Positions 1-64,000 of a stretch of 64,000 nt of DNA are shown piece after piece. The notes below the pieces were generated by a model, which worked only from the letters and a program-made list of their open reading frames with translations, ran no database searches and was not told where the DNA came from. This DNA comes from Candidatus Synechococcus calcipolaris G9 (lineage in GTDB: Bacteria > Cyanobacteriota > Cyanobacteriia > Thermosynechococcales > Thermosynechococcaceae). The stretch covers positions 1,512,001 to 1,576,000 of the forward strand of contig NZ_JAKKUT010000002.1 of assembly GCF_029582805.1 (NCBI RefSeq), in the 5' to 3' direction. The position numbers and the translations under genes were made by a program. Within the stretch, counting starts at the first letter, position 1. Each line of letters starts with the position of its first letter.

Positions 1-367
1 GAAACACATATTGGCTCACGGAATTGGCGAGGATTGATTGCAGCCGTTTTAAGCCCCGGGATCCCATGATGATCAAGTCGGTGTTGATTTCTTCCGCAAC
101 TTGGACAACGGTGTCTTTGGGATCCCCTTCCCTTAGCATGGTATTGACATTGGTGACGGGATCCAAATGGAGTCGCTCAACCGCCTGGGCCAGTAGTTTG
201 ACCCCTTCTTGGCGTTGGCTGACCATATCTTCGGCAATGACTTGGGGGGTAATGACATGCAAGACGGTGACCGCAGCCCGTTGAATTGCAGGCAGTTCCA
301 CTAGGGCCTTGAGCATCTGCTCGGATTGCCCAACCCCTGAATCTGCCAATAAAATGCTTTGAATCAT
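1..367 (-). CDS. Universal stress protein (UspA family), 3' end cut by window edge
   Basis: The minus strand reads without a stop from an ATG at 367 to the window edge, giving about 122 residues of a UspA-type protein. It begins MIQSILLADSG, the first beta strand with the nucleotide-binding Asp. Near the visible end it has an MGSRGLKRLQ stretch that resembles the phosphate-binding loop GxxGx9G(S/T), although the final Gly-Ser reads Asn-Ser. UspA proteins are small cytosolic alpha/beta proteins, often ATP-binding, linked to stress survival; the target here is unknown. The C-terminus lies outside the window. The gene seems to be a single transcription unit. Confidence 0.85.
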   Translation of the reverse strand, partial: MIQSILLADSGVGQSEQMLKALVELPAIQRAAVTVLHVITPQVIAEDMVSQRQEGVKLLAQAVERLHLDPVTNVNTMLREGDPKDTVVQVAEEINTDLIIMGSRGLKRLQSILANSVSQYVF

Positions 368-519
368 AGGTTACCTCTTCTATGGAGCCAAAATAGGAAT
401 CACCCTATATCTTAGTTGGGTCTTGGGAACCCTAGCTGAGGAGTCCACAAAACTTTGCTATTGGATGACTTGATATTCCTAGGAGATAAAAATCCTTTAG
501 AGAAACACGTCTAGCCAAT

Positions 520-1407
520 CTAAATTTCCGCCACTGCCCGCTCAATCAGTCGCCGTGCCAGGGTTTGTACGCCAGTGTGATAGTAATAGTTGGTACTCAT
601 GTCTAGGAAAGCTCCGAGAAAATCTAGGTTTTCCTTGGATAGCTCCACAAAACTTTGCAGGTTGTTCACGACTTTTTCCGGGGTCAGGTTGCGAGAGGTA
701 ACAAAATCACCCATCCATCCCTTGACGGAGCCAAAACTCTGGGTCATAAAACTGAGTTGACCCGCCGGATTTCCCCCAGGAATCACTGAGGAAACGGCTT
801 TGAAGGTGGGATTTTCCTGTAAATCTTGGGGTTTCATCTCCTGAAGGACATTCAGAGACTTAAGGATAAAGTCTGGGCCAAGGGGAATGAGGCCATCAAA
901 ACAGACGAGGGCCGCCATCCGCATCAGGGATTCACCGCCGTAGTCGCCTAGAGCCCGCAAAAAGTCACCGATACTATCCCCTGGAATGCCATTAATTTGA
1001 CAGAAGGCGACAATCTCCACGACCAATTTAATCGTCAAATCAATGGACTGGGCCCGCTCCGGTTTGGGGGTGAGGCGATCGAGGAAGCCGAGGAAGGAAA
1101 TTTTCTCCCCCACCTTGTTAGCGAAGGCCGCCGCCCCCAGCATGGCATCGGTTCTATCCACGGTTTCATAGAGCCACAGGGCCCGTTGGTAGCCTTGGGA
1201 TTTATCGTTGAAAAGATGCACGGCCCGATTGCCAATTTGCTGCACGAGGGCTGGATCCGTTTCCATGGTGACGTGGCGAATGGTATTTTCAAAACCGACA
1301 ATATTCTGCCATTGCCCTGGAACGGCAAAATCTAGGGCTTTGAGAGACATCACCGTTATACCGCCCGTGGGCAACTGATCGACAATCTTAAAAATGGCTT
1401 GACTCAC
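520..1407 (-). CDS. Conserved hypothetical protein, 295 aa
   Basis: A complete reading frame starting MSQAIFKIVDQL with codon use like its neighbours. It has no signal peptide, no transmembrane segment and no catalytic motif that I recognise. The sequence looks mostly alpha-helical, with a Gly/Pro-rich stretch near residues 208-217. It probably belongs to a cyanobacterium-restricted family, but I cannot name it. It is separated from the flanking stress-protein and lipoprotein genes by 152 and 66 bp, so co-transcription is uncertain. The long antisense frame over 997-1335 is a shadow. Confidence 0.7.
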   Translation of the reverse strand: MSQAIFKIVDQLPTGGITVMSLKALDFAVPGQWQNIVGFENTIRHVTMETDPALVQQIGNRAVHLFNDKSQGYQRALWLYETVDRTDAMLGAAAFANKVGEKISFLGFLDRLTPKPERAQSIDLTIKLVVEIVAFCQINGIPGDSIGDFLRALGDYGGESLMRMAALVCFDGLIPLGPDFILKSLNVLQEMKPQDLQENPTFKAVSSVIPGGNPAGQLSFMTQSFGSVKGWMGDFVTSRNLTPEKVVNNLQSFVELSKENLDFLGAFLDMSTNYYYHTGVQTLARRLIERAVAEI

Positions 1408-1473
1408 GCTGGACTCCTTGGCAGTTTAGGGGGAAAGGGAAAGGGAGACACGGGGAGAATAAATGCTCAATTA

Positions 1474-1986
1474 TTACTGGAGTTTGGATAATCCGGTTAG
1501 ATCAAATTTTTCAATCCACTCTTGCCGATCGCCCGGGCCAAAACCGGGGTCACGGGAGAGAACTTTCACTTGGTAGCGATCGGAGACGAGAATGGCGGTT
1601 TGGGTGGCCCCAATTTCTAGGGCAGGATAGCCGGCGATCGCCATGGGGCTATTTTGAAATTTTTGGGCCGCCTCCGGCAAACTAATGGTGTCGGAGATGG
1701 AGAGCATGGCGAGATCTTTGCCATCTTTTTTCAGCTTGGCTTCCGCAAATCCTTTTTTCTCCTGGACATAAATGCGCTCGTAGCCGTCTCCGTCCGGTGG
1801 AAAGAACTTGTTAAATTCACTGCCTTGGGTGGCTTCACGGGACACGGCCGGTGTTGCTCCCCGTTGGGTACTTTCCTGCTGGGCCTGCTCAAAGGGGGAT
1901 GGGGTCTGGGGGGCACAACCTGTCAGGAGGAGGAGCACCACTAAACAAAAACCAACTAAGGCGCGGGGCAAACGGATCACCGGCAT
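1474..1986 (-). CDS. Putative lipoprotein, 170 aa
   Basis: The frame is open back to 2061, but the ATG at 1986 is preferred. It gives MPVIRLPRALVG followed by a hydrophobic run and the lipobox LTGC, a normal lipoprotein signal peptide; the longer start would bury the signal behind 25 polar residues. The mature part has a Gln/Thr/Pro-rich linker and then a compact domain resembling the cyanobacterial PsbP-like/DUF1795 type proteins, though this is only an impression. It is probably anchored to a membrane on the periplasmic or lumenal side. Function is unknown. Confidence 0.7.
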   Translation of the reverse strand: MPVIRLPRALVGFCLVVLLLLTGCAPQTPSPFEQAQQESTQRGATPAVSREATQGSEFNKFFPPDGDGYERIYVQEKKGFAEAKLKKDGKDLAMLSISDTISLPEAAQKFQNSPMAIAGYPALEIGATQTAILVSDRYQVKVLSRDPGFGPGDRQEWIEKFDLTGLSKLQ

Positions 1987-2188
1987 TGTCCTCAACGTTG
2001 TATCAAAGTTTATTCTATATCCATTTGTTAGCTGGCTCCGACTACAGGCTGCGACGTACACAAAACTTACTTGTTAGAGTTTAGTGTCATATGGCTACTT
2101 CATTCTGTGGGTTCATCGATGCAACAGTCTTGATTGAATCGGAATTAGCACTGGCCTAAACTGTTAACCGAGCATTTATGCCAGTTCT

Positions 2189-2491
2189 ATGAAATTTGAA
2201 ATTTCTACTCCGCTTGGATTTACGGTTAGAACCTCTGAAGACTATTGGCAACGGTTGATTATCAAGCACCCTGATATTGAAAAGTTGGAGGATTTTGTTC
2301 AGTTAGCTCTTTCTGCTCCAGATCAGGTTCGACGTAGTAGCCGGGATGCAGGAGTATTATTATTTTATCGGGTACGGCGAGAAGAACGTTGGGTTGTTGC
2401 AGTGGCGCGGCGTTTAAATGAAGATGGGTTTTTAATCACCGCCTACCAAACTGATGCAATTAAGGAGGGGGAAACCGTGTGGCTCAAATAA
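2189..2491 (+). CDS. Small accessory protein, possible RelE/barnase-like toxin-type fold
   Basis: A 100-residue frame with an ATG start. It ends in FLITAYQTDAIKEGE, a C-terminal pattern seen in small DUF4258- or PBECR-like (barnase/EndoU/RelE-type) proteins; this family link is from memory and unverified. Its 3' end overlaps the next gene by 13 nt, so the two are translationally coupled. Base composition is more AT-rich than the neighbouring helicase gene, which fits an acquired module. It could be a toxin or only a conserved accessory protein; no catalytic residues are assigned. Confidence 0.6.
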   Translation: MKFEISTPLGFTVRTSEDYWQRLIIKHPDIEKLEDFVQLALSAPDQVRRSSRDAGVLLFYRVRREERWVVAVARRLNEDGFLITAYQTDAIKEGETVWLK

Positions 2492-2715
2492 AAATATTTT
2501 ATGAACCAGAAACAGAGCTTTTAAGCGTATTTTGGCAAGTTCCAAGAAGAAACCAAATTGCCACTGAGCTTGGGGATGGGGTGATTTTGATCAAGGATGG
2601 GATGAGTGGAGAGCCAATTGGTTTAGAAGTACTGTCCTATCGTCCTGGGGACGACCGCATTGATGCTGTAAGTGTTGAGCTAGGACGAATGAGTTCGGTG
2701 CAGCCCGCCAGCTAA
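2479..2715 (+). CDS. DUF2283-family protein
   Basis: A 78-residue frame starting at a GTG at 2479, inside the end of the preceding gene. The pattern KIFYEPETELLSVFW ... GVILIKD ... IGLEVLSY matches the DUF2283 fold, a small beta protein often encoded next to small toxin-like genes. The GTG start is supported by the coupled overlap and a Gly/Ala-rich purine stretch (aaggaggggg) about 10 bp upstream. It may be the antitoxin or partner of the upstream 100-residue protein; no function has been established for the family. Confidence 0.7.
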   Translation: MAQIKIFYEPETELLSVFWQVPRRNQIATELGDGVILIKDGMSGEPIGLEVLSYRPGDDRIDAVSVELGRMSSVQPAS

Positions 2716-2885
2716 ATCAGTATTAAGAGCTTCGAGGCCTGTTGAAAATTGATAAGATAAGCTTAATCTTAAGTCTTTCCATGGAGCTTGACTCTGCGAG
2801 ATACCCCATACTGGTGGCTACGCAGTTTTTCTGCTGTATCTATGCTCTTCTATTCGCTCTTCTACTCTGCCGTTGTGATACCTGA

Positions 2886-5800
2886 ATGACCCTGCTCCAC
2901 GGTTGTTGGTTGGGGGGATCCAACCTGGGCGATCGCCCCCCTGGTCTATTTCTTTGGCATGAAACCTGGCGCAGTCAGGCAGAAACAGGAATGGTTTGGC
3001 AGGACAATCCGCCAGTGTATCCCCTAGCGATCGCGGATTTGGAACCCTGGGCGGATCTGCTTGATCCGATTGATCCGGTTGAGAAGTTTGACGCGAGTGA
3101 GATTGAACCTTTTACCGCAATCTTGGCTTTGCCAGGCTATCAAGATACTGAATCAGGGGTACTTTATCCCTTGCCTGCGGCTGCCCCCTCAGAGGATGAT
3201 CTTTTCCCGGAGTCCGTGGCACTCTATCCATGGCAGGTTAAGGGTTGGTATTTGGCCCCGGAGATCGCCCTGAATTGGCTCACCCGTTTACCCCTAAGTC
3301 GCCATGGCTCTAATCGTCCAGAGATAGGGGGAGATCTACGATTTTGGGCCCATGTCAATCGTTGGCTCCTAGATTTACTCGTCCGTAGTAAGTTTTTACC
3401 CCGTCAGGAATCGGCAGACCCAAATTTTCTGGGGCTGACGTGGCAACCGTTATTAGACCGCACCGGCGATCGCCAACGCTTTAGAACCTTTGCCCGCACC
3501 TTGCCCGATGTGTGTCGCACTGTTCAAGAACCCATGCCTGCCGTCGCATTTCCTGGGGATGGAGCAGCGATTCTCTGGGATTTTTTGGTAACAACCCTGA
3601 CCGCCCAAATTCATCGGAGTAGCCACAACCTAGAGATCGCCAAAACGGGCCTTGCCCCTGAACACAGCGCATGGCTCCAGCGTCTCATCCAACCATCCCC
3701 CCAGCTATCCCCGGTTCTCAAGGGTCTCCCATCTTCCCTAGCCCAATGGCAGCAACCTCTAGAAGGATCCCTGGATCTCCATCCTCACTGGCGGCTGTGC
3801 TTTCATTTACAACCTCCCGATACTAAAACCGGAAAACTCGATGCCACCTCCGATCAACCCTGGTTTCTCGCCTATGGTTTGCAATCGGAAGAACAGACCG
3901 ATCATTATGTACCCGCCGAAAATATTTGGAATACGGCGGCGGAATCCATGGTCTATCAAGGATCCGTGATTCGTCGTCCCCAGGAAACCCTCCTGCGGGG
4001 GCTGGGTTTGGCCACCCGTCTGTATCCACTGCTAGAGTCTAGTTTGATCGAGCCTTGCCCTCGGGGCCAATGTCTAGAGCCAGGCCAGGTCTATGAATTT
4101 TTACGTTTAGTGAGTGGTCGCCTAGAAGATAGTGGCTTTGGCATGATTTTGCCGCCAGGCCTGAGTCGTCGTGGTCGCCGTCATCGTTTAGGGTTGACAC
4201 TGCAAGCGCAGTTAACCCCCATGGGCCAGGAATCCATTGGTCTGAATGCGCTCCTGGATTTTCACTGGCAGCTCTCCCTAGGGGGGCAGGTACTTTCCCA
4301 GGATGATTTTCAAAAGCTGGTGAATCTCAATACCCCTTTAGTGGAAATTAATGGTCAGTGGCTAGAACTCCAACCCCAAGATATTAAGGCCGCCCAAACC
4401 TTTTTTGCCCAGCGCAGTCAGCAGCGGGGACTATCCCTGGGAGAGGCCCTACGCATTGCCACGGGAGATACCGTCACCTTGGAAAAACTGCCGGTGGTGG
4501 GCTTAGAGGCCAATGACGCTCTACAGGCCCTATTGGATGCCCTCACGGGAAAACAAACCCTGGAACCCATTGAGAACCCGCCGGGATTTATGGGGGAACT
4601 ACGCCCCTACCAGGCCCGGGGAGTCAGTTGGCTGAGTTTTCTGGAGCGATGGCGGTTGGGAGCCTGTCTTGCCGATGACATGGGCCTAGGTAAAACGATT
4701 CAGTTGTTGGCCTTTTTACTCCATCTGAAGGCACAAAAGAATCTCAAGGCAGCAACCCTGCTCATTTGTCCCACCTCCGTATTAGGCAACTGGGAACGGG
4801 AAATTAAACGCTTTGCCCCGGAGTTTTCAACCCTTGTTCACCATGGCAGTGGGCGAGCTAAGGGGAAGAAGTTCCTGAAGGCGATCGCGGGTAAAGCCAT
4901 TATCCTCACTAGCTATGCCCTAGTTCATCGGGATCTGAGTACCCTGGGCCAGGTGTCTTGGCAAAATTTGGTTTTGGATGAAGCCCAAAATATTAAAAAT
5001 TCAGAAACCCAGCAGTCCCAAGCGGTGCGCCAACTGGATGCTCAGTTTCGCATTGCCCTAACCGGAACTCCCCTAGAAAATCGCCTTACGGAACTCTGGT
5101 CGATTATGGACTTTCTCCATCCGGGCTATTTGGGAAATCGAGCCTTTTTCCAGCGACGCTATGCCCTGCCCATTGAACGCTATGGAGATGCCACGTCGTT
5201 GCAGGCACTCAAAACCTACGTCCAGCCCTTTATTCTGCGCCGCCTGAAAACCGATCGGGAGATTATCCAAGACTTACCGGAAAAACAGGAAATGACGGTA
5301 TTTTGTAGTCTCACCCCAGAGCAGGCGGCCCTCTATAAGGCGACGGTGGATCAGTCCTTGGCGGATATTGAAGCGAGTACGGGCATACAGCGGCGTGGCT
5401 TGGTTTTAGCCACCCTGACGAAACTAAAGCAAATCTGTAATCATCCCTCTCAATTCCTCAAAGAAAAGGACTTGACACCCAATCGGTCGGGAAAACTAAA
5501 TCGTCTAGATGAAATGATCGCTGAATTACTAGACGTGGGCGATCGCGCCCTTATCTTTACTCAATTTGCGGAGATGGGCAAACTCTTGCAGGCGCACCTG
5601 AGCCAAACCCTGAACCAAGAGATTTTATTTTTGTATGGCAGCACCTCTAAAAATAAGCGAGAACAAATGATCGATCGCTTCCAACGGGATCCCCAAGCAC
5701 CGGCCATTTTTATTTTGTCCCTGAAAGCTGGTGGCGTTGGCCTTAACCTAACCCGCGCTAACCATGTCTTTCACTTCGATCGCTGGTGGAATCCAGCCGT

Positions 5801-6035
5801 GGAAAACCAAGCCACCGATCGCGCCTTTCGCATTGGTCAGCATCGCAATGTGCAAGTCCATAAGTTCGTTTGTGCCGGAACCTTAGAGGAGCGCATCCAT
5901 GAACAAATCGAACGTAAAAAAGCACTGTCTGAGCAGGTGGTCGGGGCCGGAGAGCAATGGCTCACGGAATTAGACTCAGATCAACTGCGACACCTACTTT
6001 TATTGGATCCGGGGGCCATTATCGAGACTGAGTGA
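2886..6035 (+). CDS. SNF2/RapA-type DNA helicase (SWI2/SNF2 ATPase)
   Basis: A 1049-residue protein of the bacterial SNF2 family, with a long N-terminal region of SNF2-associated type and a C-terminal two-lobed ATPase. Motif I is DDMGLGKT near residues 596-603, motif II is DEAQ near 698, motif III is LTGTPLENR near 726. The second lobe has GVGLNLTRANHVFHFD followed by WWNPAVENQATDRAFRIGQ (motifs V and VI), around residues 950-985. Such proteins translocate on double-stranded DNA and remodel protein-DNA complexes, and may act in transcription or repair. The gene stands alone on the plus strand, converging on the VKOR gene. Length is normal for the cyanobacterial family. Confidence 0.93.
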   Translation: MTLLHGCWLGGSNLGDRPPGLFLWHETWRSQAETGMVWQDNPPVYPLAIADLEPWADLLDPIDPVEKFDASEIEPFTAILALPGYQDTESGVLYPLPAAAPSEDDLFPESVALYPWQVKGWYLAPEIALNWLTRLPLSRHGSNRPEIGGDLRFWAHVNRWLLDLLVRSKFLPRQESADPNFLGLTWQPLLDRTGDRQRFRTFARTLPDVCRTVQEPMPAVAFPGDGAAILWDFLVTTLTAQIHRSSHNLEIAKTGLAPEHSAWLQRLIQPSPQLSPVLKGLPSSLAQWQQPLEGSLDLHPHWRLCFHLQPPDTKTGKLDATSDQPWFLAYGLQSEEQTDHYVPAENIWNTAAESMVYQGSVIRRPQETLLRGLGLATRLYPLLESSLIEPCPRGQCLEPGQVYEFLRLVSGRLEDSGFGMILPPGLSRRGRRHRLGLTLQAQLTPMGQESIGLNALLDFHWQLSLGGQVLSQDDFQKLVNLNTPLVEINGQWLELQPQDIKAAQTFFAQRSQQRGLSLGEALRIATGDTVTLEKLPVVGLEANDALQALLDALTGKQTLEPIENPPGFMGELRPYQARGVSWLSFLERWRLGACLADDMGLGKTIQLLAFLLHLKAQKNLKAATLLICPTSVLGNWEREIKRFAPEFSTLVHHGSGRAKGKKFLKAIAGKAIILTSYALVHRDLSTLGQVSWQNLVLDEAQNIKNSETQQSQAVRQLDAQFRIALTGTPLENRLTELWSIMDFLHPGYLGNRAFFQRRYALPIERYGDATSLQALKTYVQPFILRRLKTDREIIQDLPEKQEMTVFCSLTPEQAALYKATVDQSLADIEASTGIQRRGLVLATLTKLKQICNHPSQFLKEKDLTPNRSGKLNRLDEMIAELLDVGDRALIFTQFAEMGKLLQAHLSQTLNQEILFLYGSTSKNKREQMIDRFQRDPQAPAIFILSLKAGGVGLNLTRANHVFHFDRWWNPAVENQATDRAFRIGQHRNVQVHKFVCAGTLEERIHEQIERKKALSEQVVGAGEQWLTELDSDQLRHLLLLDPGAIIETE

Positions 6036-6044
6036 ACTTCACAG

Positions 6045-6095
6045 TCCCTAGGAAATATTTTACTCTAGAGAATATTTACCCTAGGGAATATTTTG
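6045..6095. repeat. Three imperfect 16-18 bp tandem units between convergent genes
   Basis: Three copies of a unit resembling CCCTAGGGAATATTT lie end to end from 6045 to 6095, between the stop of the helicase gene and the last codons of the VKOR gene. The stop codon of VKOR lies in the third unit. AAATATT/AATATTT parts can pair, so the region might serve as a weak bidirectional terminator, but there is no GC-rich stem with a T-tract. Confidence 0.5.
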
Positions 6096-6989
6096 AAAGC
6101 TATAGGAACCCGTATAGTTCGTCAATTGACCGAGTTCCGTTAAGGGACGGGAGCCGGAATACATCTGCTCATTAATTTCCCAGGTGGGATAGCCACGAAT
6201 GGCCTTGGCTTGGCAAAGTTCGACTTGGGGATCCTTGCCGTTGGCATCACATTCAATGTAGGGAATTTGTTTCGCAGCTTCCTTACCAAAGAGTTGTTTT
6301 TGATCATGGCAATGGGAACACCAATAGGCCCCATACATCACTGCGCCGGTGTCGGTCAGATGGCGGGCGAGGGCAATTTCCGCAGGGCCCGAGGTGGTGG
6401 TTACGGGTGGGCCAGGGCCATCATCACTATCACTGGCCATTTTGCTGTTGTAAATGCCAAAGGTAAGGACGAGGGTGACAACGGCCATAATGATGCCCGT
6501 AAAAAAGAGTTGACCGCGATCGCCCCAATCCTTACCGAAAATGGTTAAGCCCAGCAATGCCAAACTAAAGGCAGCGGACATAAAGCAGTAGGGACAGGGA
6601 GCTTTAATGGCCGTGGCCAAAATATACATGAGATAGCCACTGAAGACGCTCATGCCCACGCCCCCCAGAAACAGGAGGAACCAGGTAGTTTCGTCTAACT
6701 TCAGCCGTAGTTCTTTTTGCTCAGGCTTCTGCACTGCCAGGGGAATCAGGGCCAGCCCCAAAATGCCTAGGTAGGACCCAAGACCAAACAGGGAGAGGGG
6801 TAAGCCAAAAATGGAGGCCCAAGGACTGGCCAAGACAATATCGCAACCTTCCGATGGGCAGGCCACATCCGTATTCGTGAAGCTGGCCACGGTGAGATAA
6901 CCGGTCACAACCATACCAAGTCCAGCGATCGCGGCAATTAGGACACGAGACCAGCGATGGATCCAAGGGGTAGATCGACGACGAACCAT
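6081..6989 (-). CDS. VKOR-thioredoxin fusion (thiol-oxidising enzyme)
   Basis: A 302-residue membrane protein joining a vitamin K epoxide reductase domain to a C-terminal thioredoxin-like domain. The VKOR part has the loop cysteines C44 and C49 (CPSEGC), four or five membrane segments, and the CPYC quinone-reducing site at 132-135. The thioredoxin-like domain has WCSHC with C224 and C227. The family forms disulfides in proteins exported to the thylakoid lumen or periplasm, passing electrons to quinone; plant plastids have the same fusion (LTO1). The start is well placed, with a basic N-terminus before the first membrane helix. It is 31 bp from ssb and could share its transcript. Confidence 0.93.
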   Translation of the reverse strand: MVRRRSTPWIHRWSRVLIAAIAGLGMVVTGYLTVASFTNTDVACPSEGCDIVLASPWASIFGLPLSLFGLGSYLGILGLALIPLAVQKPEQKELRLKLDETTWFLLFLGGVGMSVFSGYLMYILATAIKAPCPYCFMSAAFSLALLGLTIFGKDWGDRGQLFFTGIIMAVVTLVLTFGIYNSKMASDSDDGPGPPVTTTSGPAEIALARHLTDTGAVMYGAYWCSHCHDQKQLFGKEAAKQIPYIECDANGKDPQVELCQAKAIRGYPTWEINEQMYSGSRPLTELGQLTNYTGSYSFQNIP

Positions 6990-7020
6990 GGGCTTAACTC
7001 CCGACTGTCAATGGGTGAAC

Positions 7021-7491
7021 TTAAAAGGGAACTTCATCTAGTCCTGGATCATCGGCGGGGAGCGGCGGAGTTAAGGGAGCAGCGGTGGGGGTGGCCGGTG
7101 CAGGGGCAGGGATGGGGGTGGCAACGGGGCGTGGGGAAGCCGTTGGTGTGGTCGCAGATGCAGATTGAGTGGGGTGATCGACAATATCACCTTGAACCGC
7201 ATAGATGCGGCTGGCATTGAGTTCTGCCCGTTTTTCCTTAAAGCCCTCGGGCCGATCAATGGTGTTCATACTGAGGCGACCTTCAATGATCAGGCGATCG
7301 CCGGTTTTACATTCATCTTGTATTTTTTGGGCCATCCCCCCCCAACCAATCACCCGTAAGGTATTGACAGGATCATCACTACGGAGACTGGCAAACTGAA
7401 CCAGCATGGTTGTCACTGGGGTTTGTCCGTCTTGGGTATAACGTAATTCGGGCTGTTCGATAACCTCGGCCATGAGGACGCAGCTATTCAT
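7021..7491 (-). CDS. ssb: Single-stranded DNA-binding protein
   Basis: A 156-residue protein with an N-terminal OB-fold (roughly residues 1-110; MNSCVLMAEVIEQPELRYT, then GDRLIIEGRLSMNT), a Pro/Ala/Thr-rich flexible linker, and an acidic tail ending DPGLDEVPF. The tail is the usual docking peptide for replication and repair partners, slightly altered from the DDDIPF type. It coats single-stranded DNA in replication, repair and recombination. The sequence is closest in style to the cyanobacterial SSB, whose OB domain diverges from the E. coli form. The window has only one copy. The long overlapping frames on the plus strand are shadows of the Pro-rich linker. Confidence 0.88.
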   Translation of the reverse strand: MNSCVLMAEVIEQPELRYTQDGQTPVTTMLVQFASLRSDDPVNTLRVIGWGGMAQKIQDECKTGDRLIIEGRLSMNTIDRPEGFKEKRAELNASRIYAVQGDIVDHPTQSASATTPTASPRPVATPIPAPAPATPTAAPLTPPLPADDPGLDEVPF

Positions 7492-7610
7492 AGATCAAGC
7501 TTCCAGTTTCTCAAGGGCTAGTATACCAAACCCCCTCAGGCTTTGGCAGGGGCTTTGACAGGATCAAAAATTTTCCTGCATATCATTCTCCCTTAAATCA
7601 ACTCCCTAAC

Positions 7611-8321
7611 TCACTGTTGCAGGGCCCGTAAAAAGCGATTCAGACGGTTCCAAAAACTCCTTGTTCCTGCTTCTGAGGATTGCCCAGGGGTTTGCCCCAT
7701 CAGACACCGCTCAATTTCTTCCCCACTGGGGCGATGGTCAAACTCCGACAAGCATTGAAATTGTTCCGTTGGGTCGCTGTGCCAGATTTGCCAGGGGGCC
7801 GGATAGGCCCGAAAAAGCACCGTGTCTTCGGCTAAGGGACGGAGATAATAGCAGGGTTCAAGGGTATTCAAAAAGCGTTCCCGCAGTTGTCGCCCGGCGT
7901 AACCAATGCCCACGATCGCCACGTCTTGGAGTTTGGGATTGAGGAGTACAAAGGGGCGATCGCCCGCCGTTAGACACATTTTTTCAATATCGGTGACTTC
8001 CACTGGGGTCGGTGCAATGATGACCACCGCCTGATCGGAGTCTTGCACGGGTTCGAGTAATTCACTGACACCGCGAATAGAGAAGGCCGTTTCGCCCCAA
8101 TCCCGTCGGGCCAAGGCCGCGGCCCCAGCATCGGCGAAAAAAACCTTGAGATGTTCCCCCTGAGGAGCAAAAAGATCAAGGTATTGCCGAGCCATATCCA
8201 TGACATTGAGATCCCCCAGGATAATCTCAATTTGGAGACGGTTATGGCCATCCTTGAGGGCTGCTTCGGTGGCTTCTTGGGCCTGACGAACGGCAGTATC
8301 TAGACTATCGGGGAGGGACAT
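7611..8321 (-). CDS. DUF1995-domain protein
   Basis: A 236-residue protein that opens MSLPDSLDTAVRQAQEA and contains IEIILGDLN and KVFFADAGAAALARRDWG, the pattern of DUF1995, a family shared by cyanobacteria and plastids. The plant members include LPA3 (photosystem II assembly) and related proteins with a nucleotide-binding-like fold. A photosynthesis-linked role is an inference from that family, not visible here. No membrane segment or signal is seen. It is downstream of, but divergent in spacing from, the DUF2442 gene on the same strand (38 bp), so a common transcript is possible. Confidence 0.8.
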   Translation of the reverse strand: MSLPDSLDTAVRQAQEATEAALKDGHNRLQIEIILGDLNVMDMARQYLDLFAPQGEHLKVFFADAGAAALARRDWGETAFSIRGVSELLEPVQDSDQAVVIIAPTPVEVTDIEKMCLTAGDRPFVLLNPKLQDVAIVGIGYAGRQLRERFLNTLEPCYYLRPLAEDTVLFRAYPAPWQIWHSDPTEQFQCLSEFDHRPSGEEIERCLMGQTPGQSSEAGTRSFWNRLNRFLRALQQ

Positions 8322-8359
8322 TCAAGAAATCCATAACGCAGAATTGCTTTTGATTAATC

Positions 8360-8614
8360 CTAACTAGTAGCGACTTGTGGGGCGACGGCCTGGTATAGAA
8401 ACTCGGGCGCAAAATCAGCCCCATTCGGCCAAGCAACTGTTTCCAACTCAGGATCGACATAAGCTTGAGAAAAGGCGGCACTATCCTTCAGTGGCTCGAA
8501 AACAGGCCCCCATAGCTCACCTTCTAGATCAACGATGCCGGTCAAGCCATCATTGAACCTGAGCCAGAGGCGGTATCCTTTCAGTGGTTTTGCTTCTAAG
8601 ACTTTTGGGATCAT
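8360..8614 (-). CDS. DUF2442-family protein
   Basis: An 84-residue protein with the DUF2442 pattern KPLKGYRLWLRFNDGLTGIVDLEGELWGP followed by a conserved AWPNGADFAPEFLY. It starts 3 bp after the stop of the DUF4160 gene. DUF4160-DUF2442 pairs are common in cyanobacteria and are regarded as possible toxin-antitoxin modules; their chemistry is not established. DUF2442 is thought to bind nucleic acid. A stop at 8360 leaves a complete protein. Confidence 0.8.
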   Translation of the reverse strand: MIPKVLEAKPLKGYRLWLRFNDGLTGIVDLEGELWGPVFEPLKDSAAFSQAYVDPELETVAWPNGADFAPEFLYQAVAPQVATS

Positions 8615-8617
8615 GAC

Positions 8618-8878
8618 CTACTCCAACGGCTCGATTTTGTTCAATGGATGACGCAACTGCGCAAGCTCCCAGTCGGTCATGAGATCGGACGTATGAATCT
8701 GCCGCCATTCTTCAACGAGGCGTGCTGCCCGCGCCCCAAGATCACCATCCATAACCTCGCCAGTGTCAATTCGGATAGAAGCTTCCCTGCCGCCGTACTT
8801 CGCATGGAAGTGGGGTGGAGCATGTTCCTTATAGTACATGGCGATGATGATGCCAAAAAACCGGCTAATTTCCGGCAC
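8618..8878 (-). CDS. DUF4160-family protein
   Basis: An 86-residue protein with the diagnostic core IIIAMYYKEHAPPHFHAKYGGREASIRIDTGEVMDGDLGARAARL shortened here to its key points: the HxPPHFHA element and the following IdtGEvmdG strand. It is the upstream member of a two-gene unit with the DUF2442 protein, with only 3 bp between stop and start. In toxin-antitoxin surveys it is sometimes treated as the toxin-like partner. No signal or membrane segment. Length is normal for the family. Confidence 0.82.
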   Translation of the reverse strand: MPEISRFFGIIIAMYYKEHAPPHFHAKYGGREASIRIDTGEVMDGDLGARAARLVEEWRQIHTSDLMTDWELAQLRHPLNKIEPLE

Positions 8879-8996
8879 TTATGTCTCCGGTCATGTCCTG
8901 CACCTCAGTATACCTGGCGATATAGAACAAGACACTGAGGCGATGCAGCGCAGACCACCCCACCTTGAGAAACCACTGGCTTTATATCCTTTTCCC

Positions 8997-9428
8997 TTAA
9001 GCTGCAACGGGTAAAGTCAGCGATCGCCACAAATGCCGCCGACCCAGTTCCACATCTTCGGGGCGACAATGCCAATCGGGATGGGCCGTCATAATCAAAC
9101 TATCCAGGGTCTCCCGATCAAAGAGATGCCAAACCGGTGCGCCATCAATTTCATCGGCAATGGCAAAACAATTGTCGGCAATGCAATGGATCTCTAGGGG
9201 ATTCACAATCCGACCAACCTGCATCGACTGCCCTGGCTCAAGGGCGCGAAAGTCCTGAATGATTTCCTTGAGTTCTGAACGGCTTGTTACCAACACTCCA
9301 GGAATAAAGACCGACAACTGTCGATCCCCATTCACCCACAACCAGTAATGACGACTGGGATCAACACCTTCTAGCCATTGGTCGTCAGCATCAAGACGGT
9401 AGCGGGGACACAGGGGGAAGTGGCTCAT
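8997..9428 (-). CDS. Conserved hypothetical protein, 143 aa
   Basis: The frame is open back to 9488, but the ATG at 9428 (MSHFPLCPRYRLDADDQ) is preferred, since the upstream residues are rich in Cys/Phe and look like leader noise. The protein has no membrane segment. Its sequence includes HYWLWVNGDRQLSVFIPG, GRIVNPLEIHCIADNCFAI and a C-terminal HPDWHCRPEDVELGRRHLWRSL cut here to its clear landmarks. I do not recognise the family. It lies alone between the DUF4160 gene and cimA. Confidence 0.6.
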   Translation of the reverse strand: MSHFPLCPRYRLDADDQWLEGVDPSRHYWLWVNGDRQLSVFIPGVLVTSRSELKEIIQDFRALEPGQSMQVGRIVNPLEIHCIADNCFAIADEIDGAPVWHLFDRETLDSLIMTAHPDWHCRPEDVELGRRHLWRSLTLPVAA

Positions 9429-9590
9429 GGGGCAACACCTTATAAAATTTCTATAAAAACTTTCAAAGGGATCCCAATCGGGGATCACTTCTTAAGTTTT
9501 CATAAGAACCCCTTATTTGATCAATCCAATTTAACAATACTTTACATCTGTCTTGACAATGCTTAATATTTTGTTGCAATACATCATCTG

Positions 9591-11213
9591 TCAGCAGCGG
9601 CTGGGTTCCCCTAGGGGTTGATATTGATCCTCTAGGAGTAGGCCGTATTCCAGGGCCTCAACAACGGCTTGATAGGAGGCCTCAATAATATTCACGGAGA
9701 CCCCCACCGTAGTCCAGCGATCGCGACCGTTGCTAGATTCCACAAGCACACGGGTTTTGGCGGAGGTACCGGCTCTGCCATCCAGGATACGAACTTTGTA
9801 GTCCGTAAGATGAAACTGGGCAATCACCGGATAAAAGGGGATCAGGGCTTTGCGTAGGGCGGCATCGAGGGCGGAGACGGGGCCATTACCCTCGGCGGCG
9901 GTGAGCATCTCCTGACCATCGACGGTGAGCTTCACGGTGGCCAAGGATTGGCTGGACATCGTTTCATCCCAGGCGGCGGAATCGGTGCGACAAAACACAT
10001 CAAACCCCTTGAGTTCAAAGCGCGATCGCCGTTGTTCCAGGGCTTCTCGAATCAGGAGTTCAAAACTGGCTTCCGCTGCCTCAAATTGATACCCTTCGTG
10101 TTCAAGGGTTTTTAGGCGGGCAAGAATTTCGCGGCTGAGGGGATGCTGGCGATCCAGATCTAAGCCAAAGCGGCGAGCTTTTTCCAAAACATTACTGATC
10201 CCAGCCTGTTCAGAAATGACAATGCGGCGACGGTTCCCCACCACGGCGGGATCAATATGCTCGTAGGTGCGGGGGTTGCGCTGGACGGCACTCACATGGA
10301 TGCCACCCTTATGGGCAAAGGCAGATAGACCGACAAAGGGGGCGTGATCATCGGGGGCCAAATTGACCATTTCACTAATTAGGCGACTGGTTTCACTGAG
10401 ACTGCCCAGTTGGGTCTCAGAAATGCAGTTATAGCCCAGTTTGACCTGAAGATTGGGGATGAGCGTACAAAGATTGGCGTTGCCACAGCGTTCCCCATAG
10501 CCATTAATGGTACCCTGAACCATCCGTGCCCCCGCTTGAACCGCCGCAAGGGCATTGGCCACCGCTGTTCCCGAATCATTATGGGTGTGGATACCTAAAC
10601 AGTTGCCTTCCCCTAGGGCATCCTTTACCTCTTGGGCGATCGCCCCGACCCGATCGGGCAAGGTACCGCCATTGGTATCACAGAGAACTAACCATTCCGC
10701 CCCCGCCTCCCGGGCCGTTTTCAGGGTTTCCAGGGCATAGGCTGGGTTATCCCCATAGCCATCAAACCAATGCTCGGCATCGTAGATCACCCGTCGTCCT
10801 TGGCTACTCAGAAACTCAATCGTATCCGCAATCATGGCTAGATTTTCATCCAGGGTGGTCTTTAGCCCCTCGGTTACGTGCAAATCCCAGGATTTACCAA
10901 AAATAGTCACCCAACGAGTCCCGGCCGCCAAAATTGGCTCTAGCATTTTCTCCTCTGCGGCCCGGCGATGGGGGCGACGAGTGGCACAAAAAGCGACCAC
11001 TTCGGCCTGGGTTAGGGGATTTTCCCTTAGATGCCAAAAAAACTGAACATCCTTGGGATTCGCACCGGGCCAGCCCCCTTCAATAAAGGGAATGCCCAGG
11101 TGATCCAATTGGCGAGCAATGCGGAGTTTATCGTCTAGGGATAGGGAAATACCTTCCCGCTGGGCCCCATCCCGCAGCGTGGTGTCATAAAGCCATAGGG
11201 GATCAGAAGTCAT
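9591..11213 (-). CDS. cimA: (R)-citramalate synthase
   Basis: A 540-residue member of the HMGL-like acyl transferase family. The catalytic N-terminal TIM barrel starts with YDTTLRDGAQREG (residues 9-21, divalent-metal Asp10 and Arg14) and has IHTHNDSG near residue 211 as the metal-binding His pair. The last third is the LeuA-type allosteric dimer domain, with LTDYKVRILDG. The family joins pyruvate and acetyl-CoA to make citramalate, opening the threonine-independent isoleucine route known in cyanobacteria; homocitrate synthases share the fold but this length and the DTTLRDGAQREG motif favour citramalate. It is a single gene with flanking gaps of 162 and 51 bp. Confidence 0.88.
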   Translation of the reverse strand: MTSDPLWLYDTTLRDGAQREGISLSLDDKLRIARQLDHLGIPFIEGGWPGANPKDVQFFWHLRENPLTQAEVVAFCATRRPHRRAAEEKMLEPILAAGTRWVTIFGKSWDLHVTEGLKTTLDENLAMIADTIEFLSSQGRRVIYDAEHWFDGYGDNPAYALETLKTAREAGAEWLVLCDTNGGTLPDRVGAIAQEVKDALGEGNCLGIHTHNDSGTAVANALAAVQAGARMVQGTINGYGERCGNANLCTLIPNLQVKLGYNCISETQLGSLSETSRLISEMVNLAPDDHAPFVGLSAFAHKGGIHVSAVQRNPRTYEHIDPAVVGNRRRIVISEQAGISNVLEKARRFGLDLDRQHPLSREILARLKTLEHEGYQFEAAEASFELLIREALEQRRSRFELKGFDVFCRTDSAAWDETMSSQSLATVKLTVDGQEMLTAAEGNGPVSALDAALRKALIPFYPVIAQFHLTDYKVRILDGRAGTSAKTRVLVESSNGRDRWTTVGVSVNIIEASYQAVVEALEYGLLLEDQYQPLGEPSRC

Positions 11214-11264
11214 CGTGATGCCAGGAGGAGTGAAACTAGAAGTGAAAGAAATGGCAAGGGGAGA

Positions 11265-11810
11265 TTAATTGCGGCGGGGTTCTTCGTAATCCGTAGCGTA
11301 GGTTTGCAGCAGAGAACTGACTTGCGAAAAGACTTCCTTGCCCGATTTTTGTCCGATTGCCGCCCGCTCTGGGTGAAATTCGGGACGAGCCATACTGTTC
11401 TCGATCGCTTCCCGAACCTGGGTTGTAATCAAATCCATTAATTCTTCTTCGGCCCGACGACGCTGATATTGGGCCCCTTCTTCGGTGGTGGCATAGAGGG
11501 GGGGGAGCCGGTTCAATGCATAGGCGGCAATATCCCCTAGATCGAGGGCGCAGTCCTGCTCGGCTTCAATGACGGCAATGCGGGTAATGGCCTCGGTGAG
11601 CACTAATTCTTCCATGACATTAATGAACTGCTTGCGGGGAACAGCCACCACTTGTCCTGTGAGTAAGGCTCCCATCAAACGATCTAGGGCCATGTATTCA
11701 TTGACCGATAGTTCGGTGGCCTTATCACAAATACGGCCGACTTCCGCTTCTTGGGTTGGGGTCAAATACCCATTCCGTAAAGCCTGCTCAACAATGTCCT
11801 CAATGCCCAT
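11265..11810 (-). CDS. ComFB-family protein (possible c-di-GMP receptor)
   Basis: The frame is open to 11834, but the ATG at 11810 (MGIEDIVEQALRNG) fits better. The second half holds the ComFB domain: VMEELVLTEAI, DIAAYALNRLPPLYATTEEGAQYQ and then an RRAEEELMDLI helix. ComFB was named for a late competence operon in Bacillus; related cyanobacterial proteins have been reported as c-di-GMP receptors (CdgR) that affect cell size and motility. That role here is inference, though the window also encodes a diguanylate cyclase at 42369-43277. The N-terminal 60 residues are helical. Confidence 0.8.
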   Translation of the reverse strand: MGIEDIVEQALRNGYLTPTQEAEVGRICDKATELSVNEYMALDRLMGALLTGQVVAVPRKQFINVMEELVLTEAITRIAVIEAEQDCALDLGDIAAYALNRLPPLYATTEEGAQYQRRRAEEELMDLITTQVREAIENSMARPEFHPERAAIGQKSGKEVFSQVSSLLQTYATDYEEPRRN

Positions 11811-11963
11811 CGTCATCAGTACTACTCCAGCCACGACATCCGAGTTCTTGATATTTTCTATGGATATTCCTATCCTTAGGAAATCAAAAATATGCTACTA
11901 CACTATACCGATTGTATGTTAAGGACGGTGTGGTCTAGTGATTAAATTATTAAAATACTGTGC

Positions 11964-12356
11964 CTATTCCCTAGGGCGATCGCAGCCACCATAGCAGTCC
12001 TGGCGTTGTCCAAACCATTCATAGCGATGATCGCGGATCAGACCATAGAGATAGTCTCCGCTAGGTTTGAGCCACGGTACGGCACGATACACCTGCATGA
12101 GGCCATCCCCAGCCGGTAATAAAGAGATAATTTTTTCGGCAGCATCACTTCCCTGCCAGCGATTTTCCGGATTCTCACCCTCTAGGATGATCATTCCCCC
12201 CTGACAATTCTCTGGGGTTATTTGCCAGCGTTCTAACTCCGCCTCCGCCTGCATTGGTACATAGGCAAACTGATTACTCTGATCCACCTGTTGCAATAGA
12301 CGGACAAAGGTGACGCAGAGATTACAGAGACCATCATAGATAATCACGTAATTCAT
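11964..12356 (-). CDS. DCC-family thiol-disulfide oxidoreductase (DUF393)
   Basis: A 130-residue protein with the family signature IIYDGLCNLCV (D8, C11, C14), the DxLCxxC start that names the DCC family, followed by conserved RAVPWLKPSGDYLYGLI-type helices near the end. Members are thioredoxin-like, thought to act in redox exchange, with unknown substrates. It lies 24 bp after the stop side of the RND transporter gene, on the same strand and downstream, so it may ride on the efflux operon transcript. Confidence 0.85.
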   Translation of the reverse strand: MNYVIIYDGLCNLCVTFVRLLQQVDQSNQFAYVPMQAEAELERWQITPENCQGGMIILEGENPENRWQGSDAAEKIISLLPAGDGLMQVYRAVPWLKPSGDYLYGLIRDHRYEWFGQRQDCYGGCDRPRE

Positions 12357-12380
12357 AAAGACTATTCTAGGGGGACTGGT

Positions 12381-15300
12381 TTAGGGGGATTGGGGATCTG
12401 GCTCCGATTCTGGCGGTTTCTTGCCAAAGCGTTCCCTGAAGTAGTCCTCGCCATCCTTCACTAAGATGTAGATGACAGGGACTAAAAAGAAACTCAAAAA
12501 CGTTGCCGCAATCATGCCACCGGTAATGGCGGTTCCCAAGGAGTGACGGGATTTAGCCCCAGACCCCGTGGCAATCACCAAGGGAAAAACCCCTAAAATA
12601 AACGAGATTGCGGTCATGAGGATGGGGCGGAGTCGTTCCTCTGAGGCATTAATCACCGCTTTAACCGAGGATACACCCTTGGATTCTTTAATTTGATTGG
12701 CAAATTCTACGATCAGGATAGCGTTTTTACTGGCTAAACCAATCAGCATCACCATGGCAATTTGGCAGAACACGTCATTATCCAGTTGCCGCAGCCACTG
12801 AGCTGCTAACGCACCCATAATCGCCAAGGGGACAGACATAATGATAATGACCGGATCCACATAGCTTTCATACTGGGCTGATAGCACTAGGAACACGAAA
12901 ACCAAGCCCAAGCCAAAGATTAAGGGAGCTTGTCCCCCTGATTTTGTCGCTTCTAGGGATCCACCGGTCCAGGCAAAACCCATGCCTTGGGGTAAGACCT
13001 CTTGGGCAAGTTTGGCCATGACGGCCATTGCCTGATTTTCACTGAGGTTGCCCACGTTTTGACCTGTAACTTCAGCGGAACGGAAGAGGTTGTGGTGGTA
13101 AACAATGGGCGGCCCGGTAATCTGCTGAACGGTGACGAGGTTGCTCAAGGGGATGAGATTACCATCAAGGGATCGCACGTAAATCTTATTAATGTCATCG
13201 GGATTAGAGCGAAACTGCTGATCCGCCTGAATTAAGACCCGCCAACTGCGATCAAAGAGGGTAAATTGGTTAACAAATACCGACCCCAAGTAGATCTGCA
13301 TGGCATTGAAAACATCTTGGATACTGGTGTTCAAGGCTAAGGCACGGGTGCGATCGATGTTCACTAAAAGCTGGGGCGCATTATTGCTAAAGGGCGTACT
13401 CACCCGACTCAAGCCAGGGTTTTCATTGGCTTTTTCAATTAACTCCGTGACCGACTCCTCTAAGGTATTTAGCCCTAGGTTCTGTTGATCCATCACCTGC
13501 ATATCAAAGCCACCTAGGCCACTTCCCCCTAGGTTGATGGTGGGCACATTGGAGGCAAAAACTATGGCACCAGTTTCTCCTGCGATCGCCTTTTGTACTT
13601 CCGGCAAAATTTGATCCAGGGTTGGCCGCTCTGACCAAGGTTTGAGGCTGGTGAAAATGATCCCCTTGTCTGAACCACTACCAAAGAAACTAAAGCCGGC
13701 GATCGCAAAGGTATCAATCACCGTCGGATTTTTGGCGATCGTATCGGCGGTATCAAAGACAATATCACTGGTATATTCCAGAGATACCCCCTGGGGCGAC
13801 TGAATAATGGTAACAAAGTAGCCCTGATCTTCCTCCGGCACAAACCCCCCAGGTACGGCCCCAAAGAGCCAGTAGGTAAAGACAAGGAGTAGGGCAAAGA
13901 TGCCCATAACCAGGGGCTTAAACCGAACGATCACATTTAGGTTACTTTCATACCCCCGCCGCATCCCATCCAAGAATTGATTGATCCAGCGGAATAAAAA
14001 GAAATCATTCCCCTCCTGGTTGCCTTGGCGCAGTAATAGGGCACAGAGGGGCGGCGTTAGGGTCAAGGCATTAAACGTAGATAGGGCAATAGAGAAAACA
14101 ATGGTCAAGGCAAACTGCTGATAGAGTCGCCCGGTCACGCCCGGCATAAACGTTACAGGAATAAACACCGCCATCATCACCAAAGATGTGGCAATCAAGG
14201 CACCCGAGACCTCCTGCATTGATCGGGTAGCCGCCTCCATGGGCGTTAGATTTTCTTCCTCAATTAGGCGGGTGACATTTTCCACCACCACAATGGCATC
14301 ATCCACCACCAATCCTGTTGCCAATACCAAACCAAACATGGTCAAGCTATTGATGGAAAAGTCAAAGACATCCATGAAGCCAAAGGTACCAATCAACGAT
14401 ACCGGGATCGTAATCGAGGGAATGATCGTGGTTCGCCAGTCTTGCAGAAATAGGAAAATGACTGCGATCACCAAAATAATGGCAATAATCAGGGTAATGA
14501 CCACTTCCTTGATGGACTCCTGCACCGCATCAGTGGTGCTAAAGCCCACCTGCCACTTGACCCCCGCCGGAAAGGATTTCGCTAATTCCGCCATCTCTTG
14601 GGTGACTAAGTCGAAAATATCGAGGGCATTGGCTCCCGCCAACTGATAAATGCCAATGCCGATAGCGGGCTGACCATTGAACTCAAAATTAGTGGTGTAG
14701 CTCTGGGCACCCAACTCCGTTCGTCCCACATCCCGCACCCGGATTAAGGATCCATCTTCACCGCGCTGGATGACAATATCACCAAATTCTTGTTCGCTGG
14801 CTAAACGACTTTCCGCTTGAATGGAAAATTGAAACTGCTGACCCTGGGGGGCGGGGGGAGAGCCAATAATCCCTGCCCCCACTTGAATATTTTGATCAGC
14901 TAGGGCCCGCACCACATCATCCGCGGCCAAGCCCCGACTTGCCAGTTTATTGGGATCTAACCAGATCCGCATCGCATAGGTTCGTTGACCAAAAATGGTG
15001 ACCTGCCCAATACCCTCTAACCGCTGGAGAGGCTGCACAATAAACAGTTGGGCATAATTGCTTAAGAAAAGGGAGTCATAATTTGATCCCTCGTCGGCAT
15101 AGACGGCCAAGGCTGCCACAATTTGGGTGGTGGCTTTGCTGACCGTTACCCCAGTGCTAATAACTTCCGAGGGTAACTGGGAGGTGACAGAGGAGATCAG
15201 GTTATTCACATCAACGGCGGCAATATCCTGGTCATAGCCCTCTTCAAAGGTAATCACAATACCGCTATTGCCAAAACTGTCACTGGTGGAGTCAATGTAA

Positions 15301-15530
15301 TTCATCCCTTGCACACCATTGATCTGGGTTTCCAGAATCGTGGTGACATTGGTTTCCACGGTAACTGCATCTGCCCCAGCATAATTGGCATTCACCTGAA
15401 TCGTGGGGGGAGTCACGTTGGGATAATATTCCACAGCCAAGTTAGGTAAGCTGATCAACCCCACTAGGATGATCACCAAGGAGCAAACCGTCGCAAAAAC
15501 GGGACGTTTAATAAAAAATTCGCTAATCAT
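12381..15530 (-). CDS. RND multidrug efflux pump, HAE1/AcrB type
   Basis: A 1049-residue inner-membrane proton antiporter. The N-terminus MISEFFIKRPVFATVCSL is the standard first helix. The helix-4 proton relay has Asp410 and Asp411 (GLVVDDAIVVVEN), and the helix-10 Lys is present in GLASKNAILIVEF. Two periplasmic porter/docking halves separate the two groups of six membrane helices. Such pumps export drugs, detergents or metabolites together with a membrane fusion protein and an outer-membrane channel. The adaptor gene lies 9 bp upstream on the same strand; no TolC-type gene is present nearby, so the channel must be encoded elsewhere. Confidence 0.95.
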   Translation of the reverse strand: MISEFFIKRPVFATVCSLVIILVGLISLPNLAVEYYPNVTPPTIQVNANYAGADAVTVETNVTTILETQINGVQGMNYIDSTSDSFGNSGIVITFEEGYDQDIAAVDVNNLISSVTSQLPSEVISTGVTVSKATTQIVAALAVYADEGSNYDSLFLSNYAQLFIVQPLQRLEGIGQVTIFGQRTYAMRIWLDPNKLASRGLAADDVVRALADQNIQVGAGIIGSPPAPQGQQFQFSIQAESRLASEQEFGDIVIQRGEDGSLIRVRDVGRTELGAQSYTTNFEFNGQPAIGIGIYQLAGANALDIFDLVTQEMAELAKSFPAGVKWQVGFSTTDAVQESIKEVVITLIIAIILVIAVIFLFLQDWRTTIIPSITIPVSLIGTFGFMDVFDFSINSLTMFGLVLATGLVVDDAIVVVENVTRLIEEENLTPMEAATRSMQEVSGALIATSLVMMAVFIPVTFMPGVTGRLYQQFALTIVFSIALSTFNALTLTPPLCALLLRQGNQEGNDFFLFRWINQFLDGMRRGYESNLNVIVRFKPLVMGIFALLLVFTYWLFGAVPGGFVPEEDQGYFVTIIQSPQGVSLEYTSDIVFDTADTIAKNPTVIDTFAIAGFSFFGSGSDKGIIFTSLKPWSERPTLDQILPEVQKAIAGETGAIVFASNVPTINLGGSGLGGFDMQVMDQQNLGLNTLEESVTELIEKANENPGLSRVSTPFSNNAPQLLVNIDRTRALALNTSIQDVFNAMQIYLGSVFVNQFTLFDRSWRVLIQADQQFRSNPDDINKIYVRSLDGNLIPLSNLVTVQQITGPPIVYHHNLFRSAEVTGQNVGNLSENQAMAVMAKLAQEVLPQGMGFAWTGGSLEATKSGGQAPLIFGLGLVFVFLVLSAQYESYVDPVIIIMSVPLAIMGALAAQWLRQLDNDVFCQIAMVMLIGLASKNAILIVEFANQIKESKGVSSVKAVINASEERLRPILMTAISFILGVFPLVIATGSGAKSRHSLGTAITGGMIAATFLSFFLVPVIYILVKDGEDYFRERFGKKPPESEPDPQSP

Positions 15531-15539
15531 TATGCGCCA

Positions 15540-16748
15540 CTAGGATTCAGGGTTAATGGGAGAACCGTCACGGAGGCGTTGAATACCGGAAACCACAATT
15601 TTTTCACCGGGGTTGAGTCCTCCCGTGACTTGATAGCTATTCCCTTGAATGGGCCCGATTTGAATGGCTTTTTGTCGAGCCACCGTTTTACCGTCGGAGT
15701 CACTTTCGGCGACAAAGACAAAGTTTTGCCCCGCCAGATTGGTCACGGCCGTCGTGGGTACGAGGAGTCCGGGGCGTTGATCCCAGATTACCCGTGCCTG
15801 AATTTGCTGATCGGCTCGGAGGCTATTATTGCTGTTATCGTAGAGTGCCTTAATTAAAACCGTTTGGGTGTTATTGGTGGTAATGGGGGCGATAAAGAAT
15901 ACTTGGCTACGGCCGGCAACGCTGCCATCGGCGGCCAATAGCTCAACCTCTGTTCCTGGGCGAATATTAGATCCCTGCTCAATGGGAATTTGAATGTACA
16001 CCTCCAGGGGTTGATTTTCCGTCAGGGTCATCAGACTGGTCTGGGTTGTCACAAAGTCTCCGACCCTAGGTGGAATGTTACCGACTATGCCTGTGAAAGG
16101 AGCCGTTACCTGATACCAGTTCAGAAGCACCGCCTGGGCTTCAGTGTTGGCTTGGGCCTCTTGAAAGACTTTTTCCAGTTGAATAATGGTGGCCTGCTGG
16201 GCGCGAATATCGGCCTCCGTGGCCTGGAGATTGGCTTGGGCAGTGCGGAAGTTGAGAATAAAGGATTGGGCTTGCTCCTTGGAAACGGCCCCTTCTTCAA
16301 AGAGAACCGTATACCGTTCTGCCTGAACCCGATTGAACTCTAGGGTGGCTAGGTCGGCCCGCCGTTGTGCCTCTAGGGCGCGCAGTTCTGCTTGGGCATT
16401 TTGAACATTGGCTTGGGCAGATTGAATTCCAGCAAAGCTACCGGCAACGACGGCCTGTTGCTGGGATGGATCTATTAAGAGCAGGGGCTGACCTTCGGCA
16501 ACGGTCTGACCACTGTCAACAAAGATTTGTACAATACGTCCTGAGACTTGGGGGAGCACTTGAATAGATCGCCGGGATTGGAGCGAGGCATTAAACGTCG
16601 AGGTTTGGGCCAGCATATCCGATTGAACTGCGGCAACTTTTACTCCGGCGGCGGGGGGGCCCTCCTGCTGGGGCGATCGCCCACAGGCTGCTGTTCCTAA
16701 AATAAGACAACCCACAAGCACCGAAGAGACAAAACTATGCTTAGCCAT
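15540..16748 (-). CDS. RND efflux periplasmic adaptor (membrane fusion protein)
   Basis: A 402-residue adaptor. It begins with a basic residue, a hydrophobic run and a likely lipoprotein cleavage point at Cys (LILGTAACGRSP); the TAAC is close to, but not an ideal, lipobox. After it come a biotinyl-lipoyl half motif (SGRIVQIFVDSGQTVAEGQPLLLIDPS cut here to GQTVAEGQPL), a long coiled-coil hairpin rich in Gln/Ala, the second lipoyl half (TAPFTGIVGNIPPRVGDFV), and a beta-barrel and membrane-proximal domain. It bridges the RND pump encoded 9 bp downstream to an outer-membrane channel. A palindrome and tandem repeat in the upstream gap may regulate both genes. Confidence 0.92.
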   Translation of the reverse strand: MAKHSFVSSVLVGCLILGTAACGRSPQQEGPPAAGVKVAAVQSDMLAQTSTFNASLQSRRSIQVLPQVSGRIVQIFVDSGQTVAEGQPLLLIDPSQQQAVVAGSFAGIQSAQANVQNAQAELRALEAQRRADLATLEFNRVQAERYTVLFEEGAVSKEQAQSFILNFRTAQANLQATEADIRAQQATIIQLEKVFQEAQANTEAQAVLLNWYQVTAPFTGIVGNIPPRVGDFVTTQTSLMTLTENQPLEVYIQIPIEQGSNIRPGTEVELLAADGSVAGRSQVFFIAPITTNNTQTVLIKALYDNSNNSLRADQQIQARVIWDQRPGLLVPTTAVTNLAGQNFVFVAESDSDGKTVARQKAIQIGPIQGNSYQVTGGLNPGEKIVVSGIQRLRDGSPINPES

Positions 16749-16757
16749 ATAATTAAT

Positions 16758-16828
16758 GCCTCTTAAACTCCAACACGCCTCTTAAGTTCCAACACACGCA
16801 ACGAATGATTACGTTTGATATTAATCAT
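16758..16828. promoter_or_regulatory. Candidate operator region for the RND operon
   Basis: Just before the adaptor start (16748, minus strand) lie two tandem 19-bp units, 16758-16776 and 16777-16795, that differ at two bases. A little further out, ATGATTA (16805-16811) and TAATCAT (16822-16828) form an inverted repeat with a 10-bp spacer. This arrangement suits a dimeric repressor such as those of the TetR or MarR families, but no such regulator gene is adjacent. Confidence 0.35.
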
Positions 16829-16906
16829 CCACAGTGTAGCCTAGACTTGGCTAATTCGTTAGCAGCTTAGATTTTTGTTGCTTAATCTTAATCGATTGGC
16901 CATCAA

Positions 16907-17218
16907 CTATAGAGACTCATTAGGTTCTTCAGGTTTGGAGGGTAGACGATTGAGGGCTTGGCGAAATCCTAGGGCAACCAATACATTGGCTAGGGTTAAA
17001 AAGGCTTCAGCCCCACCGTGGAGAGTATCCACATTGGCTAAGGATGTGTGGTACACCCCCTCTGCATAGATGCCGACAGGAATGGTAATGCCCACAAAGA
17101 GTAGGGTTGTATAAAACCCGACCAGAGCTAGCCGTGGCATCTGGGGGGTACGGCTGAGAAAGTAGAGAAACCCTAGATAGGGAAATAGGGATAGGGCAAA
17201 TAGAAGATTCGTCGCCAT
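16907..17218 (-). CDS. DUF3593 membrane protein
   Basis: A small protein with three predicted membrane segments. I chose the ATG at 17218 (MATNLLFALSLFPYLGFLYFL) over the upstream start at 17248. Landmarks are a GFYTTLLFVGITIPVGI helix, then YAEGVYHTSLANVDTLHGGAEAFLTLANVLVALGF shown here only as YHTSLANVD and LHGGAEAFLTLAN, typical of the DUF3593 family of cyanobacteria and plastids. Function is unknown; a thylakoid or inner-membrane location is likely. It sits 53 bp from sfsA on the same strand. Confidence 0.78.
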   Translation of the reverse strand: MATNLLFALSLFPYLGFLYFLSRTPQMPRLALVGFYTTLLFVGITIPVGIYAEGVYHTSLANVDTLHGGAEAFLTLANVLVALGFRQALNRLPSKPEEPNESL

Positions 17219-17270
17219 GGGAATGGATCCCCCTAAAAATGCAATCAAACTATAGCTGAAATCACCAAAA

Positions 17271-18008
17271 TTAAATGACGAGGGTTCCTTGACCGCGATA
17301 GTAAATCCCCTGGGGTGTCACCTCAAACCGATAGGGCAAGACCTCTAATCCTGCCTGAATGGCTTGGCGCAACAGTTGGCCGTAGGTGGGATCCGCACTG
17401 TCCCCTGGACTAAAGCGATCGCAGTCGCCCCGATTAATAAAGTAGAGCATACACACCCGTGCCTCGGATACCAATGCTTGCAGTTCTCGCAGATGTTTTT
17501 GTCCCCGTGTGGTCACGGTATCTGGAAAGAGTGCCAAATCCCCCTGGGCCCAGGTAGTGCTTTTAACTTCCACGTAGACAGGGCGTTTTTGGCCATTGTG
17601 ATCGTGGAGCAGAAAATCAACACGACTCCGTTCTTGTCCGTAGAGAACTTCGCAGCGAATATCGACATACCCCGCCAACTCTGGCAAAATTCCATCCTTC
17701 AGGGCTGCGCCAATGACTCGATTGGGTTGCCCCGTATTCACCCCCACCCAGATCGGAGCTTCTCCGTCGCTGACATTAATCATTTCCCAGGTGTAGGCCA
17801 GCTTACGTTTGGGATTGGTGCTGTGGGACACCATCACCGGTTGGCCAAGGGTAGAAATTCCGGTCATGGGGCCGGTATTGGGGCAATGGGCCGTGATCAT
17901 TTCGCCGCTTTCGAGTTCAATGTCGGCAAAGAATCGCTTATAACGCTGTTTGAGGTAGCCCCGTTGCAGAGGTGGATAGGGATAGTACCAGTCGGTTTTG
18001 GATATCAT
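17271..18008 (-). CDS. sfsA: SfsA family protein (sugar fermentation stimulation homologue)
   Basis: A 245-residue protein. It has the N-terminal OB-like part (GYLKQRYKRFFADIEL, AHCPNTGPMTG) and a C-terminal nuclease-like fold with RVDFLLHD, PVYVEVKSTTW and FPDTVTTRGQKHLREL. The D/ExK pattern (VYVEVKS) is the same one found in restriction-type nucleases. SfsA was named in E. coli for maltose metabolism but is thought to bind DNA; the actual role is not settled. Complete and normal in length. Confidence 0.9.
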   Translation of the reverse strand: MISKTDWYYPYPPLQRGYLKQRYKRFFADIELESGEMITAHCPNTGPMTGISTLGQPVMVSHSTNPKRKLAYTWEMINVSDGEAPIWVGVNTGQPNRVIGAALKDGILPELAGYVDIRCEVLYGQERSRVDFLLHDHNGQKRPVYVEVKSTTWAQGDLALFPDTVTTRGQKHLRELQALVSEARVCMLYFINRGDCDRFSPGDSADPTYGQLLRQAIQAGLEVLPYRFEVTPQGIYYRGQGTLVI

Positions 18009-18152
18009 GAAAGCTTTGGAGTCATGGAATCTAAGTGTAGAGCAGGGGTAGAGCGTAAGATCACTGTAGAACAGGGCTTAAAACTTTGATCAAAATTTTT
18101 AAATCTATTGAATCTAGTAGATTAGACTTGCTATGATAACCAAGCGATCCAT

Positions 18153-18224
18153 TGGGGTGTCGCCAAGTGGTAAGGCAGCGGGTTTTGGTCCCGCCATTCG
18201 GGGGTTCGAATCCTCCCGCCCCAG
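18153..18224 (+). tRNA. tRNA-Gln (anticodon TTG)
   Basis: A 72-nt cloverleaf. The acceptor strand TGGGGTG pairs with CGCCCCA, with one G-T pair and discriminator G. The D arm, the anticodon stem around loop TTTTGGT, and the T arm with TTCGAAT can all be drawn. Positions 34-36 read TTG, so it decodes CAA and, by wobble, CAG. The CCA end is not encoded. Confidence 0.96.
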
Positions 18225-18332
18225 TTTAGTTCCTCTGATTAGTTACTTTGAGTTTGGTATCTTGCGTCTAGGGCAACGTGTTCCTTGACTGTTGCCAATA
18301 TTATTCATGATTTTTAAGTGGTGTATGTAGCC

Positions 18333-19139
18333 ATGTCCCCCTTACCCGGTACGTTGGCCCTTGATTTTGATGGGGTATTGTGCGATGGATTGCAGGAACA
18401 GTTTTTAGTCAGTTGGCAAGCCTATGGCCAGTTGTGGCCCACGTCTCAACCAGAACCGGAGGCGGGTTTAGCTCCCCTATTTTATCAATTACGGCCGGTG
18501 ATTACCGTGGGTTGGGAAATGCCCATGTTACTGCGGGCAATCATGAAGGGTTTTACCCCCCAAGATATTTTCTCAAATTGGTCGGTTCTCTGCGATCGCC
18601 TCCTCCAGGATGAGGATCTCAACGCTAGGGATCTGGGGCAATTGGTGGATCACCTGCGCGATCGCTGGTTGGCTAGGGATGAACAGGGATGGCTGGGCCA
18701 GCATCGGTTTTATCCTGGGGTAATTCAGACCCTAGGGCGATGGTTGGGGGAAGGGCAGGCCCAGGACGGCTTTAAGACGGTAATTGTCACAACCAAGGAG
18801 ACGCGGTTTGTGGTTGCCCTATTGCGCCATGCCGGAGTCGAGTTTCCCCCGGAGTTAATTTTTGGCAAGGATCGACAACAACCAAAGACCGTCATTTTGC
18901 AGCAGTTGCAACAGGTTGAGGCGACTCCCCTCTGGTTTGTGGAAGATCGCTTAGGTGCCTTAAAAAAAGTAGCCGCCCTACCAACCTTGGAGAACATCGA
19001 ACTATTTTTAGCGAGTTGGGGATACAACACGGTGGGAGATCGCCAAGACGCAAGCCAAGATAAACGCATTCATCTGCTGGACTTAGAGCAATTTACCCAG
19101 GGGTCTCAGGGGTCTTATTGGGCCACTTGGCTGGGTTAA
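18333..19139 (+). CDS. HAD-family hydrolase
   Basis: A 268-residue protein when started at the ATG at 18333; GTG codons at 18318 and 18321 are alternatives. Motif I is LALDFDGVLCDG (nucleophile Asp and acid/base Asp). Motif II is VIVTTKET, motif III includes the Lys of FGKDRQQPKT, and motif IV is WFVEDRLGAL with the metal Asp. The cap is large. The HAD type is a phosphatase; substrate unknown. It follows the tRNA gene on the same strand but with about 110 bp between them, and ends convergent with the YtxH gene. Confidence 0.85.
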   Translation: MSPLPGTLALDFDGVLCDGLQEQFLVSWQAYGQLWPTSQPEPEAGLAPLFYQLRPVITVGWEMPMLLRAIMKGFTPQDIFSNWSVLCDRLLQDEDLNARDLGQLVDHLRDRWLARDEQGWLGQHRFYPGVIQTLGRWLGEGQAQDGFKTVIVTTKETRFVVALLRHAGVEFPPELIFGKDRQQPKTVILQQLQQVEATPLWFVEDRLGALKKVAALPTLENIELFLASWGYNTVGDRQDASQDKRIHLLDLEQFTQGSQGSYWATWLG

Positions 19140-19147
19140 TGACTTAA

Positions 19148-19504
19148 TTAATGGTTCACCGGGGTTGGTTCATCTTCGGCATCCTCAAACTCAAGGGCAG
19201 TTCCATTTTTCTCCAGGGATTGGCGATGCTGTTGACTGGCCTCTAGACCCACGGCGATCGCATCCTTGAGGCGATCCAGGGTATCCTGCCAACTTTGCTG
19301 GGTGGATTCCGATAGTCGTTCGCGGTGAATCTGTAAGCTACTGGACACGTCTTCGAGGAGTTCCGGTAGGGCATCCGCTGATTTTTGCAGTAATTTACGA
19401 GTTTCTTTCCCCGATCTCGGTGCAATGAGTAAGCCCACAACGGTGCCGATCGCCCCCCCCGCCAAAAGACCACCCAGAAAAAATCCTGATCGCTGACTAC
19501 TCAT
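19148..19504 (-). CDS. YtxH-domain protein
   Basis: A 118-residue protein. A single N-terminal hydrophobic stretch rich in Gly (GFFLGGLLAGGAIGTVVGLLIAP, cited by its GG and LLIAPRSGKETR end) is the YtxH hallmark, followed by an amphipathic helix and an acidic tail. YtxH proteins are envelope-associated and stress-related in Bacillus; here the role is unknown. It overlaps the next gene upstream by 8 nt, so the two form an operon. Confidence 0.85.
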   Translation of the reverse strand: MSSQRSGFFLGGLLAGGAIGTVVGLLIAPRSGKETRKLLQKSADALPELLEDVSSSLQIHRERLSESTQQSWQDTLDRLKDAIAVGLEASQQHRQSLEKNGTALEFEDAEDEPTPVNH

Positions 19505-19820
19505 ACCGTTTTTTTCTCCCTTTACGCCATGGTCGTTGGGGCCACCGTTGTCCCATCCAGCTTATCAAGCCTAGGAAGCGGATGACTTTTCGCTGTTGTT
19601 TGCCTAGTTCAGGTAAGGTTTGCCGCAGACCGGCCACGCCCTTTTGACCAATAATAATCGCCTCTGGGGCCCCACCTAGGATATCGTGGGTACTGCGTTC
19701 AACATCATCGAGGGTGTGAGCAACCCCCCGTAAAATCCGCCGCACTTGGATTAATTGCAGGGCCGTCCACAGGGCCGCTAGGGCAATGAGGATATTGGCA
19801 ATAATCACAATCCGTACCAT
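19497..19820 (-). CDS. Small membrane protein partnered with YtxH protein
   Basis: A 107-residue protein when started at the ATG at 19820 (MVRIVIIANILIALAALWTALQLI), which gives one N-terminal membrane helix, then a helical region (VAHTLDDVERSTHDIL) and a very basic C-terminus (WRKGRKKRYE). The pattern resembles the DUF948-type proteins that precede YtxH genes in other bacteria. The 8-nt overlap with the YtxH gene supports a linked role at the envelope. Confidence 0.7.
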   Translation of the reverse strand: MVRIVIIANILIALAALWTALQLIQVRRILRGVAHTLDDVERSTHDILGGAPEAIIIGQKGVAGLRQTLPELGKQQRKVIRFLGLISWMGQRWPQRPWRKGRKKRYE

Positions 19821-19842
19821 GGCGGAATCCAAGATAGGGGGG

Positions 19843-21084
19843 TCACTGGTTCATCTTTTCATAGATTGCGACGGAGGAGGGGGAGCTACGGGTGAGATAG
19901 TTAAAGACCCAGAACTTAAACCAAGAATCCATAAAGACGGGAACGGTGGCAATAAAGGCATTGATCGCTGTGTGATTTTCAACTAAGCCAAAGTGACGGT
20001 ATAGGCCCCCCAGTACAACATCCCAACCTTCAGGGGAGTGGTATCCCACAAATAGGTCGGTAATGAGAATGATTAAAAATATTTTAGTGGCATCATTTAA
20101 GCCCAAAAAGGTGCGACTGATAAACTGGCGGACGACAATCAATTCCTTGCGGCCCAGGTAGACCAACAGGACAAAACTAGCAAGGCCCAAAAGATCCGCA
20201 AAAATATTTTTCAGCCCATCAAGGGTACGATAGCCCGCTTCCTGGAATAGCTCGGTTGCCCGTTCCCGCAGGAGTTCTTCTCGCTTTTCTGGTGCTAGGT
20301 TTGGGGTAATTCCCAGGAGTTGGGCAATTTCTAGGGAATCTTTGTAGTTGGAAAATTCATGGAGAAATTCTTCGCTGATCTCGGCATTGGCGACAATTTC
20401 AGCCGGATTGGGCGATCGGTTCCAGTAGGCATCCAGGAGTGGCTCAAAAATGAGATTTCGAGTTGTAATTTGAACGATGAGGGGGACAGCAACCAGCAAA
20501 ATTAACCAGCGAATGGCAATGGTCTGTTGTTTTCGCAGGCTTCTGAGTTCCCGAACCATATCCTGCTCGTATTCTGGATTAAGCTCCCGCCGGATTTGGG
20601 CGGCTCGATCTAAAAAGGAGCCGAATAAGCGTTGACTATTTTGTTTTTGCCCCATGGGAATAATTTGACTGGATTTGCTGATGGGGTCTGTGATGATGAC
20701 TGGTTCAGAGGAGGCAGCGGTGGGGACGGGGGTTGAAATGGCTGGGGGTGGGTCGATCTCAGGGGTGGGTTGGGGCTGCCGGTATTTGGCAATGACCATT
20801 TCAATGAGGCCCAGTTTGGCTAAAATTTCCGATTCATGGGGATCATTAGTCGTATTTTGAAGCCAGCCACTGAGCTTAAACTGATTGAGATTAAAGTGAA
20901 TTTTGGTGAGTTGTTGTTCCACGCGGGATTGCAAGTAGTCAGAAACTGTTTGCCCCATCTGGGCATCGTAGGCCACGGGTTCACCGTTGAAGTATTTATC
21001 TTCAATCTCCTTAAGGGCGATCGCCCCCTGGTAGGCTTTTTCTAAAGCTCTCAGTTGCCATTGGCTGAACCAGCGATTCAACAT
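19843..21084 (-). CDS. pcxA: Proton extrusion protein PcxA (CemA/Ycf10 family)
   Basis: A 413-residue membrane protein. The first 200 residues are helical and soluble, with a Pro/Thr-rich linker near residue 120. The C-terminal half has four membrane segments with the family landmarks REELLRERATELFQEAGYRT and DLFVGYHSPEGWDVVLGG, and ends KFWVFNYLTRSSPS. PcxA is needed for light-induced proton release in Synechocystis; plastid CemA is its counterpart. It likely sits in the inner membrane. Length and domain order are normal for the family. Same strand as the small-protein pair, 23 bp away. Confidence 0.9.
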   Translation of the reverse strand: MLNRWFSQWQLRALEKAYQGAIALKEIEDKYFNGEPVAYDAQMGQTVSDYLQSRVEQQLTKIHFNLNQFKLSGWLQNTTNDPHESEILAKLGLIEMVIAKYRQPQPTPEIDPPPAISTPVPTAASSEPVIITDPISKSSQIIPMGQKQNSQRLFGSFLDRAAQIRRELNPEYEQDMVRELRSLRKQQTIAIRWLILLVAVPLIVQITTRNLIFEPLLDAYWNRSPNPAEIVANAEISEEFLHEFSNYKDSLEIAQLLGITPNLAPEKREELLRERATELFQEAGYRTLDGLKNIFADLLGLASFVLLVYLGRKELIVVRQFISRTFLGLNDATKIFLIILITDLFVGYHSPEGWDVVLGGLYRHFGLVENHTAINAFIATVPVFMDSWFKFWVFNYLTRSSPSSVAIYEKMNQ

Positions 21085-21147
21085 ACAGGTTTATTTTTCT
21101 TCTTGGGTTGCAAATATATTGCCATTTTCTCCTCCCCATTTTAGTGA

Positions 21148-21720
21148 TTATCTATAAAACTTCCTCTTCGTTTTATAATCTCGATAATTTTTAGCACTCT
21201 TTTGCCGCCAGTCCTTGGCACTGCGAATGGCCAGCCACAGCAGCAGTAGGGCAATGAGTCCCCCTTGGGTGGGAGCTTTAATGGCAAACAAAATGAGTAA
21301 AATGCATAGTAAATCCTGGGCCACTACCAGCCATCGGGGTAGGCCCCTCAAGCGATAGAACCAGCCAATTTGTACCAGTTGCAAAACAAATGCGAGCAGA
21401 CCACCAATAATACCAATGATCCAGGTAGGAGTCTCGGTCAACTCAGCCACGGTCATTCCTAAGATGGCACCCACAAAGGGACTACAGATGACCTGGACTA
21501 AAATAACGAGGCGGTGTCCCCACACATTTCGATCAATAAATAACTCTAAAAATGACCAGCCTGCAAGCACTCCCACAATCCAGTAGGGGGAAAATTGGGA
21601 TAAAATTGGCACCTTGGACCAAAGGGTCTCGCCCTGCAAAAGCCCGATGAGCAAAAGGGGAAGTGCCAAACGTAATCCCCCCGCTGCGGATGCGGAGAGG
21701 ATAGCCAGAACTTCCAACAT
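21148..21720 (-). CDS. DUF4126-family membrane protein
   Basis: A 190-residue protein with about five membrane helices. Family pattern: LSASAAGGLRLALPLLLIGLL, then SFLELFIDRN, and GMTVAELTETPTWIIGIIGGLLAF given here as its ends GMTVAEL and GIIGGLLAF. DUF4126 has no established function. The basic C-terminus (RDYKTKRKFYR) should be cytosolic. Downstream of aroK by 46 bp on the same strand. Confidence 0.8.
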   Translation of the reverse strand: MLEVLAILSASAAGGLRLALPLLLIGLLQGETLWSKVPILSQFSPYWIVGVLAGWSFLELFIDRNVWGHRLVILVQVICSPFVGAILGMTVAELTETPTWIIGIIGGLLAFVLQLVQIGWFYRLRGLPRWLVVAQDLLCILLILFAIKAPTQGGLIALLLLWLAIRSAKDWRQKSAKNYRDYKTKRKFYR

Positions 21721-21766
21721 AAATGATTGAGTCCCCCTAATTCCAATGTGGCCCCCGTCAAGTGGG

Positions 21767-22318
21767 TTACTCTGCCAAAGCCTCTTGATCCTTCACTATG
21801 GCCGCTAGGGTATTAAGTAAGCGATCGCAAATGTCCTGAGCTGCTTCCTCCGATTGAATCAATAATTCCAAATCAGCTTGGGCGTAAAAACGTTCCCGTT
21901 CCGCTGCCATCATCTCTAAATGTTCCAAGAGAGGCTTGTCCCGTAATAATGGGCGACTATGATCCTGGGCAAGGCGTTTAGAAAGGATCGGCGGTGGCAC
22001 ATTTAGCCAAACGACTACACCTTGCCGTAAATAACTCCAGTTCATTGAGTCTAGAACAATGCCTCCCCCTGTGGCCACCACTAAATGATGGTAACTGGAA
22101 GCTTCAGCGAGGACGTTACGCTCTAGCTCCCGAAAGTAGGCCTCGCCCTGCTCCCTGAAAATATCTGTAATTGATTTTTTAGTCAGTTCTTCAATGAGAG
22201 TATCCGTGTCGAGGAAACGATACCCCAGGGTATGGGCTAAACAGCGGCCCGTGGTGCTTTTTCCTGCCCCCATCATGCCCACTAGATAGAGGTTTGCACC
22301 TTTTAGATTAATTGTCAT
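21767..22318 (-). CDS. aroK: Shikimate kinase
   Basis: A 183-residue P-loop kinase. Walker A is GMMGAGKST (residues 14-22), the shikimate-binding Asp is in FLDTDTLIEE, the Arg of the shikimate site follows, GGGIV is the second glycine loop, and the lid region has SRPLLRDKP. It phosphorylates shikimate at the 3-OH in the aromatic amino acid pathway. aroE lies far away at 50952-51830, so the two pathway genes are not clustered. Confidence 0.95.
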   Translation of the reverse strand: MTINLKGANLYLVGMMGAGKSTTGRCLAHTLGYRFLDTDTLIEELTKKSITDIFREQGEAYFRELERNVLAEASSYHHLVVATGGGIVLDSMNWSYLRQGVVVWLNVPPPILSKRLAQDHSRPLLRDKPLLEHLEMMAAERERFYAQADLELLIQSEEAAQDICDRLLNTLAAIVKDQEALAE

Positions 22319-22498
22319 GGGAATAGATTTTAAATAAATATCCAGAGAAGACTGCCACTAAAAATATATTCAATAATATATTCAATGTAGTGCCATTAGG
22401 AAATATGACGTGCTCTAGGCCAACTCTTTACAGTACTCCAACCATCTCTAGCTGATGCAGCACTTGGGGGATCACTTCACACCAATGGAATCTTAATT

Positions 22499-23836
22499 TT
22501 AAGAGTTGCCTTCTAATCGCTTGATCCACTCAGCATCGATTTTGTCTGAGGATTCGAGTTCCTGCTCAATCAAATCCTTTTCGCTCGTGTAGGCTAAGTC
22601 ACTCTCACTCACATAGTTTTCTCCAGCGTATTGTTTTGCTGCTGCTAACTTTTGCACTAAAGTTGGACTGGGCCGCTCTAAAACGATGGCGTGGCGTTGA
22701 CGTTGGGTATTGCGATCGCGGATGCGGCTATTCACTCCCAGCAGCCAGTAATATCGACCCAAGGGAATGCCTAAGAAACCAATGCCATAGGCCAACAACA
22801 GCCAGAAAATAGACTGGACAAAGGCAACGAGTCCCCCTAATTCTGCGGCAATGGTTCCATCCCCTAAAAGGGACCAGAGCATTAATGCCCCAATGAAGTT
22901 TACAGTCCCTAGGGCGATCGCCGCCATCACTTGACCACTGCTCGCCTGACTAAATTTCCATTGTTTCTCTTCCAGAATCGTGGGAATACTCACGGCGTTT
23001 TTGCGCTTTTTGCGAGCCGTCACTTGCAATTCTGGGAAATGGTAAATAATGTCACCACTATCTGTAACCTGGGGTTGACCATTGAAGCGGCTAAGGACTG
23101 GAATCATAAAATCTTCATCGCCATTAGGATCATTGGGAAGGTCTAGGTAGGGGGCCAGTTGTTCTGCGGTCACCGCTCCTTGAAATTTAACAATGGCTTG
23201 GCCAATGATTTGCCAGCGTTCCTCTTCTAAATTTTCATTGGGATTACCATCTCCAAATAGGAATGAATAAATCCCCTCTAAGAAGTTAAGGTCATTCTCT
23301 GATTTTTCTGGGTTACGATTCCCTCGCTGGCCCCGATCCCGTTGCCCCTGGGCGCCGTAGGAGCGACGACGACCACCCCCAAAGAAGTACCAAAAATCTG
23401 GAAAGAAGAAAACGTTAAAACCACCTCCACCGGAGCGACCACCCCCGCCGCGATCATTCCCGCGTCCCCCTTGGGTTGTCATCGCAATCAGAATGGCGGC
23501 GATCGCCAGGAAAATCAAAACGATTGAGACTACTAGAAAAATACCAAAGGAAGCCCGGATAATATAGAACACCACATTCCATATCTCTTGCCAGGCCTCT
23601 TGGAGGCGCAATCGCAAATACTTCGCCCGTAAAATTCCTCGGAAATCCTGGGGCAACACGTAGGCAATATCCCCGGTTTCGGCCACCTGAAGGGTGCCCC
23701 CTACATCGGAGGCAAGGGCCAATAGCTCCTGTTCTGCCTGACGGACATTCATTCCGGCCCGGGCCGCCACATCACCCACGGTGACTCGATACCCCAGTTG
23801 TTCCACTGCTGTCATGACTGCTGCATCTAAGGCCAT
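22499..23836 (-). CDS. Conserved cyanobacterial/plastid membrane protein (At5g03900-like)
   Basis: A 445-residue protein. Residues 1-75 look like a winged-helix-type domain (VGDVAARAGMNVRQAEQELLALASDVGG, shown by its AARAGMNV and EQELLALA parts). One membrane segment follows near residue 105, then a very Gly/Arg-rich linker, a second copy of the winged-helix-like module around residues 205-275, and two more membrane helices near 310-365. The order resembles a plastid protein family annotated in plants as At5g03900. No enzyme motif is visible. Confidence 0.65.
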   Translation of the reverse strand: MALDAAVMTAVEQLGYRVTVGDVAARAGMNVRQAEQELLALASDVGGTLQVAETGDIAYVLPQDFRGILRAKYLRLRLQEAWQEIWNVVFYIIRASFGIFLVVSIVLIFLAIAAILIAMTTQGGRGNDRGGGGRSGGGGFNVFFFPDFWYFFGGGRRRSYGAQGQRDRGQRGNRNPEKSENDLNFLEGIYSFLFGDGNPNENLEEERWQIIGQAIVKFQGAVTAEQLAPYLDLPNDPNGDEDFMIPVLSRFNGQPQVTDSGDIIYHFPELQVTARKKRKNAVSIPTILEEKQWKFSQASSGQVMAAIALGTVNFIGALMLWSLLGDGTIAAELGGLVAFVQSIFWLLLAYGIGFLGIPLGRYYWLLGVNSRIRDRNTQRQRHAIVLERPSPTLVQKLAAAKQYAGENYVSESDLAYTSEKDLIEQELESSDKIDAEWIKRLEGNS

Positions 23837-23937
23837 CAGTCCCTACTCCCTAACTGGCTCTACTTCGATGGTAGCGAGATTAGAACATAAATACCCCCTA
23901 GGTTTGGATGGGTTTACCGTTCTTGAGGCGGCCACCC

Positions 23938-26205
23938 CTATCGTCTAGCCCTAATTTGTTCACTCCCCTGGAGGGGTTCCCTAGGGCCCAGTTGGCTTAA
24001 TCCAGCGGTGATCTGATCCAACAGTTGCTCAGGATGAATAGGCAGAGCTAACCAACCATCCACAGCCCCATACCCCTTGAAAGTTGTATTGTCTCGATCT
24101 AAATCAGCTAAATTAGTCATTAGGAATAGTTTGACTTGGGCAGGGCTACAGTATTGACGCAGACGAGTCATCACCTCTTGGGCATCACAACTGGCCAGGT
24201 GTTGGGTAATAATCACACCCTGGGGGGTTAATTCTAAAATTCGCTTGATTTCCGCATCCACCATCCAAATCACCTGATAGCCAGCTGCGGTCAAAATTTC
24301 GCAGATCAGGGTGGCATTTTCATCGTCATCGTCAATGAGTACCAACCGTCCCTCTGGGCTAGAGTGGGCTTCTTCTAGGATGGCCAGGGCCGTTCCTGGG
24401 ACATCGACAGAACGAGTCTCCGTCCCTAAGGATTCCCGTGGCAGGCTCGGCAATGTCACGGTGAACAGCGTTCCCTTTCCCTCGGAAGAGGACACCCCAA
24501 TGGTGCCCTGGTGTAACTCCACCATTTGCTTGGTCAGAGCTAATCCCAACCCCACCCCGGCATAGGTACGGCCGTAGGAGGTATCTAGTTGCTGAAATTT
24601 TTGAAACAGTAGGGGCTGAAGATGTTCGGGAATACCAATGCCGTTATCTTCAACTTGAAAAATGACCCCACTGTCATCACACCAAACCCGCAAAATCACC
24701 GTCCCCGTACTTGGGGTAAATTTAATGGCATTACTGAGGAGGTTCAGGAGAATTTGTTGGATGCGATGATAATCTCCCCAAAAGCGATCGCGGCTGGGTG
24801 AAATCAAAATTTGACTGCGTAATTCTATTCCATGGCTGCGGGACTGTTCTTGCAATAAACGAAGACATTGCTGGGACACTTGTGTGAGGGAAAATTCACT
24901 ACAGTTGAGCCGAGCGCGGCCGGATTCCACCTGAGAGAGGTCTAAAATGCTGTTAATTAATTCCAGGAGGTGAGTGCCACTGTCATGGATGGTTTGCAGG
25001 TAATGGCGTTGTTTATCGGTTAAGGGCCCCAAGGACCACCGCAGTAGGGTGGCGGACATGCCAATGACGCAGGTGAGGGGGGTGCGGAGTTCATGACTCA
25101 TGGTGGCGAGAAAGTCACTCTTCACCCGATGGGCAGACTGCATGGAAATGAGGGCTTCCCGCAGGGCCTGGGTGCGCTCCGTAACCCGCTGCTCTAGGAT
25201 TGCTTTTTGGGCCTGGACTTCTGCGTATAACTGGGATTGATAAATGGCAATACTCAGGTGATTACTCAGGTGTTGTAGAAATTCCTGCTCCTGGGGCTGC
25301 CACTGCCGGGGGCGATCGCACTGATGGGCAATTAAGACCCCCCAAAGATCTCCCTGCACTAAGATTGGTACTACTAACCAGGCTTGAATTTTGAGTTTCT
25401 GGATCAAATTCCCTAGACAGGGGGAATGGCCGTAGTGGGCTTGCATATCCGCCACCGCAATCAAGTCCCCAGAGGCCAACCGCTGCCAGCAGGCCGCCTG
25501 GCGATCGCCCCAGCAATCATCTGTCAGGCCAAGTACCGATTCTATCTGGCCAGAACTGAGGGACTCGTAGGTAATCGTACCGGTATCTAGACCCGTAAAC
25601 TGACCTAGGAGGAGGCGATCCACCTGAAGAAATTGGCGGATTCGATCAACGGCGGTTTTGAGGATATCCGGTAATTCCAGACTTTGGCGGATTTGGGTCG
25701 TGACTTGATGCAAGAGTTTTTCCCGCTCGACCCGTTGATCTAAGGCAGTGCGAACCATGGGTTGGCAGGAGGTAGAGTAGGTCGATAGATCCGTGGAGAT
25801 TATATTTAATAACCTGAAGGTGACTTGGGCCTGGGCCGTCCCCTGGGAATGTTGATCTGTTTTAGCTAAAGCATTCTGGGCACTGTAGACCCACCTTTGT
25901 TGAGACTGCCCAGGGGTTGCCTGATCTAAACGGGCCAAAAAGTGGGCGATCGCCTCGGAGTCGAAGGTTAACTGTAGACGATAGACCCCCGCCAAGTCCG
26001 TTTCTTCACCTTGGAGGAGAACCCCTAAATCGGGCCGGATCAAGACCGTAAACCAAGGGGGCTGAAAGGAACCGAGATTAATATCATCTTGAGATAAAAT
26101 GATACTCCCTGGAGTTGCCACGGACTGAGATGCCAACTCCATGGCAAATTGCTCGTAGACAATTGCCGGTAGCACCCGATCGAAGGTGGGGAGAGAAGGA
26201 GTCAT
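23938..26205 (-). CDS. GAF-domain sensor histidine kinase with degenerate receiver
   Basis: A 755-residue kinase when started at the ATG at 26205; the frame extends to a TTG at 26226. Domains: an N-terminal sensor region of about 165 residues; a GAF domain near 165-325; HisKA with the phospho-His at about 371 (ATMSHELRTPL); HATPase_c with NLLSNAIKF, DNGIGIP and GVGLGLAL; and a C-terminal receiver-like domain (LVLIDDDDENA). In the receiver, the position of the phosphorylated Asp reads Thr (GVIITQHLA), so it should not take phosphate. The input signal is unknown. There is no adjacent response regulator gene. Confidence 0.9.
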   Translation of the reverse strand: MTPSLPTFDRVLPAIVYEQFAMELASQSVATPGSIILSQDDINLGSFQPPWFTVLIRPDLGVLLQGEETDLAGVYRLQLTFDSEAIAHFLARLDQATPGQSQQRWVYSAQNALAKTDQHSQGTAQAQVTFRLLNIISTDLSTYSTSCQPMVRTALDQRVEREKLLHQVTTQIRQSLELPDILKTAVDRIRQFLQVDRLLLGQFTGLDTGTITYESLSSGQIESVLGLTDDCWGDRQAACWQRLASGDLIAVADMQAHYGHSPCLGNLIQKLKIQAWLVVPILVQGDLWGVLIAHQCDRPRQWQPQEQEFLQHLSNHLSIAIYQSQLYAEVQAQKAILEQRVTERTQALREALISMQSAHRVKSDFLATMSHELRTPLTCVIGMSATLLRWSLGPLTDKQRHYLQTIHDSGTHLLELINSILDLSQVESGRARLNCSEFSLTQVSQQCLRLLQEQSRSHGIELRSQILISPSRDRFWGDYHRIQQILLNLLSNAIKFTPSTGTVILRVWCDDSGVIFQVEDNGIGIPEHLQPLLFQKFQQLDTSYGRTYAGVGLGLALTKQMVELHQGTIGVSSSEGKGTLFTVTLPSLPRESLGTETRSVDVPGTALAILEEAHSSPEGRLVLIDDDDENATLICEILTAAGYQVIWMVDAEIKRILELTPQGVIITQHLASCDAQEVMTRLRQYCSPAQVKLFLMTNLADLDRDNTTFKGYGAVDGWLALPIHPEQLLDQITAGLSQLGPREPLQGSEQIRARR

Positions 26206-26481
26206 AGGCGCAGAAAATAGCGTCAATACAAAGTCATTTGCGGTGGGTCGGTTGCGGAGTTCGTCGAAGCTATCCCACGATCTTTGTTGTAGCTTGTCAC
26301 TCTCCCCTAGAAGCTAAATACACTAAATTACTTAATTATCCGAATTATCCGATGGGGAGAAGGCATCAAATTGTTAACAGTTCGATCCTAATGTTAGGAA
26401 ATACCGATCAAAACTTAATGTTTATTCATCAATAGCTACAAATCATTCCAAGTCAGTCCTGCCAAATCCTTAGAGAACCCA

Positions 26482-29400
26482 ATGCATCGAATTCTCAGTC
26501 CTGCCACTGCATCCCTAGACGATCACCCCCAGAGTGTTGTTTTTATTCAACAGGATCCCGCCCCCATTATTTGCCTGACCGCAGCGGATACAGATATTAC
26601 CCTGATTGCCCAAGCCCTGCCCCATCTCCCCGAAAATTTTCCAGACCTACGTTTAGCTCATCTTCTCAGGCTCCAGCAGCAAATTGTCATTGATGACTAC
26701 GCCGAACAGGTTTTAGCTAAGGCCCAGGTGATTTTAATTCGTCTATTGGGGGGGCGGGCCTATTGGCCTTACGGTCTAGAGGTTGTTCAAGAAATTGTTA
26801 CAAACCAAAGGAGCCAGTTGATTGTCTTGCCGGGGGACGATCGCCCGGATTTGGAGTTAATGAGCTTGTCCACCTGCTCCCTGAAGTCGGTAGATATCCT
26901 GTGGCAGTATTTCCGAGAGGGCGGCGTTGCCAATATCATTGAGGGATTAAAATTTTTAGCCCAGATTGGCTGCGATCGCCCCGATCAAATTCAACCCCCT
27001 AGGTCTATTCCTCGCTTGGGAACATATCGAGAGCCAGAAATCCCAGCTCTTGATCAACCCCAGGTGGGCATTTTATTTTACCGGGCCCACTATTTGGCGG
27101 CCAATACCCAGGTGATTGAGGAGCTTTGCAGGGCCCTTGAAGAGCGGGGATTAGTGCCTCGCCCCCTTTTCGTTCAATCCCTTCAGGATCCAGATATTCA
27201 AACAGAAGTTTTGCAGCAATGGCAGGGCAAGATTGATCTCATTTTGAATACAACCGGGTTTTCCTTAGCCCGATTTAGTCAGGAGCAGCCCCAACTCGGA
27301 TTTTGGCAGGCCTTGAATGTGCCCGTGTTGCAGGTGATTCTCAGTTCCAGTTCCCAGAGCCAGTGGCAAGGTCAATGGCAGGGCTTAACGCCGCGAGACC
27401 TGGCCATGAATGTGGTACTACCGGAGGTGGATGGTCGGATTATTACCCGGGCGGTGTCCTTTAAGACCCTGGAGCAGATCCATCCCCAATTGGAGACCCC
27501 CATTAGCTCCTATCAAACCCTGGGCGATCGCCGCGACTTTGTGGCAGATCTTGCCAAAAATTGGGTCAACCTGGGACAAAAACCTCCGCAGGAGCGACGG
27601 ATTGCTCTAATTTTGGCCAACTATCCCTGCCGTGATGGCCGCATTGCCAATGGAGTGGGCCTGGATACACCGGCCAGTTGCATCGCAATTTTGAATGCCC
27701 TGAAGGCAGCGGGTTATCACCTAGGAGAAAGTAAAGACATACCCGTGGATGGCCAGGCTCTCATTGAGCGGCTGACGGCGCGGATCACCAATGACCCCGA
27801 ATCAGCATCCCTGCGGCCGGTGGATCAGCAGTTGAGTTTGGCCGACTACCAGGCCTATTTTGAGGCCCTACCCGATGAAGTTAAAGGACAGGTGTTAGAC
27901 CGCTGGCCTGCCCCCGATCGCCCCATTCCCATCTCTGGATTTTGCCTAGGGAATATCTTCATTGGTATTCAACCCTCTAGGGGCTACGATCAGGATCCCA
28001 GCTTGAATTACCATGCCCCGGACCTAGAGCCAACCCCCGCCTACTTGGGATTTTATGCCTGGGTGCGATCGCACTTTCGGGCCGATGCCCTAATTCACCT
28101 TGGCAAACACGGAAATTTAGAATGGCTCCCCGGTAAGAGTATTGCTCTCTCCCAGTCCTGTTTTCCAGAGGTGGCATTGGGGCCCCTACCCCATTTTTAT
28201 CCCTTCATTGTCAATGATCCTGGGGAAGGCAGTCAGGCTAAACGTCGATCTCAGGCAGTTATTATTGATCATTTAACGCCCCCCCTCACCCGCGCCGAAC
28301 TCTACGGCCCCCTGGAGCAGTTAAGCCATCTCATTGAAGAATATTACGAGGCCGAACAGTTGGATCCGCCCCGATTAGCTCCCCTGCGCCAGCGGATTGA
28401 TACCCTGATCCGGGACATTCATTTAGATCAGGATCTGAAGCACCAGGGCGATCGCAGCTGGGCTGATTGGCTCACCACGACGGATGGCTATTTGTGTGAA
28501 CTCCGGGATGCCCAAATCCGGGATGGGCTACATATTTTTGGTCAATGTCCCCAGGGCCGCCAACTGCGAGATCTGATTCTGGCGATCGCCCGTGGTCAAC
28601 ATAGCTATGATGCTGGTTTAATTCCAGCCTTAGCTCAAGATCAAGGTTTTAGGGATAACCCCCTCCATGGGGATCCCAGCCACCCCGCCCCGGATTCCCA
28701 ATACCGGACGATTGGCCAATGGCAAGCTGCCTTAGAAATCCAGGCCCAGGAGATCATTGATCATCTTTTAGGGGGCAACGACGGGGAACTGGAGATGGGC
28801 CCAGCCAGCCAACGTTCCCTGGCATGGATCCAAACCCAGCTATTACCGGCCCTGCAACAAACCCACCAGGAAATTGACCATCTCTTAAGGGGGTTAGGGG
28901 GAGGCTATGTCCCCAGCGGCCCAGCGGGAGCCCCCAGTCGTGGTCGGCCCGATGTCTTACCCACCGGCAGGAATTTCTATGCCGTAGATCTACGCAGTGT
29001 CCCCACGGAAACCGCCTGGGACATTGGCCGCCATGCCGCTGAACGGGTGATTGAACGCTACTGCCAAGACGAAGGGGAGTACCCCCGATCCTTGGGGTTG
29101 TCCATCTGGGGAACCTCCACCATGCGGACAGGGGGGGATGATTTAGCTCAGGCCCTAGCCCTTCTGGGTGTGCAACCGGTTTGGGATGGCCCCTCACGTC
29201 GAGTCGTGGATCTGGATGTGATTCCCCTCTCCCTGTTGGGGCGACCCCGGGTGGATGTCACGTTGCGGATTTCCGGGTTTTTCCGGGATGCCTTTCCCAA
29301 TTTAATTGAGCTATTTGATCATGCCGTCCACCTAGTTGCTAATCTAGCTGAACCCCCAGAGCAAAACCCCCTCGCGGCCCAAGTGGCAGAGGAGACACAA

Positions 29401-30183
29401 ACCTGGCAGGATGCGGGACTGAGCCAAGAACAGGCCAGAGAGCGATCGCACTTTCGCATCTTTGGCTCCAAACCAGGGGCCTACGGAGCCGGATTACAGG
29501 GACTGATTGAGGGGCAAAACTGGCAGGATGACCAGGACTTAGCCCGTGCCTATATCAACTGGAGTAGTTATGCCTACCAGGGCCAGGGGATTGGCCATAC
29601 GGCCCCCGAAGCCTTTCAACAGCGATTAGGACAAATTCAAATCGTTCTCCAGAACCAAGATAACCGCGAACACGATCTCCTGGATTCCGATGATTACTAT
29701 CAGTTTCACGGGGGTCTCACCGCCGCCGTGCGATCTCTTCAGGGCCGGCAACCCCAGATCTATTTTGGCGATCATAGCCGCCCGGATCAGCCCCGCGTGC
29801 GCCACCTCCAGGAAGAACTGGCCCGGGTATATCGCTCCAGGGTCATTAATCCCAAATGGATTGCCGGAGTCATGGGCCATGGCTATAAAGGGGCCTTTGA
29901 AATGGCGGCAACCGTGGATTATCTCTTTGCCTATCAGGCTACCACTCGCTGTGTTTCAGAGGAGATGTTTAACTACATGATGAGCGGTATTGCCGATGCC
30001 TATGTATTAGATGAAGCGGTACAAGCTTTTGTGCGCCAACATAATCCCTGGGCCCTCCGGGATATGGCAGAGCGGCTCCTAGAGGCCCACCAACGGGGAA
30101 TGTGGCAAGGAGATCAAAATCGACTGGCGGCCCTAAGGTCTCTGATTCTAGAGGCGGAAGGGGTGATTGAGCAGCGGGGCTAG
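26482..30183 (+). CDS. cobN: Cobaltochelatase large subunit CobN
   Basis: A 1233-residue member of the CobN/ChlH family. It has HLGKHGNLEWLPGK, the metal/porphyrin-site signature, in the middle, and GGLTAAVRSLQG and GVMGHGYKGAFEMAA in the last third. CobN-type proteins insert cobalt into hydrogenobyrinic acid diamide in B12 synthesis, together with CobS/CobT or with ChlI/ChlD subunits borrowed from magnesium chelatase. ChlH is larger and differs, so CobN is the better call. No cobS or cobT gene is adjacent, and I see no cobalamin riboswitch in the 255 bp upstream. Confidence 0.9.
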   Translation: MHRILSPATASLDDHPQSVVFIQQDPAPIICLTAADTDITLIAQALPHLPENFPDLRLAHLLRLQQQIVIDDYAEQVLAKAQVILIRLLGGRAYWPYGLEVVQEIVTNQRSQLIVLPGDDRPDLELMSLSTCSLKSVDILWQYFREGGVANIIEGLKFLAQIGCDRPDQIQPPRSIPRLGTYREPEIPALDQPQVGILFYRAHYLAANTQVIEELCRALEERGLVPRPLFVQSLQDPDIQTEVLQQWQGKIDLILNTTGFSLARFSQEQPQLGFWQALNVPVLQVILSSSSQSQWQGQWQGLTPRDLAMNVVLPEVDGRIITRAVSFKTLEQIHPQLETPISSYQTLGDRRDFVADLAKNWVNLGQKPPQERRIALILANYPCRDGRIANGVGLDTPASCIAILNALKAAGYHLGESKDIPVDGQALIERLTARITNDPESASLRPVDQQLSLADYQAYFEALPDEVKGQVLDRWPAPDRPIPISGFCLGNIFIGIQPSRGYDQDPSLNYHAPDLEPTPAYLGFYAWVRSHFRADALIHLGKHGNLEWLPGKSIALSQSCFPEVALGPLPHFYPFIVNDPGEGSQAKRRSQAVIIDHLTPPLTRAELYGPLEQLSHLIEEYYEAEQLDPPRLAPLRQRIDTLIRDIHLDQDLKHQGDRSWADWLTTTDGYLCELRDAQIRDGLHIFGQCPQGRQLRDLILAIARGQHSYDAGLIPALAQDQGFRDNPLHGDPSHPAPDSQYRTIGQWQAALEIQAQEIIDHLLGGNDGELEMGPASQRSLAWIQTQLLPALQQTHQEIDHLLRGLGGGYVPSGPAGAPSRGRPDVLPTGRNFYAVDLRSVPTETAWDIGRHAAERVIERYCQDEGEYPRSLGLSIWGTSTMRTGGDDLAQALALLGVQPVWDGPSRRVVDLDVIPLSLLGRPRVDVTLRISGFFRDAFPNLIELFDHAVHLVANLAEPPEQNPLAAQVAEETQTWQDAGLSQEQARERSHFRIFGSKPGAYGAGLQGLIEGQNWQDDQDLARAYINWSSYAYQGQGIGHTAPEAFQQRLGQIQIVLQNQDNREHDLLDSDDYYQFHGGLTAAVRSLQGRQPQIYFGDHSRPDQPRVRHLQEELARVYRSRVINPKWIAGVMGHGYKGAFEMAATVDYLFAYQATTRCVSEEMFNYMMSGIADAYVLDEAVQAFVRQHNPWALRDMAERLLEAHQRGMWQGDQNRLAALRSLILEAEGVIEQRG

Positions 30184-30319
30184 GTTGAAAAATTAGGCTA
30201 GATTAAAAAATAACCACCATCCTTTGACTAAAATCTTCATACTTAGCAAAGAAAGGTCATACTTGAATTAGTTCCTTTCTATAAATATTCATTTTCGGGG
30301 AGTGGGCGGGTAAGGCCCG

Positions 30320-31759
30320 ATGGCTGGTTATATTCTAATTTTGGCGGTTATTGTCCTGGGTGGGGCGATCGCAACCGTTGGCGACCGACTGGGTTCAAAG
30401 GTGGGTAAGGCCCGTTTGAGCCTGTTTAATTTGCGGCCGCGGCAAACTGCTGTGTTAATTACAATTTTGACGGGTAGTCTGATTTCCGCTGCCACCCTAG
30501 GGATACTCCTCGCCCTGAGCCAGGAATTACAGGATGCGGTGCTACGGATTGAATCGATCCGGGAGCAGCAGGAAACCGCCAAACAGGAACTGGAGGAAAC
30601 CCGTGCAGAAAAAGCAGAAATCGAGGCAGAGTTGGCCCGTTCCCAAAATGATTTAGGGGATATTCGCCAGCGACTCCTACAAACCAATGAGGTGCTAGAG
30701 CGGGCCGTCAATCGTCAGTCCCTCACCCAGGAGCAACTGGATCAACTGCAAAGTCGCTATAGCCGGGCCCAGGCAGAACTAGAGGATTTCGAGGCCCAAA
30801 GCCGTACCCTGCAAGGGCAAATTCAGCGGCTACAACGGGAGCGGGATCAGGTGCAATCTAGGCTGCGGGGGGTTGCCGGGCAAAAAGAACAGCTAGAAGC
30901 GGCCATTAAGGTGGCCAAGGATCGCCTCAGTCAGGTGGAATCCCAAAAGCAGGCGTTGCAAGGAGAAATTAATCGCATTCAGACCCAACTGGATGAAGCG
31001 GATCAGCAGCAGCAACTCCTCTTGAGTCAGCAGCGCAGTCTACGGGAAGAAATTGCTGCCCTAGAGGCCAGTCGCCAACGCCTAGAAGAAAACGTCAATA
31101 TTTTGCTCCTAGGGTTACGGCGGGGAACGATTACCATTCGAGCGGGTCAAATTCTTGCTTCGGGTTTACTCCAAAATATGGGCGATCGCCGCCAAGCCAC
31201 CAGTGCCGTTGAAGAACTCCTGCGTCAAGCCCGCCGCAATGCCATTGTTCTCAACAATCCTCAACAAATTCAACCCACGGATCAGGTGGTACAAATTACC
31301 CAGCAGGATGTGGATCGGCTCGTGGATCAACTTGCTGATGGCCAATCCTATGTGGTGCGGATTTTAGCGGCAGCTAATTACCTACAGGGGGAAAGTAATG
31401 TTCTTGTGGTCCCCCAGGTTGCCCCCAATCAAGTGGTTTTTCAAGAGGGGGAAAATATTGCCAGTATTGCCCTGAATCCCTCAACTATGACCGATGATCA
31501 AATTCTCCAGCGGTTGGATCAACTCTTTACGGTGTCCAATCAGCGGGCGATCGCCTCAGGAATGCTGCCGGATCCCGTCACTGGTTCGGTGGGGTCATTT
31601 CGGCAGATTGAATTGATTAAGTTTGTCCTAGAACTAAAGGAACACCAAGGAAACATCGACATTAGTGCCATTGCCCCCCAGATTGTGTATACGTCGGGGC
31701 CCCTAGAGATTTCCCTGATTGCCCGACAAAATCAGCGAGTGATTCTCAGAAGTAGTTAA
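30320..31759 (+). CDS. DUF3084 membrane-anchored coiled-coil protein
   Basis: A 479-residue protein. Two N-terminal membrane helices (ILILAVIVLGGAIATVGD and VLITILTGSLISAATLGILL by their ends) enclose the KARLSLFNLRPRQTA loop typical of DUF3084. A long coiled coil rich in Glu/Gln/Arg spans about residues 65-265, followed by a mixed alpha/beta domain. DUF3084 occurs mainly in cyanobacteria; function is unknown and a role in envelope or cell-division organisation is only a guess. It follows cobN by 136 bp but need not share its promoter. Confidence 0.85.
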   Translation: MAGYILILAVIVLGGAIATVGDRLGSKVGKARLSLFNLRPRQTAVLITILTGSLISAATLGILLALSQELQDAVLRIESIREQQETAKQELEETRAEKAEIEAELARSQNDLGDIRQRLLQTNEVLERAVNRQSLTQEQLDQLQSRYSRAQAELEDFEAQSRTLQGQIQRLQRERDQVQSRLRGVAGQKEQLEAAIKVAKDRLSQVESQKQALQGEINRIQTQLDEADQQQQLLLSQQRSLREEIAALEASRQRLEENVNILLLGLRRGTITIRAGQILASGLLQNMGDRRQATSAVEELLRQARRNAIVLNNPQQIQPTDQVVQITQQDVDRLVDQLADGQSYVVRILAAANYLQGESNVLVVPQVAPNQVVFQEGENIASIALNPSTMTDDQILQRLDQLFTVSNQRAIASGMLPDPVTGSVGSFRQIELIKFVLELKEHQGNIDISAIAPQIVYTSGPLEISLIARQNQRVILRSS

Positions 31760-32016
31760 GGAGTTAAGGAGTCAAGGTTAATCTAACTCCAGAAAATAAC
31801 GACATCCCTTTCTGGGGAACCTCTGATTTATTTCTGCGTCTTGGAATATCACGTGAGTAAACAAGCGGCTTTGGAGTCTGTGTTGTTTCCCTCCTGGGGT
31901 TTAGTTAGGTATGCGCTACCTAAATCGTTCTACCTCAGACGAGTTTTTGCCATTCATTTTTCCCTATCTAGTTAGTTAGTTAATTACTTTTGTTCGTTAC
32001 TTTTGGAGTCACTCAG

Positions 32017-33387
32017 ATGCAAGGTTTTCAATCTTGGTTCCATCGTCTTGCGACCATTTTTACCGTAGGTTTAACCAGTAGCAGTTTAGGGATTCCCTTT
32101 TTGCCCCTAACAGCCCAAGCCCAAACCAGTTCCTTTAATGATACCCAGGGGGTGTGGGCCCAGGCCTGTATTGATTCCCTCGCCAGTCGGAATATTATTA
32201 GTGGCTACCCCGATGGTACTTTCCGTCCCAATTCTCCCGTTACCCGGGCTGAGTTTGCGGCGATGGTTGGCAAGGCCTTTCCCAATGCCAATGCGGTGCG
32301 ATCGCCGATGCAATTTAATGATGTTTCGAGTAATTTCTGGGCCTACAATGCCATTCAAAACGCAAACCGCACGGGCTTTTTAAGTGGCTACCCCGGTAAT
32401 GTATTCCGGCCGAGTCAAAATATCCCCCGTGTACAGGCCATTGTTGCCCTCTCTAGCGGTTTACAATTTACACCGGCCCAGGCCATTGAAACCACCCTCA
32501 GCGATTTTAATGATGCTGCCGCCATTCCTGACTATGCGCGGTTTGGGGTTGCAGCGGCGACGGAAAAACAAGTGGTGGTCAACTATCCTAATGTGCGTCA
32601 ACTCCAACCCAACCAATTGGCCAGCCGGGCCGATATTGCCGCCTTCCTCTGCCAGGCCACCAGTGGGGGAACCCAAGCCCTCATTCCCACCCAGTACATT
32701 GCCGGCTATTCCGCCCCTTCGGTGGTGAGTATTCCCGCCGGAACCCGGATTGCTATACGCTATCCTGATGCAGAACGCATTATTGTTGCTCCCAACGAAA
32801 CGGTGCCGGTACGACTCTTGACCGCCAGTGATGTGGTCGATACCCAAGGGCGAATGCTCATTCCCGCTGGCAGCCCAGTCTATGGCCAAATTCAACCGGC
32901 CCAGGGTGGTTCCCAGTTTGTGGCTAGCTCCATTGTCGTCAATCAACAACAGCTTCCCTTCGCGGCCACATCTGGGGTGATCACGACGATCAAAAACACC
33001 AATGATCCAAATATTGCCAATGTGTTTCGGAATGCTGCCATTGGCTCTGCGGTGGCCGCTGGGATTTCCGGTTTGGCGGGGAATCAAACGATCACGGCCC
33101 AAAAAGTTCTCACGGGAGCCGTCACTGGGGCCGCCATTGAAACGAATATGGGCCGGCCCGCAGGGGCAATTGTCCGGGATAGCCTCATTGGTGCGGCGAT
33201 CGCCACAGGTGTTTCTGCGGTCACGGGGGACAAAACCATTACCCCGGAAAAGGTGATTATTGGGGCTGGGGCCGGAGCCACCATTGGCGGGGCTATTAAT
33301 CCGGCCGTTGAGCGGGTGGTGGTCATTGATCCAGCCATGGACTTGACCCTGACCCTGAATAATAGCCTGAATGTCAATCCCCAGTAG
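32017..33387 (+). CDS. SLH-domain surface protein with glycine-zipper tail
   Basis: A 456-residue protein from the ATG at 32017, with TTTTGGAG about 10 bp upstream as ribosome site; the frame is open to a TTG at 31990. A signal peptide ([21 protein letters not shown] by its TAQAQ end) is followed by three SLH-like repeats: [16 protein letters not shown] ... [23 protein letters not shown] ... GYPGNVFRP, and a weaker third. The C-terminal part is Gly/Ala-rich ([16 protein letters not shown] and [12 protein letters not shown]), resembling glycine zippers. In cyanobacteria SLH domains often tie proteins to peptidoglycan. The stop overlaps the purM stop. Confidence 0.88.
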
Positions 33388-34414
33388 GTAGACCCAGCAG
33401 CGAACCTGTCCCTGTCCCTTCAATGACTTCGCCGATGGCATAGGACTGAATGTTTTGGCTGGCAAAGAGGGCGATCGCCCCCTGCACCTGATCTTCAGGA
33501 ACCAGAACCACATAGCCAATGCCCATATTGAATGTGGCAAACATATCCACCCTAGAGACCTGACCCGCTTCAGCTAACCATGTAAAAATGGCTGGAGTGG
33601 GCCAGGCATCGGCAAACAGTTGTAGGGATTGGTTTGGGCCCAGGCAACGGGGCAGATTTTCCGGTAATCCCCCGCCGGTAATGTGGGCCATGCCATGGAT
33701 GTCTAAGTTGGCTGCCTGGGCCGCCCGGATGGCAGAAACATAGATCATCGTCGGGGTGAGGAGACAATCCCCCAAGCTCATCCCCCCTAACAGGGGCGGG
33801 CAGTCAGACCAGTCGTAGGGGCGATCGCTGATGATTTTGCGGACAAGGCTAAAGCCATTACTATGCACACCATGACTTTCAAGTCCAAGGGCAATGTCCC
33901 CCAGTTGTACCTGTTGCCCGGTGAGTACCCGATCCTTTTCCACAACCCCCACGCAAAAACCGGCCAAGTCATAGACCCCTTTGTCATAAAAGCCGGGCAT
34001 TTCCGCCGTTTCTCCCCCTAGGAGGGCGCACCCTGCCTGCTGACACCCCTGACTAATCCCCGCCACCACCTGGGTGAGTAGGTCAGAACTGAGCTTTCCA
34101 CAGGCAAGATAATCTAGGAAAAATAGAGGCTCTGCCCCACAGGTGAGGACATCATTCACACACATGGCTACTAGATCAATGCCAATGGTATCGTGATGGT
34201 TGAGGGCCTGGGCCAGCTTCAGTTTAGTGCCAACCCCATCGGTTCCAGAGACTAAAAGGGGCTTTTTGTAGCCGGAGGGAAGATCACACAACCCGGCAAA
34301 CCCTCCCAAGGAACTAACGACTTCAGGACGGTGGGTGGCATCAACAAGGCTGCGGATGCCCTGGACAAAGGCATGACCGGCGGCCACATCGACCCCCGCT
34401 TGGCGATAGTCCAT
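33374..34414 (-). CDS. purM: Phosphoribosylformylglycinamidine cyclo-ligase (AIR synthetase)
   Basis: A 346-residue enzyme of purine synthesis that closes FGAM to AIR using ATP. Landmarks: [13 protein letters not shown], the [12 protein letters not shown] loop, [31 protein letters not shown], and [13 protein letters not shown], all in family order. Complete and normal in length. Its 3' end overlaps the end of the convergent SLH gene by 14 bp. A small repeat cluster lies immediately upstream. Confidence 0.96.
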
Positions 34415-34423
34415 CTTAAGCGT

Positions 34424-34496
34424 GCCCCATATTAAGAATGCTTCCTATTATTAAGACCAAGCCCCATATTAAGAAGAACCCCCATGTTAAGAACAA
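34424..34496. repeat. Four imperfect 18-bp tandem units upstream of purM
   Basis: Units at 34424-34440, 34443-34460, 34461-34478 and 34479-34496 share the core CCCATATTAAGAA. They fill the gap between the phosphatase gene and purM; the last unit contains the phosphatase stop codon. Function is unknown. They could be a degenerate minisatellite or a regulator-binding array. Confidence 0.55.
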
Positions 34497-34978
34497 CCCA
34501 GATCGGGGTAGGTCTCTTTCAGGTGGACGAGAAGGCCCTGGCAGGCATCGGTGAGGAGATCTAGCACCAGTTCAAAGCCATCCCGGCCGCCGTAGTAGGG
34601 ATCGGGGACATCTTTCTGGGCGTGGGATTGGCAAAAGTCACAGATGAGATGAACTTTATCGCGATATTTGCCATCGGTATCTAGGCGGAGAATATCCTGG
34701 TAGTTTTCCCGATCCATGGCCAAAATCAGATCAAAGTTTTCAAAATCTGAGCCATGAAATTGACGGGCAAGGCTCTGAAGATGAATATCCCGTTGTCGAG
34801 CCGTCATCACCATGCGGGAGTCGGGAGGATCGCCAATGTGATAGTTACTGGTTCCGGCGGAGTCACAGTGAATGTGATCACTGAGGCCGGCTTTTTGGAT
34901 CAGGTCTAACATGATGCCTTCGGCGGCGGGGGAACGACAAATGTTACCTAAACAGACAAATAAAAGTTTAATAGCCAT
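34487..34978 (-). CDS. Low molecular weight protein-tyrosine phosphatase
   Basis: A 163-residue phosphatase with the P-loop CX5R at residues 9-15 (VCLGNICRSPAAEG) and the general-acid Asp in VPDPYYGG near residue 131. The family removes phosphate from tyrosine in proteins; in bacteria it is often linked to exopolysaccharide control, though no kinase or polysaccharide gene is adjacent. The start lies 5 bp after the murG stop, so it is probably in the murG operon. Confidence 0.93.
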   Translation of the reverse strand: MAIKLLFVCLGNICRSPAAEGIMLDLIQKAGLSDHIHCDSAGTSNYHIGDPPDSRMVMTARQRDIHLQSLARQFHGSDFENFDLILAMDRENYQDILRLDTDGKYRDKVHLICDFCQSHAQKDVPDPYYGGRDGFELVLDLLTDACQGLLVHLKETYPDLGCS

Positions 34979-34983
34979 GGATT

Positions 34984-36063
34984 TTAATTAGGGTGGGTGG
35001 GTGGGATCAACTGGCGCACTAGGGTCGCTAATTGTTCGGTACTATCGGGAACCGCCAGGGATCGGGCTTGATGGGCCATGGCCTTCAGTTTGGTGGGATT
35101 CCCTAACCAATCTAAAATTAATTTTTGCAGGCGATCGCCCGTTAGATCCCCTTGGGAGATCATTTCTGCGGCTCCGGCCTTCACCAAAACGTCCCCATTG
35201 TGACGTTGATGGTTTTCGGCGGCATAGGGATAGGGAATGAGCAACCCAGGAGTGCCAGTGAGGGTTAATTCCGTTAAGGCACTGGCGCCGGCCCGGCTAA
35301 TGGCTAAATCTGCTCGTTGCAGTAGACCCGCCATATTGTCATAGAACGGCAACACAACATAGTGGGGATGACTGAGGCTGTGGGCATCGGGATCATTGGT
35401 TCCCGTCAGATGAACCACCCAGGCCCCCGTTTCTAGCCAATGGGGAATGGCTTCCCGTACTTTTTGATTGAGGGCAACCGCCCCTTGACTCCCTCCCATG
35501 ACGACAATCAGCGGGCTATCTTCCGGAATGGCTAAATCAAGGGCTTGAGGCCCTAAAAACTCCGGCCGTACTGGGGTACCCGTGACCGCAATGGTTCTGC
35601 CCGTTTTTTTGTCCAAGTGTTGAACCGCCTCTGCCATGCCCACCGCCACTTGACTGCACCAAGGTGCGAGGGCCCGGGTCACCTTACCGGGAAGGGCATT
35701 GGATTCATGGAGGAGGGTGGGACAGCCGAGACTGCGGGCCGCCAAAATTCCTGGGGCGGCAATGTAGCCCCCCGTAGTAAAAACTCCTTGAATACCCTCT
35801 TGGCGGATCAGGGTTCGGGTTTTTTGGATTGCCCCCAAAAGTTGCCCTAGGGGCCGCAGTTGGGCAATGGGGTTACGCCCTTGAAAGCCCTGGAGGGGAA
35901 CCTGGTGCAAGGGATAGATGCCCGGAACTAATTGGGTTTCGAGGCGATCGGGCACACCCAACCAGTGGATGTCATAATCCGGGAGTGCCTTGGCCACCGC
36001 AAGGGCTGGAAATAGATGGCCGCCAGTGCCACTGGCCGCAATCAAAAGCTTTGGACGAGCCAT
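34984..36063 (-). CDS. murG: UDP-GlcNAc:lipid I GlcNAc transferase
   Basis: A 359-residue GT-B glycosyltransferase that adds GlcNAc to lipid I to form lipid II, the last cytosolic step of peptidoglycan synthesis. Visible motifs are the N-terminal G-loop [15 protein letters not shown], the central [20 protein letters not shown], and [15 protein letters not shown] with the UDP-binding residues. It is a peripheral inner-membrane protein. It precedes the phosphatase gene by 5 bp on the same strand; the Ycf51 gene is 24 bp upstream. Confidence 0.96.
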
Positions 36064-36087
36064 AGGGAAAAATTAGAGCATTGTTGA

Positions 36088-36606
36088 TCAACTGACACTT
36101 GCTTGGGCCTTTTGCAAATTAGGGGCATTAATTTGAATCACCATGTCATCATCGCTGCGACTGGTCAAGGAACGAGTCACCTGACCCAAGACTAAGGGCT
36201 GGGATACACCGGGTTGGGGATGAATCACTGTGCGGGCAATAATGATCAGCTGATCTCGGCCCAGACCCAAGCGTCCAGGGGAAAATAAATCCGCGGCCGC
36301 CTGTTGTAATGTTGCCGTCAAACCCTCGGTGGTCAGATCCGGCGGAACTGTAATGACAGCCTGGGTGGCTCCATTATCATAAACGAGGGAAAACTTTGCT
36401 GCTCCAGGAATTTGGGTATGGGTGAGGGGAACCAGGCTAAGGGCAAATAGGCCCGCCGTCAAGACCCCCATAAAGCCCGTGACACCAACTAAACGAAAGC
36501 GAATGCCCCACTTGAAACCAAAGGCAATCACGGCTATCCCAGCCATGGTTAGGGTACCGATACCAACCCAACGGCTATAGGTCAGAAAATCTGTGGTGGA
36601 AAGCAT
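36088..36606 (-). CDS. Ycf51-family membrane protein
   Basis: A 172-residue protein with two N-terminal membrane helices (WVGIGTLTMAGIAVIAFGFKWG by its ends and GFMGVLTAGLFALSLVP), followed by a soluble domain containing KFSLVYDNGATQAVITVPPD (by YDNGATQAV). Ycf51 occurs in cyanobacteria and some algal plastids; function is unknown. It abuts sufU with a one-base overlap (36606), so they are translationally coupled. Confidence 0.82.
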   Translation of the reverse strand: MLSTTDFLTYSRWVGIGTLTMAGIAVIAFGFKWGIRFRLVGVTGFMGVLTAGLFALSLVPLTHTQIPGAAKFSLVYDNGATQAVITVPPDLTTEGLTATLQQAAADLFSPGRLGLGRDQLIIIARTVIHPQPGVSQPLVLGQVTRSLTSRSDDDMVIQINAPNLQKAQASVS

Positions 36607-37106
36607 TAATATTCGTCCTCGTTAGTGACAAAGCCACTGGCTTCATTGGTGGGAGATGGTTCTGTTTGCTCCAGGGCGGCCCGTAATGTATGCCAGGTCA
36701 ATGTGGCACATTTAATCCGCACCGGAAACTGGGCAACCCCCTGCATTGCATTGAGCTTACGAAATTCTCGGGGAAACTCAAATTGTCCTTTCATCATGGT
36801 TTGAAACTGCTCAACCATTTTCAATGCCGTTGTAATCGTTTGTCCCTGCAAGGCATCTGCCATTAAATCCGCTGAGGCCATGGCGATCGCACAGCCTTCC
36901 CCTTCAAACTTGATCTGTTTAATGCGAGGCTCGGAGGTATCTGCACTCACTTCCAAACTCAGGGTTAGATCAATCGTATCCCCACAGGAGGGGTTATGGC
37001 CCCGTTGCTGACGATCTACCGGATCTGCCTGGCCCCGATGGCGTGGTTTTTTATAATGCTCTAGGATTACTTGCTGATATAGGTTGCGTAGGTTATCCAA
37101 CGTCAT
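36606..37106 (-). CDS. sufU: SufU-type iron-sulfur scaffold / zinc-dependent sulfur acceptor
   Basis: A 166-residue protein with the three conserved cysteines C41 (NPSCGDTID, with Asp43), C72 (GEGCAIAMAS) and C133 (IKCATLTWHTL). The long segment between the second and third cysteine, with LNAMQGVAQFPVR, is the SufU-specific insertion, unlike IscU. SufU receives sulfur from SufS and passes it to the SUF assembly proteins; the sufBCDS genes are not in this window. It overlaps the start of the Ycf51 gene by one base. Confidence 0.88.
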   Translation of the reverse strand: MTLDNLRNLYQQVILEHYKKPRHRGQADPVDRQQRGHNPSCGDTIDLTLSLEVSADTSEPRIKQIKFEGEGCAIAMASADLMADALQGQTITTALKMVEQFQTMMKGQFEFPREFRKLNAMQGVAQFPVRIKCATLTWHTLRAALEQTEPSPTNEASGFVTNEDEY

Positions 37107-37212
37107 TGATATTACTCAATTCGAGATCTATCAATCTCAATAGATGATCTATACCATTTTAGCTTAGGTGGGTTCAGGGAGGCGTTCATACTAAAGAGTC
37201 ACTCCTAGACCG

Positions 37213-37243
37213 CTTGCAAGCTTTGGACAAAGAGCGTCAAGGT
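37213..37243. repeat. 31-bp exact repeat, copy 1: remnant of a MAPEG gene 3' end
   Basis: These 31 bases match 38083-38113 exactly and in the same orientation. Reading the minus strand gives ATLTLFVQSLQ, which is the end of the MAPEG protein at 38075-38479. Just outside, near 37244-37255, the two copies continue with only third-codon differences. So this is a coding remnant beside the vapBC-like pair, not a random repeat. Confidence 0.85.
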
Positions 37244-37260
37244 GGCGGCGATCGCCAACG

Positions 37261-37725
37261 CTATAAATCATCAGTATCAAACAGGGACAAATCTTGGGGA
37301 TGAATAATTGTAATACCTGACATGCCTGCAAAATCACTTGGATTAAAGGTCAAGAGGTGTGTAATTCCATTGGCAAGAATGGCTGCAATAATACGAGCAT
37401 CATGAGTACGTTTGCCCATGACTCTATGGGTTGTGACTAAATTCAGCCAAGTTGGAAAAAGTTGCGGAGATTCCTCCAAGGACGGAAAACGATCAAGAAG
37501 TTGGTCTATCGTGCTTCTGGTTTGTTCGACAGACCAGCCTAAGCCATTGACTTGAGGTGGTCTTGTGGCAACAGCCCAAAACTCAATAATTACTTGCGCC
37601 ACAAGGAAGCATTCATCGGATTGCATGAGTAGAGGAGAAACTGCATCTGTTGCAAGCTTATGCTGTACGTCAGACGAATTGCAGAATCGCATGACAACAT
37701 TAGTGTCAAGCACATATCCCGTCAT
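37261..37725 (-). CDS. PIN-domain toxin, VapC-like
   Basis: A 154-residue PIN-type ribonuclease: YVLDTNVVMRF (Asp7), an acidic residue in IIEFWAVA, and THDARIIAAIL, LLTFNPSDF near the end (Asp and the terminal acidic pair). It shares a base with the upstream antitoxin stop (37725). The module is bounded by a 31-bp repeat and is more AT-rich than the flanking genes, suggesting transfer. VapC-like toxins cleave RNA and are held inactive by their partner. Confidence 0.86.
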   Translation of the reverse strand: MTGYVLDTNVVMRFCNSSDVQHKLATDAVSPLLMQSDECFLVAQVIIEFWAVATRPPQVNGLGWSVEQTRSTIDQLLDRFPSLEESPQLFPTWLNLVTTHRVMGKRTHDARIIAAILANGITHLLTFNPSDFAGMSGITIIHPQDLSLFDTDDL

Positions 37726-37967
37726 TATTCGTAAATACTGTCACGGCTAAAGGCTTTGTCTGGTAGGCTTGGACTGCTTTTGGGAAGTTGTAAAACCCAT
37801 TCACGAAATTCCCTAGCCCTGTCGGACGATGCTGCTCTTTGCCAAAGTGGTGCAGGCAAGGAAACTTCTCTAGACTGAAACTCAATCAAGGCTATGAAAT
37901 CAGCAATTTTTTTAAGTTGATTATCATTTAGCTTGTCTAATTCTTTTTTCAGATTTTCTCGTAGCAT
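37725..37967 (-). CDS. VapB-like antitoxin partner
   Basis: An 80-residue protein: MLRENLKKELDKLNDNQLKKIADFIALIEF, cited by its NDNQLKKIADFIALI core, then a Pro/Ser tail that could wrap the toxin. The N-terminal helix resembles the DUF2281-type antitoxins, but I would call the fold only by its context. The stop overlaps the toxin start by one base, the usual arrangement of an antitoxin-first pair. No DNA-binding motif is certain. Confidence 0.68.
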   Translation of the reverse strand: MLRENLKKELDKLNDNQLKKIADFIALIEFQSREVSLPAPLWQRAASSDRAREFREWVLQLPKSSPSLPDKAFSRDSIYE

Positions 37968-38074
37968 AGGTAGATTTTGGGGAAATAGACATTACTCTAT
38001 AGTAACCTATGGTCTTCTGCTCGTCTGGTTCATATCCTAGCCTCAACACAGTACAATCCATCACCCGTAATCTC

Positions 38075-38479
38075 CTAGAGGACTTGCAAGCTTTGGACAA
38101 AGAGCGTCAAGGTAGCAGCAGTACTAATACCAAACATGAGGGAGCGGCCCAGGGGAATGTTGGCAATATAACAAATCGAAAACAAAAACCGGGCCCCGAT
38201 AAATGCAACCGCAGCGATCGCCGCCGTTTGGGTCTGCACCCCCGTCACCAGAGCCAAAAGAACTGCTGCGGCATAGGGCATAAAGGTTTCAAAGGAATTT
38301 TCATGGGCCCAAGTGGCCCGTTGGGCATAGGGGGGCAATTTATCAAATAGGGCGCGGGGAGCCGCCGGATCAAATCCAGCCTGAACTCGCCCGGCAACCA
38401 CAAAGCAATAGGGAAAGTAAATCAGGATCGTAGCTACCAGCAAACTGCATCCCAGTAACCAAGACACATTTAAATCCAT
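38075..38479 (-). CDS. MAPEG-family membrane protein
   Basis: A 134-residue protein with four membrane helices and the MAPEG landmarks PYCFVVAGRVQAGFDPAAPRAL, cited by RVQAGFDPAAPR, then RATWAHENSFETFMPYAAAVLLAL (WAHENSFE) and FIGARFLFSICYIANIPLGRS (ARFLFSICYI). Members bind lipids or glutathione; function in cyanobacteria is unknown. The 3' end of this gene is duplicated at 37213-37243. Confidence 0.9.
   Translation of the reverse strand: MDLNVSWLLGCSLLVATILIYFPYCFVVAGRVQAGFDPAAPRALFDKLPPYAQRATWAHENSFETFMPYAAAVLLALVTGVQTQTAAIAAVAFIGARFLFSICYIANIPLGRSLMFGISTAATLTLFVQSLQVL
38083..38113. repeat. 31-bp exact repeat, copy 2: 3' end of the MAPEG gene
   Basis: The intact copy is the last codons of the MAPEG gene. 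It and the copy at 37213-37243 bracket about 840 bp containing the vapBC-like pair. Confidence 0.85.
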
Positions 38480-38564
38480 AGATCAACCTTAATAATGTTC
38501 TATTCTCCTTTCCTTGGGTGCGGGGATTCTAAGGCAGTACCAGGGGAGTCGTCACGTCCAACTC

Positions 38565-41267
38565 CTAAACTCCTGTTGCTGGATTGAGGTCAGGGCTAGG
38601 GGCCGCTTCCGCTAAATAATAGCCATTTCCATTGGTGCCGTTGAGACTATTTCCTTGACGTTGGCGATGCTCTTCAATTAAGCGGATTGTCCGAGTCACG
38701 TCTGCGGGCAAAATAACAACTAAACTGCCCTCAGGAGCCTGACTCAGGGCATGATTAATGGCCTCCACTTCGTCATGAATAATGGTGCAATCCGGTTGAA
38801 CAGCATGGTGACTCACACCGCGCTGAATCCAATGGGCCGCATCCCCCCGGGGCCGGCCACGGGGATCATCATCTTCCTTGATTATGATCCAGTTAAAAAT
38901 TGAGGCAGACAGTTCCCCCAGTTGTTCAAGATCCTGATCGCGGCGATCGCCCGGGCCACCAACTACACCAATCCGCTGACCGGGCCATTTCTGGACAAAC
39001 TCACCCACGGCCGCATACCCGGCTGGATTATGGGCATAGTCTACCAAGGCACTGAAGGAACCCAGCTCTAACAAATTCATCCGACCGGGGGTTTGCTCCA
39101 CCGAGGTGCGAAAAGTGGTCAGGGCTGCTCGAATATGCTCGATAGCAATTCCCTGGGCAAAGGTCGCTAAACTGGCGGCCAATGCGTTGGCAATCATGAA
39201 ATTCGCCCGTCCCCCTAGCGTCACAGGCACATTCACTGCCTGCTCAATGCGCAGGGTCCAGTCCCCCTTCAAGATGGACAGATAGCCATTTTCGTAAACT
39301 GCGGCCAAACCACCCTGCTGAATATGCTGTTTAATCACCGGACTATTGGCATCCATGGAGAAATAGGCTACCTGGGCCTTCACCTGACGAGCCATGCCCG
39401 CCACGAGGGGATCATCGGCATTCAGCACCGCGTAGCCATTGGGCCAAGCAGACTCCACCACCACAGCTTTTAGATCCGCCAACTGCTCGATCGTGTCAAT
39501 ATCCCCCAAACCCAAGTGATCGGCCTGGACATTCAAGACCACCCCGACATCACAGTGATCAAAGCCTAGGCCAGAGCGGAGAATGCCCCCCCGGGCCGTC
39601 TCTAGCACCGCAATATCCACAGTGGGATCCCGGAGAATTAAATGGGCACTTTGGGGGCCAGTAGTATCCCCCTTCTCTACCAGATAGTCGCCAATGTAGA
39701 TGCCATCGGTGGTGGTATAGCCTACATTCTGGCCCGTTTGCTTACAGATATGGGCAACGAGGCGGGTAGTAGTAGTTTTGCCGTTGGTTCCGGTAATGGA
39801 AAAAATGGGAATGCGGGGAGAGACTCCCGGCGGGAAAAGCATATTGAGAACCGGTTCGGCCACATTACGGGCAATGCCCTTACTGGGGTTGGTATGCATC
39901 CGAAACCCTGGGGCCGCATTCACTTCGACAATGACACCCCCCACCTCTGGCATCGGTTTGGAAATATCGGGACAAACGACATCAATCCCGGCAATATCTA
40001 GACCAATGACCTGGGCTGCCCGCTGGCAAATCCAACTATTCTGGGGATGAATTTCATCGGTGCGATCCACGGCAATGCCGCCCGTACTTAAATTGGCCGT
40101 GGCCCGGAGATAGCAAATTTCGCCATCCTTGAGAACCGTATCCAAGCTAAATCCTTGGCGATCTAATAATTCCCAGGTATCGTGATTGACTTCAATTCGG
40201 GTTAAAACGTTGGTGTGACCATCGCCTCGCTGGGGATCGGTATTGGTTAGATCAATCAGTTCTTGAATCGTGGAGTGACCATCTCCCAGGACATGGGCCG
40301 GAACCCGCTCTGCCACCGCAATAATTTTGCCGTTAATCACTAAGACACGGTAATCACGACCAGGGTAAAATCGCTCGACAATCACAGATTTAGAAACCGT
40401 GCTGGCAATTTCGTAGGCTTCTTCGGCCCGATCCCAGGTATCAATGTCAATGGTGATGCCACGACCATGGTTGCCATCTAGGGGCTTTATCACAATGGGA
40501 TAGCCACCAATATCGGCGATCGCATTTTCCAGTTCATCTAGGTAGCGAATGGTTGTCCCCTTTGGAACGGGAATACCGGCATCGGCTAAGAGTTGTTTTG
40601 CCCCTTCCTTATCCCCCGCTAACTCAACGGCTAAAATTCCAGTGCGATCGCTGAGGGTTGCCTGCATCCGATGACTTTTTGAGCCATAGCCCAATTGAAT
40701 AATAGAACGACTACTCAGTTCGCACCAGGGAATATGACGGGCTTCGGCTTCTTTGACAATGGCTTCGGTGCTGGGGCCGAGGGAGGCTTCTGCTTTCAGA
40801 TCCCGTAAATCGCTAATGTCTTGGTCTAGCTCGTGCTGGGGGTAGGTTCCCGTATCAATAATGCTTTGACAGAGACGAACGGCGGCCCGACCAGCATAGC
40901 GACCGGCCTGATCCGTTTGGTATTCAAAGACCACCTGATAGATGCCAGGGGTGCCAGTTTCACGGGTACGCCCAAAACCCACGGGCATTCCCGCAAGTTC
41001 CTGAAGTTCTAGGGCGACATGCTCAATAATGTGGCCCAAATAGGTGCCTTCCCGCAAACGGGTCAAAAACCCTCCCTCATGGCCTAGGGAACAAAAGTGA
41101 TCATACAAACTGGGTAGGACACGAATTAAGCCATCCACAAAACCGGGAATCTGATTCGAGGGACTATCCGCGAGGGTCTCTAAATCGAGGCGCATCACAA
41201 TCAGCTTTTGCCGTCGGATGCTCCAATAGTTCGGCCCACGTAATGTTTGTAATTTGAGAATTTTCAT
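38565..41267 (-). CDS. cphA: Cyanophycin synthetase
   Basis: A 900-residue enzyme that builds cyanophycin (multi-L-arginyl-poly-L-aspartate) from Asp, Arg and ATP. An N-terminal domain and an ATP-grasp domain (residues about 215-480) are followed by a Mur-ligase-like domain with the P-loop GTNGKTTTTR starting at residue 493. The family-typical start MKILKLQTLRGPNYWS and the HNPAGYAAVGEFV stretch are present. The product is a nitrogen and carbon store in cytoplasmic granules. cphB lies 78 bp upstream on the same strand, the usual cphBA operon. I saw no clear NtcA site upstream. Confidence 0.97.
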   Translation of the reverse strand: MKILKLQTLRGPNYWSIRRQKLIVMRLDLETLADSPSNQIPGFVDGLIRVLPSLYDHFCSLGHEGGFLTRLREGTYLGHIIEHVALELQELAGMPVGFGRTRETGTPGIYQVVFEYQTDQAGRYAGRAAVRLCQSIIDTGTYPQHELDQDISDLRDLKAEASLGPSTEAIVKEAEARHIPWCELSSRSIIQLGYGSKSHRMQATLSDRTGILAVELAGDKEGAKQLLADAGIPVPKGTTIRYLDELENAIADIGGYPIVIKPLDGNHGRGITIDIDTWDRAEEAYEIASTVSKSVIVERFYPGRDYRVLVINGKIIAVAERVPAHVLGDGHSTIQELIDLTNTDPQRGDGHTNVLTRIEVNHDTWELLDRQGFSLDTVLKDGEICYLRATANLSTGGIAVDRTDEIHPQNSWICQRAAQVIGLDIAGIDVVCPDISKPMPEVGGVIVEVNAAPGFRMHTNPSKGIARNVAEPVLNMLFPPGVSPRIPIFSITGTNGKTTTTRLVAHICKQTGQNVGYTTTDGIYIGDYLVEKGDTTGPQSAHLILRDPTVDIAVLETARGGILRSGLGFDHCDVGVVLNVQADHLGLGDIDTIEQLADLKAVVVESAWPNGYAVLNADDPLVAGMARQVKAQVAYFSMDANSPVIKQHIQQGGLAAVYENGYLSILKGDWTLRIEQAVNVPVTLGGRANFMIANALAASLATFAQGIAIEHIRAALTTFRTSVEQTPGRMNLLELGSFSALVDYAHNPAGYAAVGEFVQKWPGQRIGVVGGPGDRRDQDLEQLGELSASIFNWIIIKEDDDPRGRPRGDAAHWIQRGVSHHAVQPDCTIIHDEVEAINHALSQAPEGSLVVILPADVTRTIRLIEEHRQRQGNSLNGTNGNGYYLAEAAPSPDLNPATGV

Positions 41268-41345
41268 AGTATGCCGATGAAATGGGAGGAGGGTGGATAC
41301 ACCATTTTCAGTGTCAGGGGGGATGGTTTGAGAAACTGTATTCTA

Positions 41346-42194
41346 CTAGACAGTTTTGTGGAGAGCGCGATGGGTCAGCAAATTATAGCAGTCTCCATCA
41401 CTCAGTATATGGACGCGCAGATTATAAATGCTTACGGGATCCGTTAAGTCCACATGGGGATAGCTGGTGTAGCTCACATCCCGAGGATCCACAATGGTGA
41501 CGGCACCCCGACCTAAAACCTTGAGATGGCCGTCGGCTTCAAAAAGGGCACAGGTGTCCTCATCAATGCCCACCCCTAGCTTCTCTGGGTAGGCAGAAAT
41601 GGCACTGATCAGCCGCGCTAGACGATTGCGGTTATGAAAATGCTGATCCACAATCACATCGGGCAAAAAGCCAAGACCCGTAGACATATCCACTAGGGAG
41701 CGGTTGGGGGGTTCGTTACTGCCACCACTGGCAATCATCCGCTCTCCCATGACGGCGGCCCCGGCACTGGTTCCTGCCAATACGGACTGTCCTTGCCAGA
41801 CTTGATGGCGCAGCTTTTCCAGGAGAGGGGTTTCGTCCAAAAGGGAGGAGAGTCGTAGCTGATCCCCACCGGACATAAACACGCCGCTGCACCGCTCTAA
41901 TCGCTCTAGTAGGTCTGGATTCTCCCCATGGCTGCGATCGCTCACAAGGAGAACTTCTACCGCCTTGACCCCAATTTCCATAAAAATATCGTGGTAAAGT
42001 CGCCCCATGGCATCCGGTTCCCGAGAAGCAGAGGGAATCACGCCAATGGTGGCATCCAGCCCCCCCGATCGCTGGCAAAATGTGGTTAAAATTTGCCGGC
42101 CATGCACTTTGTCTTCGGCTCCGCCAACGGCCATGACGACACTTTTAGCGGAGGAGGCATCAGGGGAAGTCAGAATGGGATTAAGTTGTAACAT
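41346..42194 (-). CDS. cphB: Cyanophycinase
   Basis: A 282-residue serine peptidase of family S51 that breaks cyanophycin into beta-Asp-Arg dipeptides. The catalytic Ser143 lies in GTSAGAAVMG. The family landmarks GVFMSGGDQLRL, VDQHFHNRNRLARLI and GVGIDEDTCALF are present. It precedes cphA, with 78 bp between stop and start. Cytosolic. Normal length. Confidence 0.95.
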   Translation of the reverse strand: MLQLNPILTSPDASSAKSVVMAVGGAEDKVHGRQILTTFCQRSGGLDATIGVIPSASREPDAMGRLYHDIFMEIGVKAVEVLLVSDRSHGENPDLLERLERCSGVFMSGGDQLRLSSLLDETPLLEKLRHQVWQGQSVLAGTSAGAAVMGERMIASGGSNEPPNRSLVDMSTGLGFLPDVIVDQHFHNRNRLARLISAISAYPEKLGVGIDEDTCALFEADGHLKVLGRGAVTIVDPRDVSYTSYPHVDLTDPVSIYNLRVHILSDGDCYNLLTHRALHKTV

Positions 42195-42368
42195 AGGGTG
42201 TCGAATTTTTCTTGAAACGGAAAAGAGAGCCTAGGGCCACTGAGGTGAGGTCAGAGGAACGGGTCATATTGAGTCATATTAAGAGCATGATGCCAGATTA
42301 TTGAGGGAAAATTAAGTTTTTTTGGTATAAAATAAAGATCGCCCCCAGTTTTAATTTATTCTTCTTAT

Positions 42369-43277
42369 TTATTCTTGTTGTAGTATATTTATGTTGATCG
42401 TTGCATCCGGTAAATCCTCAACCTCTTGGGCCCAGCAAATAGAGTTTTTGCGTCGTTTTGCCTGGTAGAGTGCCGCATCTACGGCTCGATACAATTGTTG
42501 CGGAGATTGCTGACAGTCAATCCAGATGATGCCAATACTGACTCCTAGATGGATAGAATTGGCTGGGACGTTTCCCTCTACGTGCAGATTACAGATGAGT
42601 CTCTGGAGTTTTTGCGCTATTTTCTGGGCTTGGTCTTGGTCGCAACCAGAAATCAGCAGGGCAAATTCATCGCCACCGATGCGGCCCACATAGTCATCGG
42701 ATCGGGTATTACGATTGAGAAGTTCTGCCACCTGTTGCAATACCTGATCGCCCACGGGATGGCCATAGGTATCGTTGATTTGCTTAAAGTTATCCAAATC
42801 CATCAACATTAAGACGGCACGACAGGGGCGATCGCTTTGGGTCTGGATGACACAGCCTGCCCCAATGGCCTGATCTAGTCCGCGACGGTTGCCAATGCCG
42901 GTGAGGGCATCCGTAAACACCTGTTCTTGGGTTTGGGCCAAATCTTGGCGGGTGCGTAAAAAAATTGGAATGTAATAGCTTAATTGCCAAGCCGTCAGGA
43001 GACTAATTCCGGCAGTAAATATCTTGACGCTGCCCTCTAACCAGTAGTCACTATGCCAGATATTCCAGGCGGCAACACCATGGCCAATCCCACAACTGAG
43101 GATAAACCCAGCAAATAGGAATAGCGTTGGCCGCAGATCGGGGGTAACATAATGGCGATTGATTAATAGCAAAAGGGGAATTGAAAAATAGGCGATCGCC
43201 ACGAAGATATCCCCAGAAGCATGGAGCGTTGTTAAAGGAACGTCCCAAAAAAAGCAGCTTCCGTGGGGCATGGCCAT
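42369..43277 (-). CDS. Diguanylate cyclase with ethylene-receptor-type membrane sensor
   Basis: A 302-residue protein. Residues 1-105 contain three membrane helices resembling the plant ethylene receptor domain: SGDIFVAIAYFSIPLLLL (Asp23, Tyr30), FILSCGIGHGVAAWN with Cys62 and His66, the copper ligands, and GSVKIFTAGIS with Lys85. The spacing of these residues follows ETR1 within one residue. The C-terminal GGDEF domain has GGDEF at residues 201-205 and a product-inhibition site RSDD at 192-195, so it should synthesise c-di-GMP and be inhibited by it. The ligand could be ethylene or another small molecule bound to copper; this is inference. Gene stands alone, separated by 174 bp from cphB. 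Confidence 0.9.
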   Translation of the reverse strand: MAMPHGSCFFWDVPLTTLHASGDIFVAIAYFSIPLLLLINRHYVTPDLRPTLFLFAGFILSCGIGHGVAAWNIWHSDYWLEGSVKIFTAGISLLTAWQLSYYIPIFLRTRQDLAQTQEQVFTDALTGIGNRRGLDQAIGAGCVIQTQSDRPCRAVLMLMDLDNFKQINDTYGHPVGDQVLQQVAELLNRNTRSDDYVGRIGGDEFALLISGCDQDQAQKIAQKLQRLICNLHVEGNVPANSIHLGVSIGIIWIDCQQSPQQLYRAVDAALYQAKRRKNSICWAQEVEDLPDATININILQQE

Positions 43278-43428
43278 GACCTCTACTGGAGATAAAATTT
43301 GAATTTATGGATACTAGGATAGCTTTTATCCCTGATCCTTAGGGCAAACCCAGCTAAAATCAAGCCCTAGGGCGATCGCTAGGGAAGGAAAAAAATTAAA
43401 AACTTTACCAATAAATAGGGAGAAAAGG

Positions 43429-43866
43429 GTGTTTGGTCAACGGAAGGTTCAATCGGATCCACGGGTCAGCAAGATATTAGATTCCCTGAAAATTAAATAC
43501 GATGTGGATGATGACGGTGATTATCGGGCTGTCTTTGAACTAGAAGACGGGCGATCGCAATTAGCCTTTATTGATTCTCGTACCTCCCAATTAGGTGCCT
43601 TTGAAATTCGGGATGTGTGGTCCATTGGCTATAGCTCCGAAGAACCCCTAGACAAGGATTTGGCCAATTATCTATTACTCCAAAATGCCAATCTCAAAAT
43701 TGGGGCCTGGGAACTGCGCCATGTGTCCACCAATAAATTTTTAACGGTGTTTTGTACGAAGGTGGCCGCAGATTGCGAATCGGAAGCCCTCTACGCCAGT
43801 TTAGTTGTGGTTCTCAATGCGGCGGATGGCCTGGAAAAAAATCTGGATATTGGGGATTACTTCTAA
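43429..43866 (+). CDS. YbjN-domain protein
   Basis: A 145-residue protein starting at a GTG at 43429 with AGGGAGAAAAG just upstream as ribosome site. The YbjN family (also called sensory-transduction regulator domain) appears in LKIKYDVDDDGDYRAVFEL and DKDLANYLLLQNANLKIGAWEL, cited by DVDDDGDYRAV and NYLLLQNANLKIG. It is alpha/beta, soluble, and often linked to fimbriae or stress regulation; function is not known here. Confidence 0.85.
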   Translation: MFGQRKVQSDPRVSKILDSLKIKYDVDDDGDYRAVFELEDGRSQLAFIDSRTSQLGAFEIRDVWSIGYSSEEPLDKDLANYLLLQNANLKIGAWELRHVSTNKFLTVFCTKVAADCESEALYASLVVVLNAADGLEKNLDIGDYF

Positions 43867-43907
43867 AAATATTGAAGAGCGATAAATAGAGTTAAACGCC
43901 CAAAGCC

Positions 43908-44153
43908 TCACTCTCCATCACCATCAAAGGCCGCTAAAATCTCCTCCGGTAAAGGCTGATCAAAGTCATCTGGGACAATAATCTGCCCCTGGTCATGCCC
44001 TAAGCTAGCGCGACGATCTATCGATGTCCGAAAGGGAACTAGCTTGGCGATGGGGATACCTCGATTGGCAATTACAATCTCTTCTCCTCGATCTACACGG
44101 GATAGTAGTCGGGAAAGATTTGTCTTAGCCTGATGGATATTGACGGTTTGCAT
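43908..44153 (-). CDS. Orphan Phd/YefM-type antitoxin
   Basis: An 81-residue protein with the Phd/YefM N-terminus MQTVNIHQAKTNLSRLL, then GEEIVIANRGIPIAKLVP, and an acidic disordered tail (LPEEILAAFDGDGE) that would bind a toxin. No toxin gene follows downstream, because the neighbouring gene on that side is the convergent YbjN gene. It may be a remnant of a module or act in trans on a toxin elsewhere. Confidence 0.85.
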   Translation of the reverse strand: MQTVNIHQAKTNLSRLLSRVDRGEEIVIANRGIPIAKLVPFRTSIDRRASLGHDQGQIIVPDDFDQPLPEEILAAFDGDGE

Positions 44154-44323
44154 ACCTTTATAAAACTAAGTCAGTAAACTAAGTCTAGTTTGATTTTGGT
44201 AATTCTGATCCGGCAAGCTAGGGATGCGCTTGATACAGGAACGCGCCGATTAAATTTAAATCGCCCCCCGCTTTGGGCAAAAGTCGGGCAGGGATGTTTA
44301 TAAAGATCGTCCATGGTATAAAA

Positions 44324-44338
44324 TGAGAATCGTTCTCA
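44324..44338. promoter_or_regulatory. Zur-box-like palindrome before znuA
   Basis: The 15-bp palindrome TGAGAATCGTTCTCA, with 6-bp arms and a 3-bp centre, matches the TGAnAATnnTTnTCA pattern of the cyanobacterial Zur operator. It overlaps the first ATG of the long open frame (44323), so translation must begin further downstream, and zinc-dependent repression of the importer is the simplest reading. Confidence 0.65.
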
Positions 44339-44343
44339 TATTC

Positions 44344-45507
44344 ATGGATAATGGATCAATGGCGGCCCTTCTTACTTCATTGAAAATCTCAATCCCCAAA
44401 TCCTTTATTGGACGTATTGGCTCAATGATGATTATGACGACCTTGGCGGTGGGCTTGGGTAGTTGCGGGGGAGAACCCGCGTCAGAGGAAGGAGAGTCTC
44501 CCGAAAGTATGGCAGCGGCCGATACCGGTATCACCATTGTCACCACCTTTCTGCCGATCACGGAATTTACGACGGCCGTTGTGGGCGATCGCGGCACGGT
44601 TACCCAACTTTTGCCCATGAATGTTGACCCCCACGATTTTCAAGCGAAACCAGGGGATGTGCAAACCCTGACCCAAGCCGATGTGCTGGTCAAAAATGGT
44701 TTGGAAATGGAAAATTTCCTAGAGGATTTAGTGGCCAATGCCGATAATTCCAATCTGACCGTGATTGATACCAGCGCGGGAATTGCCACCATTGAAAACG
44801 ATGACATTGACGGCGGTAGCCACGGCCATGATCATGGGCACGATCACAGTCATGATCACGGGCACAGCCACGATCATGGGGAAAGTGAGACAGCGGGCCA
44901 TCATCACCACCACGGTAAATATAATCCCCACATCTGGCTAGATCCAAAACGGGCGATCCAGCAGGTGGAAAATATTCGGGATGGCCTGATCGGCGTTGAT
45001 GAAGAAAATGCCGAGATTTATACCGCCAATGCCGCCGCCTACATTCAACAGCTTCAGGAATTGGATCGACAGATCACAGAGCAACTACGGCCCTTTAGGG
45101 GCAGAACATTTGTGGTATTCCATGATTTTGCTCCCTACTTTGCGGAAAGTTATGGTCTGAATGCGGAATTTTTGGTGGATGTACCTGAAGATAACCCTTC
45201 ACCTGCGGATGTCCAGCGGGTGATGAACACGGTTCAACAGAGCGATCTGAAAACCCTACTCACGGAACCGGGTGCGGGAGACTCCTTTGCAGCCCTAGCC
45301 CAGGACTTGGGGGTAAACATCAGTACCTTTGATCCCCTGGAAACGGGGCCGACGGATGCCATAGAGCCAGGGTATTACATCACCACGATGAACCAAAATG
45401 TGCAAAATATTGTCTCGGCCTTTGGCGGAACAACCCAGCAGTCCTATCAACCCCTCTGGTTTTCCCCAGCATCGGTGGCGGTGGTTTCCCAAGGACTCAG
45501 ATTTTAG
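44344..45507 (+). CDS. znuA: Zinc ABC transporter substrate-binding protein
   Basis: The ATG at 44344 gives 387 residues; the frame opens at 44323, inside the Zur-like box, and ATGs at 44359 and 44425 are alternatives. A lipoprotein-like signal ends in LAVGLGSCGGE. Three visible metal ligands are the His of VDPHDFQAKPGD, the His of PHIWLDP and the His of VFHDFAPYF, with an Asp or Glu as fourth; between the first two is a long flexible loop made almost only of His, Asp, Gly and Ser (about residues 165-200). The protein captures zinc in the periplasm for the ZnuCB permease encoded next. Confidence 0.92.
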   Translation: MDNGSMAALLTSLKISIPKSFIGRIGSMMIMTTLAVGLGSCGGEPASEEGESPESMAAADTGITIVTTFLPITEFTTAVVGDRGTVTQLLPMNVDPHDFQAKPGDVQTLTQADVLVKNGLEMENFLEDLVANADNSNLTVIDTSAGIATIENDDIDGGSHGHDHGHDHSHDHGHSHDHGESETAGHHHHHGKYNPHIWLDPKRAIQQVENIRDGLIGVDEENAEIYTANAAAYIQQLQELDRQITEQLRPFRGRTFVVFHDFAPYFAESYGLNAEFLVDVPEDNPSPADVQRVMNTVQQSDLKTLLTEPGAGDSFAALAQDLGVNISTFDPLETGPTDAIEPGYYITTMNQNVQNIVSAFGGTTQQSYQPLWFSPASVAVVSQGLRF

Positions 45508-45585
45508 GGGTATGGTTTTAGGGTTATTTTGGGATGGGGGCTATTTTTGTTTTGGGTTATGTCTTGGGTGTTGTGATGTATTTCT

Positions 45586-46380
45586 TTGATCATTGAGGAT
45601 CCGGGATTGTCAGAAATCTCAGAAATCGTATTGGCGGTACAGAATCTCACCGTCTATCGAGAAAGCCACTGTGCGGTGGAGGATGTCTCGTTTGTATTGG
45701 AAGCCGGAACCGATACGGCCATTATTGGCCCCAATGGTGCGGGCAAAAGTAGCCTGGTACAGGCCATTTTAGGCGTGATTCCCAGTCAAAGGGGTCAGGT
45801 TTTTTTCTTGGGACAACCCCTAAAGAAAGGAGGGCCCCAATCCCGTCGTCTACGGCAACAGGTGGCCTATCTGCCCCAAAATTTCCTCTGCGATCGCCGG
45901 ATTCCCATGACCGTTGAAGAACTGGTGGGTTTGGGCTGGGATTATTTAAGTTGGCAATGGCCCTGGCAACACCATCGGCAGCGGCAGCAGGCGGTTTCTG
46001 AGAGTCTCAGTCGGGTGGGGGGCGACCATCTGGGCCATAAGCTGATTAGTGATCTTTCCGGGGGCGAAACCAAGCGGGTCTTGTTGGCCTATTGTTTGGT
46101 GAGGCCGCGACGACTGTTGATTTTGGATGAGGCCCCAGCGGGATTGGATTGGCGGGGGGAGGCGGAATTTTACCAACTTTTGGATGAACTCAAACAGGAG
46201 CAAGGCTGGGCCATTTTGCAGATTTCCCATAACTTAGATCGGGTGCGTCACTACTGCGATCGCGTCCTCTGTTTGAATCGGCAACTGCTGTGCGAAGGGC
46301 TACCGGATATTATGCTCACCCGTGATAATTTAGCCCGGGCCTATGGATTAGAAGGGGTGCGCTACCATCATTTTCATTAA
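45586..46380 (+). CDS. znuC: Zinc ABC transporter ATP-binding protein
   Basis: A 264-residue ATPase. Walker A is IIGPNGAGKSS, the Q-loop is LPQNFLCD, the signature is LSGGETKRVLLAY, and Walker B is LLILDEAPAGLD. There is no ATG at a suitable place; the TTG at 45586 is the first in-frame start, and another at 45607 is possible. It provides energy for the importer made with ZnuA and ZnuB. It lies 78 bp after znuA and 29 bp before znuB, in one operon. Confidence 0.9.
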   Translation: MIIEDPGLSEISEIVLAVQNLTVYRESHCAVEDVSFVLEAGTDTAIIGPNGAGKSSLVQAILGVIPSQRGQVFFLGQPLKKGGPQSRRLRQQVAYLPQNFLCDRRIPMTVEELVGLGWDYLSWQWPWQHHRQRQQAVSESLSRVGGDHLGHKLISDLSGGETKRVLLAYCLVRPRRLLILDEAPAGLDWRGEAEFYQLLDELKQEQGWAILQISHNLDRVRHYCDRVLCLNRQLLCEGLPDIMLTRDNLARAYGLEGVRYHHFH

Positions 46381-46409
46381 TTGTTTGATAGTTCAATTAT
46401 TTATTTTCT

Positions 46410-47237
46410 ATGCTGCAAGCTGAATTTATGCGGGTTTTTGAACTCTTTCAACTGCCCTTTATGCAACGGGCCCTGATGGCGGGGATTTTAACGGGGGCCT
46501 TGGGGGGAATGTTGGGTAGCTTTACGATTTTGCGGCAGCTTTCCTTTTTTAGTGATGCTCTGGGCCATTCAGCCTTACTGGGGATTGTCATTGGCCTATG
46601 GTTGGGTGTGAATCCGTCTTTAGTGCTATTGCCCTTTGCCGTACTATTTGCCTTGGGTGTCACCTACCTTTTGGAACATACGCGGCTATGGACTGATGCC
46701 CTCCTAAATATTATCTATTCTTCATCCTTGGCGATCGCAGTGATTAGTCTCAGCTTTATGGGTCAATATCGGGGCGGCTTAAATAATCTGTTATTTGGGG
46801 ATATTTTAGCGGTACAGCCCCTAGACCTTGTATTAAGTAGCCTTCTGTTACTGGTGGGATTGATCTTCATTGGCTTGACCCTGCGTACCCAAATGTTAAT
46901 GACGGTGAATGAATCCCTGGCCATTGCTCGGGGGGTATCCGTGAGGTTGCACCGCACCATTTTTGTGGTGTTGTTGTCCCTGGTGGTTGCGGTTTCGATT
47001 AAAACCGTGGGCGTATTACTCATTAGTGCCTTTGTGGTTATTCCCGCCTGTGCTGCCCGTCTCTGTAGTCGTCAATTTAATCACTATATTCTTTGGGCGG
47101 CAGGCCTGGGTTCCCTCAGTGCTGTGTTGGGGATGCTCGTCTCTGCCTCCGTGAATTTACCCTCTGGGCCAACGATTGTCGTCACTCAGCTTATTTTTTT
47201 TCTAGGGGCCAGTGGGTTTTCCGCCCGAACCTCCTAA
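46410..47237 (+). CDS. znuB: Zinc ABC transporter permease
   Basis: A 275-residue membrane protein of the ABC-3 family with about eight helices. Landmarks are GGMLGSFTILRQLSFFSDALGHSALLG (given by LRQLSFFSDALGHS), the family EAA-like coupling loop, and the later AVSIKTVGVLLISAFVVIPACAA (by TVGVLLISAFVVIPA). It forms the path for zinc across the inner membrane. It is the last gene of the znuACB unit; a 110-bp repeat begins 12 bp after its stop. Confidence 0.93.
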   Translation: MLQAEFMRVFELFQLPFMQRALMAGILTGALGGMLGSFTILRQLSFFSDALGHSALLGIVIGLWLGVNPSLVLLPFAVLFALGVTYLLEHTRLWTDALLNIIYSSSLAIAVISLSFMGQYRGGLNNLLFGDILAVQPLDLVLSSLLLLVGLIFIGLTLRTQMLMTVNESLAIARGVSVRLHRTIFVVLLSLVVAVSIKTVGVLLISAFVVIPACAARLCSRQFNHYILWAAGLGSLSAVLGMLVSASVNLPSGPTIVVTQLIFFLGASGFSARTS

Positions 47238-47248
47238 CCGAACGTCCT

Positions 47249-47358
47249 AAGTGGCTGGGTTCAATTAACCTAAAAATACTGGTAAAGGCTATCATCTCCC
47301 TGCCTGGGGGCCACACCGCGGTTCCCTTCTCTTACAAGTAATTGCGCCTACCTACTTA
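47249..47358. repeat. Island-flanking direct repeat, left copy (about 110 bp)
   Basis: This stretch and 50825-50940 share their first 26 bases exactly and their last 36 or so exactly, with differences and small gaps between. They point the same way and enclose 3466 bp. A further 356 bp up to the first gene (47715) holds one attC-type core at 47537 and nothing else I can name. The repeat has no reading frame of note. Confidence 0.9.
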
Positions 47359-47536
47359 CGCTAAAAACTTTGCTTGTTAAGGAGTTTGGACAAAAATGAA
47401 GTTTTGTATATGCTATATCTAGCAGTTTTTGATACCTCTATATCCATGTGCTAGAGTGGGTTCTATCCTTATGAGTAGAGAGTTCTGGTTTTCCATTACT
47501 AAATTAGCTAGGCTGCTAATCGCTGTCTAATCAATA

Positions 47537-47543
47537 GTTAGAC
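47537..47543 (+). other. Isolated integron core site at the start of the cassette array
   Basis: GTTAGAC fits the recombination core GTTRRRY. The next six bases repeat those after the first complete attC, so 47537-47549 equals 49250-49262. No matching left arm is seen upstream, so this is either the remains of an attC or an attI-type single site. It marks the left edge of the first cassette. Confidence 0.5.
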
Positions 47544-47714
47544 CGCTGAACTTCTTCTGGGAAGTAATGCCTTAAAATCATCAGTGGGGCAAGCATACAA
47601 AGAAAATTGGAGTGGCATTAGCTTGGTTCTATAAGGCAATCAGCGGCATCGGCTATGATCTGAACAGTCATTTGCTTTTGTAGAGCCATACCGCTAGCTG
47701 AATAAGGGATTACG

Positions 47715-49154
47715 ATGCTGTCGAGAGAAGTAAGACAATTACAAAATACTTGGGATCGAGGTGATTTTCCAAAGCATTTAGAGTGGATTGAAATTGACGG
47801 TATACGTGGATGGACTGGTCAGCGTATAGACTTTAAGTTTCCAATTGTTTGCATTTCGGGCGAGAACGGAATTGGGAAAAGCACTATTCTTCAAGCAGCG
47901 GCATCAGCGTATAAAAATGAAAGACAAGGCTTGAATCCTTACTATGCATCAGACTTTTTCCCAGATACCCCCTGGGAAAAGGTTACTAACGTATTTATTA
48001 GGGTGTCTCTCAGACAAGGAAGCCAGACTATAAACCATGTTGTAAGAAAACCAACCAATCGCTGGAGGGGTAATCCTGAGCGCAGTGAGAGAACAGTTAT
48101 TTTCCTAGATCTTCGACGTACTCAGCCTCTTTATGCAAAATTAGGATACTCACAACTAATTCGAGGTAATCCTGTTGAGGGTGTTGCCAATATTTTCTCT
48201 GATGAAACTCTCCAACGCTTCTCAGCTATTGTTGGCAAATCTTATACATCAGCTAAAAGTGCTACTTTAAAGGACTCGCCAAATAGACCAGTTCCTGTGG
48301 TTGAAGTAGGTTCACTAAGATATTCGGGTTTCCATCAAGGTGCTGGAGAGTCTACTATTGCTGAGCTTCTTGCACTAAACATTCCTAATTACTCACTGGT
48401 TTTGATTGATGAAATAGAAACAAGCCTGCATCCCCGCGCACAACGGCGACTGATGAGAGATTTGGCAAATATTAGTCGAGAAAAGAAAGCACAATTTATT
48501 GTTACTACTCACAGCCCATACATTATGGAGGAGCTACCCCCCGAAGCGCGAGTTCATGTTTTGGGTAACACCGATAACAAACGTGTGGTTTTTGGTGTCT
48601 CTCCAGAGTTTGCTTTGACAAAAATGGATGACGTAGCAGTTCCAGAACTGGAAATTTATGTTGAAGATACACGCGCGAAGATTCTTATTGAAGAGATTGT
48701 TGCAAGTCGAGGGCTAGAATATTTGTCACGAGTGACCATAACTCCCTTTGGAAAAGCTTCTGTTGGAAAAGCATTAGGTTTAATGAAATCTGAAAACAGA
48801 TTTCGTCAAAAAACTTTAGTGGTGCTTGATGGTGATCAAGATCCCTCAACTGGTTGTTTGCAACTACCTGGAAACGATGCTCCCGAAGTTACAGTTTTTT
48901 CAGAGTTGCAAGCAGATGGATGGCAATCAATTGCAGATAAGCTTGCACGTTCTCATTCTGACATGGTGGATCTCTGCAATCGAGTTATGACAGAGCAGAA
49001 TCACCACAACTGGGTTAAGGATATTGCCGATCATCTACTGGTTGGGGGTGATGAGTTATGGCGTGCGATGGTACGGAGATGGTGTGCAATAACTTCCTAT
49101 TCTCAGGGTTGTGATAATCTTTTTGAACATCTGGGAAACGAAATTGACAGTTAG
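47715..49154 (+). CDS. OLD-like ATPase with C-terminal TOPRIM domain (candidate defence nuclease)
   Basis: A 479-residue protein carried by the first cassette. The N-terminal ABC-type ATPase has Walker A GENGIGKST (residues 49-57), Walker B VLIDEIETSLHP with Asp232/Glu233, and TTHSP with His266. The C-terminal part has the TOPRIM acidic residues: Glu317/Asp318 in IYVEDTRAKIL and DGD at 372-374 in LVVLDGDQD. The OLD family, including GajA and phage P2 Old, combines these domains to nick or cut DNA in phage defence. No GajB helicase follows, so a stand-alone OLD type is more likely. AT-rich compared with neighbours. The gene ends 16 bp before an attC. Confidence 0.85.
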   Translation: MLSREVRQLQNTWDRGDFPKHLEWIEIDGIRGWTGQRIDFKFPIVCISGENGIGKSTILQAAASAYKNERQGLNPYYASDFFPDTPWEKVTNVFIRVSLRQGSQTINHVVRKPTNRWRGNPERSERTVIFLDLRRTQPLYAKLGYSQLIRGNPVEGVANIFSDETLQRFSAIVGKSYTSAKSATLKDSPNRPVPVVEVGSLRYSGFHQGAGESTIAELLALNIPNYSLVLIDEIETSLHPRAQRRLMRDLANISREKKAQFIVTTHSPYIMEELPPEARVHVLGNTDNKRVVFGVSPEFALTKMDDVAVPELEIYVEDTRAKILIEEIVASRGLEYLSRVTITPFGKASVGKALGLMKSENRFRQKTLVVLDGDQDPSTGCLQLPGNDAPEVTVFSELQADGWQSIADKLARSHSDMVDLCNRVMTEQNHHNWVKDIADHLLVGGDELWRAMVRRWCAITSYSQGCDNLFEHLGNEIDS

Positions 49155-49170
49155 TACCTGTAAGAACACG

Positions 49171-49256
49171 GTCTAACAATTCGCTTGGAGCGGACTGCTG
49201 AAAGCCGCTGGTGTTGAGTCCGAGCTATTTGCAGCCGCTCAAGCGAACCGTTAGAC
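49171..49256 (+). other. attC-type recombination site 1 (86 bp)
   Basis: R'' is GTCTAAC (49171-49177) and R' is GTTAGAC (49250-49256), exact complements that fit RYYYAAC and GTTRRRY. Inside, TTCGCTTGGAGCGG on the left pairs with CCGCTCAAGCGAA on the right except for one extra G on the left arm, the extrahelical base that directs strand choice in attC folding. It closes the first cassette. Confidence 0.88.
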
Positions 49257-49314
49257 CGCTGAGTTATCAATGGGGACTTTTTTGAATCAGTAAGTCGCCA
49301 GGAGAATTTTTAGT

Positions 49315-49761
49315 ATGGAAACACCAGTCGGCATTCTAAGACGTGTAATCTGGGAAAAGGGCTTTGAAGAAGAGCTATGTATTGGTAGTGGCAGATTCAA
49401 GAAATGTGTAAAGGCGGGTGGTGCTGTACGAATCGTGCAGAAAGATTCAGGTTACTTTGTAGAGTTAGAGCTACTAGGTGCCGTCATTGAATACAGTTTG
49501 ATTAACACTTGCTATCCAGCCTACATCATTGGAATTGCTAGCCTTGAAGTGTGTATCACTGATATTGACTTGAGTGGTTCAACCCTTAAAGGTTTGGGTG
49601 TTTCAATCAAGTTTTGTATTGGTAAATGGGGAATATCTAAATGTTGGGATATTTACAACGGTAAGATTAGATTTTTCTTGGTTAATCTATCTGAGATTAA
49701 CGGAGATTTGTTTGAGCTAGGAGCCTTGGGAGAGAACATTCTGGTCGGGGTAGAAGAGTAG
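49315..49761 (+). CDS. Unrecognised Cys-containing protein of cassette 2
   Basis: A 148-residue protein with CAGGAGAA ahead of the ATG, a good ribosome site. It has no signal or membrane segment. The sequence alternates as beta strands would, contains six cysteines (in EELC, KKC, NTC, EVC, KFC and SKC), and ends ENILVGVEE. I do not recognise a family, and integron cassettes often hold such orphans. It begins 58 bp after attC 1 and is oriented like the cassette genes. Confidence 0.72.
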   Translation: METPVGILRRVIWEKGFEEELCIGSGRFKKCVKAGGAVRIVQKDSGYFVELELLGAVIEYSLINTCYPAYIIGIASLEVCITDIDLSGSTLKGLGVSIKFCIGKWGISKCWDIYNGKIRFFLVNLSEINGDLFELGALGENILVGVEE

Positions 49762-49767
49762 TAAATC

Positions 49768-49797
49768 AATTACCACTTGCTAGGGCAGGTGGTAATT
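49768..49797 (+). terminator. Strong hairpin after cassette-2 gene
   Basis: A 13-bp stem, AATTACCACTTGC against GCAGGTGGTAATT, with one T-G pair and a TAGG loop. It lies 7 bp after the stop codon. There is no T-tract directly after it, so it may stop transcription weakly or protect the message. Confidence 0.6.
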
Positions 49798-49902
49798 AAG
49801 GGCACCTCGAAGAATTGCTCGATCTGCTAAAAATAGAGGCTGAAACCATTGAAATCTCGTTTGAGATCCCCCCAAATTTTGAATTAATCGAGGTACCCTT
49901 AA
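49796..49902. mobile_element. 107-bp MITE-like element
   Basis: The ends are inverted repeats, GGGCACCTCGA and TCGAGGTACCC, with one mismatch and continuing weaker homology. TTAA lies at both outer edges, which looks like a target duplication of the YTAR type made by IS5-group elements. No transposase is encoded. It sits between the hairpin and the half attC of the second cassette. Confidence 0.55.
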
Positions 49903-49927
49903 CTGTATTCTTATTGAAAACCGTGCG

Positions 49928-49950
49928 GTCTAACAATATGATCTGAGCAG
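49928..49950 (+). other. Half attC site (R'' and left arm only)
   Basis: GTCTAAC at 49928-49934 is followed by ATATGATCTGAGCAGGAC, which resembles the left arms of the two full attC sites (GGAGCGGAC). No GTTRRRY partner occurs before the next gene. The right half seems to have been deleted, fusing the second cassette to the third. Confidence 0.65.
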
Positions 49951-50007
49951 GACGAGCAGGGATGTGAGCTAAAATAGAGAAAGCTGGTGCCCATTTTATT
50001 TTCCTGC

Positions 50008-50481
50008 ATGAGTGAAACCGTTTACATCGAAACCAGTATCTTGGGCTATTTGACTGCTCGACCCAGCAGAGATATTGTTGTGGCTGCCAATATTGAGGTT
50101 ACGCGGGAATGGTGGGAAACGCGCCGCATTGCTTTCCAACTCTACTCCTCCCAAGCAGTTGTCAAAGAAACCTCACAGGGAGATACCGAAATCGCATCTC
50201 AACGGCTCGAAATCATTCGCAACCTCGCGTTACTCGATTTGAACCAATCTGTACTTGATTTAGCAGAGCAATTTTTGGAACGCAGTAGCCTTCCCTCAAA
50301 AGCTGATGTTGATGCTGTTCATATTGCAGCCGCAACTGTTCACGGTATGGATTATCTACTCACATGGAATTGTAAGCACATTGCTAATGCTCAGATTCAA
50401 AGAAAACTGGCAGAGATTAGTCTTGATTTGGGATACGAGTTACCGATTCTTTGTACACCCTATGAACTGCTCGGAGGTTAA
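50008..50481 (+). CDS. PIN-domain toxin-like protein of the cassette array
   Basis: A 157-residue protein from the ATG at 50008; the frame also opens at a GTG at 49987. The PIN pattern is VYIETSILGYLTARPS with a Glu in place of the first Asp, then VKETSQGD, SLPSKADVDAVHIAAATVHGMDYLLTWNCKHIAN, cited by KADVDAVHIA and LTWNCKHIAN. This YIETS/TWNCKHIAN variant is a well-known PIN subgroup, so the Glu is not a loss. It should be an RNase. Its stop lies 2 bp before the next gene, implying a toxin-antitoxin module. Confidence 0.82.
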   Translation: MSETVYIETSILGYLTARPSRDIVVAANIEVTREWWETRRIAFQLYSSQAVVKETSQGDTEIASQRLEIIRNLALLDLNQSVLDLAEQFLERSSLPSKADVDAVHIAAATVHGMDYLLTWNCKHIANAQIQRKLAEISLDLGYELPILCTPYELLGG

Positions 50482-50483
50482 TT

Positions 50484-50711
50484 ATGTACCATGATGCAAT
50501 TGTAGAAGAAATTCACCAAATTCGCGAAGAGTATTCACAGTCATTCAACCATAACTTAAAGGCACTTTTCGCTGATCTGCAAAAGCAACAAGCTGAGAGT
50601 GGCAGAAAAGTTGTGAATTTGTCGCGAAAATCCGGTCTAACAACACGTTGGAGCGGACGGGCGAGAGATATTGGTGGGGATGCAAAGGATACTAGCCGCC
50701 GTTCAACTTAG
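50484..50711 (+). CDS. Antitoxin-like partner reading into attC
   Basis: A 75-residue frame starting 2 bp after the PIN gene. The first 48 residues (MYHDAIVEEIHQIREEYSQSF, here cut to MYHDAIVEEIHQIRE, then FADLQKQQAESGRKVVNLSRK) look like the natural helical antitoxin; related PIN partners have this type. The last 25 (GLTTRWSGRARDIGG) are encoded by the attC site itself, from about 50635 on. So the C-terminus is either a cassette artefact or a truncated antitoxin. No DNA-binding motif recognised. Confidence 0.65.
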   Translation: MYHDAIVEEIHQIREEYSQSFNHNLKALFADLQKQQAESGRKVVNLSRKSGLTTRWSGRARDIGGDAKDTSRRST

Positions 50712-50720
50712 CCGTTAGAC
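50635..50720 (+). other. attC-type recombination site 2 (86 bp)
   Basis: R'' is GTCTAAC (50635-50641) and R' is GTTAGAC (50714-50720). The arms GTTGGAGCGG and CCGTTCAAC pair with an unpaired base and some mismatches. Length equals the first site. It ends the last cassette and overlaps the 3' end of the antitoxin-like frame. Confidence 0.85.
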
Positions 50721-50824
50721 CACCACTCTCCTGTTGAGACGTGGAAAAGGTTATTTATGGGTTGTAGTGATTAATCAAACATCAGTTCTTGGCTGAAGCG
50801 TAGCCAGGAGAGGGGTAAGCTGAT

Positions 50825-50940
50825 AAGTGGCTGGGTTCAATTAACCTAAACATGCTGGCAGGGAAAAAGGCGGTAATCTCCCTGGATGGGAGCTACACTG
50901 CGATTCCCTTCTCTTACAAGTAATTGCGCCTACCTACTTA
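50825..50940. repeat. Island-flanking direct repeat, right copy (about 116 bp)
   Basis: Matches 47249-47358 as described there. It ends 11 bp before the aroE stop on the other strand. Without the island, one repeat copy would lie directly between znuB and aroE. Confidence 0.9.
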
Positions 50941-50951
50941 ATCATTACTTT

Positions 50952-51830
50952 CTAACAATTAAGTCCTAAAAATTCTTGGGCGGCATTGATCATCACGGTA
51001 ATATCTGGGGGTTGGCCAATCCACTGCTCCAGGGCGATCGCCCCCTGGTGAATGAGCATCTCTAAGCCATCAATGGTGTGTAATCCCTGGGCGTGGGCAT
51101 GGGCCAATAGGCGGGTAGGTCGAGGTTTGTAGATCAAATCATAGACAATGGCAGTGCTGGCTAGTTGTGCTAATTGTTCTTGGGAGAGGGGACTTTGATC
51201 CCCATGGGGAGCCATACCAATGGGGGTTGTATTCACCACTAGGGCAGCCTCGGATAAATTCGGGGTCAGGTGTTCCCAGAGAATCGTCTTCAGAGGTGCT
51301 TTTAACTGGGGCCAGCTTTGGCCAAAGGCAGCTAATTTTTCAGGATTACGACCCGCAATGGTCATGCCCTGGCAACCCAACTGGTCACAGGCCGCCACCA
51401 CCGCCCGGGCCGCGCCACCATAGCCTAAGATCATCACCTGGGTCTCTTGCCAAGACTGGGATAGGGAGCGCAGAGGGGCGAGAAATCCCTGGACATCCGT
51501 ATTGGTTCCGGCCCAGCCCTTTTCTGTGGGCCAGACCGTATTGACGGCCCCCACTTGGGCCGCGAGGGGGGTGATTTCCCCTAGGTGGGCAATAACGCTC
51601 TGTTTATGGGGAATAGTGACATTAAATCCCTGAACATTTAGGGCCCCTAGACCGGCGATCGCCACCGCCATATCTGCTGGTTTAACGGCAAAGGGGAGGT
51701 ACACATAATCCAGACCGAGGGCAGCTAGGGCCCGATTGTGGATCACCGGGGAAAGGGTATGACCAATGGGATCGCCAATCACACCCAGGAGTTGGGTTGT
51801 ACCGACAATGGGGAATTTCACGCAGGGCAA
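50952..51830 (-). CDS. aroE: Shikimate 5-dehydrogenase
   Basis: A 292-residue NADPH-dependent enzyme reducing 3-dehydroshikimate. Landmarks: LLGVIGDPIGHTLSPVIHNRA with shikimate-binding Ser/His, the catalytic Lys in NVTIPHKQSV, Asp in GTNTDVQGFL, the nucleotide-binding glycine loop GYGGAARAV, and VNTTPIGM. It is complete. On the minus strand, following the DUF4335 gene by 15 bp and therefore likely co-transcribed with it. Confidence 0.95.
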   Translation of the reverse strand: MPCVKFPIVGTTQLLGVIGDPIGHTLSPVIHNRALAALGLDYVYLPFAVKPADMAVAIAGLGALNVQGFNVTIPHKQSVIAHLGEITPLAAQVGAVNTVWPTEKGWAGTNTDVQGFLAPLRSLSQSWQETQVMILGYGGAARAVVAACDQLGCQGMTIAGRNPEKLAAFGQSWPQLKAPLKTILWEHLTPNLSEAALVVNTTPIGMAPHGDQSPLSQEQLAQLASTAIVYDLIYKPRPTRLLAHAHAQGLHTIDGLEMLIHQGAIALEQWIGQPPDITVMINAAQEFLGLNC

Positions 51831-51845
51831 CGACTCCTAATTTTC

Positions 51846-53372
51846 CTATTCCGCAAAGACTTGAACCGTACCATTGGCCTGGAGCACCAACCGCAATAAC
51901 ACGGTGGACTCGCTCTCAAAGGGACTGGTCATTGGCGTATCCCGCAGGGGGATGGGGGTGCGATCGATGAACCGGGCCGCCGCACCATTTAAGGGTAAGG
52001 CTTGGAACAATGTGCCATCGGGACTGAGGACAATCCGATATTCCAGGGTGGCATCCAAACTTTCTGGGGGTTGCCATCGATCTTGGAAATAGGTGCGAAT
52101 CTCCTGAACCGTTTGGCTAGGGGCACCAATCCCCAAACTTTGGCTACGTCCTTGGGGTAGGGCGGCGGTGGGAGCTTGATTTACTGGAGATTGATTCGAT
52201 GGGGATTGGGGGGTAGCCGATCGCCCTTGATTGGGGGCAGGGGCAGATGGAGGGGGTGGAGGTAAGGGCTGACTTGGCTCTAGGATAATAGTTCCTTCCG
52301 GGGGCGGTGGGGGCGGTAGGGTATCACCAGCCGGGCGATATCGCTGCGGGGGGGGACAGCTTCGGGGAGAGGTGGCAGGGGTGGTAATGCCTCTTGACTC
52401 CCTGGCAAACTACTTGGGGGCAAGGGCACTAAGCTAAGATCGCCTTCTAGGGGGGGGGAGGGGGGATTGCTCCAAGTCTAGGGGCGGTAAAATCACAGGG
52501 GAATCTATCCCCGGTTCCATCATTTCTGGGGCTTCGGCGGCATCTTGGCTGATCAAAACCGGCCGTTCAACCAATTGAATTAAGGCAGCGGATAAACCCA
52601 AGACCACCAGGGCCACCGCCGCACTTCGGGCCCAAATGGGCAGGCGTTCCAGTTGAGATCGCGAGGTTGCCAGCAATTCCGGTAGGGGCTGCATCATAGC
52701 TGACCACTCTTCTAAGACCGTGGCCAAATCAAATAGCTCCGTGAGGCGCAACTTAAGCTGTTCACCCGAATCCGGGGTAGCCAAGGGCCCTAAATAGAGC
52801 CGATGGCAGAGGGGTGTTTCCGATTCCAGGTAGATCACTTTTTCCGGGGGCGGCAAATTCAGGGGAATGAGGGGAATATCCGTCATCTCCTCTGGGTCTG
52901 GCTCCAGCATATCCTCAGGGAAGGCATCAAAATCTAAGGAATCGATGTCAAAATCGGGGGTATGGACCTGGGACTCTACATCATCTACATCATCTAAGTC
53001 ACCTAAACTATCTAAATCACTTAAATTATGATGATTCTGCTCCACTGGTGCAGCTTCTGGGGGCCGTAGGGATGGCGATCGACGGATTAATAGAGCTTGA
53101 ACATAGTCTTCCACCACCGTAGCCAACTGATAGAGGTCTTGATCATTCCCCGTGAGTTCAATGGTATCGCTTGGGTCGGGGGAGTATCCGTTTGCTATCG
53201 CTCCATTCCCCCCATTTTTGGAATGTTCTGGCTTGGAAGGGTCAGGCCGTACTATCAGCTTAAACTGAAGCGATCGCACCGGCTGGCGCGGTAGACGATT
53301 CCCCAGGGGCAAGACATTGGCCGCAACATCTAGGGTACAGGAGGGTTGTTCGTAGGTTAGGGTTCGCTTCAT
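51846..53372 (-). pseudogene. DUF4335-type gene, apparently frameshifted in two homopolymer tracts
   Basis: The minus strand holds one gene split between three frames. The first 312 codons (53372 to 52434) start MKRTLTYEQPSCTLDVA and include one membrane helix. The frame breaks in a 9-G run at 52450-52458 and stops at 52434. Removing one base would read on as LEGDLSLVPLPPSS up to an 8-G run at 52348-52355. Adding one base there would lead into PQRYRPAGDTLPPPP and then the C-terminal 96 residues that end RLVLQANGTVQVFAE. Total about 510 residues, as expected of DUF4335, which pairs with DUF3038 in cyanobacteria. Either the tracts are misread or they vary. Role unknown. Confidence 0.8.
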
Positions 53373-53992
53373 AATCCAGGGAGGGTATTCGAGAAACTAT
53401 GTTCGTTAGCACTATCTTCCGCACGATTAAGGGAGTTCAGGATGGGTGGCTCTGGGGGAACGGTGCGCTCTAGCAGGGTTAACCAGAGACGACGATAGCC
53501 TTGACTATTACTGTAAAAAAGCAAGTCAATGAGCAGGTCTAGGGCCAGGGTCGTTAGATCATCAGTGGGTAGGGGGGCCGCATTCATTCGTTCCTGGTAT
53601 AGGGTGGTAAAACGATCTAGGTAGTCCCCCAGTAGAGGATGCTGATGGGGTTGGCGGCCCTGTTCATCCAGGACTTGCCACTGATCAATGGCCTCACGAA
53701 TTAAGGACTGATGATTTTGGGCCAAGCGGGTACAAATTAATGCCAGGGCGCGGGCCTCATCCACATCTAGTTTGCGCCGACCGCCGCGACTGCGCCGCAG
53801 GGGGCTGGACTGACGCAATCGCCATAGGCCCACCCGATCGGAAATGTAGGCCTCAAAGCCCATGGCCTCGGCAGCCCCTAAGATTTCACTGGAACCCACC
53901 GCCGCCAAGGCTTCCAGACTAAGCAAAATGAGATCAATCTGGGCCTTAATTGTATTTAGCGTACCGGGTTCCGAAGGAATCGCAATGGTCAT
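53369..53992 (-). CDS. DUF3038-family protein
   Basis: A 207-residue protein, MTIAIPSEPGTLNTIKAQIDLILLSLEAL by its IDLILLSLEAL core, then VGLWRLRQSSPLRRSRGGRRKLDVDEARALA shown by RRKLDVDEARALA, typical of DUF3038. It overlaps the start of the DUF4335 gene by 4 bp (53369-53372), so they are translationally coupled. The pair is conserved in cyanobacteria; function is unknown. Confidence 0.85.
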   Translation of the reverse strand: MTIAIPSEPGTLNTIKAQIDLILLSLEALAAVGSSEILGAAEAMGFEAYISDRVGLWRLRQSSPLRRSRGGRRKLDVDEARALALICTRLAQNHQSLIREAIDQWQVLDEQGRQPHQHPLLGDYLDRFTTLYQERMNAAPLPTDDLTTLALDLLIDLLFYSNSQGYRRLWLTLLERTVPPEPPILNSLNRAEDSANEHSFSNTLPGL

Positions 53993-54027
53993 GGAATTTT
54001 ATTCGTCAGGGGGCCTCTCGTTCTAGG

Positions 54028-54231
54028 TTAATTCACAGACAGTCCGAGCATGGCTTGGAGCGTAAAGGATACAAAAATTAATATCGCCACCAGGGTACTA
54101 ATCATGGCGATCGCCGTTGCCGGCCGCTTAAACAGCGGAACTAGGGGTTCAACCGCATTCCAGACCACCCCTAAAAGAACGGTAACGAAATACCGTTGAT
54201 AGCGAAGGACATTCTCCCAAAAACCCTGCAT
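54028..54231 (-). CDS. Ycf33/DUF751-type small membrane protein
   Basis: A 67-residue protein with two membrane helices: YFVTVLLGVVWNAVEPLVPL (cut to VTVLLGVVWNAVEPL) and AISTLVAILIFVSFTLQAML (by MISTLVAILIFVSFTL). The family occurs in cyanobacteria and algal plastids; function is unknown. 36 bp ahead of the DUF3038 gene on the same strand, so the three genes may form one transcript. Confidence 0.8.
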   Translation of the reverse strand: MQGFWENVLRYQRYFVTVLLGVVWNAVEPLVPLFKRPATAIAMISTLVAILIFVSFTLQAMLGLSVN

Positions 54232-54402
54232 AAAATCCGTTCTCCCGTTGACAATTCCGCCAGTTTAATCCAATTTGATCCGCTTCGATCCCGTGAAATT
54301 TAGTTTTATGCTGCTTTATGTATGGCAGACAACAACACTTCGTATTCTAAGGGATTACGCTTAGACATAGAGGGTCAAGATTAAGAGTGTAGCCAGGTTT
54401 AT

Positions 54403-55131
54403 ATGTCTACGACTCAGCGAATTACGTCACTAGAACTATTAAAACGCTATGAGCGGGGCGATCGCCAGTTTCGGGGCGTGAATCTAGCGGGGGCCGATCT
54501 GCGGGGAGCTAAATTAGAGGGCATTGATCTCAGTGCCGCTGATCTCACAGGGGCCAATCTCCAGGATGCGGATCTACGGAATGCCAATTTAGAGCAGAGT
54601 ACTCTCACCCGTGCCAATTTAATTAATACCCGTTTGTTGGGGGCCAATCTCAAGCAGGCGGATCTGCGGCAAATTTATCGCCATCACCAACCGGAACCAC
54701 CCCCCCTTCCAAAAACGCCGACTCAAAAACCAATGGCGGTTCAGGCCGCGCCCAATCAACCCCTAGTGCTCACCCTAACCCCTGGGGAACTGTTACGTCG
54801 CTATGGTCTGGGCGATCGCACCTTTGTTGGCTATAACCTGGAAGGGATCAACCTAGAGGCCGCCGAACTCAACCAGATCAACTTTGCCCAAACCAACTTG
54901 ACCGGCGCGAACCTGATGTTTGCCGAACTCCAAGGGGCTAATTTTTCCAAGGCGATCTTGGTCAAGGCAGACCTCTCCATGGCCGAACTGCAAAATGCAA
55001 ATTTTACGGGAGCCGATCTCCGCCAATGTAATCTTTCCGGGGCCGATCGCCGCGATGCCATTTATGATCGGGAAACCAAATTTCCGGCAAATTTCAATCC
55101 TGAAGCCGCAGGCATGAAGCAATTTAAGTAA
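54403..55131 (+). CDS. Pentapeptide-repeat protein
   Basis: A 242-residue protein with two blocks of A(D/N)LxX repeats. Block 1 (about residues 23-88) runs FRGVNLAGADLRGAKLEG and onward; block 2 (about 138-220) runs NLEGINLEAAELNQINF and onward. A Pro/Gln-rich linker separates them. Each block begins with a similar LLxRYxxGDRxFxGxNL start, so the gene looks like an internal duplication. Such proteins form right-handed beta helices; several inhibit gyrase but most cyanobacterial ones have no known role. No signal peptide. Confidence 0.9.
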   Translation: MSTTQRITSLELLKRYERGDRQFRGVNLAGADLRGAKLEGIDLSAADLTGANLQDADLRNANLEQSTLTRANLINTRLLGANLKQADLRQIYRHHQPEPPPLPKTPTQKPMAVQAAPNQPLVLTLTPGELLRRYGLGDRTFVGYNLEGINLEAAELNQINFAQTNLTGANLMFAELQGANFSKAILVKADLSMAELQNANFTGADLRQCNLSGADRRDAIYDRETKFPANFNPEAAGMKQFK

Positions 55132-55467
55132 AACAAAAGGGTACTGCAAAAAACTGGCAACGGCGGTGTGGTGATGAATTATGTTGGAGAACGCTACCAT
55201 GGTTTGGCGTGTGCTATTGCGCCCGTTCCTGCGTGGTCAATGCCCCTTGGCTGCCACTGTCCTAGGTCGCTTGTTTCACCCATTTGCGTAGGGCATCGTC
55301 AAACCCATTTCCTGGGCTGTTTGTCAGTCAGAGTCACTCCATGACCTAAAAATCTGGCTGGGGTCACTCTAAAAATCTCAACCTTCAGCATTAGCAACCT
55401 GGGGACGGTTAAGAAAAGGCCCCAAATCCAGTAAGGTTGATCAAGTAAGTTGCGAAATGAGTCATTA
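55132..55467. other. 336-bp intergenic region between pentapeptide and HpsJ-like genes
   Basis: No gene is supported. Short frames occur on both strands (for example 30 codons from an ATG at 55199), but none has a ribosome site, a known motif or a homologous look. Two similar stretches, GAGTCACTCCATGACC and GGGTCACTCTAAAAAT, recur near 55334 and 55360. No terminator hairpin was found. Confidence 0.4.
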
Positions 55468-56202
55468 ATGACACCGCCTAAAACTCCTCCGGTAAAACGC
55501 CCTACGCCCCTAGCTGCCCAATTCTTGAAATTGGTGGGTGTTATTCTCCTACTCACTTTTTTAGTAGATTGGGCCGCTCTTTTTGTTTCTCCCCAGTTTA
55601 GTAATAGTCAGTGGCAATTAACGGTCGTGAATCAGTTTATCGATCGCGGTGTTACCCCTTTAATTGGTTTTGCCCTCATCTATACGGGCTTTTGGATTCA
55701 ATCCGTCGCCGGATCAGGCCTAAAAAATGATGGTGGTGATGCGGCTTGGAAAGATTGGCGGTTTTGGGTGTTTGTCCTCTCCAGCTTGATGGGCCTACTC
55801 TGTCTCCTGGGCATTCCTTTCTACATCTCAATTACGGGCCAAATTACGGATCAGGCGATCGCCCAGGTGAATCAGGAAGCGGCCCAAGCGGAAATTCGCG
55901 TGGATCAGGAGCAGCAGCAAATTAAAATGCTGGCAAGTACGGGGCAGTTGGAGCAACTCATTGGCAGTGAGCAGCTACCGCCGGAACAACGGGCCATTCT
56001 CCAACAACTGAAGGATGACCCCCAAGCCTTAGACAAGCAGGCGGGTCAAGCTCGGGAACAAATTCGCGATCGCCAGAAAGAAGCGGTAGATCAAGCCCAA
56101 AATGAGGCCCTCACCAATCGTTTACGGTCAGGCCTACGGGCCTTCCTCCTCGCCATTGGATTTATTACCATTGGTTGGAGTGGTCTGAAAGAGCAGCGTT
56201 AG
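55468..56202 (+). CDS. HpsJ-like membrane protein
   Basis: A 244-residue protein using the ATG at 55468 (MTPPKTPPVKRPTPLA); a TTG at 55450 is the first possible start. Helices: one near residues 20-45, a second after GVTPLIGFALIYTGFWI, a third before GIPFYISITGQ, and a C-terminal AFLLAIGFITIGWSGL. A coiled-coil-like stretch rich in Gln/Glu/Arg occupies about residues 130-215. The layout resembles HpsJ, a protein of hormogonium polysaccharide clusters, though no such cluster is here. Its stop overlaps putA by 4 bp. Confidence 0.65.
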   Translation: MTPPKTPPVKRPTPLAAQFLKLVGVILLLTFLVDWAALFVSPQFSNSQWQLTVVNQFIDRGVTPLIGFALIYTGFWIQSVAGSGLKNDGGDAAWKDWRFWVFVLSSLMGLLCLLGIPFYISITGQITDQAIAQVNQEAAQAEIRVDQEQQQIKMLASTGQLEQLIGSEQLPPEQRAILQQLKDDPQALDKQAGQAREQIRDRQKEAVDQAQNEALTNRLRSGLRAFLLAIGFITIGWSGLKEQR

Positions 56203-59174
56203 CTATCCACACCGGCGATCGGGGCAAACCCTTGGCGTTGCACATTTTCCGTAATCACCCGTGGCTCTAGAAACTGCAATAGATAATCACGCCCCCCGGC
56301 TTTTGAGCCAATTCCCGATAGCTTAAAGCCGCCAAAGGCTTGGCGATCCACAATGGCTCCGGTAATTCCCCGATTAATGTATAAATTCCCCACCTCAAAA
56401 CTGGTTTTGGCTAGGTCAATGTGGGAGGGAGTGCGGGAATAGAGTCCACCCGTGAGGGCGTAGTCAGTGCCGTTGGCAATCTCTAGGGCCTGGGCAAAGG
56501 TTTCGGCCCGGATCACGGCTAACACGGGGCCAAAAATCTCTTCCTGGGCGATCGCGGCGGTGGCGGCAACCTCTGTAAAAATAACGGGGCCAATAAAGTA
56601 GCCGGACTCTGGGCCAGGAACCGCTAGGGCTAATTCTGCCTCCTGTTGGCCTTTGGCAATATACTCAAGGATGCGATCGCGGGCGGATTGGCTGACAACC
56701 GGTCCCACGGTGGTACTGGGATGATCGGCGGGGCCAACATTTAAGGATTTGGTGGCTTCAACTAATCGCTCCACAAAGCTTTGATAAATCGGCTCTAGGA
56801 CAATCACCCGGGAGCAGGCGGAGCATTTTTGGCCGCTGTAACCAAAGGCAGATTGCACCACACCGGCAACGGCTTGATCCAGATCGGCACTTTCATCAAT
56901 AATGATCGCGTTTTTTCCCCCCATTTCCGCAATCACCCGTTTCAGGTGTTTTTGGCCCCGCTGGAGGATGGCTGCTTCCGCCACAATTTGACAGCCTACT
57001 TCCTGGGAACCGGTAAAGGCAATGAGGTGGACATCAGGGTGTTTCGTTAGGTAGGGGCCAATCAGGGAGCCGCGTCCGGGCAGGTATTGGAAAACCCCCG
57101 CAGGTATGCCAGCTTCCACCAGAATTTCGGTGAGTTTAGCGGCGATGACGGCGGACGGCTCGGCGGGTTTGAGAATGGCACAGTTCCCCGCCACTAGGGC
57201 AGCCACGGTCATACCCATGGGAATGGCTAGGGGAAAATTCCAGGGAGAAATAATCAGGGCAACACCACGGGGTTGGTAGTGGTAATCATTGGTCTCGCCG
57301 GGAAAATGCCGCCCATAGCCAGGGGCCAATCGCTCCATTTCATCGGCATAGTAGCGACAAAAATCAATGGCTTCCGAGACTTCCCCATCTCCTTCCCGCA
57401 CCACTTTGCCCACTTCTAGGCACATCCAGGCCACCAGTTCATGGCGGCGTTCTTCCAGGAGATCGGCGGCCCGCCGCAGAATCGCGACTCGTTCGCCAAG
57501 GGGAGTCGCCTTCCACCCCGGAAATGCGGCTTTGGCGGCGCGCACGGCATGATCGGCCTGTTCAATGGTGGCCCGACCGACAATACCAATGATTTCACTG
57601 GGGCTAGAGGGATTGAGGGACTGACTTGACTCCAAGGTATTGACCCGATCGCCATTAATCAGGGGTAGATAGGTCTGTCCCAACTCCTGGCGTATCGTGC
57701 TTAGGGCCTGTTGGATAGCCTGGCGGCGATCGCTTCGGGCATAGTCGCTATCAGCGGCATTGAGAAAACTTGAGGTTTTGCCAGCGGTCAGATGCACATC
57801 CGTAGCATTAAAGTCAGGGGTGGCGCGGGGCGGGGCAATTAAACTCTCTTGATCCGTGGCACTTAAGCTCTGGCGCAGGAAGGAACTGTTAGCGGTATTT
57901 TCAAGTAAACGGCGAATCAGGTAGGCCATCCCCGGAATGAGTTCGCCGTAGGGACAGTAGACCCGCACCCGTTGCCCCATCCCCACTAAGGCCTTCGCCA
58001 GTTTGTCTGCCATGCCGTAGAGAACCTGGCATTCCATGGCTTGGGGTGGCACATTTAAGCCTTGGGCAATGGCGATCGCCTTGGCCTGGGAACGGACATT
58101 ATGGCTACCAATGGCAGTGTAGAGAACCTGATGATGGGTGAGTAGGAGTTCTGTGATCCGCTCATAGTTCACATCCGTATCCACCTTGTGGGTATAAACG
58201 GGTTGGGGCCAGTCTTTTTGCACCGCTTTAATGGTTTCCTGATCCCAATAGGCTCCCTTAACGAGACGCAGGGTGACGGGATAGCCCCGCTCCTTCGCCC
58301 AACTGACAAGGCCCTGGGCATCTTGGTAACTGTCCCGCAGGTAGGCCTGGAGCGTCAGACCAATATCGGTGCGATCGCGAAATTCCGGCTCTAACAGTAA
58401 ATCCTTTAATAGGCCGAGGGTGGCATTCTTGTAGGCGTACTGCTCCATATCAAAGTGAACCGCCACCCCTAACTCTGCCGCCCGCCGCAGTAAATTGCGA
58501 ATTTCTTCCCCCACCCGTCGCCGACTGCCCTGGTCATCCAAGGGATCAAACTGGGAATAAAAGGCCGTTAATTTCACCGACACCTGAACCTTAGGTAAAT
58601 CTTGATCCCCAAGCCGATCAACGCCATCAATGGAGGGCCAATTCTGGGCCGCCCCACTCAACTGCACCATTAGCTCCAGGTAGCGATCGCGGTAGGTCTG
58701 GGCTTCCCGCTCGGTGATCACCGCTTCCCCCAAAATATCCATGGTGACGGCCATGCCATTTTTCCGCAGACGCTCAATGGTTTTAATCACCTGGGCATTA
58801 TTTTCTCCCGCAATATATTTGTGGGCTAGGGCCTGAACCGCCGTTGTAAACGTGGTCGCTGCGGCCGTTGCTGGCAGGGAATCGGGTTGGGCAAAGTTGA
58901 GGAGTTTTTTTAAGCCATCCGGCAATTCCACCGATGGATCACTCATGTACTCTTGGAGGTGGCGGGCAATTTCCGGCTTACTGTGGAGGGACGGCAAACA
59001 ATCAATCATCCGAAACAGTTGTACCCGCAGGCCGGGATGTTCCATGGCCCAACCCAGAAGCTTGTCTTCAATACGCATCTGATCCCGCAATTGACTAAAA
59101 ATATTTCGGGATTCTTGGGTAGCAGAGAGGAGTTGGCGGGCGATCGCTGTGGTGGCTGCTTCGTAGGTAGTCAA
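56199..59174 (-). CDS. putA: Bifunctional proline dehydrogenase / glutamate-semialdehyde dehydrogenase
   Basis: A 991-residue two-domain enzyme oxidising proline to glutamate. The FAD-dependent PRODH barrel occupies about residues 130-440, with SVKLTAFYSQFDP, LRLVKGAYWDQE and YCPYGELIPGMAYLIRRLLEN (by GMAYLIRRLLEN). The NAD-dependent aldehyde dehydrogenase occupies about 500-965, with PWNFPLAIP, EMGGKNAIIID and the catalytic Cys in YSGQKCSACSRV. It lacks the N-terminal DNA-binding helix pair of the E. coli protein. Degradation of arginine from cyanophycin can feed proline into it; this link is inference. Confidence 0.95.
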   Translation of the reverse strand: MTTYEAATTAIARQLLSATQESRNIFSQLRDQMRIEDKLLGWAMEHPGLRVQLFRMIDCLPSLHSKPEIARHLQEYMSDPSVELPDGLKKLLNFAQPDSLPATAAATTFTTAVQALAHKYIAGENNAQVIKTIERLRKNGMAVTMDILGEAVITEREAQTYRDRYLELMVQLSGAAQNWPSIDGVDRLGDQDLPKVQVSVKLTAFYSQFDPLDDQGSRRRVGEEIRNLLRRAAELGVAVHFDMEQYAYKNATLGLLKDLLLEPEFRDRTDIGLTLQAYLRDSYQDAQGLVSWAKERGYPVTLRLVKGAYWDQETIKAVQKDWPQPVYTHKVDTDVNYERITELLLTHHQVLYTAIGSHNVRSQAKAIAIAQGLNVPPQAMECQVLYGMADKLAKALVGMGQRVRVYCPYGELIPGMAYLIRRLLENTANSSFLRQSLSATDQESLIAPPRATPDFNATDVHLTAGKTSSFLNAADSDYARSDRRQAIQQALSTIRQELGQTYLPLINGDRVNTLESSQSLNPSSPSEIIGIVGRATIEQADHAVRAAKAAFPGWKATPLGERVAILRRAADLLEERRHELVAWMCLEVGKVVREGDGEVSEAIDFCRYYADEMERLAPGYGRHFPGETNDYHYQPRGVALIISPWNFPLAIPMGMTVAALVAGNCAILKPAEPSAVIAAKLTEILVEAGIPAGVFQYLPGRGSLIGPYLTKHPDVHLIAFTGSQEVGCQIVAEAAILQRGQKHLKRVIAEMGGKNAIIIDESADLDQAVAGVVQSAFGYSGQKCSACSRVIVLEPIYQSFVERLVEATKSLNVGPADHPSTTVGPVVSQSARDRILEYIAKGQQEAELALAVPGPESGYFIGPVIFTEVAATAAIAQEEIFGPVLAVIRAETFAQALEIANGTDYALTGGLYSRTPSHIDLAKTSFEVGNLYINRGITGAIVDRQAFGGFKLSGIGSKAGGRDYLLQFLEPRVITENVQRQGFAPIAGVDS

Positions 59175-59260
59175 AATCTAATAAACCGCTGGGTGGAGTG
59201 CATTCTTATTTTCTCACGACCGTTGATGGAAGTGCTATTCGAGCTAAACTGGCGATCGCC

Positions 59261-59890
59261 CTAACTATGGATGCGGGGCTGGGGATGAAGACTGGCTAAA
59301 ATATCACTTTCGACTTGGGCTAACTGGGTTAATCGCTCCGTGACTTGCACCAGGGGATAGGATTCGGTGGCTAACTGCCAATACACACCGTAGTGTCGGG
59401 CTTCCGAGGCAACAAGACTACCAAAAAAAATCCCTAATTCCGGATCGGGACAGTGGTGGGCCAGGAGATTGAGCCGTTCATGGCTGCGGGCCTCGATCAG
59501 GGCACAAACCAAGAGGGTATCCAGCAGACGTTGGGGTTCTTGACGGGCAATTAAACGGTTTAGGGCTGCGCCGTAGGGCGGGGCCGCTAGGGGCCCTAGG
59601 GGAATTCCCCGTAACTGAAGTTGCTGGTTCACCTGTTCAAAGTGTTGGAGTTCTTCTTGGGCAATGGCCGTTAATTGGCGCACCAACTTTACATTGGACG
59701 GATAGCGAAACATTAGATTCAGCGCAACTCCCGCCGCCTTCCGCTCGCAGTGGGAGTGATCTAACAAAATAATATCCAAATGGGCGAGCGCCTGATCCAG
59801 CCAAGCCCTAGAGGTGGGTTCCCGCAAAAACTTAATCCGAGTAACCGTCAGATCAACCGGTGGATTATTGATGGAACTGCCATTCCCCAT
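59261..59890 (-). CDS. miaE: tRNA-(ms2io6A)-hydroxylase, MiaE
   Basis: A 209-residue ferritin-like diiron enzyme. The metal-binding pattern is in DHSHCERKAAGVALNLM (Glu and His), AQEELQHFEQV, EARSHERLNLLAHH and ASEARHYGVYW. It hydroxylates the isopentenyl group on A37 of certain tRNAs after MiaA and MiaB. No miaA or miaB gene is present here. Complete and normal in length. Same strand as putA, 87 bp away. Confidence 0.9.
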   Translation of the reverse strand: MGNGSSINNPPVDLTVTRIKFLREPTSRAWLDQALAHLDIILLDHSHCERKAAGVALNLMFRYPSNVKLVRQLTAIAQEELQHFEQVNQQLQLRGIPLGPLAAPPYGAALNRLIARQEPQRLLDTLLVCALIEARSHERLNLLAHHCPDPELGIFFGSLVASEARHYGVYWQLATESYPLVQVTERLTQLAQVESDILASLHPQPRIHS

Positions 59891-60019
59891 ACTTAGCTCT
59901 TTTGGGTTACTTTAACGTGAGTTCGGGAGAAGAGAGGGACAGAATAGATCGGCTTAACGTGCTAAATTCTCATCCCTCTGGTTGCCCTATGTTTAGTCTA
60001 GAAGTTGCTTAAACCGAAT

Positions 60020-61162
60020 TCACATTAGACATAGAGATAGCCCGGAAACGGCATCAAAAAGATGGAGGTTGGTACTACTAAAACCCAGACACAGGCGATC
60101 GCCCCGCTGGATGTTCGTACCGGCGGTAGTCACAAGACTCAGCAGCCTATCGGCATCATCCCATAGATGGAACCGCACTAAATTTTCCCGACCTAGGGGT
60201 TCAACTAGGCTCACTTGGGCCTTGATGTAGAGTTCATGGTCAGCCATAGAGTTAGATTTGTTAGATTCTAAGGCTTGGGATTCCAACATCTGATCAGGCG
60301 GGAAGCAAATTTGAAGGTGTTCGGGGCGAATGCCCAAGGTATAGGGGTGATCGGGCTTCAACTTAGATTGATACTGGGGCGGACAGGGCAGGCTTTGATC
60401 CCCACAGCGCAACCGTCCCGCCTCAAGATGGATAGGGAATAGGTTCATAGGGGGATGACCTAAAAAACGAGCCACCATTTGATTGGCTGGTCGCTCATAA
60501 ATCTCTTTGGGTGTGGCAATTTGCTGAATTTGCCCTCCTTCAAGGACGATAATGCGATCGGCTAGGGTCATGGCCTCCACCTGATCATGGGTGACATAGA
60601 GGGTCGTAATCCCCAGTTGTTGATGGAGTTGCTTGAGTTCGGCGCGGGTATCATCCCGGAGTTGGGCATCCAGATTAGAGAGGGGTTCATCCAGGAGAAA
60701 GACCTGGGGATTGCGGGCGATCGCCCGGCCCAGTGCCACCCGCTGTTGCTGTCCTCCCGATAATTGTCGAGGTTTGCGGCCTAGGAGGGAGTCAATTCCC
60801 AACATCTTGGCAACGGTTTGGATCCGCCCTTGGGCAGCGGCCGGATCCATTCCCCGCATTTTTAGGCCAAACCCCAGATTCTCCCGAACCGTCATGTGGG
60901 GATAAAGGGCATAGTTTTGAAACACCATGGCCACATCGCGATCGCGGGCCGGTTGATCATTGACCCGAGTTGAACCAATAAAAATCGACCCCATACTGGG
61001 CTGATCCAATCCGGCAATCAATCGCAAAATCGTCGATTTACCGCAACCAGAGGGGCCCACCAATACCCAAAATTCACCATCGGGTACCTCAAAATTCACC
61101 CGATCAAGGGCCGCAGTTCCTCCAAAGCGACGGCTAACCTGTTCTAAGCAAACCCGAGCCAT
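60020..61162 (-). CDS. ABC transporter ATPase, MalK/UgpC type
   Basis: A 380-residue ATPase. Walker A is VGPSGCGKST, the Q-loop VFQNYALYPHM, the signature LSGGQQQRVALGRA, Walker B FLLDEPLSNLD, the switch His in YVTHDQVEAMTLAD, and a C-terminal TOBE-like regulatory part with LGIRPEHLQI. This type energises uptake of sugars, glycerol-3-phosphate or glucosylglycerol in cyanobacteria. The permease and binding protein genes are not here, so it may serve several importers. It is downstream of the Hlip gene by 3 bp. Confidence 0.88.
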   Translation of the reverse strand: MARVCLEQVSRRFGGTAALDRVNFEVPDGEFWVLVGPSGCGKSTILRLIAGLDQPSMGSIFIGSTRVNDQPARDRDVAMVFQNYALYPHMTVRENLGFGLKMRGMDPAAAQGRIQTVAKMLGIDSLLGRKPRQLSGGQQQRVALGRAIARNPQVFLLDEPLSNLDAQLRDDTRAELKQLHQQLGITTLYVTHDQVEAMTLADRIIVLEGGQIQQIATPKEIYERPANQMVARFLGHPPMNLFPIHLEAGRLRCGDQSLPCPPQYQSKLKPDHPYTLGIRPEHLQICFPPDQMLESQALESNKSNSMADHELYIKAQVSLVEPLGRENLVRFHLWDDADRLLSLVTTAGTNIQRGDRLCLGFSSTNLHLFDAVSGLSLCLM

Positions 61163-61165
61163 GGA

Positions 61166-61330
61166 TTAGCGTAAACCCATCCAGGTAAAAAAATCTTGAC
61201 GGGTAAATAATTCTAGAACGAGCAAGGCGACAAAACCAATCATGGCGAAGCGGCCATTAATGAGTTCGGCATAGCGTGACCAGCCAAAGGAAGGGGTAGG
61301 TTGGGATTCTGGGGCATTCGATTCAGTCAT
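61166..61330 (-). CDS. High-light-inducible protein (Hlip, one-helix)
   Basis: A 54-residue protein from the ATG at 61330 (MTESNAPESQ); a longer frame starts at 61357. The chlorophyll-binding motif is in AELINGRFAMIGFV (ExxNGRxAMxGF), then one membrane helix. These Lhc-like proteins bind chlorophyll and carotenoid and protect photosystems under strong light. It lies 62 bp after sdhB and 3 bp before the ABC ATPase gene on the same strand. Confidence 0.92.
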   Translation of the reverse strand: MTESNAPESQPTPSFGWSRYAELINGRFAMIGFVALLVLELFTRQDFFTWMGLR

Positions 61331-61391
61331 AGGGGAGTTCCAAAAATGAGACGGCAAAGGACGCAGACGACAAGAACAAATGTAATCTAGC

Positions 61392-62402
61392 TTAGGATTT
61401 AACCCTGGAGCCGCCTTTTCTCCAGGATTGCACAGCTTCGATCAATGGGCGGATAACCCCTCGTGCTGGGGAAGGATGAAAGCGAAAGGGGAACTTACCC
61501 CGCCCTAGCATCCGCGCCCCCAAGGGGATGAGACTTCCCAGACCCCGCCAATCGCGAAAACCATTGCCCAAAACCCGCAGGCCAAACTTGCGCTCATCAA
61601 TCCATCCCCCCTCCTTCACCAAGTTAATTAAAACGAGGCGATGGCGCAGGGGACGATCTAGGGCCGAGGCAGCCACGGTATTATCCTCCGTTTTGGTTTC
61701 TAAAATCGCCCCCTTGATTTGACTAATCCGATCCAGGGGAGCCACATCCATGGGACACACTGTATTGCAATTAAAGCAGCGGGTACAGCCCCACACCCCA
61801 GACTGGACGTTATTGTAGGCCTCTAGGCGATCTCCCCTGGCCTGATCTCGACTATCCGCTAGGACACGGTAGGCCTTGGCTAGGGCATGGGGGCCCACAA
61901 AGGCAGGGTTGACTTCCCGGGCATTACAGTCCGAGTAGCAGGCCCCACAGAGGATGCAATTGCCCGCCTGGTTTAATTTTTCGCGATCCCTAGGGGACTG
62001 TAAAAACTCCCCCTCCCCTAGCTGGCGGGCCGGGGCACTCACGTAGGGATCCACAGCCCCTAAATTTTGCCAAAATCCCTGCATATCCACCACTAAATCC
62101 CGAATCACTGGCATATTTCCCATGGGGGCAATGGTAATCGTATCCGGGGCGATCGCCTGGGCTAATTCTTGACGGATGCTATTTTGGCAGGCCAGGGCCG
62201 CCCGACCATTGATCTGCATCGCACAACTGCCACAAATGGTATTTCGACAATTTTTCCGAAATGCCAGGGTTCCATCGTGATACCACTTGATTTGGTTGAG
62301 GGCATCTAAAACCGTCAATCCTGGTTCAATATCCAGAGTATAGGTTTGTTCATGGCTTGGTTGCCGTAAGGTCTGGCGTTTAATCTTAAAAATGACCTGC
62401 AT
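61392..62402 (-). CDS. sdhB: Succinate dehydrogenase/fumarate reductase iron-sulfur subunit
   Basis: A 336-residue protein. An N-terminal 2Fe-2S domain has NCRNTICGSCAMQINGR (Cys ligands) and AALACQ; the C-terminal ferredoxin-type domain has CILCGACYSDCN and CTRCFNCNTVCPMD for the 4Fe-4S and 3Fe-4S centres. It passes electrons from SdhA to quinone in the thylakoid or plasma membrane. About 90 residues longer at its C-terminus than the E. coli protein, as in other cyanobacteria. sdhA is not in the window. Confidence 0.92.
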   Translation of the reverse strand: MQVIFKIKRQTLRQPSHEQTYTLDIEPGLTVLDALNQIKWYHDGTLAFRKNCRNTICGSCAMQINGRAALACQNSIRQELAQAIAPDTITIAPMGNMPVIRDLVVDMQGFWQNLGAVDPYVSAPARQLGEGEFLQSPRDREKLNQAGNCILCGACYSDCNAREVNPAFVGPHALAKAYRVLADSRDQARGDRLEAYNNVQSGVWGCTRCFNCNTVCPMDVAPLDRISQIKGAILETKTEDNTVAASALDRPLRHRLVLINLVKEGGWIDERKFGLRVLGNGFRDWRGLGSLIPLGARMLGRGKFPFRFHPSPARGVIRPLIEAVQSWRKGGSRVKS

Positions 62403-62744
62403 ATAGTTACGGGGAGAAGGAGGACGGTAGGTGGGGCCGAGAATAACGAGATAGAAACTAGCTGAAATTATCTTCTATCCTAGTCCTGATGGGAATTTTA
62501 GGGCAATCTTTTCTCGGCAAAAACCATTAAAACTGTTAAATTAATCACTTCTTTAGGGCTGTATTTCATATTTTTACTTAGAAATGGGTAAAAATCGATT
62601 CCCTCCTGGGACTAATGGAGTTATATTTGAAGAGTAAAGCGTGCCTAAAATCTTAAGGCAGTTGAATGCTTTGGTTTAACAATCCTTGAGTTTGTTTTTC
62701 CTGACATCACCTTTTCAAGCGTTGTCTATTATTCTAAATGGCTT
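62403..62744. other. 342-bp intergenic region between sdhB and cyabrB
   Basis: This region divides divergent genes and should hold both promoters. It is AT-rich, with A/T runs near 62520-62575 and a TATATTTGAAGA stretch near 62621. I see no gene, no clear hairpin terminator and no palindromic operator that I can name. Confidence 0.4.
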
Positions 62745-63161
62745 ATGGTTGATAACACAGACATACCCACTCCGCTCACCGGAAAGGCCCTTCTCCAACG
62801 TCTCAAAGATATTGGTGATCAGCCTCGCCGTGAAGCCGCAAGGCTTTGTGGTTACTATAAATTTACTCGCTCCGGTGATATCCGCGTTAATTTAGGTTCT
62901 TTTTACGATGCAGTCGTGGAAGCAAGCGGTATACCCCTAGAACGTGAAAATACCGTTGAAAATCGGGGTCGAGATCCGGCTTTTCGGGTGAGTGTCCATC
63001 AAAGTGGTCAAATTGTGATTGGTGCGGCCTATACCAGGGCAATGAAATTGAATCCGGGGGATGAATTTAACATTAAGCTAGGCTACAAACATATCCATCT
63101 CTATCAAGCCAGTGAAGATGGCAAAAGCAGTGAAAATGGCTATCAGGAAGACGGGGATTAG
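62745..63161 (+). CDS. cyAbrB transcriptional regulator (CalA/CalB type)
   Basis: A 138-residue protein of the cyanobacterial AbrB family. It begins MVDNTDIPTPLTGKALLQRL and has QPRREAARLCGYYKFT followed by a C-terminal SpoVT/AbrB-like DNA-binding part with RVSVHQSGQIVIGAAYTRAM (by VHQSGQIVIGAAY). These proteins bind DNA non-palindromically and control hydrogenase, carbon and nitrogen genes. Single gene, 43 bp before coaX. Whether it is the A or B paralogue is not decided. Confidence 0.92.
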   Translation: MVDNTDIPTPLTGKALLQRLKDIGDQPRREAARLCGYYKFTRSGDIRVNLGSFYDAVVEASGIPLERENTVENRGRDPAFRVSVHQSGQIVIGAAYTRAMKLNPGDEFNIKLGYKHIHLYQASEDGKSSENGYQEDGD

Positions 63162-63204
63162 TCCCTGTCATCACGTCTGATCTGAATAATCTATGAATTG
63201 ATCG

Positions 63205-64000
63205 ATGGATGATTGGTTCGCTCTCATGGTGGGGAATACCCATCATCATTGGGCCTGGTTTTCGGGGACAACCCTGCGGGGCAATGGTGAAACGACGACC
63301 CATGACAGAAAAATTCAGCAAGGGGACACTCAAGGAATCAGCCAGGAAATCAATTCCAGGCCAGGTTCTCAGCCAAATTCTCAGAATGTCCCCTGGCCTG
63401 ATACATTCCCCCCATTGGGGACAAATGTGTCTCTCTGGCGAGCGTCCGTTGTTCCCCTAGATCAACTCATCCCCCTGCCCATCGCCTCGATCTATGATGT
63501 CCGTTTAGGAGATGTTCCCCTAACGGGTGCTTACGATACCTTGGGGATTGATCGGGCCTTGGCCCTTTGGGGGGCGATCGCCCAGTATGGGGGCCCGGCC
63601 CTCGTCATTGATAGTGGTACTGCCTTGACCTTGACCGGGGTAGATCAGGATCACCATTTTATTGGCGGGGCCATCTTACCTGGACTGGGATTAATGGCAA
63701 CGGCACTCCATGAATATACGGCCCGTTTACCCTCCATTACCTTCAAAGCCATGGCGACGATACCCGATCGCTGGGGGAAAACCACACCCAGGGCTATGGA
63801 GAGTGGCATTTTATATACGGTAGGGGCAGGAGTACAGGCCTATATCAATGACTGGCATAGCCAATTTCCATCGGGCAACGTGATTCTCACCGGTGGCGAT
63901 CGCCATCTCCTAGCCCAGCTTCTCCAAACTCTTCAAAACCCATCTGTAACGGTCGATCCCCCCCCTATTCTGGATCCCCATTTAGTCTTTTGGGGAATGC
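63205..64000 (+). CDS. coaX: Type III pantothenate kinase, 3' end cut by window edge
   Basis: The frame is open from an ATG at 63205 to the window edge, giving 265 residues. It shows the N-terminal nucleotide site WFALMVGNTHHHWAWFSG, the central GIDRALALWGA, the active acidic stretch VIDSGTALTLTG, and IGGAILPGLGLM, all CoaX features. It phosphorylates pantothenate, the first step to coenzyme A, without feedback inhibition by CoA. Residues about 35-75 form a Gln/Ser/Pro-rich insert with little conservation look. The C-terminus lies beyond the window. Confidence 0.9.
   Translation, partial: MDDWFALMVGNTHHHWAWFSGTTLRGNGETTTHDRKIQQGDTQGISQEINSRPGSQPNSQNVPWPDTFPPLGTNVSLWRASVVPLDQLIPLPIASIYDVRLGDVPLTGAYDTLGIDRALALWGAIAQYGGPALVIDSGTALTLTGVDQDHHFIGGAILPGLGLMATALHEYTARLPSITFKAMATIPDRWGKTTPRAMESGILYTVGAGVQAYINDWHSQFPSGNVILTGGDRHLLAQLLQTLQNPSVTVDPPPILDPHLVFWGM

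Follow-up and report, generated by a model that had tools for sequence, protein, structure and literature searches.

The closest described systems are the bacterial ethylene receptors SynEtr1 (slr1212) of Synechocystis and AzoEtr1. Both carry an ETR1-type sensor with seven binding residues (PMC11819568, in part), seven being the number of residues required for ethylene binding in the plant receptor ETR1 (PMC6682694, in part), and ethylene binding has been reported both for the binding domain of SynEtr1 (PMC6682694, in part) and for AzoEtr1, which is stated to have the seven residues (PMC11819568, in part). Both receptors signal through a histidine kinase that includes a PAS or GAF-type domain (PMC6682694 and PMC11819568, each in part). 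A published review describes the outputs of bacterial ethylene-receptor homologues as varied. Among the open questions named for ethylene receptors is how the signal passes from the membrane domain to the cytoplasmic portion (PMC13012798, in part), and a receptor whose sensor directly adjoins an enzyme with a readily measured product would allow a direct test of that passage.

Here we describe a candidate for such an arrangement in a window of 64,000 nucleotides from Candidatus Synechococcus calcipolaris G9 (contig NZ_JAKKUT010000002.1, positions 1,512,001 to 1,576,000). The encoded protein has the seven ETR1-type binding residues in common with SynEtr1 and AzoEtr1 and differs from them in that its sensor leads directly into a GGDEF domain, without GAF, PAS or kinase. 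The features of the locus are collected in Table 1.

Table 1. Features of the window, in window positions, with the evidence for each.
Feature	Position	Strand	Evidence or remark
ETR1_N-GGDEF fusion gene	42369..43277	minus	302 aa, ATG start; ORF, Pfam and group of 19
ETR1_N three-helix membrane sensor, residues 15-108	42954..43235	minus	Pfam PF25487, 83 bits; AlphaFold2 helices 13-39, 46-75, 79-121
Cys62-Gly-Ile-Gly-His66, putative Cu(I) ligands, counterparts of ETR1 C65/H69	43080..43094	minus	Cys and His invariant in 19/19 short fusions
Third helix passing unbroken into signalling helix, residues 79-121 (predicted)	42915..43043	minus	AlphaFold2 model; residues 3-140 gap-free in 19 members
GGDEF diguanylate cyclase domain, residues 121-278	42444..42917	minus	Pfam PF00990, 148.5 bits; VIA-align Z 25.3, 1.6 Å over 174 residues to 5xgd
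Inhibitory I-site RxxD, R192-S-D-D195	42693..42704	minus	Sequence; five residues ahead of G201-GDEF
Cyanophycinase gene cphB, next downstream	41346..42194	minus	NCBIfam TIGR02069, 342 bits; 174-base gap
Cyanophycin synthetase gene cphA	38565..41267	minus	NCBIfam TIGR02068, 1242 bits
ComFB-domain protein, 189 aa	11265..11834	minus	Pfam ComFB, 75 bits
ORF of 145 aa, divergent from the fusion gene	43429-43866	plus	No Pfam/NCBIfam match at E <= 0.001
Phd/YefM-type antitoxin-like ORF, 81 aa	43908-44153	minus	Near the ZnuA gene
ZnuA gene	44323-45507	plus	

A short fusion gene and its domains

A first-pass annotation had proposed an ethylene-receptor-like sensor fused to a diguanylate cyclase at positions 42369 to 43277. 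The interval is exactly one open reading frame on the minus strand, a strand that the annotation had not named, and frame 1 of the plus strand is riddled with stops over the same positions. The length of the protein is counted from the first ATG; the alignment of its relatives begins at the second methionine, residue 3. Pfam bears out the fusion, with residues 15-108 matching ETR1_N at 83.1 bits (E 1.7e-23, profile positions 2-96 of 97) against a curated cut-off of 27 bits, and residues 121-278 matching GGDEF with an E value of 1.9e-43. These are the sole Pfam domains in the protein at E <= 0.001, and no histidine kinase output, GAF or PAS domain was found at that threshold. A chance resemblance at a few residues is ruled out, both scores lying far above the cut-off. 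The genome assembly (3.3 Mb, completeness 99.97%) holds no other ETR1_N match at E <= 0.001. GGDEF is matched 17 times in it, two of these matches belonging to a single frame, and EAL 12 times, one match being a fragment that contains a stop.

The protein is neither unique nor newly fused, as the same short architecture occurs at 18 further named cyanobacterial loci. A scan of named genomes matched 50 stretches, 27 of which encode a relative; since its pattern was a two-sequence alignment, both sequences short fusions, the scan favours the short type, and the frequency of other types cannot be inferred from it. All 18 cyanobacterial relatives are short ETR1_N-GGDEF proteins of 283-320 aa, their hosts being Nodosilinea, Leptolyngbya, Phormidium tenue, Tildeniella, Shackletoniella, Kaiparowitsia, Spirulina, filamentous strains and metagenome-assembled genomes. 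GGDEF was not found in the nine relatives from other phyla, two of which are fragments.

In the window protein the G201-GDEF motif (201-205) is intact, the substrate residues D160, N168, D169 and D177 are present, and the inhibitory RxxD is intact, as the annotation had claimed. Across the 19 short fusions the GGDEF motif is present in 18 and reads GDDEF in the remaining one, and RxxD is present in 16 and missing in three. The GDDEF protein, from Nodosilinea sp. LEGE 07298 (L091), retains the I-site and is perhaps an inactive cyclase.

From the sensor through the linker into the GGDEF domain (residues 3-140), the alignment of the 19 short fusions has zero gaps, so that the spacing between sensor and cyclase is constant. 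An AlphaFold2 model built from these 19 rows (mean pLDDT 86.3, pTM 0.68) predicts three helices, the last of which is continuous up to the GGDEF domain. A fold search with the whole model, which barely probed the membrane part, listed GGDEF structures; beside 5xgd (Table 1) it matched the coiled coil plus GGDEF of DgcB (6ttr_B; Z 23.5, 2.4 Å over 193 residues), starting at residue 89. A sequence search of the PDB gave 55 sequences, with every match starting at residue 89 or later. EPR distances in ETR1 are reported to agree better with an earlier ab initio model than with that of AlphaFold, and completely with neither of the two (PMC13012798, in part); the packing of helices in such models should therefore not be over-read.

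The putative ethylene and copper site

The membrane part of the protein resembles the binding domain of ETR1. The ETR1 residues required for ethylene binding are D25, Y32, I35, P36, I62, C65 and H69, and the window protein has an equivalent of each in D23, Y30, I33, P34, I59, C62 and H66. K85 stands at the place of the ETR1 lysine that presumably forms the Asp-Lys salt bridge, K91. The annotation had located D23, Y30, C62, H66 and K85 correctly, with the Cys and His four residues apart, and all five are present in the window protein; across the group, however, the five-residue site is not fully conserved, the lysine being replaced in 11 of the 19 short fusions (by T in 9 and by S in 2) and kept in the other 8.

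When 170 sensor sequences are aligned, the seven ETR1-type residues are kept in all 19 short fusions, at overall identities of 43-50% to the window protein. For seven named columns to coincide by chance with seven of the 40 invariant ones, out of 108, the probability is 7e-4, with the caveat that such columns are not independent. Comparison was made with 145 other sensors, none with GGDEF, consisting of a cyanobacterial sample of 137 and 8 from named genomes of other phyla. Among these, the Cys is retained in 144 and the His in all 145, Asn replaces Asp in 10, a residue other than Pro occupies the Pro position in 11, and the lysine position holds K in 118 and R in 20. The putative metal and ligand core is thus intact across the short fusions, whereas the proposed salt-bridge lysine is not. 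That lysine has been proposed to couple ligand binding to signalling through its salt bridge with Asp (PMC13012798, in part).

The short fusions also have a signature of their own near the site: G65, where the other sensors have T in 86 of 145 and G in 50, S or T at position 7 for H, N72 for T, and E81 for S. The group-specific G65, N72 and E81, the lysine lost from more than half of the members, and the long branch that sets their sensors apart (see below) would all fit a receptor-cyclase of the same design that naturally responds not to ethylene but to Cu(I) as such, to the redox state or to a different small ligand bound at the metal site. We consider such a signal unlikely, though well short of negligible, in view of the invariance of all seven ethylene-binding residues, including the Asp whose change to Asn in a plant receptor lowers affinity about 100-fold (PMC13012798, in part).

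A further cysteine, C8 near the N terminus, is likewise invariant in 19/19 short fusions. In plant receptors two N-terminal cysteines join the dimer, and the single cysteine of cyanobacterial receptors may act likewise (PMC6682694, in part). The whole membrane part might also be mainly an anchor and dimeriser, with a cyclase that is constitutive or controlled by its I-site alone.

Some short membrane GGDEF proteins are known to behave in that way, and the window shares no partner gene with the related loci. Seven out of seven binding residues and a fixed 3-140 spacing in 19 diverged members nevertheless suggest selection for more than anchoring, and we judge the anchor reading to be improbable.

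Descent and genomic context

A tree of the sensors was built from 108 of the 170 rows. Every short fusion (19) and every long one (6) entered it, as did the 50 remaining sensors in which G precedes the His, 8 sensors from other phyla, and 25 drawn randomly from the rest. The tree has few columns for its number of rows and no bootstrap, and the program issued a warning about an Oleiphilus row and the short fusions meeting on long branches. In it, a branch with an SH-aLRT of 100 has the 19 short fusions on one side; they are separated from the other sensors by a long branch of 1.07. Their GGDEF domains also group together (SH-aLRT 98) in a tree that includes 14 other domains of the source genome, 6 from longer fusions and 25 others. 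Since the sensors group together and so do the cyclases, the two were probably passed on as a pair, and these sequence trees are best explained by one fusion, after which the halves were inherited together. Among 29 genomes of the source order, a match at the level of the group occurs only in the source genome (178 bits), with matches of <= 126 bits in 10 others and none in 18. This patchy presence could reflect transfer or repeated loss.

Across the phylum, 214 ETR1_N matches were found in 89 of 386 genomes. Outputs were classified for 144 sensor ORFs in 140 loci, with about 70 of the 214, the window protein included, outside this set. By sequence motif 106 have a kinase, 7 a GGDEF domain and 31 neither; a Pfam scan of 13 among the last found HATPase_c in 10 and no output domain in 3. 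Together the kinase motifs and HATPase_c matches uphold the annotation's remark that cyanobacterial ethylene receptors are mostly histidine kinases, among the sensors classified. Two ETR1_N proteins of about 200 aa, L185 and L248, have no output domain in Pfam and are possible stand-alone sensors.

One of the seven GGDEF cases, L247, duplicates the contig stretch of L095, a short fusion counted before. The other six (L110, L128, L151, L164, L208 and L226) are longer ETR1_N-PAS/GAF-GGDEF proteins, two of them with EAL, which rules out GGDEF output as exclusive to the short fusions. They resemble the window protein in having an ETR1_N sensor and a GGDEF output but differ in the PAS/GAF between the two, in sensors that fall on the kinase side of the tree, and in GGDEF domains that lie outside the short group. 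Given that position, GGDEF outputs probably arose more than once; starred branches of the GGDEF tree force at least two changes for the longer fusions, and sensor-tree support for their separateness is lower. The two with EAL, L128 and L164, are ETR1_N-PAS-GGDEF-EAL proteins and would place ethylene-receptor-like sensors on possible c-di-GMP phosphodiesterases.

The genes cphB and cphA come next on the same strand as the fusion gene, an order that suggests a regulator of nitrogen storage tied to cyanophycin turnover, and no terminator-like site was found in the gap before cphB. Such a role is very improbable, however, for no cphA or cphB relative was found within flanks of up to 6 kb at the 18 related loci (six shortened by contig ends), where the neighbours are different: ORFs of the gcvT and gcvH families, for example, lie beside the short fusion at 10 of the 18 (one example of each scanned). 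As a clue to function, an operon with the cyanophycin genes is thus unsupported by the related loci. We found nothing common to the window and the related loci that would point to a pathway. At eight of the 18 (L082, L084, L085, L087, L088, L089, L091 and L092), the first 1.5 kb of the locus holds a second GGDEF-family ORF, some 4.5 kb upstream of the fusion gene and with gcvT- and gcvH-family ORFs in between; the one scanned, in L087, is a GGDEF-EAL protein.

The annotation had also pointed to a ComFB-like receptor as a possible output. The ComFB domain is indeed present, but no tie to the ETR1_N-GGDEF gene, about 31 kb away, was found. For ComFB proteins, binding of c-di-AMP as well as of c-di-GMP has been reported (PMC12313861, in part), and the protein in the window may for that reason be a cyclic-dinucleotide receptor; that it is the output of the ETR1_N-GGDEF protein is only a possibility.

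Proposed mechanism and comparison with known systems

The reading that we favour, with a probability of about one half, is a minimal receptor of the ethylene type that would depend on Cu(I) and control a diguanylate cyclase. In this model, the three transmembrane helices would carry an ETR1-type Cu(I) site formed by Cys62 and His66 and aided by Asp23 and Tyr30, which would bind ethylene or a very similar small olefin. The receptor would be a dimer, possibly linked by Cys8. Binding of the ligand would shift the third helix, whose predicted continuation is a rigid signalling helix that leads to the GGDEF domain, and the shift would change how the two GGDEF domains face each other, raising or lowering c-di-GMP synthesis, with feedback via the RxxD site. 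Plant ETR1 becomes less active in response to ethylene; by analogy with that receptor and SynEtr1, ethylene would most likely lower output here as well. The sign of the effect is a guess from that analogy; a review names ethylene a negative regulator of slr1212 (PMC7700396, in part). The sequences show the domains, the residues, the constant spacing and the common descent of the two halves, whereas copper, ethylene, the dimer, the gating and its sign belong to the model. Against the model stand the long branch, the group-specific residues near the site, the lysine lost in 11 of 19 members, the lack of a shared partner gene, the RxxD missing in 3 of 19 and the one GDDEF.

We advance more tentatively, at somewhat less than even odds, the generalisation to a cyanobacterial subfamily of receptors of about 300 residues whose copper site of the ETR1 type would control the diguanylate cyclase directly, without phosphorelay, kinase, GAF or PAS. 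If true, a gas cue could be converted into a lifestyle signal within a single molecule, and a gaseous hydrocarbon would be added to the signals known to feed c-di-GMP. A census of c-di-GMP sensing published in 2022 does not contain the word “ethylene” in its main text (PMC8846402). Effects of ethylene on biofilm are known for Synechocystis (PMC6682694, in part), and the same arrangement would offer a route for such effects in cyanobacteria.

What seems new here, within a targeted search of the open-licence literature, is a coherent minimal subfamily with direct coupling of sensor and cyclase. No description of an ETR1_N-GGDEF fusion was found in that literature, an absence that is weak evidence because most subscription papers, including reviews on non-plant receptors that may list output domains, lay outside the search. 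To our knowledge, no smaller converter of ethylene to a second messenger is known than the ETR1_N-GGDEF protein of about 300 residues, if it is one. Sensor-gated synthesis of c-di-GMP has a precedent in the SesA-type light-gated diguanylate cyclases of cyanobacteria, in which the sensor is a light-sensing GAF domain, whereas that of the window protein is the ETR1_N membrane domain. An integral membrane sensor is likewise common to the MHYT proteins with GGDEF and EAL outputs (PMC8846402, in part), but MHYT is a different family with six predicted helices, and the window protein has no Pfam match to it at E <= 0.001.

Follow-up and report, generated by a model that had tools for sequence, protein, structure and literature searches.

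HEC-04 (Hma-embedded candidate 04, PADLOC PDLC04149; Payne et al. 2024 bioRxiv, as cited in PMC12111858) is described in the citing paper as protecting E. coli from T4 and T5 (PMC12111858), and IbfA, which PADLOC assigns to HEC-04, acts by abortive infection, in which P22-like phage is reduced and host viability is lost with no ATP depletion (PMC12111858). Class 1 OLD genes are stand-alone by definition (PMC10568477), and the proteins carry their metal-B acid four residues past the first Glu (TsOLD D381, BpOLD E404, P2 Old E402); YbjD still blocks phage without its TOPRIM domain (PMC13261556). AriB cuts tRNA (PMC12409363), and Cran1, an archaeal OLD protein (class 5) with intact ATPase and TOPRIM sites, has a cell-cycle role (PMC12796447). 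Since the functions of these relatives differ, the mechanism given below for a new 479-aa protein is one that we infer. Integrons, intI pseudogenes, the duplication of these inside one genome, and integrons in cyanobacteria are all known already (PMC8618304, PMC2426708), and MITE-flanked integrons are on record from Gillings et al., as cited in PMC8618304.

We analysed a 64,000-nt stretch of the genome of Candidatus Synechococcus calcipolaris G9 (the window, whose positions are used throughout), for which an original prediction, made from the letters alone, had proposed an OLD-like ATPase-TOPRIM gene carried as an integron cassette. The open-reading frame lies where it had been placed, at 47715–49154 on the + strand, and its product is probably a stand-alone effector against phages that joins an ABC ATPase to TOPRIM, a relative of HEC-04 and IbfA, whose gene was captured as a cassette by an IntI integrase that has since been lost. 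The features of the array are as follows.

47248–47358, + strand: 5' copy of the MITE-like repeat (111 bp), whose terminal inverted repeats TAAGTRG...CAATTA are imperfect
47359–47537, + strand: attI-like integron platform, probable Pc region, recombination point G47537/T47538, no intI adjoining (seven genome copies)
47538–49250, + strand: single-gene integron cassette 1 (TTAGAC ... G), in which the TTAGAC adjoining attI complements the R'' box GTCTAAC of the cassette's own attC
47715–49154, + strand: ABC ATPase-TOPRIM protein, 479 aa, HEC-04/IbfA-like (ORF list, profiles, alignment, models)
47859–47882, + strand: Walker A, residues 49–56 (GENGIGKS), invariant in 22 homologues except position 53
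48408–48413, + strand: Walker B D232/E233, invariant in 22 homologues
48621–49151, + strand: predicted TOPRIM domain and C-terminal helices, residues 303–479 (E317, D372, D374, E391 and H431 invariant)
49171–49256, + strand: attC of cassette 1, 86 nt, R'' GTCTAAC, R' GTTAGAC (pattern, folding, covariance model)
49251–49985, + strand: cassette 2, with ORF 49315–49761 (148 aa, no family match) and truncated attC 49928–49985
49987–50481, + strand: PIN-domain protein, 164 aa, in cassette 3 (about 49987 to 50714); weak Pfam match, below curated cut-off
50484–50711, + strand: small ORF of cassette 3, 75 aa, running into the attC; possible antitoxin (from position only)
50635–50720, + strand: attC of cassette 3 (pattern, covariance model; weak folding alone)
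50721–50758, + strand: 3' segment common to the array at G000:C2:1730119 (locus L058)
50824–50940, + strand: MITE-like repeat, 3' copy, 117 bp

Homologue alignments begin at residue 2, which makes the ATG at 47715 the likely start of the gene. Pfam matches the frame to AAA_21/AAA_15, and its best PADLOC match is HEC-04 (185.5 bits, 3.6e-55, residues 5–473 against positions 10–485 of the 494 in the model), which is also the best PADLOC model for the IbfA-type plasmid protein (141.9 bits) and for every homologue tested. The second-best model, retron ATPase-Toprim_I-B (87.6 bits, 2.5e-25), scores about 100 bits below HEC-04 and is followed by PtuA and AriA. The closest named relatives are hence HEC-04 and IbfA, defence proteins and not housekeeping ATPases, as the proposed role in phage defence would have it. 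Identity to IbfA is only 28% (over residues 22–375), and it is likewise only 28% to L038, a protein from a cyanobacterium of the host's own family (genome G009) that scores 603 bits against PADLOC HEC-04, so the function of the 479-aa protein could differ from that of either. The gene stands alone: no GajB-type UvrD-like helicase lies near it, the neighbours being cassette ORFs without a helicase match, an ABC permease and aroE. The prediction had said as much, yet its suggestion that this would make the gene an unusual or minimal type does not hold, standing alone being normal for class 1 OLD, HEC-04 and IbfA. A GajA lacking its GajB was rejected, as HEC-04 is a far better match and no helicase is nearby.

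Alignment with 22 homologues at 47–58% identity shows an ATPase head of ABC/SMC type (K55, D232/E233, H266), in which Walker A reads G49-E-N-G-x-G-K55-S56, and D232, E233, H266 (H-loop) and G211-E212 of the GAGE signature-like motif are invariant. Further along, E317, D318, D372, D374, E391, R412, H431 and W433 are invariant in the same sequences. The motif residues first named (Walker A 49–57, D232/E233, H266, E317 and DGD at 372–374) were well chosen, since D232/E233, H266, E317 and D372/D374 do not vary across these homologues. The metal-A ligands of class 1 OLD proteins (E...DxD) are present as E317, D372 and D374, and the spacing of 55 and 57 residues from E317 to D372 and D374 is that of BpOLD E400/D455/D457 and P2 Old E398/D453/D455 (PMC7049728). 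The OLD metal-B acid (+4 from the first Glu) is without counterpart: the position is A321 here, and Ala or Ser in 22/22 sequences, for which reason the chemistry may not be OLD's. The VEDxxA form is common to the 479-aa protein, the HEC-04-type L038 and IbfA, as are an LP...PE motif (E391 in the 479-aa protein) and a His near 431, and the sequences suggest that this Glu (E391) and His (H431) may stand in for the OLD metal-B site. Promoter-like sites were no commoner than in shuffled sequence.

The whole protein, modelled by AlphaFold2, has a mean pLDDT of 82, and Foldseek places the class 1 OLD nuclease 6p74 first, then retron PtuA and GajA, so that the structural comparison proposed with OLD and GajA returns both among the leading matches. 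The ATPase half has a fold like the SMC, Rad50 and PtuA heads (Z 15–18); the many SMC/Rad50 heads among its matches are evidence of fold only. Because the ATPase half filled the match list of the whole model, residues 303–479 (177 residues) were modelled alone (pLDDT 92.8). Amongst solved structures this domain is best matched by AriB of PARIS (Z 9.8 over 158 residues) and by OLD TOPRIM domains (Z 8.7–9.5), next by the Pyrococcus protein 2p62 (Z 7.7), GajA and retron Eco8/Eco2, with all other folds at Z ≤5. The Foldseek E-values for the domain alone are modest (best 2.7e-3), and the TOPRIM case therefore rests on the agreement among the top matches and on the conserved triad. In these models the C-terminal part folds as TOPRIM, as had been claimed from its motifs.

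The gene is a genuine integron cassette. Cassette 1 begins exactly at the crossover of the attI-like site and ends in an attC whose R'' and R' boxes are perfect and whose bottom strand folds at -30.7 kcal/mol (z -7.96 against shuffles), and a second, truncated attC (49928–49985) stands between cassettes 2 and 3. In the window, exact attC patterns matched two sites with the correct spacing and none with a shorter gap. An occurrence of GTTAGACCGCTGG at window 27894 reads as coding sequence and was discounted as a chance match. The folding of attC1, the attI junction, the R'' overlap and attC matches throughout the genome together uphold the cassette claim of the original prediction. The sequence at 47359–47537 has seven copies in the genome (of eight match rows, two are the halves of one split copy). 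The other copies, and the integrase relics, are:

L058 3120–3308: attI copy
L062 5711–5893: attI copy
L072 7658–7846 (-): attI copy
L073 2307–2595: attI copy, split
L074 8356–8536 (-): attI copy
L075 9782–9901 (-): attI copy
L062 5234–5674 (-): intI relic, adjoining the attI copy
L074 8548–8838: intI relic, N-terminal fragment
L073 2048–2266 (-): possible intI relic, shorter, seen by eye

Where three attI copies were aligned, their likeness stops right after AATAGTTA, the integron crossover. All seven copies have an attC downstream in the correct orientation, each with a different first cassette, and at six of the seven the R'' box of the first attC is complementary to the six bases that follow the crossover; this overlap rule is the footprint of IntI-mediated insertion. 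A covariance model (R1) built from eleven attC sites gave 43 genomic matches with E ≤0.5, of which about 37 had E <1e-5, in ~25 loci, and many of the ~40 attC-like sites lie far from any attI copy, scattered over the chromosome. Within the host's family R1 finds attC sites in 21/29 genomes. A search of 28 sampled relatives did not find the attI region. No intact IntI in the genome scores above the TIGR02249 curated cut-off (reached in 22 of 386 sampled cyanobacteria), and only the relics are present, that at L062 matching the N-terminus of an intact IntI of the host's family at 76% identity and continuing, past a large deletion, with the C-terminal box. The gene can thus be called portable, as originally suggested, for its past; it is not a portable unit now, with no intact integron integrase and relics only.

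The cassettes at the other platforms fit the idea of integrons as stores of defence and stability genes: L058 carries a NACHT NTPase with BrnT/BrnA-like genes, L062 a TIR-domain protein, L072 a DUF4238 protein, an acetyltransferase and MazEF-like genes, L073 VapBC- and MazEF-like pairs, and L074 a series of small cassettes (the toxin-antitoxin names being readings of sequence except where Pfam is cited). DUF4238 figures among listed antiphage systems. At L072 6136–6191 a short attC of 56 nt stands between the cassettes for a 379-aa unknown protein and DUF4238, most attC sites here being 86–88 nt.

Two of the attI arrays, that in the window and that at C2:1730119 (L058), are flanked by the MITE-like repeat, which has 8 copies of 111–117 bp in the genome. 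The junction of 5' repeat and attI and the segment preceding the 3' repeat are the same in both arrays, the cassettes different, and both arrays probably derive by copying from a single unit bounded by the repeat; as no target-site duplication was established, transposition of this unit is a suggestion. At L057 3678–5788 a MITE-like repeat stands immediately upstream of an AAA ATPase gene (382 aa) and a 257-aa partner gene; the ATPase has HEC-01A as best PADLOC match (118 bits), and this is another defence-like pair.

In the tree, the 479-aa protein belongs to a clade of 21 sequences (99 SH-aLRT) from Pseudomonadota, Bacillota, Planctomycetota, Acidobacteriota, Thermodesulfobacteriota, Thermomicrobiota and Tectimicrobiota, its nearest members coming from Microbulbifer, Paenibacillus, Rudaea and a planctomycete. 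IbfA and HEC-04 proper (L038) fall outside it, and the exact relations of L038 and L124 to the clade are unsure since both are long branches. Only the host amongst 386 sampled cyanobacterial genomes carries a clade member, and matches of any kind at E 1e-30 occur in 6/386. Horizontal transfer of the gene is the natural reading, probably from a source outside cyanobacteria. The loci of the homologues show no constant partner gene and no recurrent reverse transcriptase neighbour, and some of their shared-neighbour clusters consist of the same genes read in antisense frames. In five loci (L005, L011, L017, L019, L024) the homologue has a divergent transposase upstream, in seven (L005, L010, L011, L012, L017, L019, L024) it has a small convergent protein rich in GGKARAAKLS/ARW motifs just downstream, and phage integrases adjoin homologues in other loci. 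HEC-04-like genes between such a transposase and small protein stand as if they were insertion-sequence passengers. R1 finds no attC near 29 homologues in other genomes, a result that leaves room for integrons there, as this model was built from the host genome and would miss other attC types.

How such a protein would work can be proposed by analogy. Two SMC-like heads would bind ATP and keep the TOPRIM nuclease inactive until an infection signal (a phage protein, DNA ends or a nucleotide change) released it, whereupon the TOPRIM site would cut nucleic acid with metal ions and halt the growth of phage and host alike, as abortive infection; tRNA, the target of PARIS AriB and, as reported, of P2 Old, is as plausible a target as DNA. 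The TOPRIM nuclease need not be the effector, since YbjD blocks phage without it, and a protein in which the ATPase half acts (as an ATP sink or toxic ATPase) and the TOPRIM half only regulates, as reported for YbjD, would be in keeping with a phenotype kept without TOPRIM (PMC13261556) and with the replaced metal-B acid. We judge this unlikely, for E317, D372 and D374 are invariant in 22/22 sequences, which is unexpected if catalysis is dispensable, and IbfA acts without ATP depletion (PMC12111858). That the protein instead serves housekeeping or DNA maintenance as an ATPase-nickase, in the manner of archaeal Cran1 (class 5 OLD), and plays no part in defence seems quite unlikely: Cran1 shows that an OLD-family protein with both sites intact can serve the archaeal cell cycle (PMC12796447), and the ATPase head is as close to SMC/Rad50 heads as to PtuA, yet a clade that is rare in the phylum (1/386 genomes), patchy over many phyla, integron-borne here and beside transposases or integrases elsewhere is unlike a core gene.

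With no intact IntI in the genome, intI relics present and the second cassette ending in a truncated attC, the cassette might be a relic trapped in a dead integron, its expression or function gone; the full-length ORF that keeps every family-invariant residue and the strongly folding attC1 with its perfect R''/R' make this very unlikely. Least probable is an orphan retron effector (type I-B ATPase-TOPRIM) needing a reverse transcriptase and ncRNA, which has the second-best PADLOC score to recommend it; HEC-04 scores ~100 bits higher, no RT match occurs among the neighbouring cassette ORFs and none recurs at the homologues, and the retron assignment was rejected. The preferred reading is of a stand-alone ABC-TOPRIM defence candidate of abortive-infection type, whose gene would have entered the platform by IntI-mediated cassette insertion and been fixed there once the integrase decayed. 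It is quite possible, if short of probable, that an intI-attI platform spread to at least seven chromosomal sites, partly MITE-bounded, that each copy took up different defence or toxin-antitoxin cassettes and that all the integrases decayed afterwards; the outcome would be an immune library scattered and frozen in place, with a new ABC-TOPRIM clade among its contents.

The protein type is already known; what is less common is an attI platform present seven times with no integrase. The analysis places an uncharacterised, multi-phylum, single-gene ABC-TOPRIM clade beside known defence proteins, offers residues for mutation (K55, E317, D372, D374, E391, H431), and describes defence-like cassettes in a cyanobacterial integron with seven attI copies and no integrase, where it can now be asked whether scattered cassettes stay expressed and useful once the integrase is lost.

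Compared with known systems, the locus, with its candidate anti-phage gene in cassette form, resembles the integron defence cassettes of Vibrio and mobile integrons (2025 papers, as cited in PMC12444791), and differs from them in being cyanobacterial, with scattered attI/attC sites and the integrase lost. Gabija GajA also joins an ABC ATPase to TOPRIM, but at >550 aa against 479 aa here, and the sequence match is limited to the ATPase head. PARIS AriA-AriB has the nearest TOPRIM fold (AriB) and an AAA/ABC sensor, encoded in separate AriA and AriB genes and not, as here, in one ORF. Class 1 OLD proteins (P2 Old, Thermus scotoductus OLD 6p74, YbjD) share the stand-alone ABC ATPase with TOPRIM and the metal-A triad spacing, whereas the 479-aa protein has Ala or Ser in place of the metal-B acid at +4 and a final hundred residues that are all helical. 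IbfA of IncI1 plasmids (pUA1135, R64) is likewise a single ATPase-TOPRIM protein on mobile DNA, of the same PADLOC family and with VED and DGD motifs in register, although it is plasmid-borne, 518 aa long and 28% identical. HEC-04 lies inside an Hma system and not in an integron, and L038, a cyanobacterial protein of the HEC-04 core, scores 603 bits where ours scores 185, yet it too is a single gene in which an ABC ATPase is fused to TOPRIM, the model match is full-length, and both show recognisable VEDxxA, DGD, LP-x-PE and His motifs.
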